NCBI GenBank assembly: GCA_029934055.1
Contig: JAOZMZ010000010.1
Coordinates: forward strand, 1-39,782
Direction: 5' to 3'
Origin: Kiritimatiellia bacterium
GTDB lineage: Bacteria; Verrucomicrobiota; Kiritimatiellia; B70-G9
DNA length: 39,782 nucleotides
In this document: positions 1-39,782 of the stretch, one piece after another
Position numbering within the stretch: position 1 is the stretch's first letter
Layout: each line of letters opens with the position of its first letter
Position numbers and translations under genes: made by a program
The notes under the pieces: generated by a model
The model's input: only the letters and a program-made list of their open reading frames with translations
What the model was told of the DNA's origin: nothing
Databases searched by the model: none

Positions 1-983
<983 letters not shown>

Positions 984-1003
984 AAAAGTGCGGCAAATGC
1001 CGT

Positions 1004-1043
1004 TTGACAAGCCGGTGCGGGGCGCCTATAGTGCGCCCCGCAC
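1004..1043 (+). promoter_or_regulatory. sigma70-type promoter with the -10 box inside a hairpin loop, upstream of rpoZ
   Basis: A TTGACA box (1004-1009) and TATAGT (1027-1032) are separated by exactly 17 bp, a near-consensus sigma70 promoter 41 bp upstream of the rpoZ start. A perfect 11-bp inverted repeat, GTGCGGGGCGC (1015-1025) and GCGCCCCGCAC (1033-1043), encloses CTATAGT, so the -10 box is the loop of a strong G+C hairpin. A run ATTTT follows at 1046-1050. The hairpin could end groEL transcripts, be an operator, or both. Seen directly; the function is inferred. Confidence 0.7.
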
Positions 1044-1072
1044 TGATTTTGGCGGAATGGAGGATTCAGGCG

Positions 1073-1321
1073 GTGAATATTGATTATCTCGAAGCGGCCA
1101 AGGAACGTATTCCCAACGTACCCTTGTTGATAAACGTTGTTTCCAGGCGCGTGCGTCAGCTCAATCATGGACATCGGCCCTTGACCAAGCCCGATAATCC
1201 GAACATGGAAAAGATTGATATCGCCCTCAAGGAAATAGCCGAAGGCAAACTGACGGCCGAGATGACGTTCGCCTCCGACACGGATACTTCTCCCGGAGAA
1301 GAGAAGGTCATCACTCTTTAA
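1073..1321 (+). CDS. rpoZ: RNA polymerase omega subunit
   Basis: Small RNA polymerase subunit (82 aa) that clamps the beta' C-terminus and helps assembly. The family pattern is visible in NIDYLEAAKERIPNVPLLIN, then VVSRRVRQLNHG, and the later helix MEKIDIALKEIAEGKL. The start chosen is GTG at 1073 because GGAGG sits at 1059-1063 with good spacing. A longer frame running back to 1004 would include the promoter -10 region and is unlikely. smpB begins five bases after the stop codon, so the two are probably co-transcribed from the promoter at 1004-1032. The acidic tail after the core is common in omega subunits. Identity is well supported by pattern and size. Confidence 0.88.
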   Translation: MNIDYLEAAKERIPNVPLLINVVSRRVRQLNHGHRPLTKPDNPNMEKIDIALKEIAEGKLTAEMTFASDTDTSPGEEKVITL

Positions 1322-1326
1322 CGGGT

Positions 1327-1833
1327 GTGCTGGGGGTCCCTGCCGTGGCGCCTTCCGGGGAGAAAACGGCCGGAAACACTGAGCGTACGGTGGTGACGAA
1401 TCGTCGCGCGTTACGCAACTACCATGTCCTTGAGAGGATTGAGGCCGGTATCGAACTGACGGGCACGGAGGTGAAATCCATTCGGGCGGGCCGCGTAAGT
1501 CTCGACGAGAGTTTTGCGCGGGTCGAGAAGGGGCAAGTGATTCTCTACAACATGCATGTGTCGCCCTATTCGCACGGTGGCGCCTATAATCATGAGCCCC
1601 GGCGGCGACGGAGGCTGCTGTTGCACCGCGCCGAGATCCATCGTCTTTTCGGACGGGTTGCGTTACGTGGACTGACTTTGGTGCCGTTGCGTGTTTATCT
1701 TCGGAGGGGATGGGTGAAGGTCGAGCTGGGTGTATGCCGCGGCAAGCACCTTCATGACCGCCGCGAAGACCTGCGGCGCCGTACGTTGAACCGGGAACTC
1801 GCCAGGGAGGTCGGCAGGCGCAGGCGTGGGTGA
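1327..1833 (+). CDS. smpB: SsrA (tmRNA)-binding protein SmpB
   Basis: Partner of tmRNA in trans-translation; it delivers tmRNA to ribosomes stalled on broken mRNA. Typical core motifs are present: TNRRALRNYHVLERIEAGIE, LTGTEVKSIRAGRVSLDES, the PYSHGG segment, LLLHRAEIHRLFGR, and VYLRRGWVKVELGVCRGK followed by HLHDRREDLRRRTLNRE, the basic helix-forming tail that enters the decoding centre. The 168-aa length is slightly above the usual ~155 because of about 20 extra N-terminal residues when the GTG at 1327 is used. A later GTG near 1390 (VVTNRRAL) would give a normal-length protein, so the start is uncertain. It follows rpoZ by five bases. The tmRNA gene itself was not found in this window. Confidence 0.93.
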   Translation: MLGVPAVAPSGEKTAGNTERTVVTNRRALRNYHVLERIEAGIELTGTEVKSIRAGRVSLDESFARVEKGQVILYNMHVSPYSHGGAYNHEPRRRRRLLLHRAEIHRLFGRVALRGLTLVPLRVYLRRGWVKVELGVCRGKHLHDRREDLRRRTLNRELAREVGRRRRG

Positions 1834-2022
1834 AGGGGCGGCGGGCCGGCTTGATTTCCTACCTTGATTCTGATTCCGGTCGGCGGGGCTGCGCCGGGCG
1901 GGGGATGTCTCTTTTTTGGGATTGCGAATTATTGGTGGACGGCCCGCGGTGTGCTCGACTGCAGTTGCCGGCGGCCGATTTTTTTAGTGAAAAGGCCTTT
2001 GCATTTCAGGCGCAGTGGGGTA

Positions 2023-2047
2023 GTTTAAACAAGCGATTGCTTTAAAC
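2023..2047. promoter_or_regulatory. Inverted repeat, likely operator of the TetR-family regulator
   Basis: GTTTAAA (2023-2029) is mirrored by TTTAAAC (2041-2047), with a nested AAGC-GATT-GCTT pair between them. TTTAAACAA also recurs directly at 2024-2032 and 2041-2049. The element lies 24 bp upstream of the TetR-family start, in an A+T-rich pocket of a G+C-rich gap (1834-2070) with no other supported feature. TetR repressors usually bind such palindromes beside their own gene, so autoregulation of the efflux operon is inferred. Confidence 0.5.
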
Positions 2048-2070
2048 AAACGTATTAACAGGGCCTCGGT

Positions 2071-2727
2071 ATGAGCGAGACTTCGACACGCGACAGGATT
2101 CTCTCGGCAGCCGCGGAGTTGTTTGCGCGGCGGGGCTATGCGGCTACGAGTATCCGCCATATCTGTGAACAGGCCGGGGCGAACGTGGCTTCGGTCAATT
2201 ACTATTTCCGGTCGAAGGAACATCTTTACGAGGAGGTCTTCCGGATGCTTTTCGAGACGATTGCCTCGCCGCTGGAGGAAATCGCCCGCCGCAGGATTGA
2301 GACCGCCACGCAGTGGCGCGAAGCAATCCATGACTGGATTCTGAAGGTGCTCCGGATTTTCAGCGCGGAGGATCCTCCGCAGCGCTGGGCCGCCAAGCTT
2401 TTCGCGCGGGAACGGGTGGCGCCTTCTTCAGTGTTCCCGATCGTCTACGGGAAGTTTTTCCACCCGCTGGAGAAAGCACTTGAGGACCTGATTCGTCTGG
2501 CACTTGCACGGCGGAGATCTGAACACGAGGTCCGCAAGTGGATACTGCTGATAGGGGGTGCCTGCGATGTTTTCGCCTATCACGATGCGCCCTGGGATGA
2601 AGTCGTCTTTCCGGCAGGAGTCGAGAAGCAGGAGTGGCTGCGGCAAGTGGCGGAACATTTGACCGGAGTAGTGTGCTGCGGGTTGCCGGAGAAGGGATCC
2701 CCCTTAGATGGGGAGGGGCCGAAATGA
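2071..2727 (+). CDS. TetR/AcrR-family transcriptional regulator (CecR/DUF1956-like)
   Basis: One-component repressor, 218 aa, probably controlling the efflux operon that it heads. The N-terminal 60 residues form the TetR helix-turn-helix: RDRILSAAAELFARRGYAAT, then SIRHICEQAGANVASVNYYF and RSKEHLYEEV. The VNYYFRSKE recognition-helix form and the long C-terminal ligand domain resemble the CecR/YbiH (DUF1956) subgroup, whose E. coli member controls an export system. The last bases overlap the next gene as ATGA, and all four downstream genes encode a tripartite pump and its companion, so the regulator is cotranscribed with its likely targets. A palindromic operator candidate lies at 2023-2047. 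The inducer cannot be read from the sequence. Confidence 0.88.
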   Translation: MSETSTRDRILSAAAELFARRGYAATSIRHICEQAGANVASVNYYFRSKEHLYEEVFRMLFETIASPLEEIARRRIETATQWREAIHDWILKVLRIFSAEDPPQRWAAKLFARERVAPSSVFPIVYGKFFHPLEKALEDLIRLALARRRSEHEVRKWILLIGGACDVFAYHDAPWDEVVFPAGVEKQEWLRQVAEHLTGVVCCGLPEKGSPLDGEGPK

Positions 2728-4187
2728 GTGTACGGAAAAGAGCGTGGCGAGGCGGGCCGGCGGTGTGGTATCTGGCGGCGGCCTTTACGATATGCGCGGC
2801 GAGTGCCTTCGCGGATTCGCGGCGATCGGCCGGGGTGGCGCCGCCTGCCGGTACGGAATCGAGTCCGCCGAAAAGTCTGACGGCCTGGCTGGGGTCGGTG
2901 GGGGACACCGGGGGCTTATCGCTTGCCGAGGCCACGGATATCGCGTTGAAGAGCAACCATGATCTCCGGCTGGCCATTAAGAAGGCGGCCGCAGCGGGGT
3001 ACGATACCGATGCAGCCCGCTCTTTGTTTTTCCCTCAGGTAAGTGCGGAGTACGGCTATGACGTGCGCGATCGTGAAGTTGAGCAGGAGTTCGGCGGACA
3101 GGCGGTTCCCTTGGGAGAAAAGGAATTTCAGCGCGGGGAAATCGCCGCACGGATGACCCTGTGGGATTTCGGGCGTACGCTGGGGGCTTATCGCCAAGCG
3201 GCCGGGGCGGAAGAGGCGGCTGCGCAGGTGCTGCAGCGGGTGCGGCAGGATGTGATTTACCGGACCGAGACCGCGTATTTTGCGGTATTGGAAACACGCA
3301 GGTTTCGCCAGGTGGCGCGTGCGGCTGTGCGCCAGGCGCGCGACCACCTGAAGACGGCCGAGAGTCAGTACCGTAACGGCGTAGTGACCACCAGTGATGT
3401 CCTGCGGGCGCGTGCCAATCTGGCGCGGGCGCGTCAGGAGCTGATTCGAGCGGACAACGCCGTTTCGATATCCGAGAGTCGTTTCAACAACGTTTTGGGA
3501 GTGGACATTGACCGCTCTGTTTGTATTCGTGACGAAGAAGCGCATTCCCGCGGGCTGTTGTCGGAGGGCGTGCGGGAGGCCTTCCGTTGTGCCCTCCGGA
3601 CGGCGGCTGAAAATCGGCCGGAACTCAAGCAGATGGCGGCGCTGATACGATCGGCGCGCGGCGGGCTTATGTCATCGCGGGGCCGGTTTCTGCCCGCGAT
3701 CTATATTTCCGGAAAAGTGGACCACTTGGACGACAAGTACCAGGTCCACAAGACTACGGCACTTGCCGAGATCGGCCTGCGCATTGACCTGTTCACCGGC
3801 GGGCGCGATCTGGCCGGATGGCGCAAGGCGCGGGTCAACGTCGAGAGAGCCGAAGAACAGGCCGCCAAGCTGCTGGATCTGATAACGCTGGAAGTCAAGC
3901 AGGCGGTTCTTTATCTGGATGAAGCCCTGCAGAAGCTCGATGTCGCCGCCGCGGCGGCTGCCTATGCGGACAGCAATCTTACGCTTGTGAACAACATGTA
4001 CGGTGAGGGGGCGGCGACGTCCACCGATGTGATGGATGCCGAGTTATTGCGCACGAGTGCTTTCAACGATTACGTCAGCGCACTTTATGATCTGCAGGTG
4101 GCTGAGAGTCGCTTGCGATATGCAACGGGAGTGATCGGTTGGGGGACGGTTCGCCAGGTGGTTGAGAGACAGGAGGAAAAACGATGA
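2724..4187 (+). CDS. TolC-family outer membrane efflux channel
   Basis: Outer-membrane channel-tunnel of a tripartite efflux system, 487 aa. The start chosen is ATG 2724, which overlaps the TetR stop (ATGA) and has GGAGG at 2712-2716. It gives a clear signal peptide, hydrophobic at residues 14-29 and cleaved after AFA near residue 30; a longer frame from 2634 would bury it. Two OEP repeats follow: the first (about 65-260) opens with LSLAEATDIALKSNHDLRLA and carries the coiled-coil segment TAESQYRNGVVTTSDVLRA; the second (about 290-480) has AAENRPELKQ, GRFLPAIYISG and NNMYGEGAATSTDVMDAE. No lipobox cysteine is evident, unlike NodT-type channels. The membrane fusion protein gene follows with another ATGA overlap. 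Confidence 0.92.
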   Translation: MSVRKRAWRGGPAVWYLAAAFTICAASAFADSRRSAGVAPPAGTESSPPKSLTAWLGSVGDTGGLSLAEATDIALKSNHDLRLAIKKAAAAGYDTDAARSLFFPQVSAEYGYDVRDREVEQEFGGQAVPLGEKEFQRGEIAARMTLWDFGRTLGAYRQAAGAEEAAAQVLQRVRQDVIYRTETAYFAVLETRRFRQVARAAVRQARDHLKTAESQYRNGVVTTSDVLRARANLARARQELIRADNAVSISESRFNNVLGVDIDRSVCIRDEEAHSRGLLSEGVREAFRCALRTAAENRPELKQMAALIRSARGGLMSSRGRFLPAIYISGKVDHLDDKYQVHKTTALAEIGLRIDLFTGGRDLAGWRKARVNVERAEEQAAKLLDLITLEVKQAVLYLDEALQKLDVAAAAAAYADSNLTLVNNMYGEGAATSTDVMDAELLRTSAFNDYVSALYDLQVAESRLRYATGVIGWGTVRQVVERQEEKR

Positions 4188-5332
4188 ATTTCACGAGGCA
4201 GCGTACGCGTATTTGGTGGGGTGGACTTGCGGCAGGGATTGTATCGGTGGGCTCTGCAGTACTTTCCAGCGGAGCATCCCTCCCGGCGGTTCCGGTGACT
4301 ACGGCCGCCGCGGCCAGGCACACGATCGAGGAGACGCTGGAGTTGACCGGGAACGTCGAGGCGCTGAACAGCGTGACGGTTTACTCGAAGGTGTCCGGGA
4401 TCATCGAGAAGCTGGCGGTTGAACGTGGTATGAAGGTGAAACGGGGTGATGTGATAGCCGTCGTGGAACATCGTGCCGAAACGGCGCGGCGCGGGCGGCT
4501 GGCCGCGGCGGTGAAGGTGGCGGAAGCAAGCTTGGCACAGGCGGTTGCCCAACGGGAAAACGCCGAACTTGAAAAACGGCGCGCCGAGAATCTTTACCGG
4601 GAGAAAAGCATTCCCAAGCAAAAATACGATGCCGTCCTGGCGAGCTATAAAGTCGCTGCGGCAGGAGAAAAGCTGGCAGAGGCGAACCTGGTCGCGGCGC
4701 GCAAGGCTCTTGAAGAGATGGACGTACGGCTTTCCGATTACACTATTCGGGCGCCCATCGCCGGGGTGGTGAGTGAGCGATTTGTAGACGAGGGGGCGAT
4801 GGATACTCCGACGATGCCGATAGTGAGCATTCTGGATACTTCCATGTTGAAGATCACCTGCGACGTTGCACAGGTCAACGCCGCGCAGGTCCGGGAGGGG
4901 CAGGCGGCACGGATCACCACGGATGCCTATCCCGGGTATACATTCACGGGAACGGTCAGCATCGTCAATCCGGCCCTGGATCCGGCAAGCAGAACCCGGC
5001 AGGTGGAGATCCGCACCAGTGGTGAGCCGGAAGGAGGGGTTGCCGCCGGAGGGGTGTTGTTACGGCCGGGCATGTTCGTAAAGCTGAACATCGGCACGGG
5101 CAAGAGAAACGTGCTGGCGGTACCCAGGGACTGCCTCATGCGCCTGCCGGGTACGGGGGTCTATTACCTTTTCACCGTCAAGGATGGAACGGCGCAGAAA
5201 CGGATCGTCGAACTGGGAACAAGCCGCGGCAATCTGGTGGAAATAGTCCGCGGCATAAAGGTGGGGGAACGGGTGGTCGTCAAGGGCCAGGTGAACCTAA
5301 AAACGGGCACGCGGGTGGTGGAGACGGAGTAA
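4184..5332 (+). CDS. RND efflux periplasmic adaptor (membrane fusion protein, HlyD/AcrA family)
   Basis: Periplasmic adaptor joining the RND pump to the TolC-like channel, 382 aa. An N-terminal hydrophobic segment (about 12-30) acts as signal or anchor. The lipoyl-like half motif NSVTVYSKVSGIIEKLAVER leads into a coiled coil (about 100-170), then the second lipoyl half LSDYTIRAPIAGVVSERFVD. The beta-barrel contains VSIVNPALDPASRTRQVEIR and LLRPGMFVKLNI, and the membrane-proximal domain ends in GERVVVKGQVNLKTGTRV. The start overlaps the channel gene (ATGA), and AGGAGG lies about 8 bases upstream. The coiled coil is short, like many HAE1 adaptors. Substrate cannot be assigned. Confidence 0.93.
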   Translation: MNFTRQRTRIWWGGLAAGIVSVGSAVLSSGASLPAVPVTTAAAARHTIEETLELTGNVEALNSVTVYSKVSGIIEKLAVERGMKVKRGDVIAVVEHRAETARRGRLAAAVKVAEASLAQAVAQRENAELEKRRAENLYREKSIPKQKYDAVLASYKVAAAGEKLAEANLVAARKALEEMDVRLSDYTIRAPIAGVVSERFVDEGAMDTPTMPIVSILDTSMLKITCDVAQVNAAQVREGQAARITTDAYPGYTFTGTVSIVNPALDPASRTRQVEIRTSGEPEGGVAAGGVLLRPGMFVKLNIGTGKRNVLAVPRDCLMRLPGTGVYYLFTVKDGTAQKRIVELGTSRGNLVEIVRGIKVGERVVVKGQVNLKTGTRVVETE

Positions 5333-5348
5333 ACGGAGAAGCAATCGC

Positions 5349-8300
5349 ATGAATCTGCCGGAATTCGCCGTACGTCGCAAAGTTACCGTGTGGATGATCT
5401 TTCTCGCCATCGCCCTGATGGGCGTGATTTCCCTGACGAAACTGAAAATAGATTTACTTCCGGAGATCGAGCCGCCGGCGATCACTGTGCTGGTGCCCTA
5501 TCCCGGAGCGTCGGCGGAGGACGTGGAATCGGATGTAACCAAGTATCTCGAGGATCAGCTCAGTACGGTCAACAATCTCGACAAGCTGCGTTCGATTTCC
5601 AAGGACAGCTTGGCGGCGGTCACCTGCATGTTCAAATGGGGTGCGGATCTCGACGTGGCCGCCAATGATGTGCGCGACAAGATAGATCTTGCGCGCCAGG
5701 ACGTCCGCGACCATGCGCCGGATGCCGAGGAGCCGATGCTCTTCAAGTTTTCCAGTGCAACCGCACCGATCATGTTCGTGACCGTGACCGCTGAGGAAAG
5801 CTGGAAGCATCTCTATCATATCGTTGACAAGCAGATCGTGGATCCACTCAAGCGCGTACCGGGTGTGGGGGCCATGGTGATGTACGGCGGCCTGGAACGG
5901 CAGATCAATGTCCGTTTTGACAGGCAGCGGTTGGCGGGCTACGGGATAACGATTCCGGAATTGGTGCGCATACTCAAGGCGGAGAACATGGACTTCCCCG
6001 CCGGAGAGGTCAAGCTGGGTACCCGGGCTTACAAGATTCGTGTTACCGGACGTTTAAAGTCCGCCCGCGAGGCTGCCGAGCTGATCGTGGGCATGCACGC
6101 CGGGCACCCGGTATATCTGCGCGATGTTGCTGATGTCAGCGACGCCTTCGAGGAGCCGCGGATGTACGGCTGGGGCAACGGCAGGAAGGCCGTGGTCTTC
6201 ATGGTCCAGAAGCAGCAGGGGGCCAATACCGTGGCGGTCTGCCGGGCCATTCGGGAACGTCTCGCGAAGCTGCGGAAGCATTTGCCTGCGGATATCGAGA
6301 TAACCATTCCGATGGACAACTCGATTTTTATAATGAATTCGATTCACGACCTGGCACATACACTGTTGATTGCCGGGGTGCTTGTTGTACTGGTAACCGT
6401 GGTTTTCCTGCGGCGTATGCGTGCCAGCTTGATCGTGGTACTCACAATTCCCTTTTCTCTGATTATCGCATTTATCATGATGTACTCCGCCGGCTACACG
6501 ATCAACGTAGTTTCGTTGATGAGCCTGTCGATCGCCATCGGGATGGTAGTGGACAATGCAATCGTGGTCCTGGAAAACATCACCCGCCACGTGGAGGAAG
6601 GGGGTGAGCGTCCCAGCGAAGCCGCGGTCGCCGCCGCCGGTGAGGTCGGCACGGCGATAGCCGCCTCGACCTTGACTACGATCGCCGTCTTTGCGCCGTT
6701 AGCTTTCGTTACGGGCTTAAGTGGTATCGTCTTCAAGCAGCTTGCCTTCGTGGTTTCGATTACGCTGGGGGCTTCGCTGTTTACGGCGTTGACCATGACG
6801 CCGATGCTTGCATCGCGTTGGATCCGCCCGATATCCGAACGGGGAGGGTTGTTCGGACTCGGCGAGAAAGTGTTCGGGATGATCGAACGGAACTACGGGC
6901 GGTTGCTCGGATTTGCCCTGGCACACCGGTTACGGATTTTGGCGATCCTGGCCGTGGTGCTGTTCGCCAGCCTGCTGCTTCTGCGTAACGTGGGCAGTGA
7001 TCTTTTCCCGGACGTGGACACGGGAGACATAGATATTTCCGTGCAGCTCGACGAGAGTACGCGCCTCGAGGAATCCGCGCAGGTGGCGCAGCGCATCAAT
7101 CGGCTTTTCGAGAAGCTGGTTCCCGAGGCGGCGAACGTTTATACGTTTTGCGGCGAATCCGAACAGGGTATCGGGGTGGCGCTGGGTATTGATGAGGGCC
7201 CCAACATCGCCGAGGGGGGCTGCAAGTTGGTGAAGAAGAAATTCCGCCGACGTTCCGCAAAAGAGATCGCCGCATTACTGCGGGGGAAAATCAGGCGTAT
7301 TCCCGGAATCAAGCGGATGAAGGTCGTTGCTACGACCCCCATGAAACAGGTATTCATGGGAGGTGGTAAACAGGTTGAGGTGGAAATCATCGGGCACGAT
7401 CTGCGCCAGCTCAATCGGCTTGCGGAGGAGATTCGGGATATTTTCGATCGGACGCCCGGAGCAGTGGATGTTTCCATAGACGCCAAGCCGCCGCGCCAGG
7501 AGATACACGTCATCGTCAACCGCCGGAAGGCCGCCGAACTGGGGATCAGGGTGGCGGACGTCGCCCGGGTGCTGCGCGCCTCCTATTACGGCGCCAAGAC
7601 CAGCAAGTTGCGCGACGGTGGTGATGATTTCGACATTTTCATCCGTCTGCGGCGTGACAACCGTGCTGAGCTGGAAAAGATCGGAGATGTTCTCATCCCC
7701 TCGCGGATCAGTGCGGTAGGCCAGGTGCAATTGAAGAACATCGCCGAAATCAGACAGTCCACCGGTCCCGTGGAGATAAAGCGGAAGAACCGCGAGCGGA
7801 TCATCACCGTCGGTGCGGATACATACGGCCGATCGCTGGGCCAGGTCAAGGCCGATGTCGAGGAGGGGTTGAAGAAATTGTCCATTCCGCCGGGGATAAC
7901 GCTCGATTTCGGCGGTGAAGTCGAAGAACAGGCCAAGGCGTTTCACGACCTGGTCTCGCTGTTGGTGGTCGGGCTGATTCTGGTCTACATGGTGATGGCG
8001 GGGCAGTTCGAATCGCTGAAGACCCCTTTTATCATCGCCTTTGCGATTCCCTTTGCTTTTATCGGCGTGATCTGGGCGTTTTTCCTCACCGGGGTGACGC
8101 TGAGCCTGATGTCCTTCATGGCTGTCATTATGCTGGTGGGCGTAGTAGTCAACAATGCGATCGTTCTCGTGGACTACGCCGATATCTTGCGGGCGCGCGG
8201 GTTGCCGCTTGTGGCGGCGGTCAAGAAGGCCGGACACGATCGCCTCCGCCCGGTACTGATGACCACTTTGACGACCGTCTTCGGCATGTTGCCTCTGGCA

Positions 8301-8471
8301 GTTTCGCATGGGGAGGGAGCCGAGATGTGGCAGTCCTTCGGAATTACGGCCATAGGCGGGCTCTCGCTTTCGACACTGGTTACCCTGGTTCTGGTCCCGA
8401 TTGTTTACTCCTTGATCGAAAGGGAGCGCGGCGGCGGGCGAGAAGGTGCCCGGCGGGAGGTTCGGCGATGA
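5349..8471 (+). CDS. RND-family efflux pump permease (AcrB/HAE1 type)
   Basis: Proton-driven inner-membrane transporter of the tripartite pump, 1040 aa, the usual RND length. Twelve membrane segments are recognisable: TM1 near residues 12-30, a cluster at about 335-500, TM7 near 535-550, and a final cluster at about 865-1030, with two large periplasmic domains between (the first including YPGASAEDVESDVTKYLEDQ). The TM4 motif GMVVDNAIVVLENI has Asp402-Asn403 where AcrB has two Asp. The TM10 motif GVVVNNAIVLVDYA has Asn-Asn and lacks the AcrB lysine. Both are common in HAE1 relatives outside Proteobacteria. A 16-bp gap separates it from the adaptor gene, and its stop overlaps the next gene (ATGA). 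Heavy-metal versus organic substrates cannot be decided from the residues seen. Confidence 0.95.
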   Translation: MNLPEFAVRRKVTVWMIFLAIALMGVISLTKLKIDLLPEIEPPAITVLVPYPGASAEDVESDVTKYLEDQLSTVNNLDKLRSISKDSLAAVTCMFKWGADLDVAANDVRDKIDLARQDVRDHAPDAEEPMLFKFSSATAPIMFVTVTAEESWKHLYHIVDKQIVDPLKRVPGVGAMVMYGGLERQINVRFDRQRLAGYGITIPELVRILKAENMDFPAGEVKLGTRAYKIRVTGRLKSAREAAELIVGMHAGHPVYLRDVADVSDAFEEPRMYGWGNGRKAVVFMVQKQQGANTVAVCRAIRERLAKLRKHLPADIEITIPMDNSIFIMNSIHDLAHTLLIAGVLVVLVTVVFLRRMRASLIVVLTIPFSLIIAFIMMYSAGYTINVVSLMSLSIAIGMVVDNAIVVLENITRHVEEGGERPSEAAVAAAGEVGTAIAASTLTTIAVFAPLAFVTGLSGIVFKQLAFVVSITLGASLFTALTMTPMLASRWIRPISERGGLFGLGEKVFGMIERNYGRLLGFALAHRLRILAILAVVLFASLLLLRNVGSDLFPDVDTGDIDISVQLDESTRLEESAQVAQRINRLFEKLVPEAANVYTFCGESEQGIGVALGIDEGPNIAEGGCKLVKKKFRRRSAKEIAALLRGKIRRIPGIKRMKVVATTPMKQVFMGGGKQVEVEIIGHDLRQLNRLAEEIRDIFDRTPGAVDVSIDAKPPRQEIHVIVNRRKAAELGIRVADVARVLRASYYGAKTSKLRDGGDDFDIFIRLRRDNRAELEKIGDVLIPSRISAVGQVQLKNIAEIRQSTGPVEIKRKNRERIITVGADTYGRSLGQVKADVEEGLKKLSIPPGITLDFGGEVEEQAKAFHDLVSLLVVGLILVYMVMAGQFESLKTPFIIAFAIPFAFIGVIWAFFLTGVTLSLMSFMAVIMLVGVVVNNAIVLVDYADILRARGLPLVAAVKKAGHDRLRPVLMTTLTTVFGMLPLAVSHGEGAEMWQSFGITAIGGLSLSTLVTLVLVPIVYSLIERERGGGREGARREVRR

Positions 8472-8758
8472 AGATGGTGCTGATAACATACAACGTTGTG
8501 CTGCATGATGAACTGATGGAACTGCTCGCGAGACTGGGGCTTGAGAGTTATACCCGCTGGAGCGGGGTGACCGGAGTCGGGCGTCTGAGCGGGCCGCATC
8601 TCGACAGTCACGTTTGGCCCGCCAAGAACTCCGCGCTTGCCGTGGCTGCAGACGACGCCAAGGCCGCACGTCTGCTGGAGGAAATCCGACGGATGCGCGA
8701 GGTCGCCGGCAGAGAAGGGCTGAAAGCTTTCGCGTGGCGTCTCGAAAGTGTGACTTGA
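8468..8758 (+). CDS. Small PII-like protein closing the efflux operon
   Basis: A 96-aa cytosolic protein starting at ATG 8468, overlapping the RND stop (ATGA), with GGGAGG just upstream. Predicted pattern is ferredoxin-like (beta-alpha-beta twice): MKMVLITYNVVLHDELMELL, a strand with a Gly-rich loop at about residues 34-50 in the position of the PII T-loop, a second strand ALAVAADD, and the helix DAKAARLLEEIRRMREVAG. This matches the PII-like superfamily (GlnB fold; PII-NG/DUF3240-like groups reported next to metal RND pumps). The canonical PII T-loop Tyr-uridylylation site is not seen. By context it could sense a nucleotide or metal and modulate the pump; that is inference. Family call moderate, CDS call strong. 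Confidence 0.72.
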   Translation: MKMVLITYNVVLHDELMELLARLGLESYTRWSGVTGVGRLSGPHLDSHVWPAKNSALAVAADDAKAARLLEEIRRMREVAGREGLKAFAWRLESVT

Positions 8759-8794
8759 GGGGCGGGGCCCCGTGCCACAATCGCCCGTATCGCA

Positions 8795-9655
8795 TCAAGG
8801 GCTCTCGTCCGTTGAGAGCCGGCCGGCCATTTCGGCCCAAGCCGTAATGGAAACATTTTCGGGTCTGGCATCCGGAGGGACTCCGGCCTGCTTCAACAGG
8901 CGTTGACGGTCGTTTTCCGTCAGCCCGTAGTGATCGCGCAACAGAGAGGAGATTTTCTTGCGCCGGCGGGTGAAGGCCGTCCGCACCAGATCACGAAAGG
9001 CCTTGCGATGTGCGCGGGGGCAGATCGGATATTCGCGTTGCATGAGGAGTACGACCGCAGAGTCGATGCGAGGCACCGGCACGAAACAGTGAGGGCTGAC
9101 GACCTTCAGCCGCCGGGCCGTGTAGACAGCGCCCACGAGGATCGTAAGGACCCCATAGGCGGATGTTCCCGGGCGTGCGACCAGTCGTTCGGCGACGTCT
9201 TTCTGGATGGTGACGACCATCCTGGGAACAGGGCGCTCGAGCTGTGCCAGCCGGACAAGGATACGGCTGGCGACGGAATAGGGAAGGTTCGAGACCACGC
9301 GGGTGATATGTCCGGCGGTGATGAGGGCGGGCAGGTCCAGATCGAGAATATCACCGTGGATGAGCGTGATGTTCGGAATGCCGGCGAAATAGGACGCCAA
9401 GTGGTCTGTCAGTCGGGGGTCTTTTTCCACGGCGATGACCGCCGTCTTCCTTGCGGCCAGAGCTTCACTGAGTACACCCAGCCCGGCTCCTATTTCGAGA
9501 ACGGCATCATTTTGTGACACGGCGGCGGCGTTGATGATGAATTCGACGATATTCGCATCTATCAGGAAGTTTTGTCCGAGTGAACGCCGGGGACGCAGGT
9601 TCATCTCCTTCATGATCCTGCGGACGTAGGTTGGGCTGGTAAGCTTCGACTTCAT
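8795..9655 (-). CDS. rsmA: 16S rRNA (adenine1518/1519-N6) dimethyltransferase RsmA/KsgA
   Basis: Dimethylates two adjacent adenines in helix 45 of 16S rRNA using S-adenosylmethionine, a late checkpoint in 30S assembly. Motifs: RRSLGQNFLIDANIVEFIIN at the N-terminus, SAM motif I VLEIGAGLGVLSEALA, acidic VEKDPRL, HGDILDLDL, and the catalytic SNLPYSVAS, followed by the C-terminal helical domain with TAFTRRRKKISSLL. ATG 9655 aligns with the start used in Firmicute homologues (MKSKLTSPTYVRRIMKE-); an upstream GTG at 9670 would overlap the pdxA stop and add five residues. It is the last gene of a surA-pdxA-rsmA set on the minus strand and ends 36 bp from the converging efflux operon. A small GGGGC-GGG-GCCCC hairpin lies in that gap without a T-run. 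Confidence 0.96.
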   Translation of the reverse strand: MKSKLTSPTYVRRIMKEMNLRPRRSLGQNFLIDANIVEFIINAAAVSQNDAVLEIGAGLGVLSEALAARKTAVIAVEKDPRLTDHLASYFAGIPNITLIHGDILDLDLPALITAGHITRVVSNLPYSVASRILVRLAQLERPVPRMVVTIQKDVAERLVARPGTSAYGVLTILVGAVYTARRLKVVSPHCFVPVPRIDSAVVLLMQREYPICPRAHRKAFRDLVRTAFTRRRKKISSLLRDHYGLTENDRQRLLKQAGVPPDARPENVSITAWAEMAGRLSTDESP

Positions 9656-9669
9656 TATGACGGGCCGCA

Positions 9670-10671
9670 CTACTTATGGGATCTGCGTTTCCAGGGGTTG
9701 GCGCGGCCGGCAAGCTCTGCGGCGACCGTGATTGCGGCGAGCATACTACCGGAATCGGCGCGTTTGCGGCCGGCGATATCGAAAGCCGTGCCGTGATCCG
9801 GGGAAGTGCGGACGAAGGGCAGCCCGAGGGTGATGTTGACGCCCTTGTCGAAGGCTATTGTTTTCAAGGCCGTCAGACCCTGATCGTGATACATACAGAT
9901 CACCGCATCGAATTCGCCATGTAGTTCGCGGTGGAAAACAGCGTCGGCGGGCAATGGACCAGTTGCGGACAACCCCAGCCGGCGGGCGGCGTTGACAGCG
10001 GGCCGGATGACGAGGAGTTCCTCGTCGCCGATGGCGCCTCCATCGCCGGCATGTGGATTGAGCCCGCAGACGGCGATCCGTTTCCGGGGGGCTCCCAGCC
10101 ATGGGAGGGCCTCGGCGACCAGGCGGATGTGTTCAAGAATCATGCGCTTGCTGAGTGTTGCGGGCACCTCTCGCAACGGGATGTGGCGGGTAACGGGAAC
10201 TACGCGGAGTCCACCGCCGGAGAGCATCATTGCGAAGCGCGCGGTACCGCTCAACTCTGCCAGGAATTCCGTATGGCCGGGAACGGAAAGCCCGGCCGCC
10301 ATCAGGCCTTCCTTGCATATCGGGGCGGTTACCATCCCATCGAATGCCCCCCTGAGGCACGCGAGCGCTGCGGCGCGGATCCAGGATAATGCCGCGAGTG
10401 CCGCTTCCGGGTCCACCTTGCCACGGTGGAGGCGCAGCCGATGTGGTGACGGATCCCATATGGAGACACGTGTTCTGGGATTCGAGGGGGAGTCCGGCTC
10501 CCAGGGCTCGGGGACCGGCAGTCCCAGGCGGCGGGCCTCACGTGCGCAAAGTGCGGCGTTTCCCACCAGCACCAGACGTACTCCCGGAAGTTTGGCCAGA
10601 TTGGCTGCCCGCAAGGAGACCTCCGGACCGATGCCGTTGACGTCGCCGATGGATATGGCCAGACGTTTCAT
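9670..10671 (-). CDS. pdxA: 4-hydroxythreonine-4-phosphate dehydrogenase PdxA
   Basis: NAD-dependent enzyme of DXP-dependent pyridoxal-phosphate synthesis; oxidises 4-phosphohydroxy-L-threonine, with the product going on to PdxJ. Length (333 aa) and motifs are typical: ISIGDVNGIGPEV at the N-terminus, VTAPICKEGL, the metal-binding PGHTEFLA, CGLNPHAGDGG, MYHDQGLTALK and RTSPDHGTAFDIAG. Metal-ligand histidines of the family fall in the PGHTE, MYHDQG and SPDHGT segments. It lies 18 bp downstream of surA and just upstream of rsmA, the same order as in enterobacteria. No strong Shine-Dalgarno is seen, so coupling to surA is plausible. Confidence 0.96.
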   Translation of the reverse strand: MKRLAISIGDVNGIGPEVSLRAANLAKLPGVRLVLVGNAALCAREARRLGLPVPEPWEPDSPSNPRTRVSIWDPSPHRLRLHRGKVDPEAALAALSWIRAAALACLRGAFDGMVTAPICKEGLMAAGLSVPGHTEFLAELSGTARFAMMLSGGGLRVVPVTRHIPLREVPATLSKRMILEHIRLVAEALPWLGAPRKRIAVCGLNPHAGDGGAIGDEELLVIRPAVNAARRLGLSATGPLPADAVFHRELHGEFDAVICMYHDQGLTALKTIAFDKGVNITLGLPFVRTSPDHGTAFDIAGRKRADSGSMLAAITVAAELAGRANPWKRRSHK

Positions 10672-10689
10672 CGCGGAGACCGGTGATTT

Positions 10690-11664
10690 TCAGGGTGTCA
10701 CCGGGAACACCTTAACGAAATACTTTTTCCGCAGCCGTTGTATCCATGCTTCGTAGAGGCGTTTTTCCGCATTACGCCGCAATTTCTTTTCTATCTCCGG
10801 GCGGACCTCTTCCAGGGGTTTCACCGATGCCGGTCGGCGCGCGATCACCTTGATGATGTAGCAGGCGTCGTCGGTTTCGATTACCGGACTGAGCATGCCG
10901 GCCTTGAGCTGACGCACCGCCCGAGCGAGTTCGGGGCGCAGGTCGGATGGGGCGATCCAGCCCCAATCGCCGCCCTCTTCGGCATGGGGCCCGCTGGATT
11001 CCTTTCGTGCAAGGAGGGAAAATTCTTCACCATTTGCAAGACGTTCGCGCAGTGCGGCGGCGGCTGCGCAGGGAGCGGCGTTCGTATCTCCGGCATCCTT
11101 CTTCTTGATCACGATCATGGACAGATGGACCTGGGCCGGCACGCGATACTTGGCGAGATTTTTTTCGTATTCGCGCCGGATTTCGCTCGGAGAAATGATC
11201 ACCCGCATCGCGACTTCCCGGCGATGGGCCAGCATGAGCGTCAGGCGGTCCTTCAACTTCTGGCGCCAGTCATCGACCGTCATGCGTGTTTCCCGCAGGG
11301 CCTCGAGAAAAGCCGAGCGATCGTTGTTGAAGCGTTCATGGATCATGGCTTCCATTTGCTGGTCCACGAGCCGGTCGGGGATCGTTTCTTTCTTTTCCTC
11401 GGCGTCCTCCAGGATGAGGGCTCTCTCGATCAGTTCCTTGCGTCCGTCCTCGAAAAGTTGTTCCAGGCGGCGTCGCAGTTCGGTGCCGCGATATTTTTCG
11501 CGCAGCCGGTCCTGATCGGGCTGTATGTAACTGAGGACATCCCCGATGGTGATGACGCGGTCATTTACCACGGCGGCATAGCCGTCGAGACGAACGCCCT
11601 CGTTCTGTGCGCCGACGGATATTGCTGTGACGCCCAGAAACAGTATTGCCGGTCCAATTTTCAT
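10690..11664 (-). CDS. surA: SurA-like periplasmic chaperone / parvulin peptidyl-prolyl isomerase
   Basis: Periplasmic chaperone that guides outer-membrane proteins, 324 aa with a Sec signal peptide (hydrophobic residues 5-17, cleavage near VGAQ). The SurA N-terminal domain (about 25-185) begins with AAVVNDRVITIGDVLSYI and contains LFEDGRKELIERALILEDA. One parvulin domain follows at about residues 180-285 (VHLSMIVIKK, ANGEEFSLLARKESSGP, GGDWGWIAPSDLRPEL, SPVIETDDACYIIKV). E. coli SurA has two parvulin domains, so this is a one-domain variant. The neighbours pdxA and rsmA repeat the enterobacterial surA-pdxA-rsmA order, which strengthens the call. The frame on the opposite strand over this gene is a shadow. 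Parvulin-type PPIase is certain; SurA orthology is likely. Confidence 0.85.
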   Translation of the reverse strand: MKIGPAILFLGVTAISVGAQNEGVRLDGYAAVVNDRVITIGDVLSYIQPDQDRLREKYRGTELRRRLEQLFEDGRKELIERALILEDAEEKKETIPDRLVDQQMEAMIHERFNNDRSAFLEALRETRMTVDDWRQKLKDRLTLMLAHRREVAMRVIISPSEIRREYEKNLAKYRVPAQVHLSMIVIKKKDAGDTNAAPCAAAAALRERLANGEEFSLLARKESSGPHAEEGGDWGWIAPSDLRPELARAVRQLKAGMLSPVIETDDACYIIKVIARRPASVKPLEEVRPEIEKKLRRNAEKRLYEAWIQRLRKKYFVKVFPVTP

Positions 11665-11753
11665 TGTTTTCGATTACCTTGTCGTCGTTTCCCCAAATCG
11701 GCCGCGGCCGGGGCGCACGTCCGTTGGGCGCGTCGGTGTTCCGGCCTCTTTTT

Positions 11754-11782
11754 ATTACATGTATGCGGAAATGGCGATGCAA
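11754..11782 (-). promoter_or_regulatory. Candidate sigma70 promoter for surA-pdxA-rsmA
   Basis: On the minus strand TTGCAT (11782-11777) and TGTAAT (11759-11754) are 17 bp apart in the 176-bp gap between queG and surA, about 90 bp before the surA start. The -10 box departs from consensus at its second base, so strength is uncertain. This is the only A+T-rich patch in the gap. Confidence 0.35.
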
Positions 11783-11840
11783 TCTTTCGGTCATCTTTGC
11801 CGGTGAAGGGCGGTGAAGCGGATATCGGTCGGGCCGAGGA

Positions 11841-12890
11841 TCACTGCTTGAGGACGGCGCGGGCCTGCTCGCGGACGAGGGGCGGCATTTGCTCGCGGGC
11901 GAGATATTCCAGGGTTTTGCGTGCCTCGCGGGAGTCCCAGTTGCCCAAGGCGACCGCCACGTTGCGGAGGACGCGTTCCCATCCGGCGTGTTGCAGGGGT
12001 GTCTTACCGTAAATTTCCCTGAATTGTGCGGGCGTCAGTAGGGCGAGCTCCGTGAGGCGGGGGGTGTCGCGGGAGGGATCGAAGGCGAGAAAGGCATGTT
12101 CTGGATCGGCGGGCCGCGCCGCCCCGTTCCACGGGCAGACTTCCTGGCAGACATCGCAGCCGAATATGCGGTTGCCGAGCAGGGGACGGACGGCTTCCGG
12201 AATAAGGCTGCGGCTTTCGATCGTCAGGCAGGAAAGGCAGCGGCGGCAGTCGAGCAATCCGTTGTTACGGAGGGCGGCGGCCGGGCAGGAGTTGATACAG
12301 AGGCGGCACTCGTCGCAGGCAGGGGCGATTGTTTGTGAGTCAGGGTTGAGTTCCAAGTCGGTCAGGATTTCTCCGAGGAAGAACCATGATCCGAAACGTG
12401 GATTGATGAGCATGCCGTTACGGCCGATGAAGCCGAGTCCGGCGCGCTGTCCGAGTTCGCGTTCCATGAGGGGGGCTGTATCCACCGCGACTCGGGTGAT
12501 GATGTTGCTGTGGGTGATTTTTTTCATGAAACCGGCAAGTTTGTGCAGTCGTGGACGAAGGACGTCGTGATAGTCCGGGCCCCAGGCATAGCGGGCGATG
12601 CGGCCGCGGGAGGGGTCTTGGGCCAGTTCCTCCGGGATATCTCCGGGGTAGTAATTCATGCCGAGGACGATGATGGAAGTCATGCCGGGAAATGCCGTTA
12701 TGGGATTGAGGCGCTTGGCGGCATTGCGTTCGATCCAGTGCAAGTCTCCGTGCAGCCCGGCTTTGATCCATTCCTGAAATTGTTGGGCATGGGGGCTCGG
12801 CGCGGGTGTGGTGAAGCCGATGAAGTCGAAACCGAGTTCGTGGGCGTATTCTGTGATAGTCTCTTCTACGGGCGGCATGATGTCGGCCAT
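11841..12890 (-). CDS. queG: Epoxyqueuosine reductase QueG
   Basis: Cobalamin- and iron-sulfur-dependent enzyme making the last step of queuosine synthesis in tRNA, 349 aa. Motifs: ELGFDFIGFTTP near the N-terminus; GMNYYPGDIPEE and RGRIARYAWGPDYHDVLRPR, the cofactor-binding region; DTAPLMERELGQRAGLGFIG with the catalytic-site aspartate; then two ferredoxin-like 4Fe-4S clusters, CDECRLCINSCP and the set CRRCLSC with FGCDVCQEVCPWN. A short HEAT-like tail follows (NVAVALGNWDSREARKTLEY). ATG 12890 is used because upstream codons to 12995 look non-coding; no clear Shine-Dalgarno is visible. It may head the transcription unit upstream of surA, although a 176-bp gap separates them. Confidence 0.95.
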   Translation of the reverse strand: MADIMPPVEETITEYAHELGFDFIGFTTPAPSPHAQQFQEWIKAGLHGDLHWIERNAAKRLNPITAFPGMTSIIVLGMNYYPGDIPEELAQDPSRGRIARYAWGPDYHDVLRPRLHKLAGFMKKITHSNIITRVAVDTAPLMERELGQRAGLGFIGRNGMLINPRFGSWFFLGEILTDLELNPDSQTIAPACDECRLCINSCPAAALRNNGLLDCRRCLSCLTIESRSLIPEAVRPLLGNRIFGCDVCQEVCPWNGAARPADPEHAFLAFDPSRDTPRLTELALLTPAQFREIYGKTPLQHAGWERVLRNVAVALGNWDSREARKTLEYLAREQMPPLVREQARAVLKQ

Positions 12891-13024
12891 TATAATGCGG
12901 GACGGGGGTGGTTTGGGAGGTACAAGCCTGGAAATTGCGGAGTGAAGGGATATTGGGGCGAAATCCTTAGCATCACCGGCTGTAGGGGAGGGCATTCGGC
13001 ACGGAGGAAAATATTTTTGATTAC

Positions 13025-13066
13025 TTGACCGGGCTCCCTACATGTGATATTGAATTAATTCAATAT
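13025..13066 (+). promoter_or_regulatory. Promoter with a perfect 20-bp palindrome over its -10 box (AbiEi operator 1)
   Basis: TTGACC (13025-13030), a 17-bp spacer and TATTGA (13048-13053) form a promoter-like pair. The -10 box lies in ATATTGAATTAATTCAATAT (13047-13066), a perfect 20-bp palindrome. AbiEi antitoxins are known to repress their own operons through paired inverted repeats, so this is a likely operator for the gene at 13124. Confidence 0.6.
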
Positions 13067-13105
13067 TTATGCGACATGGCCCGAGGATAGCAAACGGTCT
13101 GCATA

Positions 13106-13130
13106 TAAACATAAATTAATTAAATGTTTA
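13106..13130. promoter_or_regulatory. Second palindrome over the AbiEi start codon (operator 2)
   Basis: TAAACAT (13106-13112) and ATGTTTA (13124-13130) are perfect inverted arms around an AATTAATTAA core. This 3' half also repeats operator 1 directly: the 20-mers at 13053-13072 and 13114-13133 differ at only two positions. The right arm contains the ATG at 13124, so a bound repressor would cover the translation start. Confidence 0.55.
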
Positions 13131-13765
13131 TGCACCACAAGGCAAAGGATGCCTTTGAAAGGCTATGTGCGCTGGCTGCCCGACAGGACGGTTTCTTTAC
13201 TGCCGGACAGGCGGTAGAGGCGGGATATCAGCGTCCGCTTCATTCCTATCACGTCCGGAACGGGGACTGGAAGCGGGAGGGATGGGGGCTGTATCGGCTG
13301 GCGTTTTTTCCGCCGCCGGAGCATGGGCGGCTGGCGGTGGGGTGGTGGTGGACGCGGGGGAGGCGTGGGTTGCCCGTAGGGGTTGTCTCCCACCGGACAG
13401 CGCTGGAATTATTGGGGGTTGTGGAGCCGGACGGGGATGATGTGCATTTGACCGTACCGCCGGGGTTCCGGCGGAACAGCCGCCCGCCGGGTGGGGTGAT
13501 ATTGCATGTGGGGCGGGTGCCGGAGGGTGAAATTGTCCAGGTTGGTTGTTATCGTGTGACGAGTGCGGAACGCGCGCTGAAGGATATGGAGGGAGTGGAA
13601 GATGTCTTGTTGCGTGGCGCTGAGGGTGCGTTGCGCCGGGGATCAGAATCTATTGAGGGTGAAGATTCTGAGGCGTACGGGAGGATGACGTACCATGTGG
13701 AACGGCCGGAGGAGAGGGGTGGCGAGGGCGGTTATGATGCTGTAATAGAGGCGGGTATGGATTGA
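13124..13765 (+). CDS. AbiEi-type antitoxin / transcriptional regulator, without a toxin gene
   Basis: A 213-aa protein of the type IV toxin-antitoxin antitoxin family (AbiEi). Residues 1-60 are a winged-helix region with GFFTAGQAVEAGYQRPLHSY and WKREGWGLYRLA. The central conserved block (about 85-160) has VSHRTALELLGVVEPDGDDV, HLTVPPGFRR and YRVTSAERALKDMEG. The C-terminal 45 residues are Gly/Glu/Arg-rich and look degenerate. In complete systems a nucleotidyltransferase toxin (AbiEii, DUF1814) follows immediately; here the next gene encodes a PAP2 membrane protein and no toxin is seen on either strand. Two palindromes lie at the promoter and start. No Shine-Dalgarno precedes ATG 13124; ATG 13130 is an alternative. 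It may be an orphan antitoxin or a repressor recruited to control a neighbour. Confidence 0.8.
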   Translation: MFMHHKAKDAFERLCALAARQDGFFTAGQAVEAGYQRPLHSYHVRNGDWKREGWGLYRLAFFPPPEHGRLAVGWWWTRGRRGLPVGVVSHRTALELLGVVEPDGDDVHLTVPPGFRRNSRPPGGVILHVGRVPEGEIVQVGCYRVTSAERALKDMEGVEDVLLRGAEGALRRGSESIEGEDSEAYGRMTYHVERPEERGGEGGYDAVIEAGMD

Positions 13766-13835
13766 ACGACGGAACGACTCGGTTGGTGGGCGTGTGGCAG
13801 ACGTAGGGGGGGAGGCGTTTCGGGAGAGGAGGAAC

Positions 13836-15077
13836 ATGGAAGGGCCAGAGTTGGGCGATGTGGGCAAGAGGGAACGGCTGGCAAAGCTGATACGGAAGTA
13901 TGGAGGGGCGTTGTGGGGTAGGGTGAGTCCGGTTGAGGTCGTCGTTCTTGTGGTGTTGCCCATTGGGATGGGCATGGCTCACGCCGCGGGCCGTCGTTTT
14001 GAGTGGCTTGCGTGGGCCAACTTGAAGCTGACGGCGGGGCTCCTAAGTTGGATAGCACCGTGTCTCCTGGTCCATTTCACCGGGAGGCTTCTCCGGTTGC
14101 GGCGGCGGGTGGTAAGGGGCCTATACCTCGGCTACTACTGGTTACTGGCGTTGTTTCTGATTGGATCGAACATAGAGGCGGCGTTAATCAGAACCGGTTG
14201 GCTGATGCGTGGCAGCGCCGTGCTTTATTCGATTGCCGTGATTGACGGGTTGCTTGTACTTCCAGTGCTGGGGGCGGCCTTCGTGGCACGCCGTCGTGAT
14301 GGGTTGCATGCCGACATGGTTATCCTGTCGGAGTTGATCGAGTTGACGTATATCCTGCGCCTGCTGGTTTCGCTGGGGATTCTGTTCGCCGTGTACAGCA
14401 ACCTGAAGGCGCTCATTCCGGTATTTCGGACGGGGTTATGGGACCCGGTGTATTATCAATGGGACAAGCTGCTTTTTTTCGGCCACGACCCATTACCCAT
14501 TCTGGCGGGTGCGTTCGGCGAGCGCTTTCGGGCTCTGATGGAGCGGAGTTATTTTTTTCTCTTCTTTTTTCTGATTTTCGGGCTTTCGGCGGCGTACGTG
14601 TATCGTTCCGTGCGCTATTTTGAGAAGGCGCTTCTGGCGATGGTGCTGACGTATGTGCTGGGGACGGCGGCATATTACATTGCTCCGAGCGTGGGCCCGG
14701 CGTTTCATGATCAAACGTGGAATTTGTTTGCCGGAACCAGCGGAGCCCCTTTGAAGGCGAGCCTGTACAGAAGTTACCGGGCGATTTGCGAGGCTCCGCG
14801 GCAGGCGCCGATTCATCTTTTCCAGGGATTGGCGGCGTTTCCGAGCCTGCACGTGGCGGTGATGGTGGTATTCCTGTACTACCTATGGTACTGCGAGCGG
14901 CTTTTGGTCTACACGTTGTTGCCGCCCATGCTGCTTATGACGGTCTCGACGGTGTATCTCGGCTGGCATTATGTGGTTGACATTCCGGGCGGTATCGCGG
15001 TCGGTGCGGCGGGGATTTGGCTGGCGGATCGGATGATTGTCATGTGGAAAGGCCGCGCGAGGCGGGGGCTGACATGA
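13836..15077 (+). CDS. PAP2-superfamily membrane phosphatase / phosphotransferase (Aur1/Ipt1-like)
   Basis: Polytopic inner-membrane protein, 413 aa, with about eight to nine hydrophobic segments. ATG 13836 is preferred over an upstream GTG because GAGGAGG ends five bases before it. The PAP2 signature is in the last third: GPAFHDQTWNLF, then LAAFPSLHVAVMVVF with the catalytic-type SLH histidine, then YLGWHYVVDIPGGIAVG with the second histidine and aspartate. This spacing resembles the PAP2_3 / inositolphosphotransferase-like group, so the substrate could be a lipid phosphate or a phospholipid head group. It starts 70 bp after the AbiEi-like gene and may be read from the same promoter, which would make it an unusual partner for that regulator. 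Physiological substrate unknown. Confidence 0.82.
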   Translation: MEGPELGDVGKRERLAKLIRKYGGALWGRVSPVEVVVLVVLPIGMGMAHAAGRRFEWLAWANLKLTAGLLSWIAPCLLVHFTGRLLRLRRRVVRGLYLGYYWLLALFLIGSNIEAALIRTGWLMRGSAVLYSIAVIDGLLVLPVLGAAFVARRRDGLHADMVILSELIELTYILRLLVSLGILFAVYSNLKALIPVFRTGLWDPVYYQWDKLLFFGHDPLPILAGAFGERFRALMERSYFFLFFFLIFGLSAAYVYRSVRYFEKALLAMVLTYVLGTAAYYIAPSVGPAFHDQTWNLFAGTSGAPLKASLYRSYRAICEAPRQAPIHLFQGLAAFPSLHVAVMVVFLYYLWYCERLLVYTLLPPMLLMTVSTVYLGWHYVVDIPGGIAVGAAGIWLADRMIVMWKGRARRGLT

Positions 15078-15233
15078 CGCGCGGCAAATGGGGCTCAATA
15101 CGGGAGGAGGATGCTGGATTTGCACGCTGACTTGGCTGAACGGTTGAAAGTGTGGTTGTCATTGGGGGGGTAGGTGTGGGAGGATTCCGGTCCCTGTTGG
15201 AGAAGCGGTAATTGTTTGAAGGAGTTCTGATCG

Positions 15234-18200
15234 ATGATGCGAAATTCTCGTGGTGATTGGTTGTGGTCTCTCGTGCGGTATTGGAGGCGGGCGCGGTGGC
15301 TGGCGCTGAGTATTGGGCTTGGTGTCGTTGTGAGCGCTTGCAATGTCCCGCCGGTTGGTAAGGAGGAAAAAAAGGCGGCTGCAAAGCAGGCCGGGGTACC
15401 GCAAAAGGAGAAGGTTCCTCCGGCGCTGACCAACAGGGCCGGGTGGCGCGTCAGTGCTTCTACACATGAGGGGAACTTTACGCCGGAATTGGCGGCGGAC
15501 GGGGTAATGACGACCCGTTGGAGCAGCGCGTGGTCGGATCACCAGTGGTGGATGGTGGATTTCGGACGCACGGAGAAGGTGGGCCGGGTGACATTGCATT
15601 GGGAAGACGCCTACGCGGCCGCCTATGGGATTCTGGTATCGGAGGACGGGCAGACCTGGCGCAAGGTATATGAAACGGAGCAGGGCGATGGCGGGATTGA
15701 TGAAGTCACTTTTGATCCGCAGCCGGTACGTTATGTGAAGATCGACCTGAGACGGCGGGCGACGCGCTGGGGGTTCTCGTTGTATGAAGTTGGGTTCAAC
15801 CAGGAGGCGAAGCCGCATACCGAGGTTTCGGCTTCTTCGGGAACGGGGGCCTTTGCGCCGGTGAAGGCGATAGACGGCCGCATGGACACCCGCTGGAGCA
15901 GTGATTTCAGTGATGATCAATGGTGGCAGGTGAAATTCGACAAGGTGCGCACGCTCGGGGGAGTCGAAATAAAATGGGAAACGGCTTTTGGGGAGAAGTA
16001 CGAGATTCTGGTATCGCGCGACGGGCGGCAATGGGAGTGTGCGCGGCGGGTGGAGGACGGCGACGGCAAGACCGACATTCTTTTCTTCCGTCCGCGTCCG
16101 GTGAGGTACCTGAAGTTGCGCGGAATACAGAGAGGAACCGGCTGGGGATACTCGATCTGGGAGATGCATTTCTTCGCCGGAGACGATATTCCGCGCGTGT
16201 CCGTTTCGGGCGAGAAGACCGGGTTCCCGGGTGATAACGCTATTGACGGTGATGCGGCGGATTGCTGGCACTCGCGCGATGACGGAGCCCAGTGGCTGGA
16301 ATTGCGGTTGCCGAAGGAGACAGCCGTGGGGGGGTTGGTGATCACCTGGGGGAGGGACCACGCGGTAAAGTATGCATTGGAAGTGCAGAGCGGGACGGCG
16401 CAAACGCAGGCTTGGCAGACCGTGTACCGGACCGAACGCGGTAATGGGGGCAGAGACTACATATACTTCCCCGCGCGGCGGGTGAAAGCGTTACGCGTGC
16501 GCTGTCTGGAGAGTGTTGCGGGCGAGGGATATGCGATATGCGGCCTGGAGTTGAAGGGTGCGGACGAGGCCGCTACTCCTTTGCGCGAGTACAAGGCAGC
16601 CGCCGCCGAGGCCCCGCGCGGGTGGTATCCGATGTGGCTCCGTCGCGAGCAGGAGTTTTGGACCATTACGGGCGTGGCGGGGGACAGTGAAGAGACGCTC
16701 GTCGGTGAAACCGGTGTGGTCGAGCCGTACAAGGGGGGATTCAGCGTGTTGCCGGTGATGCTGGTGTCGAACGCTGTGGTCACCTGGGCGGACGTCGACC
16801 GCGAACAGAGTCTTGAGGAAGGTTTTCTGCCGTTGCCGACAGTGCGCTGGAAGGGTTCCGGGTGGAATCTCGAGGTGACGGCGTTGGGCTGTGGTGCGGC
16901 GGGAGAGGCGGCGACGCTGGTGCGCTATGCCGTTGAGAGGACCGGGTCAGGACCTTTTGAGGGACGCTTACTGCTGGCCGTACGCCCGGTGCAGGTCAAT
17001 CCCGCCTGGCAGCATGGCGGGATGAGCCCGATCCGGACGGCGGCCTGTCGTGAGAACGGAGAGACACAATCGGTGGTGGTGATCAACGGAGAGGAACGGA
17101 TCATCTCCTTGGCTCGTCCTGATTCATGGGGCGCGGTTGTCCTCGATCAGGGAGACGTGATTCCGTTCTGGCGCGGCGGTGACGGTCCGGGCAGCCTGGT
17201 TGCGACCGATGGATTGGGGCGGGTCAGTGTGGGTCTGTGTTACGACATCAACCTGGTGACCAATCGGCGTTTCGAGGCGCTGCTGGCGTTTCCCCTGCAT
17301 GCCGGCGGGGTACGCTTGCCGGAGCAGGCCGGCAGCCGGCCGCTGGCGGCTTTCAGCAAGGAGTATTCGGGTCGTCGTGACTGGTGGCGGAAGGTGGTCG
17401 GCAGGGCTGAGATTTCGATTCCCGAAAGGCGTCTGATCGACATATTGCGCAGCAATCTGGCTTACATTCTTCTCAATCAGGACGGGCCGTGGATTAAGCC
17501 CGGACCGCGCAATTACAATCATGCATGGATCAGGGACGGGGCAATGACGTGTGCGGCGTTGTTGCGCATGGGCCTGGTGTCACCCGTGCGTGCATATGTT
17601 TACGCATACACGCCGCTGGTGGCCGAGTCCGGATGGGTCCCTTACATCGTGATGGAGGGGGGCAACCCGGTCGGCTTCAATGCGGATCTCGAACGCGGGG
17701 AGGGGCACGAGTACGACAGCCAGGGAGAATTCCCGTTTCTGGTGAAGACGTATTACGAGTACACCGCGGACACGAATCTCCTGCGCAAGGCGTATCCGCG
17801 GGTAGTCGCTGCGTTGCGTTTTGTGCAGCGGCTGCGCCGCCTGCGGAAGACTGCGGATTACCGCAGTGACCCGGTGAAGAGGGCCTATTACGGATTGCTG
17901 CCGGCATCCAACAGCCACGAAGGATACTATCCCGCCCAGCACAGCTATTGGGACGATTTCTGGGCGCTGAGAGGCCTGAAGGATGGCGCTTGGCTTGCCG
18001 AGCGCCTGGGCCGGGTGGAGGATGCCCGCTGGATGCGGAGTGAGGCTGAGGACCTGCGGCGTTGCCTGGTGGCTTCTCTGCAGGCGGTCATCCACCGTAA
18101 CGGGTTGGACTACATTCCGGGTTGCGTGGAGAAGGGTGATTTCGATCCGACCTCGACGGCGATAGCCGTGATGGCGTGTGACGAAGCGGGGGGGCTGCCC

Positions 18201-18833
18201 GAACCTTACCTGCGACATACCTTCGACAGATTTTTCGAGGACTTCCGCCGTGCGGCGGAGCATGGCCGGCGGACATATACGCCTTACGAGGTTCGCAGCG
18301 CGGAGGCATTCGTACGCATGGGGATGCGCAAGCGCGCGCTTTACATGCTGCGGTTTTTCGCGCGGGACGCGGTTCGCCCTCAGGGGTGGAATGAAATGGC
18401 CGAGGTGGTGCACGCCCGCGAGCGGGCACCCTCCTACATCGGGGACATGCCGCACACGTGGGTTGGTTCCGGTTACATCAGCGCCGTACGGAGTCTCTTT
18501 GTCTATGAAGACGGGGATTCATTAGTGGTGGGTGCGGGCATTGATCCCGCCTGGCTGAAAGAGGGGGTGGAGGTCAAGAACCTCGGCACATGTTTCGGCG
18601 GCTTGAGTTATGCGATGCGCATGGGGGAAGGCGGGATTGTATTTCATGCGGAAGGGACGGCGGCACCGCCGGCGGGTTTCCACCTGGCACTGACACCGGA
18701 ACAGGCAGCTTACGCGGTGTTGGTCAACGGCAATCAGGCTCCGATCATGCATGGTATGGTGAGGTTCGGAAAGTTGCCGGTAACGATCAAGCTGACGCCG
18801 CCGGGTGATGTCGGGCAGGCGCCCTCCGAGTGA
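15234..18833 (+). CDS. Very large lipoprotein with three discoidin (F5/8C) domains and an alpha-barrel glycosidase-like domain
   Basis: Secreted carbohydrate-active protein, 1199 aa. The signal sequence ends in a lipobox VVSAC with Cys36, predicting a lipoprotein. Three F5/8 type C (discoidin) domains follow at about residues 65-190, 192-315 and 320-442, each with a buried Trp-rich core (TTRWSSAWSDHQWWMVDF, DTRWSSDFSDDQWWQVKF). Residues about 460-720 form a beta-rich linker. From about 735 the protein looks like an (alpha/alpha)6 six-hairpin glycosidase: NYNHAWIRDGAMTCAALLRM, EYDSQGEFPFLVKTYYEYT, SNSHEGYYPAQHSYWDDFWA and DFDPTSTAIAVMACDEAGG, with acidic residues typical of inverting glycosidases. 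A C-terminal beta domain closes it. ATG 15234 has AAGGAG 9-10 bp upstream. It converges on a GH57/CBM25 protein 30 bp away. No exact GH family is claimed. Confidence 0.8.
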   Translation: MMRNSRGDWLWSLVRYWRRARWLALSIGLGVVVSACNVPPVGKEEKKAAAKQAGVPQKEKVPPALTNRAGWRVSASTHEGNFTPELAADGVMTTRWSSAWSDHQWWMVDFGRTEKVGRVTLHWEDAYAAAYGILVSEDGQTWRKVYETEQGDGGIDEVTFDPQPVRYVKIDLRRRATRWGFSLYEVGFNQEAKPHTEVSASSGTGAFAPVKAIDGRMDTRWSSDFSDDQWWQVKFDKVRTLGGVEIKWETAFGEKYEILVSRDGRQWECARRVEDGDGKTDILFFRPRPVRYLKLRGIQRGTGWGYSIWEMHFFAGDDIPRVSVSGEKTGFPGDNAIDGDAADCWHSRDDGAQWLELRLPKETAVGGLVITWGRDHAVKYALEVQSGTAQTQAWQTVYRTERGNGGRDYIYFPARRVKALRVRCLESVAGEGYAICGLELKGADEAATPLREYKAAAAEAPRGWYPMWLRREQEFWTITGVAGDSEETLVGETGVVEPYKGGFSVLPVMLVSNAVVTWADVDREQSLEEGFLPLPTVRWKGSGWNLEVTALGCGAAGEAATLVRYAVERTGSGPFEGRLLLAVRPVQVNPAWQHGGMSPIRTAACRENGETQSVVVINGEERIISLARPDSWGAVVLDQGDVIPFWRGGDGPGSLVATDGLGRVSVGLCYDINLVTNRRFEALLAFPLHAGGVRLPEQAGSRPLAAFSKEYSGRRDWWRKVVGRAEISIPERRLIDILRSNLAYILLNQDGPWIKPGPRNYNHAWIRDGAMTCAALLRMGLVSPVRAYVYAYTPLVAESGWVPYIVMEGGNPVGFNADLERGEGHEYDSQGEFPFLVKTYYEYTADTNLLRKAYPRVVAALRFVQRLRRLRKTADYRSDPVKRAYYGLLPASNSHEGYYPAQHSYWDDFWALRGLKDGAWLAERLGRVEDARWMRSEAEDLRRCLVASLQAVIHRNGLDYIPGCVEKGDFDPTSTAIAVMACDEAGGLPEPYLRHTFDRFFEDFRRAAEHGRRTYTPYEVRSAEAFVRMGMRKRALYMLRFFARDAVRPQGWNEMAEVVHARERAPSYIGDMPHTWVGSGYISAVRSLFVYEDGDSLVVGAGIDPAWLKEGVEVKNLGTCFGGLSYAMRMGEGGIVFHAEGTAAPPAGFHLALTPEQAAYAVLVNGNQAPIMHGMVRFGKLPVTIKLTPPGDVGQAPSE

Positions 18834-18863
18834 GCCGGAGCGAGGGTGCCGTGGTTGCGCCGG

Positions 18864-21800
18864 CTACTGGGTTACGAGACGGACACGGTAGCAGCGCAGG
18901 CCGTTCGTGGGAGGGCCGCCGGTATCGGAGTAGTCGTCGAGGTATGTCTCGGAAGAATTGACGCCGTCGGCGACGTCGTCTTCGGTGATCTCAACCGCCG
19001 TTTGGAACGGCTGTCCGGAAAGGTCGTCGCAGAATTCCACGGCGTAGTTTTTCCCCCCGACGGTGGACCATGTAATTCGGGGATACTCCACGGCGGCGTT
19101 GAGGTTGGTGACCACGAAGGTTGAAAAGCCGCTGAGCGGATGAGTGCCGAGCAGGTATTCTTCCCGGTTGTTGAATCCGTCGCCGTCGTTATCCATATTC
19201 CAGACGGCGTTGGTGGGTCCGCCGAAGTAGCGTGTCTCCCAGTCGTCCGGCAGTCCGTCGCCGTCGCTGTCGGCATCGGGGAACCCGACTTCGAGGCCGG
19301 TGAGGGTTACGAACGTGAAGGCGAAGTTCCCGTAGGCATCGCGGTCGGCGTCGTTGGTGGCGGCCCGGCCGAGGTAATTCCCGGAGAGGTAGCGGTCGTT
19401 GCCGCTGACGCTGTCGTTGGCGAAGATGCCGGCCACGCGGCAGGATGTGATCGAGCCTATGCCGGTTGCATTGAGACTGCTCCAGGGGATCGAGGCTTCC
19501 CAGCGTTCCGTGAGCCGATCGCCGTCGTCGTCGGTGCTGGTGGTGGCGTTTGTTCCGGAACCGTCGAACTGTGAGAGATGCGCGCCGTCAACGGGGACAA
19601 AGGAGGTGGCCGAGAGATAGAAAACACCCTGACCGAAGTCATATCCATTGCCGAGGTCGAAATGGGGGAAGGTGCCGTCGCCGTATTCGTCACCGAGTAC
19701 GATGGCGATATCCATCGGCGGATCGAAAGCGAGGTTATGGAGATAGTCGAGTCCGTTGGGTGGCCCGGACTTATCCCACAGGTTTCCGGCGTTATCGCTG
19801 AGGGTATTGAAGTCCAGGAAGATGATCATGGCGTTGTTGTCGCCGCCGGAAAGGCTGCAATCGGTGGCACCGACATAGAGGTTACTGGAGTCGTAGTTGA
19901 AGTAGAGGTGGCCGAAGCTGCCGAAGCCGCCCTGGTCGGTGGTTACCGCGTCGCCGCCGGAGAGGACGAAGTCGAAGCTGTCGCCGGCGTGGTTCTGGCC
20001 GTTGGTCGGATCGGAACTGATCTGCGGGGAGCCTTCGGCGAAGCGGATGGTCTGGTTTGTACCGCCGCTGCAGTTTTCGACGCTGACGGCCCAGTCGTTG
20101 CCGCCGTTGTTGTCCCAGGTTCCGTTGCCGTCGTTGAAGGCGCAATTGATTTGACGGGTGGCGTCGGGGATGGAGTAAGTATAGCTCCAGGAACCGCCGG
20201 TTGTAGAAGTCATGGCGGGGTCGGGAGAGATGATATCCTGCCAACCATTGCGGCCGACGTGGATGTAGACGCCGGTGGCCGATGCCAGCGGCCCGTCGCC
20301 GGGATGGTAAGTGATGGTGACGTCGTCACAACCATTGGGTTGGGCCGGGCTGAAGTCCACGCTGGAGGACGCGTTCGAGGAGCAGGGCCGAATCGTGACC
20401 GACCAGTTGTCGCCGGAGTTGTCGTCCACGAGCGAGCCGTCGTTGTTGCGGAAATTGACCACGGCATTGGTGGCGCCGGAAGGCACGCTGTTGGTGAATG
20501 TCCAGACGGCCCCGCCGGCGGACGCCATCTGGTAGTTGTTCGAGGTGGACCAGTTGTCGAAGGTGATTGTCAGGAAGACCGGGCTGGTGTTGCTCAGGAT
20601 GCGGTCGGTTGCATCGTAGCGTGTAACGAGGTCGTCGCAGTCTTCGGGTTCTGCGGGGCTGAACACCACGGGGGTGCCGCCGCCCTGGGAGCCGACGTAA
20701 ACATGCTGGATATCGGTTTTCTTCAGGTTGCCGTAGGCATCGCGGGCTTCGATGTAATAATCCAGCAGCTGGTTGTTGTAGCCGGTGAGGTGGTACCAGT
20801 ATTCGTCGGCGATTGCGGTCGGCATGATGAAGAAGTCTATTTCGGAGTTGTTGAATATGTTGCTGACGAACGTGTCGCCGCTGCGCCGGTTCATCTGGTA
20901 AGAGGTCCATGATCCCACGGAGGGGCCGCCGGCATAGGTTTCGTTGTCGTTATTGTCGAGCGGGTTGACTCCGTCATTATCCACGCGGACCTTGAGGACG
21001 ACCGAGGTTATACCGGAGACATCGTAGGCGAGGGTCCAGATGTAGAAATCGGAAGGGGCCACCCAGGAGCGGTATCCGTATTGGGCACCGTAGTTGGTGG
21101 ATCCCGGGTTGTAGGGATAGCGCTGGGGCACGAAGACCGTCGGGCCGGTCTGGTCGTGGTCGGCGGGATAGGCGGCGAGCACATTCGTGGCGTAGGAGAC
21201 GGCCTGGTTGCAGGCCAGAGTCGGCTTGACTTCCATATCCAGGGAAGTTCCGTAGTACATGTATCCGCTGGTGAGGGCCGGCAGGAAGAAGTGCCAGGCG
21301 AGCTCGACGTCGTTGGCGCCGTTGTCGGTGCCGTCGGGCTGAACGGGTTCCTGGATTTTCCAATCGGCGACGCTGCCGCCGTTGAGTTTGTAGACCTGTT
21401 CGGCGGTGCTGACATAGTTCTGGGCGGCGACGATGACGGCCCAGTTACGGAAGTCCTCGGCCCAGCCATGCTCGATATCCGCATAGGTCGAAGGGTCGTT
21501 GTAGTCGTACTGGGGCGAATTGCGGTCACGTTGGGGATACCAGAGCCAGTTCAGGAATTGCGGATGTCCCCAGTCGTCGGCGGCGTTGACCCAGGCGCCG
21601 TCCTCGACGTGGACGACATCATTTTGCGGGGGTGGATTTTCGTCGAGAAATGTCTGGATCGTCGTGGGGCGGTAGCCCTTCGAGGCGGCGCTGCTGACGA
21701 AGTTGGGAACGGCTTCCATGTAATAGCTGTATCCGCCTCCCCAGGCGTTGTCGCCGTCGTGGCAGAAAAGCGTGATGCAGGGATGGTCGTAGGATGCATA

Positions 21801-22811
21801 GGGGGCGATATTCGAGTCGATCGTTTCGGTCCCTTGCTGGCTGTAGCCGTCGCGGTAGCTGAGGATATCGCCCATGGGGACGATGATGATCTTGTATTCC
21901 TGGCCGGATTCCGGGTCAACGTACTTGGCGCGGTGGGCCTGGTAACAGAAGGGCACCGCCAGCGTGGCGCCGCGTCCGTCTATTTCGCCGGACCACCAGT
22001 GGTCGCCTGTGCCGTTGACTTGGTCGGCGCGGTTGGGCGGGTCGTAAAGGCCCTTGCCGTGAAGGGGCACATAATTCGAGAGGGTCCGTGCCAAGTGATG
22101 GTTGGCGACGATGACCCATTCGTAGCCCGCCTGAACCAGTTGCTTGATTATTCGTTCCGTGAAGGCTTCCTCCGGGCAGCGGAAGCCCTTGGGATGGTCC
22201 GACTTGTCAGGGTTGCCGTTCCAGGCTTTCCACCATATTTCCTTATTGATGGAGATTTCCTTAACGAGGGCGTCCTTGTCTATCAGCGGCACGAGGGCAT
22301 GATGGTAAGGGAAGCCGACCGGCTCGATCTTGCGTTTTCCGCGGGTCGTGGTCCAGCCCATGGCTTCGCGGATGGCGCTGTTCCAATCCGGGGAATAGCC
22401 GAGCGAATTGTGATTGCCGAGGCTCTGGATGTTTTCGATCAGCACGCCGGAATACGAGATTTGTGCGCCGGCATCCGGCTGGTTCATGGCGGCGACGGCG
22501 TCGCGGGTACGGTACTGGTAGACGGCGACGCGGTCGTCTTTGCCGAAGATATCAGCGAGATTATTGGCGGGGTGTCCGGGATAGGTGGGGCTGCCGCCGA
22601 GTTGTTCGTAGGCGAACATGTAACGGTTGGCGCCGTTGAGTTTTTCGGGCCAGTAGTTCGGTTGTTGAAGGTGCCAGAGATAGGTGGTGTAGACCTTGTA
22701 GTTACCGGCGAGCGAGGCACTCGGGGCGATGGTCAGCAGAAAGACGAGTGTGGCGGGGGCGAGTATAGTGGAGGGGCATCCCTGCGATATCCTTCTGAGG
22801 GGGCCGCGCAT
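18864..22811 (-). CDS. Secreted GH57-type glycoside hydrolase with two CBM25 starch-binding domains and Ca-binding repeats
   Basis: Exported alpha-glucan-active enzyme, 1315 aa. ATG 22811 has AAAGGAG 7-8 bases upstream and gives a signal peptide cleaved after SLA near residue 35; longer frames to 22985 would bury it. The catalytic part (about 38-600) opens with YTTYLWHLQQPNYWPEKLNG and shows the GH57-like polysaccharide-deacetylase-type barrel (IVANHHLARTLSNY, ITLFCHDGDNAWGGGYSYYM). Two CBM25-type modules follow at about 712-800 and 820-915 (VDFSPAQPNGCDDVTITYHP, IHVGRNGWQD), then a beta-sandwich (about 925-1170), a DADSDGDGLPDDWE / DNDGDGFNNREE calcium-binding repeat pair (about 1177-1215), and a C-terminal beta domain common in PVC secreted proteins. 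Long antisense open frames here are codon-bias shadows. Confidence 0.85.
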   Translation of the reverse strand: MRGPLRRISQGCPSTILAPATLVFLLTIAPSASLAGNYKVYTTYLWHLQQPNYWPEKLNGANRYMFAYEQLGGSPTYPGHPANNLADIFGKDDRVAVYQYRTRDAVAAMNQPDAGAQISYSGVLIENIQSLGNHNSLGYSPDWNSAIREAMGWTTTRGKRKIEPVGFPYHHALVPLIDKDALVKEISINKEIWWKAWNGNPDKSDHPKGFRCPEEAFTERIIKQLVQAGYEWVIVANHHLARTLSNYVPLHGKGLYDPPNRADQVNGTGDHWWSGEIDGRGATLAVPFCYQAHRAKYVDPESGQEYKIIIVPMGDILSYRDGYSQQGTETIDSNIAPYASYDHPCITLFCHDGDNAWGGGYSYYMEAVPNFVSSAASKGYRPTTIQTFLDENPPPQNDVVHVEDGAWVNAADDWGHPQFLNWLWYPQRDRNSPQYDYNDPSTYADIEHGWAEDFRNWAVIVAAQNYVSTAEQVYKLNGGSVADWKIQEPVQPDGTDNGANDVELAWHFFLPALTSGYMYYGTSLDMEVKPTLACNQAVSYATNVLAAYPADHDQTGPTVFVPQRYPYNPGSTNYGAQYGYRSWVAPSDFYIWTLAYDVSGITSVVLKVRVDNDGVNPLDNNDNETYAGGPSVGSWTSYQMNRRSGDTFVSNIFNNSEIDFFIMPTAIADEYWYHLTGYNNQLLDYYIEARDAYGNLKKTDIQHVYVGSQGGGTPVVFSPAEPEDCDDLVTRYDATDRILSNTSPVFLTITFDNWSTSNNYQMASAGGAVWTFTNSVPSGATNAVVNFRNNDGSLVDDNSGDNWSVTIRPCSSNASSSVDFSPAQPNGCDDVTITYHPGDGPLASATGVYIHVGRNGWQDIISPDPAMTSTTGGSWSYTYSIPDATRQINCAFNDGNGTWDNNGGNDWAVSVENCSGGTNQTIRFAEGSPQISSDPTNGQNHAGDSFDFVLSGGDAVTTDQGGFGSFGHLYFNYDSSNLYVGATDCSLSGGDNNAMIIFLDFNTLSDNAGNLWDKSGPPNGLDYLHNLAFDPPMDIAIVLGDEYGDGTFPHFDLGNGYDFGQGVFYLSATSFVPVDGAHLSQFDGSGTNATTSTDDDGDRLTERWEASIPWSSLNATGIGSITSCRVAGIFANDSVSGNDRYLSGNYLGRAATNDADRDAYGNFAFTFVTLTGLEVGFPDADSDGDGLPDDWETRYFGGPTNAVWNMDNDGDGFNNREEYLLGTHPLSGFSTFVVTNLNAAVEYPRITWSTVGGKNYAVEFCDDLSGQPFQTAVEITEDDVADGVNSSETYLDDYSDTGGPPTNGLRCYRVRLVTQ

Positions 22812-22961
22812 GTGTTTACTCCTTTGGTAAAACGCTACACTAGCCTGGTATCGAAGTAAAGAAGGAAGCAGTGAGATTTGGCCTGAACCAGGGTGGGCCG
22901 CAGTTGTGATAGTACGAAATTTTATCGGGTGGACTCGCTCCCAAAAAATACCCGCCATCCC

Positions 22962-22990
22962 TTGACAAGATTTGATATTCGGCATATCTG
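22962..22990 (+). promoter_or_regulatory. sigma70-type promoter for the PUR-domain gene
   Basis: TTGACA (22962-22967), a 17-bp spacer and TATCTG (22985-22990) precede the PUR gene start at 23077 by about 85 bp, in the A+T-rich divergent gap facing the GH57 gene. The -35 is consensus and the -10 matches at four of six bases. Confidence 0.5.
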
Positions 22991-23076
22991 TGCATACGAT
23001 TGATTAAACTGGTTCGCCTGAAAGCCGCTGGTCGGTAGGAGATCTGGTGGGATTGTTCGTTTTGACGGAAGGAGGA

Positions 23077-23322
23077 ATGACAGTGGAACAGCAACTCTTG
23101 AGCGAACGGATACAGATTGAGCGGAAGCAGTTTTTTTTCGATTTCAAGGAAAACCCGCGTGGCAGATTTTTGAAGATAACCGAAGATGTCGGCGGGCGGC
23201 GGGATACAATCATTGTTCCCTCGAGCGGACTTGATTTGTTTTGCGAGACGATCGAAAAGGCCATCAAGTGGGGGAAGGACCGTTCCGGGGCTGAGGACGG
23301 GGGGACTGAGACTGCGTCCTAG
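23077..23322 (+). CDS. PUR-domain single-strand nucleic-acid-binding protein (DUF3276-like)
   Basis: An 81-aa protein made almost wholly of one bacterial PUR repeat: LLSERIQIERKQFFFDFKEN, then PRGRFLKITEDVGGRRDTII and SSGLDLFCETIEKAIKWG. The beta-strand-rich start with FFFDFKENPRGRFLKI and the closing amphipathic helix match the whirly-like PUR-alpha fold found in Bacteroidetes and spirochaetes, where members bind DNA and RNA and regulate expression. ATG 23077 follows AAGGAGG by only a few bases; a longer frame from 23047 lacks such a site. The last 12 residues are polar and variable. It stands alone between its own promoter (22962-22990) and the fumarase-family gene. Targets are unknown. Confidence 0.82.
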   Translation: MTVEQQLLSERIQIERKQFFFDFKENPRGRFLKITEDVGGRRDTIIVPSSGLDLFCETIEKAIKWGKDRSGAEDGGTETAS

Positions 23323-23436
23323 CCGAGAGCGTTTGCACCATGGGGAGGGAAGGAGCCGGCACGGTGAGGCATGCGGTCGGCTGGACATTTCCGCGGATTG
23401 CCTGCATGATGTGACCGTGGTCATGACAGGCGGGCT

Positions 23437-24822
23437 ATGTCCATGAAGTTCAGGCGTGAGAGGGATTCGCTGGGGGAAAAGGATGTTCCGGCGGACGTAC
23501 TGTACGGGATCCACACAGTGCGCTCTCTGGAAAACTTTCGTGCCGCGGGACAACCGCTTCCACGGGAGTTGATCCTGGCGATGGTGCGCATAAAGTGGGC
23601 CTGTGCACTGGCGAATGAGGAACTGGGACGTCTTGATCCGCGGAAGGCGCAGGCGATCGTCGCGAGTTGTCAGCGGATACTTGACGGCGGTTATGACGAC
23701 CAGTTCCCGGTAGATATTTTTCAGGCGGGTTCGGGGACGTCGTCGCACATGAACGTCAACGAGGTGATCGCCAACCTGGCCTGCGAGGTGCTCGGGGGGG
23801 CGCGGGGCGATCGCGGTCTGGTGCATCCGAACGACGATGTCAATCGGGGGCAATCCACGAACAACGTATTTCCCACGGCGATCCGTGTAGCGGTGTTGCT
23901 GGAATCGCGTGGTCTGCTGGAGGCGCTGGAATCCCTGGAGTTGTCGTTGCGGAAGCAGGCGGAGGCGTTCGCTGATGTTCTCAAGGCGGGGCGGACGCAC
24001 TTGCAGGATGCGGTCCCGATGACCCTGGGCATGGAATTCGGGGCTTGGGCGGAGGCCCTACGCAAGGCCGGTGCACGGGTGAAGGCGGCCCGCGAGAAGT
24101 TGCTGGTGGTGGGGCTGGGTGGAAATGCGGTGGGGACAGGATTGAACACGCATCCTCTTTTCCGTGAGAAGGCGGTCGCTCGCTTGGCGGAACTGGTCGG
24201 CGAGCCGTTACGGATACCGGATGACGGTGTTGAGGCGACGCAGTTCCTCACGGACGTGGCGGAGTATTCGTCCGCTTTGAAGCTGCTTGCGGTGGACATG
24301 ATAAAGGTGGCCGATGATCTACGTTTGTTGTCTTCCGGCCCGCACACCGGGCTGGGTGAGCTGACCCTGCCGGCGGTGGAACCGGGTTCGTCCATGATGC
24401 CCGGCAAGGTTAACCCGAGCATTTGCGAGGCCGTTGACATGGCTTGTCTGCAGGTATTCGGGTATGACACTGCAGTAGCGGCGGCGTGCAGCCGCGGCCA
24501 GCTTGACCTGAACACACATATGCCATTGATCGGAAGCGACGTGGTGCAGGCCACGAAGATTTTACGGGAGATCTGTCGCATGCTGGATCGGGCGTGTGTG
24601 ACGGGTATTACGGTACACAAGGAGCGCTGTTCGGCTTACTGCAGTGAGAGTGCGGGGGTCGCGACGGTGTTGGTTCCGCGCCTGGGATATGATCGGACCG
24701 CCGCGCTGGTACGGCGGGCGGTGGAGGCCGGGCGCCCGGTACGGGATGTGGTGATGGAGGAAGGTATATTGACTCCCGCCGAGTGGGATGAACTCTTGCG
24801 GCGTTCACTTGGGCCCGGCTGA
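23437..24822 (+). CDS. Class II fumarase/aspartase superfamily enzyme (fumarase-like)
   Basis: Homotetrameric lyase of 461 aa adding or removing water or ammonia across fumarate. Family blocks: HPNDDVNRGQSTNNVFPTAI, VLKAGRTHLQDAVPMTLGME, the GNAVGTGLNTHP substrate loop, and the signature GSSMMPGKVNPSICEAV near residue 319 with the catalytic-loop serine and the substrate Lys-Asn pair. GRTHLQDA and GTGLNTHP favour fumarase; QSTN is aspartase-like, so the substrate is not settled. Where the family usually has SND or TND, this protein reads STNN. A second ATG at 23443 could be the start; the upstream AGGCGGG is a weak ribosome site. The gene converges with a beta-barrel gene 20 bp away across a GGGGG-ATT-CCCCC hairpin. 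Confidence 0.85.
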   Translation: MSMKFRRERDSLGEKDVPADVLYGIHTVRSLENFRAAGQPLPRELILAMVRIKWACALANEELGRLDPRKAQAIVASCQRILDGGYDDQFPVDIFQAGSGTSSHMNVNEVIANLACEVLGGARGDRGLVHPNDDVNRGQSTNNVFPTAIRVAVLLESRGLLEALESLELSLRKQAEAFADVLKAGRTHLQDAVPMTLGMEFGAWAEALRKAGARVKAAREKLLVVGLGGNAVGTGLNTHPLFREKAVARLAELVGEPLRIPDDGVEATQFLTDVAEYSSALKLLAVDMIKVADDLRLLSSGPHTGLGELTLPAVEPGSSMMPGKVNPSICEAVDMACLQVFGYDTAVAAACSRGQLDLNTHMPLIGSDVVQATKILREICRMLDRACVTGITVHKERCSAYCSESAGVATVLVPRLGYDRTAALVRRAVEAGRPVRDVVMEEGILTPAEWDELLRRSLGPG

Positions 24823-24842
24823 GGCCGCGGGGGATTCCCCCC

Positions 24843-25385
24843 TCAGAAGAAGAAGCGCATTCCGAGCCGGAGTTGGGCGTTTGTGTCCTGCAGTTCGTTT
24901 TCGTCTTCCAGGAAGATGTCGTCCGTAGCCCATTCAAGGACGAGGGCGCCGCTTACGGCGACGTTTTCGGTGACGAAATACTTGGCTCCGGCCTCGGCGG
25001 TGAAGACGAGGGCGTTGCCGTTGTCGGTGGTCGTATTCCCGAGTGGGGTGGTGCGGTCGAGTTCATAGTGGGCGTAGGAGACGGCGCCCCCGAGGTAGGG
25101 GACCATTTCCATGCCGAGATCGAAATCGTATTCGCCGCGGGCTCCGAAACGCCAGATGGTGCGGTTGTCATCGTCGATGACCCCCAACAGTCCGCCGGCC
25201 TCGATATAGTCGTACAGGAAGACGCCGTAGAAGAGGGAGGCGTCGATAAGCGTGCCGGCGGCGGTGTCGAAATCCACCAGGCCGCTGACGTTGAGTTCCT
25301 GGGTGCCGGCGGACAGCAACTGGGCTTGGGCTGCGCCGGCCGTGAGAGCGAGAACGGCAAAGATTACGACGACGATTCGTTTCAT
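24843..25385 (-). CDS. Small outer-membrane beta-barrel-like protein
   Basis: A 180-aa exported protein with a clean signal peptide (MKRIVVVIFAVLALTAGAAQ, cleaved after AQA near residue 22). The mature part is made of short alternating hydrophobic strands with aromatic ends, such as ASLFYGVFLYDYIEAGGLLG, WRFGARGEYDFDLGMEMVPY and FTAEAGAKYFVTENVAVSGA. It ends in RLGMRFFF, the C-terminal aromatic signature recognised by the BAM machinery. Size and pattern suggest an eight-stranded barrel of the OmpA/OmpW/opacity type; no specific family is recognised. GGAGGTG lies 6 bases upstream of the start. It is transcribed on its own, after a 105-bp gap downstream of the aminotransferase gene's end. Confidence 0.72.
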   Translation of the reverse strand: MKRIVVVIFAVLALTAGAAQAQLLSAGTQELNVSGLVDFDTAAGTLIDASLFYGVFLYDYIEAGGLLGVIDDDNRTIWRFGARGEYDFDLGMEMVPYLGGAVSYAHYELDRTTPLGNTTTDNGNALVFTAEAGAKYFVTENVAVSGALVLEWATDDIFLEDENELQDTNAQLRLGMRFFF

Positions 25386-25490
25386 CCTGCACCTCCGGCT
25401 GTGTTTCCCGTACCGGGGGACGGACGCCGTGTCCGACCCCGCTTGAGAATGCGTGATGGGGCTTGGGGAGTCAAGCCGACTGTGGCGGGC

Positions 25491-26462
25491 CTAGAGGAAA
25501 GGGGTAAGGGCGGTTTTCCCGTGAATAAGGTCTTCCCGCAGCAGGGCGGAGAGCCTCTCGTAGACCGGTCCGGGCTGTCCCGTTCCGACGGGCCGATCAT
25601 TGAGCCGGGTGACGGCGACGACGTCTATGGTTGTCCCGACCAGTATGATTTCGCGTGCGGAGTAGACTGTGTCGCGCGGGAGCGCACGGCGCTGGATGGG
25701 CACCGGAGGGGTGGTTTCCTGCAGCAGGGCGACGAGGCGCTCGGCGGTGGTTCCCGGAAGCAACTGCCGGCTGCTGGGGAGGCAGAGAGAGCCGTCGGAG
25801 GTGACCACCATGGCGGATTCCGTGGCGCCTTCGGAGAGACGGCCCTTGTTGTCGAGGGCCAGGGCGAAGTCTGCGCCGGCGTCGGCGGCTTCCTTTTTCA
25901 TAAGGACGTTGGGCAGGTAGTTGCAGGTTTTGGCTTGGGCCAGCAGGGAGGATTTTGCCGGTATGGAGCTGATGATCGCACTTGCGCCGGCGGGATGAGT
26001 TTCCATGAAGGGTGGGGGCAGGGGGGCGGCGATGACGTAGAGCTGTGCGTGGGTGCACTCATAGGGGTTGACACCCAGTCCGCCCGGGCCGCGCGAGAGG
26101 AGCAGGCGGATGGCGCAGTCCGGCCGGGCGGCCGCCCGCGCGGTTTCCAGCACGGCGGCGCGCAGGTGCCCGCGGCTGAAGGGGGATGACAGCCCGATGC
26201 GTTCGGTGGAATTCAGGAGGCGGGTGAGGTGGGCGTCGAGGTTATAGACTGAACCGCGGATGCATTTCATCGTTTCGAAAACACCGTCACCGCGATGAAC
26301 CAGGTGATCGTCCACGGGCACGAACATCAGGGCCGGATCGGTCAGGATGCCGCCGACATAACTTGAATACATGGCGAGGAGTTCGGCGGGGTTGTTGCGG
26401 CGGGCGTCGTGGAAGGTTTCCAAGAGTCGGCTGGGACCGATGACTGGGAATTGATGGTGCAT
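25491..26462 (-). CDS. Class IV PLP-dependent aminotransferase / lyase (BCAT, D-alanine transaminase or ADC-lyase type)
   Basis: Fold-type IV PLP enzyme of 323 aa. The N-terminal domain shows DDHLVHRGDGVFETMKCIRG and LDAHLTRLLNSTERIGL. The catalytic lysine is expected in AQAKTCNYLPNVLMKKEAAD, matching the family pattern K-x-x-N-x-x-x-N-V-L. The PLP-binding EGATESAMVV and the closing strand LPGTTAERLVALL are present. Class IV members transaminate branched-chain or D-amino acids or cleave aminodeoxychorismate, and sequence alone does not decide which. About 35 N-terminal residues precede the usual start of the family, as in some BCAT-like proteins. It lies 51 bp downstream of frr on the same strand, with a TTCCGCCGGCGGAA palindrome between, so readthrough is possible. 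Confidence 0.83.
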   Translation of the reverse strand: MHHQFPVIGPSRLLETFHDARRNNPAELLAMYSSYVGGILTDPALMFVPVDDHLVHRGDGVFETMKCIRGSVYNLDAHLTRLLNSTERIGLSSPFSRGHLRAAVLETARAAARPDCAIRLLLSRGPGGLGVNPYECTHAQLYVIAAPLPPPFMETHPAGASAIISSIPAKSSLLAQAKTCNYLPNVLMKKEAADAGADFALALDNKGRLSEGATESAMVVTSDGSLCLPSSRQLLPGTTAERLVALLQETTPPVPIQRRALPRDTVYSAREIILVGTTIDVVAVTRLNDRPVGTGQPGPVYERLSALLREDLIHGKTALTPFL

Positions 26463-26513
26463 GCCCGCCGTTTCTTATCTTGAGGGTTTCCGCCGGCGGA
26501 AGGCCGCGGGGGA

Positions 26514-27077
26514 TTACACGGTCATGATTTCTTCTTCCTTGGCCTTGATCATTTCCTCGATGTGGCTGATGTGGTCGTCGGTCAGTTTCTGTATTTTTTC
26601 CAGGGCTTGGTCGCGTTCGTCTTCGGTGATGGTGGAGTTTTTCTGGAGAGCCTTGACGTGTTCGTTGGCATCGCGGCGCACGTTGCGCACGGCCACTTTC
26701 TGTTCTTCGGCATTGCGCTTGATGACCTTGACGAGTTCCCTGCGGCGTTCCTCGGTCAATTCGGGGATGGGGATACGAATGACGTGGCCGTCATTCATGG
26801 GGGTTACGCCGATATTGGCCGCGAGGATGGCTTTCTCTATGGCGGACATGGAGGAGGGGTCGTAAGGATTGATCACCAGCAGGCGCGGTTCGGGCGTGGA
26901 GATGTTCGCCAGTTCCCGCAGGCGCACGGAGGAGCCGTAATAATCCACGCTGACATTTTCCACGAGGGCCGGGGAGGCCTTGCCGGTCCGCAGGCGGGCG
27001 AATTCCTGGGTAAGGAATTCCACCGCCTTGTCCATTTTTTCTTGGGCTTCCTTGAGTAGATCATCGAGTGGGTTCAT
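26514..27077 (-). CDS. frr: Ribosome recycling factor
   Basis: Splits post-termination ribosomes together with EF-G, 187 aa, the usual length. The L-shaped protein's three-helix domain is seen in the long charged helices at the N-terminus (LLKEAQEKMDKAVEFLTQEF, with RTGKASPALVENV) and the C-terminal half (KVIKRNAEEQKVAVRNVRRD, ANEHVKALQK, EKIQKLTDDHISHIEEMI). The small beta domain carries PLLVINPYD-like and GHVIRIPIPELTEERRREL segments. It follows pyrH by 21 bp, the common pyrH-frr order in bacteria (tsf, normally upstream, is not in the window). Identity is secure. Confidence 0.97.
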   Translation of the reverse strand: MNPLDDLLKEAQEKMDKAVEFLTQEFARLRTGKASPALVENVSVDYYGSSVRLRELANISTPEPRLLVINPYDPSSMSAIEKAILAANIGVTPMNDGHVIRIPIPELTEERRRELVKVIKRNAEEQKVAVRNVRRDANEHVKALQKNSTITEDERDQALEKIQKLTDDHISHIEEMIKAKEEEIMTV

Positions 27078-27098
27078 GGTATTGCCCTTTCTGCTGGT

Positions 27099-27851
27099 TC
27101 AAGCTTCGACCACGGTTCCTACGGGTTCCCCTCGCAGGACGCGCAGGATTTCATTCTTGCGGAAAAAGTTGAAGACGATGATCGGGATGTTGTTTTCCAT
27201 GCAGAGGGAGAAGGCCGCCGTATCCATGATGCGCAGTCGGCGGGCAATGGCCTCGCTGAAGGATATGCGCTCATAGCGGGTGGCCCCGGGGACCTTTTGG
27301 GGGTCATCGGAATAGACCCCATCCACCTTGGTGCCTTTCAGGAGAACGTCGGCCCGGATTTCGCTGGCGCGCAAAGCGGCGGCGCTGTCGGTCGTGAAGT
27401 AGGGGTTTCCGGTGCCGGCGGCGAAGATGACCACGCGGCCCTTTTCGAGATGACGCATGGCGCGCCGCCGGATGAGCGGTTCGGCGACCTTGGGCATTTC
27501 AATGGCGGTCATCAGGCGGGTAGGGACTCCCTTGTTTTCGAGTGCGGTTTGGAGGGCGAGACTGTTGATCACCGTGGCGAGCATGCCCATGTAGTCGCCG
27601 GTCGTGCGGTCAATGCCCGACTGGACGCCGGGAAGTCCGCGGAAGATGTTGCCGCCGCCCACGACCAGCGCGAGTTCGACTCCCAGGGAGCGGACCGCGG
27701 CCAGCTCCTCGGCGATGGAGACAAGCCTTTCGGGGTCGAGGTTGCGCGATCCGTCGCGGCTGTTGAAGGCCTCACCGCTGAGTTTGAGGACGACTCTCCG
27801 GTAGCGGGTCGGCGCGGCTTCTTCTTTTGCGCTCATCGTCGGGGCTCCCAT
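27099..27851 (-). CDS. pyrH: UMP kinase
   Basis: Phosphorylates UMP to UDP in pyrimidine nucleotide synthesis; a homohexamer of the amino-acid-kinase fold, 250 aa. Motifs: RRVVLKLSGEAF at the start, LALVVGGGNIFRGL (glycine-rich loop), DRTTGDYMGMLATVINSLAL, RRAMRHLEKGRVVIFAAGTG, FTTDSAAALRASEI and KVDGVYSDDPQKVP, all characteristic of bacterial PyrH. The N-terminus is about ten residues longer than in E. coli; ATG 27836 is an alternative start. Upstream, to 27926, the DNA holds only the end of the GHL10 gene 75 bp away. It is probably the first gene of pyrH-frr. Confidence 0.97.
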   Translation of the reverse strand: MGAPTMSAKEEAAPTRYRRVVLKLSGEAFNSRDGSRNLDPERLVSIAEELAAVRSLGVELALVVGGGNIFRGLPGVQSGIDRTTGDYMGMLATVINSLALQTALENKGVPTRLMTAIEMPKVAEPLIRRRAMRHLEKGRVVIFAAGTGNPYFTTDSAAALRASEIRADVLLKGTKVDGVYSDDPQKVPGATRYERISFSEAIARRLRIMDTAAFSLCMENNIPIIVFNFFRKNEILRVLRGEPVGTVVEA

Positions 27852-27926
27852 CGCAGCATGCCCGTACCACCACGGGCACCGGGCTGCATGTTAGGACAAT
27901 CATTATGGGGTGTAAAGGTCCGCGGG

Positions 27927-30365
27927 TCATCTTTTCGCTGTTCGTGCAGGATTGCCGTCGGCGGGATCCGTAACCAGTGCCGGGCGGATGAGCGGCAGGA
28001 GGCGGCTGGGGAAGGTCGGGTCGAGGCTGTAGAGGACGAAGCCGGCGGAATTGAGGTTGCGCAGGACGGCGATTTGTTCCAGCACCCGGTCGGGAGAAAG
28101 CTGGCATTCGGCGGCGGTCACGCCGATACCGGGGATGATGCGCCGTGGCCCGGCAAGGGCGATCTGCCGGGTGAGAAGTTCCTGGAAACGGGCGCTGTTC
28201 GGGACGTAGTTCATGGGGCAGACGAAGTCCACGAGCCCGCGGCGCAACCATGAAGCCCAGTCCTGTCCGACGCTTAAGGCGGCGTCCGGATAGTCGCCGA
28301 AGACGGCCGCCGAGAGCTGAAGGTCGGGCGAGGTCTTTTTCAAGAGTGCACGTACCCGGCTGACGAGGTCTTCGATGACCCTGCATTTCCAGGTGGTGAG
28401 GGCGGCCTGGGTGAAGGCGTCCGGGGCGACGCCGAGTGGGGTGCCCCTGTTGAGAATGACCTGTTTGCGGAACCAACGGCGGGTGAAGGGGGTGAAAGCG
28501 CCGGTCTGTTCGGGGAAACGGATGTAGTCGAGTTGGATGCCGGCGATTCCGCCGCGCGCGGCGATTTCGGCGATGGTTTCAAGTTCGAGGCGGCGGTTGG
28601 CGGGATGGGCCGGTGAGAGCCACGGCAGGGGACGCCCGTGGGCGTCGAGTACCAGACGTCCTTCCGCGGCCATGCGTTTTATGAATGACGGGGGGGCCCC
28701 TTCCAGGTTGAAGCATATTTTCCAGACATGGACGGCGAGCCCGTTGCGTTCGGCGGCGCGCGTGCATTGACGGAGCTGGTCGCCATAGCGCCGGTAGATA
28801 TCGGAAGGAGGCAGAACACGGCTGGCATAATGGGCGCAGCCTCCGCCGGCGAAGTTCGCAAGGATGGAATTTATGCCGCACGCGGAAAGTTCAGCACAGG
28901 TTCGGTTCCATCGGCCGGGATAGATGCCGATGCCGCGCCGATCCCAGACACCGCGGAACTCATGGGGCCGCGGTTCCTGGGCGAGGGCGTATGCCTTCGT
29001 GAGATTTTCATTGAGGAGATGGACGGTATCGATGGTTTCGACATAGTTCGCGGTGTGGTAGGAGTCGCCGGCCTTTTTCAGCAGGCGGGCGGAGGTCTTA
29101 ACGAGGGATTCGACCCGTCCGCGGCGGCTGGACGGGGTTGTTTTCCGCAGGGCGGCGGCGGTTTCTTCGAATGATCGGAACGAGTCTATCGCACCTGCCC
29201 CGCGCAGGGCGGCGCGGGCCGCGCGTTCGGCGGTTTGCGGGAGCAGGTGCATGACCAGCGCCAGCAGCATGCGGCGCTTGGCGGAGGGATCATCGGCAAG
29301 GAGGATATGGCTGATCCAGATCCCGGCGGGGGAAGCGACCACGGCGGGGTAGCGGGTCCGTCGTCCGCGGGCGTCGTGCCACCAGGCGACGACCGCCGCC
29401 TGCCGATCAGCCGGATAGGCGGGACGGATATTCCAGGATTGTTGCACGATAAGATCGGGTACGTGCCATGCGTGGGGCCGCGCGAAGACGATCCGCGACC
29501 AGGTCCCCGGGCGGGGGGCCCGGTGGTAGCGGCCCAGCCGGAAATGCATCAAGCCGGCCAACTTGCTGTCGGCGCAATAAACGACCAGGAGGCGGCCGCC
29601 ACTGTCGAGGAAGGCATGCAGCGCCGAGCGCATTGTGGCGGAGGGATTGGGATTATACGGTAGAATCAACAGGCGGGCTGGACCGATGCGTGTGGGTACG
29701 GCGGATTCTTCAATGATACCGTGGGGAACTGCGGATTGGCGCAGCCAGGTGCTGATGCGCCGGGCGGCGCGCGCGGCGATGCTGCGGTCACGTTGCGGAC
29801 AACTGGGACCCGGCCGGACAATCAGGAGAGCGTCGCGCCGGGCGCTGAGGGTTGTGAGGGTCAGGGATGCATCCAGGGCGGCGCCCTTCCAGGCGGCAAT
29901 GCGGACGGCCTCGATCCTGTTCCAGCCGGCCGGCCGGCCCTCGTGGGTGAATTCGGCGCGTGGAACCAGCAGGAAACCGTGGTGCGGCGGCAGGTCTCCG
30001 GTCCAGGCATACCATCCCGCGCCGCTCTTGAAGTATATCGAAACCGCCCGAAGGGCCTCCGGATGGCGGCAGGAGAGATCGAGTTCGAGGCTGGTTACGC
30101 CGGTCAGGTTGCGCCGCAGGGGGAAATCCCAGTAGAAACGGTCGGCGGATCGCGAGGCGAAAGGGCAGGGGAGGATCACGCCCTTATCCGACTGGGCGGC
30201 GGGCGGGGTTTCACGGCCGGGTCGCCAGGCGCGGGCCGAGCGGGGAGCGGTGCCGTTGAGCAGGAGAAATTCGGCGGGGGAAACCGGCGGCGCCGCGGCC
30301 GTGAGGCTGCATCCGGCCAGTCCGATCGGGAGCGATAGCAGCAGGATATGTCTCTTGAGCTGCAA
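27927..30365 (-). CDS. Large lipoprotein with a C-terminal GHL10 (YngK/FenI-like) glycoside hydrolase-like domain
   Basis: Predicted lipoprotein of 812 aa: the signal ends in LAGC with Cys19. Residues about 30-170 look like a beta-sandwich (WDFPLRRNLTGVTSLELDLS). Residues 175-390 resemble a GATase/ThuA-like alpha-beta domain with RLLILPYNPNPSATMRSALH and FLDSGGRLLVVYCADS. After a helical linker, the C-terminal 340 residues are a GHL10 TIM barrel: HEFRGVWDRRGIGIYPGRWN, INSILANFAGGGCAHYASRV, LAVHVWKICFN, the catalytic-type IAGIQLDYIRFPEQTG, and IIPGIGVTAAECQLSP. GHL10 proteins process surface glycans; substrate unknown. A 239-bp divergent gap separates it from the zinc-ribbon gene. Enzyme activity is inferred from family. 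Confidence 0.8.
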   Translation of the reverse strand: MQLKRHILLLSLPIGLAGCSLTAAAPPVSPAEFLLLNGTAPRSARAWRPGRETPPAAQSDKGVILPCPFASRSADRFYWDFPLRRNLTGVTSLELDLSCRHPEALRAVSIYFKSGAGWYAWTGDLPPHHGFLLVPRAEFTHEGRPAGWNRIEAVRIAAWKGAALDASLTLTTLSARRDALLIVRPGPSCPQRDRSIAARAARRISTWLRQSAVPHGIIEESAVPTRIGPARLLILPYNPNPSATMRSALHAFLDSGGRLLVVYCADSKLAGLMHFRLGRYHRAPRPGTWSRIVFARPHAWHVPDLIVQQSWNIRPAYPADRQAAVVAWWHDARGRRTRYPAVVASPAGIWISHILLADDPSAKRRMLLALVMHLLPQTAERAARAALRGAGAIDSFRSFEETAAALRKTTPSSRRGRVESLVKTSARLLKKAGDSYHTANYVETIDTVHLLNENLTKAYALAQEPRPHEFRGVWDRRGIGIYPGRWNRTCAELSACGINSILANFAGGGCAHYASRVLPPSDIYRRYGDQLRQCTRAAERNGLAVHVWKICFNLEGAPPSFIKRMAAEGRLVLDAHGRPLPWLSPAHPANRRLELETIAEIAARGGIAGIQLDYIRFPEQTGAFTPFTRRWFRKQVILNRGTPLGVAPDAFTQAALTTWKCRVIEDLVSRVRALLKKTSPDLQLSAAVFGDYPDAALSVGQDWASWLRRGLVDFVCPMNYVPNSARFQELLTRQIALAGPRRIIPGIGVTAAECQLSPDRVLEQIAVLRNLNSAGFVLYSLDPTFPSRLLPLIRPALVTDPADGNPARTAKR

Positions 30366-30604
30366 CGGTGGTTCGTCTCCGCAAGAAAGACCATTTCGAG
30401 CACCGCGGCGAGCGCGGGGCGTGGGGAATCAATAGCCTGCGCCGGGCGCCCAGTCAAGCCGGAGTAGTGGGGCGGGGGGACGTGCCAAGAAGTTCTTCCA
30501 ATACGGTTCGGGCTGGGATAGACTGCGGGGGTGGTGACAGGAAATAACGTCCCGGGCGGCCTCGCTGGGATGGTCGCCGGGGTGCTCGTAGTGGGGATGG
30601 AAAA

Positions 30605-31150
30605 GTGACGGATATCATATTCTATTGCCCGAAATGCGGCGCGAAGCTCTCCGCAGGCGTTGATGAAGTCGGCGAAGAGTTTGAGTGTCCGGTTTGCGGA
30701 GCACTTCAGAGAGTGCCGGGGGAGAAGTCGGCGGCGCCCGCCGCCGAAGTGGTCCAGACGATTGCACCGGCCCCGGCCGGTCCGCCGCCGTCTACCAAGG
30801 TGATCCGCGTTCCAAAAAAGAAGATCGTTTTGTCTTCGCGCGAGGAAGAGTCCGAAGACGAAGTCGAGGAGATCGAGGAGGAAATCGAAGAGCAGGTTGC
30901 CGGTTCGGGGTTGCGCGTGCTGGCAATGGCCGTCGGAGCGGTGGCGGTGATCTTGTGTGGGGCGGCGCTGACCTGGGTCGTATTCACGGCGCGGGGGGCT
31001 TACCGGGATTGGTGGCAGATCATGCTGACCTTCGGTACGATTTTCCTGTTGTCATTGATCGGCGTGGTGGTGGCGGTCATCGCGTTCCGCATAGAACGGA
31101 TACTGGCGCTGCTTGAGCTGCTGGAAATCGGCGGGGACGAAGAGGATTGA
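30605..31150 (+). CDS. Zinc-ribbon membrane protein of unknown function
   Basis: A 181-aa protein beginning at a GTG preceded by a weak GGGG ribosome site. The N-terminus is a zinc ribbon with two CxxC pairs, FYCPKCGAK at residues 8 and 11 and FECPVCGAL at 28 and 31. A Pro/Ala linker leads to an acidic coiled segment of 15-20 Glu/Asp (EESEDEVEEIEEEIEEQ), then two membrane spans (about 104-128 and 137-160) and a short acidic tail. The architecture, cytosolic zinc ribbon plus acidic linker plus two membrane segments, is frequent in planctomycetes and relatives and lacks a known role. It ends 28 bp from the converging membrane-protein gene. Confidence 0.7.
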   Translation: MTDIIFYCPKCGAKLSAGVDEVGEEFECPVCGALQRVPGEKSAAPAAEVVQTIAPAPAGPPPSTKVIRVPKKKIVLSSREEESEDEVEEIEEEIEEQVAGSGLRVLAMAVGAVAVILCGAALTWVVFTARGAYRDWWQIMLTFGTIFLLSLIGVVVAVIAFRIERILALLELLEIGGDEED

Positions 31151-31178
31151 ACGAAAATGCCGGGCGCTGGGGGGGGGG

Positions 31179-32300
31179 TCAGCGGCCGTCTGAGATTGTA
31201 GAAGGCGGCGCGGCGAGGTTTTTCCAGAGCAGCCAGAAACACCAGCAGAGCGGGCCGAAGGGAAGGTATCCGGTGTAACCCACCAGGGGCATTTCGAACA
31301 GGTGGAACTTGTCCACGTAGGGAAGAGAGTAATTCCACTGTGGCAGGCTGTAATAGTTCCACATTTCCCAGAAGAAACCGGTTATCAATGCGGCTGCCGC
31401 GAGGACCAGCAGTTGCGTGTAATCGCCCTTGAGCAAGTCGTGGAAGGGGGTAGATGTATTGGTAAGGGCGAGTGCGCCGGCCAGGACGGCCAGCGGGCCG
31501 AGCCAGGTGGCGAAGAAGAATGCATCCGGGAAGGCGGCCAGGAGATAAAGGGCGGCGGTTCCGCCCAGCATCGCGAGCAGGCCGGCACGGCGCGGAGGAT
31601 GGAGGCGGGGTCCCTTGCGGAAACGGCGGTTGAATGCCGGGAAGGTCAGCAGCCAGTCCCGCGTTTCGAAAATTGCCGGCAACACGGTGGAGAAGCAAAG
31701 TGTCGAGTAAATGACGTAATGCCAAGGGCCGAATTCCTCAATGCCACGGTACCACCAGTTGCGCATGAAGCGGTTGAGATATTCGAAATACCACCATGAG
31801 AGAGCCGAGGCCGGGAAGAGTGCCGCGAACTTCAGCGGCGTACGTGAGAGCCGGGAAGAGCCTTGCCGGCGGTAGACCAGTCCGTCCATGACGAGGATGT
31901 ATCCCATCCAGAGAGGAGGGAACATATGCCGGCGCAACGGACCGAGCCATGTGAAGCGCCCCCAGGCACAGATCCATGCCAAGGCGGTAAGAACGAGTCC
32001 CAGGGTTCCCCAGGCGGGAAATTGCGCGGGTTTGCGGGGGCGGACCTCGGGGCCGGGGGTTGTTTGGCTGAATCCGAACCATGCCGGGCGCGCGTAGAGT
32101 ACGAGCGTGGCGATACCCAGCAGGGCGAAGGTGCCGAAAATCAGGGGGGAGAATGGGGCGTGTTCCGGCCGTGCAACGATCAGGGGCGGGTAACGCCAGA
32201 AGTGTTCTCCGAGGCCGCGTTGCAGACCTCCCGCGAGAGGCGCGGCCAACAGCGCCGCGAGTGCTCCGGCCAGAACGACTCTTTTTCGGGTGGTGGTCAT
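31179..32300 (-). CDS. Polytopic membrane protein of unknown function
   Basis: A 373-aa hydrophobic protein with about nine or ten membrane segments, starting at ATG 32300 (MTTTRKRVVLAGALAALLAA); a longer frame to 32363 adds polar, probably untranslated residues. Notable intramembrane aromatic motifs are WWYFEYLNRFMRNWWYRGIE, and near the C-terminus FFWEMWNYYSLPQWNYSLPY followed by FHLFEMPLVGYTGYLPFGPL. This W/Y/F-rich C-terminal block recurs in uncharacterised bacterial membrane proteins that I recall from other phyla, but I cannot attach a family name or substrate. It converges with the zinc-ribbon gene. The 5' flank holds the short-word mosaic. Confidence 0.72.
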   Translation of the reverse strand: MTTTRKRVVLAGALAALLAAPLAGGLQRGLGEHFWRYPPLIVARPEHAPFSPLIFGTFALLGIATLVLYARPAWFGFSQTTPGPEVRPRKPAQFPAWGTLGLVLTALAWICAWGRFTWLGPLRRHMFPPLWMGYILVMDGLVYRRQGSSRLSRTPLKFAALFPASALSWWYFEYLNRFMRNWWYRGIEEFGPWHYVIYSTLCFSTVLPAIFETRDWLLTFPAFNRRFRKGPRLHPPRRAGLLAMLGGTAALYLLAAFPDAFFFATWLGPLAVLAGALALTNTSTPFHDLLKGDYTQLLVLAAAALITGFFWEMWNYYSLPQWNYSLPYVDKFHLFEMPLVGYTGYLPFGPLCWCFWLLWKNLAAPPSTISDGR

Positions 32301-32440
32301 CACGCCGATGAATCCGGATCGGTTCACTTCGCCATTTTCATCCACCCCGGAAGTATAGCACATTTACGCCGGAGGGGCGAAATCGGATGGATACCGCAGA
32401 AAGGCGATCGGCCGCATTGAATATTTCCCGGCGGGGGGAG

Positions 32441-32686
32441 GACGGAGGACGGCGGTCGGCGGTCGGCGGTCAGAGGTCGGAGTTGTTGGGTTGCTGAGTT
32501 GTTGAGTTGTTGGGGGATGAGAGATTCCTCTGCGTGTCTTGGGCTCTTGGCGAGGGGCTCTTCTTTTCTTGCCTTTTCTTTGCGATCTTTGCGCTCTTTG
32601 CGAGAGATTCTTCTTTTCTCCTCGCCAAGCACGCCAAGGACGCCAAGGAAGGGGCGGACCGGTTGATGGTTGAGCGTTGATGGTTG
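32441..32686. repeat. Mosaic of unrelated short-word tandem repeats in a non-coding spacer
   Basis: Within the gene-free stretch 32301-32901, several different short repeats stand side by side. GGCGGTC-type heptads occupy 32441-32480. GTTGTTGAG/GTTGTTGGG-type 9-mers occupy 32481-32516. CTTTGCGAT/CTTTGCGCT/CTTTGCGAG words occupy 32573-32606. GCCAAGCAC/GCCAAGGAC/GCCAAGGAA words occupy 32624-32651. GGTTGATGGTT/GCGTTGATGGTT words occupy 32661-32686. CTTGGCGAG (32546-32554) and CTCGCCAAG (32621-32629) form a perfect 9-bp inverted pair around the third block. Translations of such blocks are the low-complexity strings of many doubtful database proteins, so I do not call a gene here. A G+C hairpin follows at about 32734-32760. 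Confidence 0.75.
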
Positions 32687-32844
32687 CTTGGGATGACGGA
32701 ATGCAGCCTTCATGATTCGTGGTTTGCGAGATGCCGCCGGGGAGAGAAATCCCCCCGGCAAGTGTGGCGGCACGTGGCGCGTGGCGCGGGATCACATTCG
32801 GCAAGCGGGAAGGGTGAGGAGAGACGCGGAATTGAGCGGAATAG

Positions 32845-32873
32845 AAAAGGGAGGGCGGCAGGCCTCCCCTTTC
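32845..32873 (-). terminator. Likely rho-independent terminator downstream of the 32902-33189 gene
   Basis: Reading the minus strand, AAAGGGGAGG is paired with CCTCCCTTT around an 8-base loop (one-base bulge) and is followed by TTTTCTATT. It begins about 28 bases after the stop of the small DUF5683-like gene, as expected for an intrinsic terminator. Confidence 0.6.
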
Positions 32874-32901
32874 TCAACAATCGGTTGAATCGCCCGGGTG
32901 T

Positions 32902-33189
32902 TTACTTCTGGGGCGCGGACCAGAAATCTATGCGGATGCCCTCATCAGTGTTGCCGTTGGCGGCGTCCATGACCGACGAAATCTGGACAAGGCAGCAGAG
33001 CGCGCCGAGGATACATTCACCCCAGGGATAGGATCCCTGCCAGTCGCGGTTGTACCATTCACCGGTGCCGGGCAGGACGGCCGAAAGCAAGGCGGCAGCG
33101 CCCGCATCTTTCGCCGCCCGTGCGGGGACGACCGCGATGGTGGAAACCAGCATGATCACGCTCAGCAGAACTACGATGGTCTTGCGCAT
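32902..33189 (-). CDS. Small exported membrane protein, DUF5683-like
   Basis: A 95-aa protein with a signal peptide or anchor (MRKTIVVLLSVIMLVSTIAV, cleavage near ARA). The mature part has the motif ALLSAVLPGTGEWYNRDWQG, matching the S-x-x-L-P-G-x-G-x-x-Y core of DUF5683-like proteins, and a second hydrophobic span (ECILGALCCLVQISSVM). A related motif is in the TPR protein at 34138-35067. AAAGGAG lies a few bases before the ATG, and a terminator follows. Function is unknown. Confidence 0.68.
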   Translation of the reverse strand: MRKTIVVLLSVIMLVSTIAVVPARAAKDAGAAALLSAVLPGTGEWYNRDWQGSYPWGECILGALCCLVQISSVMDAANGNTDEGIRIDFWSAPQK

Positions 33190-33270
33190 GGCATCATCTC
33201 CTTTGGCTGAACTGTTTCCACACCACCTCCCCGCAACCAGGGGAATTAGAGCACGGCCGCGCGGAGGGTG

Positions 33271-34104
33271 TCAACGGTTTTTCGCCGTGTGCGGATTGTT
33301 GGTGATCACTTGTACGGCGGGGGGCGGATGAAATCTGAATATGGATGGGTTAAGCGGCTGGTCGAGGCGGAGATGCTTGAGGAGTATCTCCTGGCGGACG
33401 AGACGCTGCTTGAGGAGCGAGCGCATGACCAGGCGGCGGGGAAGGTAACCGTAGCCGCTGACGGGGAGGAAGGCCTGGACAGCATAGGCGGCGGTGATGC
33501 GATCGGTCGAATCGCGCTGCTCGAAGGATCTGGGCAGCTCGTGGACGGTGTCAAGTACGATGCGGGCGGTGGGGTCTTTCAATGCGAGGATCAGGGTTTT
33601 TCCCGGTGGGGCGCCGTCGTTGACGGCTACGAGGCGGCGGGCGATGGAGTCCGGGTCGCCGACATGAAACCCTTCCAGGTGAAGGGGGGCGAGGGATCGG
33701 GCGGTGATGCGGCGGGCTTCGGCGGGGGGGAGGGCTCCCAGGTCGGTGAAGACGGCCTTGCGCAGGGTGGGGATGTATTCCCAGATGCCGTTATGGTTGA
33801 CGACGATGGTTTTTTCGTAGGGTTGGAAGTAATCAATGTGGAACATATCGGGGGCCTGGTAGCTCATCATCCACTTGTCGTGGACGGTTGTGCGCGGGAG
33901 GACGGTTGTGCGTTCGGCGGTGTAGGAGAGTGTCTTGATGGACCTGAAACGCTTTTCGATGCGAGCGCAGAGCGCGAGGGCGCGCGCGCGCGGGTCGGCC
34001 GACGGGGGCTTGCCGGCGATGCCGGTGATGCCGGCCGTAAGCAGAACGGCGGCTATTGTGATGCGAGTTTTCACAGCGGCTGGTATTTTGGCGCATGAGG
34101 GCAT
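33271..34104 (-). CDS. LolA-like outer membrane lipoprotein carrier domain protein
   Basis: An exported 277-aa protein with an N-terminal hydrophobic stretch (TRITIAAVLLTAGITGIAG). The mature sequence reads like the LolA fold: SIKTLSYTAERTTVLPRTTV, WMMSYQAPDMFHIDYFQPYE, KTIVVNHNGIWEYIPTLRKA, then KTLILALKDPT and LPRRLVMRSLLKQRLV. LolA carries lipoproteins across the periplasm; single-domain LolA-like proteins also occur in other envelope contexts. The start is either ATG 34104 or GTG 34074; neither has a clear ribosome site. It is 33 bp downstream of the TPR/DUF5683-like gene and probably shares its transcript with yidD. A true LolA role is not established. Confidence 0.72.
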   Translation of the reverse strand: MPSCAKIPAAVKTRITIAAVLLTAGITGIAGKPPSADPRARALALCARIEKRFRSIKTLSYTAERTTVLPRTTVHDKWMMSYQAPDMFHIDYFQPYEKTIVVNHNGIWEYIPTLRKAVFTDLGALPPAEARRITARSLAPLHLEGFHVGDPDSIARRLVAVNDGAPPGKTLILALKDPTARIVLDTVHELPRSFEQRDSTDRITAAYAVQAFLPVSGYGYLPRRLVMRSLLKQRLVRQEILLKHLRLDQPLNPSIFRFHPPPAVQVITNNPHTAKNR

Positions 34105-34137
34105 GGAAATACAAGGAGATGTGAGGGGGCGCGGGAG

Positions 34138-35067
34138 TCAGAAACGCACGCCGAGGGCTGCGCCGCCGCCTTCCGGAACGGCGAACAGTCCGTAGCGCAG
34201 TTCGAGGTCGCGGAAGAACTTGCGTTGTTTGCGGCGGTTGTATTTATGGGCGTTGTTGACGGCGTTGTAGATGTTGCCGGTATACCAACCAAACTCTATC
34301 ACGGCGAGCAGGCCGCCGGTGACATTCTCGCCGTTGTCGAAAGATTCCCAGGCCGCCCAGATGAGGACGCCGTTGAGGATGAAGGCGAAGGCGGCATCGG
34401 AATAGTAGCCGACGTAGCATTGCCCTGCGCCCGGGAGTGCGGCGGAGAGGATGCCGGCGGCGAGCGGCGATTTGCGCGGGAGCCGGTTATAGCGGGCGGC
34501 CTCTTCTTCGAGGGCGGATGCCGTGGCGTGGGAGGTGGAGGAGGGATCCACGGAATGGAATTCGCGGACGGCGGCATCGGTTTCGCCGGACCGCAACAGG
34601 CAAAGGCCGCGCATGATCCGGACCTGGTCGAGGTTGTCGGCGTCGGGATAGGTGCTCATGTAGCGGCCCAGTTCCAGGGCGGCGCGGGAAAAATCGCCGG
34701 CGGCGTGGTAGGATCCCGCGAGGAGCAGGGCGGCTTTCCGCGCGATGGGCGTACCGGCGTGGGCGGCTTCGATTTCCCGCAGGCGCGTGCGGCCGGCTTC
34801 CGGGCGTTGGCCGAGGAGGTAACAGAGGGCGATATCGAGTTCGATCTGGGGTATGTTCGTGGCGTCCGGGTGCAGGAAGGCATAGCGTTTGTACTCGGTG
34901 ATGGCGCGGTAATAGTCGCCCTCGGCGCGGAGCTGCTCGGCGAAGGCCAGGACGGGGTCCGCCCCGGCGGTGTCCTGGGCCCGACTGTGGGCCGGCAGGA
35001 GCGCACACAGGCTGGCGGCCGCCAGTGCAAGGAGGAAATTATGGGCGCCTGTACCACCAGAAGTCAT
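34138..35067 (-). CDS. TPR protein with a DUF5683-like C-terminal membrane segment
   Basis: A 309-aa exported protein. A signal peptide (LLALAAASLCALLPAHSRAQ, cleavage near SRA) precedes three to four TPR-like helix pairs (about 40-170: FAEQLRAEGDYYRAITEYKR, LDIALCYLLGQRPEAGRTRL, KAALLLAGSYHAAGDFSRAA, RGLCLLRSGETDAAVREFH). Then comes the DUF5683-like core ILSAALPGAGQCYVGYYSDA, followed by hydrophobic AFAFILNGVLIWAAWESF and a basic tail KYNRRKQRKFFRDLELRYGL. Its 5' end overlaps the 3' end of yidD by 29 bp, so translation is coupled and a joint role in membrane or outer-membrane assembly is likely. The TPR modules could bind YidD or substrate proteins. The exact role is unknown. Confidence 0.75.
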   Translation of the reverse strand: MTSGGTGAHNFLLALAAASLCALLPAHSRAQDTAGADPVLAFAEQLRAEGDYYRAITEYKRYAFLHPDATNIPQIELDIALCYLLGQRPEAGRTRLREIEAAHAGTPIARKAALLLAGSYHAAGDFSRAALELGRYMSTYPDADNLDQVRIMRGLCLLRSGETDAAVREFHSVDPSSTSHATASALEEEAARYNRLPRKSPLAAGILSAALPGAGQCYVGYYSDAAFAFILNGVLIWAAWESFDNGENVTGGLLAVIEFGWYTGNIYNAVNNAHKYNRRKQRKFFRDLELRYGLFAVPEGGGAALGVRF

Positions 35068-35485
35068 TGTTCTCCACCGGGTCGGGGAAGTGTGCTCTTC
35101 CGTTTATGAAGACGATGGGGGCTTCTTTTTGTGCGTGGGCCTCGTGAAGGAGGCGGTCGGCGGTCATCATGATTCCGACGAAGGGTCCGTGCTTGCGGAT
35201 CGCCTGGACGCTGTAATTGGAACACGTCGGCAGCATGCGACAGCGGGAGATCATGACGACCGAAAGGATGCGCTGATAAAAGTGCAGCAAGAGGAAGGTA
35301 TAGTCGCGGCCGAGGGAGGCGGTGGGGCCGTGGTCTTCGGGGGCCGGCGGGAGGGGGCGAAGGTCGGCCGGGACGGTGACGGGGTCGCGGGGTGAGACCG
35401 ACCACGGGGGGGCGGAGCTGAAAGCCGCAAGGGGGCCCGCGAGGCAGCAGGCGCAGGTAATGATCAGTAAGCTTCGGATCTTCAT
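35039..35485 (-). CDS. yidD: YidD-like membrane insertion efficiency factor with an N-terminal signal peptide
   Basis: A small membrane-associated protein of the YidD family (E. coli YidD assists YidC/Sec insertion). The core FYQRILSVVMISRCRMLPTC followed by SNYSVQAIRKHG and MTADRLLHEA matches Y-Q-x(2)-I-S...C-R-x-x-P-T-C-S-x-Y, and FPDPVENN keeps the family's DPV end. This protein adds a signal peptide and linker of about 60 residues (MKIRSLLIITCACCLAGPLA), so the domain should be periplasmic, unlike the usual cytosolic-face YidD. The usual third family cysteine is replaced (LLHEA). ATG 35485 is chosen over a TTG at 35497. It is not with rnpA or yidC but 5' of a TPR/DUF5683-like protein (29-bp overlap) and a LolA-like gene. 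Confidence 0.82.
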   Translation of the reverse strand: MKIRSLLIITCACCLAGPLAAFSSAPPWSVSPRDPVTVPADLRPLPPAPEDHGPTASLGRDYTFLLLHFYQRILSVVMISRCRMLPTCSNYSVQAIRKHGPFVGIMMTADRLLHEAHAQKEAPIVFINGRAHFPDPVENNDFWWYRRP

Positions 35486-35493
35486 GGCCGGCG

Positions 35494-35525
35494 GCAAGCA
35501 TACGACGGGCGGCGTATGCTTGCAA
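35494..35525 (-). promoter_or_regulatory. Perfect 11-bp inverted repeat overlapping a candidate promoter for yidD
   Basis: GCAAGCATACG (35494-35504) and CGTATGCTTGC (35513-35523) are perfect inverted arms with an 8-base spacer. On the minus strand TTGCAA (35525-35520) and TATGCT (35502-35497), 17 bp apart, resemble a sigma70 promoter whose elements overlap the arms. Transcription would begin only a few bases before ATG 35485. It may be an operator, or a hairpin ending the TRL transcript; no T-run is seen. Confidence 0.45.
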
Positions 35526-35548
35526 GGGCGCGGATGGGCCTTGAGGGA

Positions 35549-35929
35549 CTATTCGCCGTAGGCGGTGACCGTGAGGCGTTCGTAGATCAGAAGCACGTTG
35601 AAGTACTCGTAGTCGGCGTAATGTACTTTTGATATGCCGCCGTTACGGGCGGCGTCCTGGATGCTGCAGCTGTCGAAAGCCAGCGGCAGCCAGATGCAGG
35701 GATAGGGATTGATGTAGCTCACACTGGCGGATCCGCTTTTGGGACACTCGGCGGGTGTTCTATCGAAATTCGCCGTCAGGGGGGCCTTGACCTGGGAAAT
35801 CAGACAGCCGCCCGGCGGGACGAAGGGGGCGCGGTATTGGGGGAGGGCGCAACCACTGACGGCCAGGACGAGCGCGGCCGGGAGGACCACCCTGATGCAG
35901 AATCGCGGCGGCTTCATTGATGCAATCAT
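35549..35929 (-). CDS. TRL-like lipoprotein, second of a tandem pair
   Basis: A 126-aa predicted lipoprotein of the TRL-like family. The signal ends in LAVSGC with Cys27. The mature part runs VPPGGCLISQVKAPLTANFD, a variable loop, then the family core SCSIQDAARNGGISKVHYAD and YEYFNVLLIYERLTVTAYGE. Its start (ATG 35929) overlaps the stop of its paralogue (ATGA), giving coupled translation; ATG 35917 would also work. Compared with the first copy, the glycine before the Asp of GDCSI is replaced (FDSCSI) and there is a longer Cys-containing insert. TRL-like proteins are small, envelope-associated and unstudied. The pair lies upstream of the YidD/TPR/LolA-like cluster on the same strand. Confidence 0.75.
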   Translation of the reverse strand: MIASMKPPRFCIRVVLPAALVLAVSGCALPQYRAPFVPPGGCLISQVKAPLTANFDRTPAECPKSGSASVSYINPYPCIWLPLAFDSCSIQDAARNGGISKVHYADYEYFNVLLIYERLTVTAYGE

Positions 35930-36261
35930 TCGCCCGTGACTATCACCGTGGTTTTGGTGTAGATGCCGATGATGTTAAAGAACTCATAATCGGCGTGATA
36001 GATTTTCGTCAGATTACCGTTGCGGGCGGCGGTGGCGATACTGCAGTCACCGAAAGCCAGCAATCCCCAAAGCATTGAGGTGGCCGAGGCCGTGCCCTGG
36101 CGGGTGCCGACGGGGGTCTTGTCGAAGTCGGTGCTGATGGGAGCCTTGGTCTGGTTGAAGACCAATCCGGGGGGCGGGACCACCGGTGCGATCAGGGTAC
36201 AGCCGAGAGAGAAGACGCTCAGGACAAGAGCCACGGCGATGAGTAAAGCGAACCTTTTCAT
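35926..36261 (-). CDS. TRL-like lipoprotein, first of a tandem pair
   Basis: A 111-aa TRL-like lipoprotein: signal MKRFALLIAVALVLSVFSLG ending before Cys21, then GLVFNQTKAPISTDFDKTPV, and the family core LLAFGDCSIATAARNGNLTK, IYHADYEFFNIIGIYTKTTV. ATG 36261 is preceded by a perfect AAGGAGG. Upstream codons joining this frame to the beta-helix fragment at 36.5-37.1 kb are an accident of readthrough and not one gene. A promoter candidate lies at 36295-36324. It overlaps the second TRL gene by four bases (ATGA). Confidence 0.82.
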   Translation of the reverse strand: MKRFALLIAVALVLSVFSLGCTLIAPVVPPPGLVFNQTKAPISTDFDKTPVGTRQGTASATSMLWGLLAFGDCSIATAARNGNLTKIYHADYEFFNIIGIYTKTTVIVTGE

Positions 36262-36294
36262 GAAACCTCCTTGTTTTCCCTGCATCCTGCCTGG

Positions 36295-36324
36295 AGGATA
36301 TGCCGCCGGGTGTCCGGTGGTCAA
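36295..36324 (-). promoter_or_regulatory. Candidate sigma70 promoter for the TRL pair
   Basis: Minus-strand TTGACC (36324-36319) and TATCCT (36300-36295) are 18 bp apart and lie about 34 bp before the ribosome site of the first TRL gene. The sequence directly follows the stop of the NAD kinase remnant. Confidence 0.45.
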
Positions 36325-36347
36325 GGGGTTTTCCGGCGGATGGTTTT

Positions 36348-36530
36348 TCAGAGGCTGGAACCGCGCCAGTGAAGTTTGCGCCGCAGGAGATCGAAGTAGC
36401 TGTAACCGGGCACGAGCACGAGGCGTGCCGAGCGGGGGCTGCGGGTGATGGTGATGGTGTCGTTTTGAAGGAGATGGGCGTGTTCCTGGCCGTCCACCGA
36501 CATAAGTGCGGCGCGCGCCGCCTTTGGCTC
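36348..36530 (-). pseudogene. nadK: C-terminal remnant of NAD kinase (nadK)
   Basis: About 55-60 codons on the minus strand, ending at TGA 36350-36348, read ALMSVDGQEHAHLLQNDTIT, then ITRSPRSARLVLVPGYSYFD, and LLRRKLHWRGSSL. This is the last beta-strand region and C-terminal helix of bacterial NAD kinases (E. coli: a CDSQ-type strand, an IRR-type strand, and SYFNTLSTKLGW at the end). No start, no GGDGT loop and no LTNRP block precede it: at about 36510-36540 the sequence turns into a beta-helix protein in another frame. NAD kinase is usually essential, so either another intact copy exists, or the DNA to the right was inserted here, or the join is an assembly artefact. Family call strong; cause unknown. 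Confidence 0.8.
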
Positions 36531-37183
36531 CGTTGGTGAGGACCAGCCGCCCCTCACCATAGTTTCCGGCATAAAACAGGCTGTTGTTATTCAGAAGAGA
36601 ATTTGCTCCCTCAATGACTACCTTGCCGTTTCCATTTGTGCCGTTGCCGATATAAAAGTAGTAATTGTTGAGGAGTCGGCCGTCGTTGCTTATACAAAGC
36701 GTGCCATTGCCTTCATCACCGATGTAGAAATTGTCCTCGTTATTCCAGTCACTTCCGGAATTGGAAATGTTCAATGTTCCCGTGCTGCCGATCATGTAGC
36801 CGACTATTGCATTCGTGGTGTAAATGCTGCCGCCGATGATATTCAATGTGGCGTCATCAGACGCATCCTGCCCGATACGAAAGCCGTAATTGTATTCCTT
36901 GGCGGTTCTTATCCAGTGGGCTGCAAGGTTGAATGAAACGTCGCCGTAATGAATCGCAAGATGATTCAGCGTATGGTTATTGGCAAAAGAGACAGTGTAA
37001 GTTGCCGTATTGGTGAATATGCACCAGTCGTCTTCGGTCGGCAGGGCTATATTTGGGATCCCAATTGTCCGTGTTTTCAAAAAGCCCGTTTTCAACGAGC
37101 CGGTGATAGGGCTGTGCGGGAGAATTGAGTCCCGCCAGCAGAAGCAGCAGAAGGCACAACGAAATTTGTGCAGATTTCGTCAT
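36531..37183 (-). pseudogene. Frameshifted, 3'-truncated beta-helix / autotransporter-type surface protein
   Basis: The minus-strand start at 37183 encodes a signal peptide (MTKSAQISLCLLLLLLAGLN, cleavage near SPAQ) and YHRLVENGLFENTDNWDP. The expected continuation PNIALPTEDDWCIFTNTATY lies one base out of frame: a single extra base in the CCC/AAA tract at about 37052-37060 shifts the reading. Afterwards come three or four parallel beta-helix rungs of about 26 residues (GTLNISNSGSDWNNEDNFYI, GTLCISNDGRLLNNYYFYIG, GKVVIEGANSLLNNNSLFYA). Coding stops abruptly at about 36.53 kb, against the nadK remnant. Full-length relatives have many more rungs and a C-terminal anchor, both missing. A sequencing error could explain the frameshift, but not the truncation. 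Confidence 0.72.
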
Positions 37184-37493
37184 ACCCGGAAGGTTACCAA
37201 GACGGGTGACCGCATCCTTTCGCGCCTGCCGGGCTGTTTCCCTGCGAAGCATGGTAATTCGCGGGCCTGCGCGTTTGCTTTCCACCCGAAGTCGGCACGC
37301 CTTAATGGGTCTATAGGTTTTTTTGTTGCCAAGGATATTCATTATGGGAATAATGCGCCGCATATTTTACCTCCGATGCCTGTCAAACGGGCAGCAGGAG
37401 AAGGTTTAATGCCGATAGCTTGGACTCAGGCTGAGAGTTTTGAAGGCATTATTTCGCTATTGATGTAGAGTTCGGTTGTTCAATCAGGCAACT

Positions 37494-37536
37494 AAATGGA
37501 GAATAATCAAATGGAGGATAATCAAATAGAATAAGC
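37494..37536. repeat. Short 15-bp tandem repeat, about 2.7 copies
   Basis: AAATGGAGAATAATC, AAATGGAGGATAATC and the partial AAATAGAATAAGC follow one another in the gap (37184-37697) between the beta-helix remnant and the glutamate dehydrogenase gene. The rest of this gap shows no supported gene; scattered TTGACA-like boxes (for example 37560) have poor -10 partners. Confidence 0.6.
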
Positions 37537-37697
37537 GCAAGAAAGGTCGCCGCTTTCGTTTGACAGGTGTGTCTTTTTCGGGCTAGCGACCTCTCCAGAT
37601 CGCAGTTGGCGACTTGAGATACTCGCAAAAGGTTGCCGGGGATGGTCGCCTTAGCATGAGGTAAAAAATGCGTAAAAATCAAAAAAGGAGCGGAGAA

Positions 37698-38945
37698 ATG
37701 ACGAAGCGTAATCCCTTTGAGGTTGCACAAAAGCAGTTGGATGAATGCGCACAGATTATGAAGTTAGATTCTGCTTCGCATGCAATCCTTCGAGTCCCAA
37801 AGCGGGAGATCCACGTATCATTGCCGGTGCGGATGGATGACGGCTCTATCAAAATGTTTCAAGGATTCAGGGTTCAGTACAATGATGCAAGGGGGCCAAC
37901 AAAAGGGGGGATTAGGTTCCATCCCGATGAAACAATTGATACTGTTCGGGCATTAGCGGCCTGGATGACATGGAAGTGTGCCCTGCTCGACCTACCTCTT
38001 GGCGGTGGGAAAGGTGGGGTCATTTGCAATCCCAAAGAAATGTCCCAGGGTGAACTGGAGCGCTTGAGTCGCGCATACATCCGGGCGATATCCCAGTTCA
38101 TCGGCCCAGACAAAGACGTTCCAGCACCTGATGTTTACACAAATCCTCAAACAATGGCTTGGATGATGGATGAGTATTCAAAGATTGCAGGTAAGAATCA
38201 ATTTGGTGTTATCACTGGCAAACCGCTTAGTGTAGGTGGTTCTGTTGGGCGAGGTGACGCCACAGCACGCGGCGGGGTATACACCCTGCGTGAAGCTGCA
38301 AAAGAACGTGGTATCGACCTTAAGAAAGCCACTGTTGCCGTTCAGGGTTATGGTAATGCCGGATATTATGTGGCGGGTCTCGCTAAATCTCTTTTAGGCT
38401 GTAAGGTAGTCGCTGTTAGTGATAGCAAAGGGGGCATATTCACAGAGGAAGGGCTTGATCCAGAGGCTGTTCATAAACATAAGGCTGAAACGGGGTCGGT
38501 GATTAATTTCCCAAATACTAAAGCGATTTCTAACGAAGATATTTTGGAACTTGAAGTGGACGTGCTTATTCCCGCCGCCTTGGAAAATGTTATCACAGAG
38601 AAGAATGCACCGAATATTAAGGCTAAAATTGTTGCTGAATTGGCTAATGGCCCAATTACACCAGAGGCCGATGATATACTACATAAGAACGGCATCCACG
38701 TGATACCAGATTTCTTATGCAACGCTGGCGGAGTAACTGTTTCATATTTTGAGATGGTGCAAAACATGTATATGTACTATTGGGACGAAAAAGAAATCCA
38801 CGAACACTTAGATAAGAAAATGACTACAGCGTATCATTCAGTGCTAAATGCATCCAAAAAATACAATATAAATATGCGGCAGGCAGCTTATGTTTTGGCT
38901 GTTGAACGTGTAGTTGATGCGATGAAGGTTCGTGGGTGGATATAG
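37698..38945 (+). CDS. Glutamate dehydrogenase (Glu/Leu/Phe/Val family)
   Basis: Interconverts glutamate and 2-oxoglutarate plus ammonium with NAD(P), a hexamer of about 415 residues. ATG 37698 has AAGGAG eight bases upstream; a longer frame from 37668 would bury that site. Motifs: [20 protein letters not shown] and [16 protein letters not shown] (the catalytic and substrate lysine blocks), [40 protein letters not shown], the Rossmann [16 protein letters not shown], and [18 protein letters not shown] (many homologues read EGANGPT). Base composition and codon use are clearly A+T-richer than the genes left of 36.5 kb, suggesting different ancestry. The closest-looking relatives are the archaeal/thermophile-type GDHs, but this was not tested. 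No regulator is seen nearby. Confidence 0.95.
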
Positions 38946-39116
38946 TTTATTGATGATATGAAATTGGAGTGGAGGCGTAGTATGGCGTTCGGGGTCACGA
39001 CTGGACAAGCCACAAACAGATCATGTGGTGGCCGCTGAATGTGCTGGAGCTTGTGAATAGCAGGGCCTTTAAGGATAGATATAGAGAACGGCTGGTATCA
39101 TATCACCGCACAAGCC

Positions 39117-39473
39117 ATGCAGCGGCGGAGTCTTTTCCCCGATGATTCATACAGTGTGCATTTTCTGGAACTGCCGCCGGAGACGAGTCTGCGCTGTGGC
39201 GTGGAGGCACATGCCGGCCCGCTTGAGGGGGGAATGACTATCATCGGATTATTCGGGCGCCGGTGCGGTATTGCAATGGTTGAATGTCAGTCACAGCGTG
39301 TGGTTCAACCGGGAGGAAAAATCAGGGGGACTTGTTTTGCCGGGAGCGATTCGGGGAGCGTTGTCATTGACGAGAAAAGACACCTAGCTCTTGATTGCAA
39401 GTTGTCCGATGTCCAGATGTGTGACTCCTCCGAGAAAAGGTTTCACCGGCGAGTTCTTGGTGGTGAACTATAA
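39117..39473 (+). CDS. Unrecognised open frame, possibly part of a degraded gene
   Basis: A 118-codon frame whose product contains SYSVHFLELPPETSLRCGVE and HAGPLEGGMTIIGLFGRRCG. There is no ribosome site or recognisable domain. Just upstream (38990-39135) another frame encodes DWTSHKQIMWWPLNVLELVN, which could be a second piece of one gene broken by a frameshift; this is only a suggestion. Apart from these frames I see nothing supported in 38946-39442. The 3' end overlaps a minus-strand partial frame. Confidence 0.25.
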   Translation: MQRRSLFPDDSYSVHFLELPPETSLRCGVEAHAGPLEGGMTIIGLFGRRCGIAMVECQSQRVVQPGGKIRGTCFAGSDSGSVVIDEKRHLALDCKLSDVQMCDSSEKRFHRRVLGGEL

Positions 39474-39782
39474 GCCTTGCATTCCCATATTTGCATTCTG
39501 TAGTCGGAGGAGGGCACCCTGATCATACCAAAAATTGGGGGTAGAGGTTGACCGATTTCCTGGATGAAGCGAGCGCTGTCCGGCAATTTGGTGGTTTTGC
39601 CGACCTTTGTAACTATGTAGTCATGAATTTTGCAGTTGGGTTCACCAAGCAGGCGCAGTTTTGCTCCAGCTTTTTCGGTCGCGTACCAAATTTCTGGCGG
39701 CCCCCAAACAATCGCGCCTTGGGGGATAGCCTGCGGAGGGCCAGATAAAGAGGCGTTGCTACAGTAACTTTGTTCCGTAGGC
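39443..39782 (-). CDS. Partial hypothetical protein running off the right edge of the window
   Basis: The minus-strand frame from the window end to the TGA at 39443-39445 is open for 112 codons with no start inside the window. It reads AIVWGPPEIWYATEKAGAKL, RLLGEPNCKIHDYIVTKVGK, SARFIQEIGQPLPPIFGMIR and ends in SSPPRTRR. The balanced residue mix, Trp/Tyr content and lack of low complexity look like a real protein; the plus-strand frame over it looks like its shadow. No family is recognised. It lies in the A+T-richer right-hand segment. Confidence 0.42.
   Translation of the reverse strand, partial: PTEQSYCSNASLSGPPQAIPQGAIVWGPPEIWYATEKAGAKLRLLGEPNCKIHDYIVTKVGKTTKLPDSARFIQEIGQPLPPIFGMIRVPSSDYRMQIWECKAYSSPPRTRR

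Follow-up and report, generated by a model that had tools for sequence, protein, structure and literature searches.

An intergenic mosaic of short-word repeats as a probable nest of gene-less ends from two classes of small mobile elements

Bacterial genomes commonly contain short word repeats between their genes. We analyzed a mosaic of such repeats in a stretch of 39,782 nucleotides from a Kiritimatiellia bacterium (here called the window), which is contig C81 of a 2.2-Mb, 115-contig, 89% complete assembly. With a probability of about 0.75, the mosaic represents a nested cluster of gene-less ends from two classes of small mobile elements of ~0.4 to 0.6 kb. Elements of the first class would consist of one ~120-aa GxxExxY protein gene between inverted arrays of 9-bp words, and those of the second of one ~120-aa four-helix-bundle (S23-type) protein gene between inverted arrays of 7-bp words. 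Blocks A and B of the mosaic are the two complementary nonamer ends, block F is a heptamer end, and block C is probably a heptamer end as well. The association of nonamers with GxxExxY proteins and of heptamers with four-helix proteins offers an explanation, open to testing, of where the widespread 7- and 9-letter repeats come from, and this link between word and gene points to a role for two proteins that are very common but of unknown function.

The mosaic occupies the gap between two minus-strand ORFs, one of 394 aa with no Pfam match on the 5′ side (31179 to 32363) and a small one of 95 aa on the other (32902 to 33189), and comprises five short-word arrays within 250 bp. TRF called five arrays in 260 bp of the mosaic; none of 200 sequences drawn from a first-order Markov model of the window reached five, the maximum being three. 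By TRF and by coordinates, the five word blocks that a first-pass annotation had described in ~250 bp are all present. On the plus strand, block C, a heptamer array of GGCGGTC/GGAGGAC (32437 to 32482) that recurs in the rest of the genome, is followed by block D, an octamer array of GAGTTGTT / GGGTTGTT (32482 to 32513); the latter array had been correctly noticed, but its word is GAGTTGTT and not GTTGTTGAG. Next comes module E, GATGAGAGATTCCTCTGCGTGTCTTGGG (32516 to 32543), a linker common to many copies. An inverted pair, previously given as 9 bp, does flank the CTTTGCG block but is perfect over 10 bp, with its left arm CTTGGCGAGG at 32546 to 32555 and its right arm CCTCGCCAAG at 32620 to 32629. 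Block A consists of three nonamer units of CTTTGCGnn (32578 to 32602), in the orientation found downstream of GxxExxY genes, and block B of three nonamer units of CGCCAAGnA (32623 to 32648), in the orientation found upstream of them. Block F, GTTGATGGTTGAGCGTTGATGG (the GTTGATGG word; 32662 to 32683), precedes module G, GGGATGACGGAATGCAGCCTTCATGATTC (32690 to 32718), which is conserved after F. The recurring unit extends to ~32759, as other copies also contain the GGGATGACGGAATGCAGC module (at 32690 here) and a GC hairpin, GCCGCCGGGG..CCCCCCGGC (32733 to 32759), which forms the downstream end of the unit.

The ORF list of the gap contains no GxxExxY or four-helix ORF between 32364 and 32901, and the window copy is thus gene-less. 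Spurious ORFs run across the arrays, e.g., at 32470 to 32646 (SLAKSAKIAKKRQEK), in agreement with the earlier suggestion that such words fuel low-complexity, doubtful proteins; the link of the words to the two protein families explains a class of spurious low-complexity ORFs and many assembly breaks. We considered that the window copy might be a 23S rRNA IVS and rejected this identity, as it sits between two protein ORFs and has no Rfam match.

A BLASTN search of the mosaic against its own genome returned 88 matches in 31 clusters, the counts being drawn from searches plus the stretches holding matches. Nineteen of the 31 clusters lie <400 bp from a contig end, where 1.5 were expected, and the copy number is therefore probably underestimated. 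The blocks follow a preferred order within clusters, forward versus reversed counts being 8 versus 1 for A to B (the token output mostly writes B as A', the reverse of A), 8 versus 0 for B to F, 6 versus 0 for F to G, 5 versus 0 for both C to D and E to A, and 4 versus 0 for N (CACGGAGnn) to C. Between 0 and 6 of 500 within-cluster shuffles matched these counts. The words are thus present elsewhere in the genome and in non-random order. TTTCCAATGATTGGAAGTTTTT palindromic word arrays come after the G module in many clusters (L043, L049, L055, and other own-genome loci), and no partner gene was found for them in the own-genome clusters; nor was one found for the block D octamers. A conserved hairpin, GGCCGACTACGCCAAGGCTACGTCGGCC, recurs within heptamer arrays of the same genome (L032, L053, and L055).

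Slippage and local recombination might have generated independent simple repeats in a weakly constrained gap, with the nearby genes being incidental. Unit counts do vary from one copy of the mosaic to the next, and earlier work has proposed that heptamers are slippage-prone (PMC4679880, introduction). However, the order of at least five blocks recurs at unlinked places, and linker modules E and G, which have no tandem structure, recur alongside the words, as expected from the first-pass view that simple slippage is not the cause. In addition, inverted arms centre on two gene families, and occupied and empty sites exist (see below). Together, the shared linker modules and the allelic sites go most of the way to refuting slippage, which we regard as very improbable.

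The nonamer words, composed of seven fixed and two variable bases, were associated with genes of the GxxExxY family (TIGR04256; PF13366 nuclease family). Scanning GTDB contigs for CTTTGCGnnCTTTGCG followed by CGCCAAGnACGCCAAG within 35 bp identified nine loci, in Lentisphaerae, Bacteroidota, CSSED10-310, and Methanoperedens, and in an isolate of Lunatimonas lonarensis, such nonamer arrays enclose a GxxExxY gene. The genome of the window itself harbors three TIGR04256 genes, on contigs other than the window's. The one on contig C74 has CGCCAAG/CGCAAAG words, those of the window itself, on its two sides (CTCTCGCCAAG / CGCAAAG), followed by the F and G modules, and its inverted-arm score of 24 lies below the survey threshold of 28. 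In a survey of loci from the top of score lists, with arms called at a best inverted match of at least 28, a threshold chosen after seeing the data, inverted word arms were found in 56/67 near flanks of GxxExxY genes versus 1/64 far flanks (p=3e-20). Typical elements end in ACCACAGAGGACACAGAGnnCACAGAG before the gene and CTCTGTGnnCTCTGTGnnCTCTGTGGT after it. This indicated that the words are not unrelated, as had first been thought, since A and B are complementary ends of one nonamer class and at least one other block belongs to a heptamer class.

The association extends across the phylum, in which TIGR04256 is present in 164/289 genomes. We detected the three-unit array pattern in 113 genomes, a reversed control pattern being almost empty, and TIGR04256 was found in 100/113 array-bearing versus 64/176 array-free genomes (p=1.5e-19, phylogeny ignored). 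Inverted nonamer arms also surround GxxExxY genes in Bacteroidota (L232 and L233) and, by reading, in Sphingomonas (L234), where the automatic inverted-arm test gave no score, whereas the arms of the Methanoperedens copy are different. Two genomes with A-B composites (L072 of CSSED10-310, and L075) had no TIGR04256 match. The words are found in several phyla and mostly between genes, in line with the first-pass annotation. A viral contig holds another GxxExxY element with nonamer arms (L251:1900-2430), beside ORFs resembling phage head-tail genes; a search of phage records gave no GxxExxY match. Published primers for an invertible promoter of Bacteroides fragilis (PMC3090145) contain CTCTGTGTTCTCTGTGGTG, a nonamer array end.

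Heptamer words showed a corresponding association with four-helix-bundle genes (TIGR02436, S23 type), at which inverted heptamer arms were present in 21/30 near flanks versus 0/29 far flanks (p=4e-10). At locus L179, the arm word of a four-helix-bundle gene, GGTTGATGGTTGATGG, is the F word of the window. In the window's own genome, GTTAATGGTTATTTGTTGATT-like words are found directly downstream of a four-helix gene on contig C74, and block C words lie ~760 bp from such a gene without adjoining it. On named plasmids of Nostoc, Calothrix, Aulosira, Trichormus, Geminocystis, Pseudanabaena, Gemmatirosa, and Riemerella, 10/10 four-helix copies have inverted heptamer arms, with scores of 34 to 63 versus 14 to 25 far away. 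On a Pseudanabaena plasmid (L259), cas6 and cas4 flank a four-helix element.

Comparisons of orthologous sites revealed occupied and empty states for element copies other than the window copy. The L083 element, which separates exbD- and exbB-like genes, is missing from genomes G278 and G129, in which the spacers hold short heptamer runs, while genome G241 has an element at this position; the L151 site is empty in genome G158. Three states were found after a TraM gene on Nostoc plasmids with ~90% identical flanks: a four-helix element in N. edaphicum (C052), a gene-less inverted heptamer pair of ~245 bp on pNsp_c of ATCC 53789, and an empty site on p057_A of C057. The site is also empty on a more distant plasmid of UHCC 0926 (75%). 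In the TraM gap of another C057 plasmid, p057_H (L265), an inverted pair of other heptamers, AATTCAAAATTCAAAATT, encloses a GC-rich insert. At the nrd site, N. edaphicum carries an element that Calothrix NIES-4105 lacks. No target-site duplication of consistent or fixed length was detected at the element ends examined. The gatA|gatB spacer (L096) was discarded as an empty site, as one of two relatives has another gene-less heptamer element at this place and the second is divergent.

These copies might instead be REP- or MITE-like composites moved in trans by a conventional transposase, with GxxExxY and four-helix genes as mere passengers. The three ~126-bp gene-less inverted-repeat nonamer units of genome G053, each with different flanks, would fit such movement. 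Nevertheless, no match to Y1_Tnp (RAYT, PF01797) was found in the window's own genome, in an assembly that is 89% complete, and Y1_Tnp genes used as a control family had no significant excess of inverted arms (3/26 near versus 0/24 far). Moreover, the small genes lie inside arrays in phylum after phylum, and no transposase is present between the arms of the GxxExxY and four-helix loci examined. We thus consider movement by a conventional transposase in trans to be highly unlikely. The gene-less nonamer units of G053 (L186, L187, and L188) are contained in a larger repeat, the outer inverted ends of which are CAGGGCAAACGCATCATCG / CATGATGCGTTCGCCCTG.

Another possibility is that the words were recruited as RNA or regulatory elements, such as terminators, regulators of translation, or stems for RNase III, and are retained between genes for their function, with the small proteins binding or processing them. 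The location of the elements between co-directional genes would be in line with such a role, as would the terminal inverted repeats of 23S rRNA IVS with an S23 ORF, which are cut by RNase III (PMC4990558), and the regulatory function proposed for TAACTGA repeats (PMC4679880). However, the RNA signal that the first-pass annotation had suggested looking for did not appear in the window copy, which matched nothing in Rfam and showed unexceptional folding (z of -0.7 and -0.9), and the presence of the elements is patchy among close relatives. We therefore judge a function as RNA or regulatory element to be improbable.

Nested ends of mobile elements thus remain our preferred reading. The first-pass annotation had proposed a composite mobile or replicative element, and the mosaic is indeed composite, dispersed, and linked to mobile DNA, albeit, in our reading, made up of nested gene-less ends of two classes and not a single composite with a mechanism of its own. 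Spread of the elements would be helped by the proteins they encode, which would act on the arrays of words. GxxExxY corresponds to Pfam PDDEXK_3, and all of 22 GxxExxY sequences have D62 and K74, with E72 kept in at least 90%, which makes an active nuclease plausible from residue conservation. The AlphaFold model, computed for two sequences, was unusable (pLDDT 39), and a PDB sequence search with GxxExxY found no significant relative. For the first class, we tentatively propose that this PD-(D/E)XK nuclease would cut arrays that are paired or form cruciforms and that the element would be copied when the cut is repaired against another array. Copying by cut and repair would favour nesting, mixing of words, and the absence of a fixed target duplication, and landing in gaps between co-directional genes would entail a low cost to the host. 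The window copy would be a passive composite, probably decayed.

A broader reading, for which we would give somewhat less than even odds, is that two parallel, minimal selfish classes spread with no classical transposase and have given rise to most of the 7- and 9-bp intergenic repeats in bacterial phyla. In each, inverted ends made of tandem words would enclose the gene for a single ~120-aa protein that is not a transposase, with GxxExxY acting as a PD-(D/E)XK nuclease on the arrays.

In the open-access literature searched, we found no paper that ties these words to these proteins. Several known repeats share some of their features. REP/BIME with RAYT (Y1_Tnp) and MITEs are likewise short, inverted, intergenic, dispersed, and partly gene-less; unlike them, the elements described here have arms made of tandem words, enclose no transposase in the loci examined, and occur in a genome without a Y1_Tnp match. 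As judged from their description, the TAACTGA repeats of Beggiatoaceae, Cyanobacteria, and Bacteroidetes resemble our arrays as intergenic heptamers with a patchy, apparently horizontal distribution, but they mostly form direct sets (PMC4679880), and MacGregor (2015) found their mechanism of transfer not evident (PMC4679880). The GGGNATC repeats of Xanthomonas and Nostoc, also compared by description only, are heptamer arrays between aligned ORFs, with ~70 inverted pairs per Xanthomonas genome; in contrast to our reading, they have been interpreted as G-quadruplex repeats, generally without association to mobile elements (Rehm 2015; PMC4692102). The closest described architecture is that of the 23S rRNA IVS with an S23 ORF, e.g., in Coxiella, which has ~430 bp, one S23 ORF of ~120 aa, and terminal inverted repeats, and which has been called selfish (PMC4990558). 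Unlike IVS, which reside in rRNA helices, the copies reported here lie between protein genes, their arms are tandem heptamer arrays, and the GxxExxY class carries an unrelated protein.
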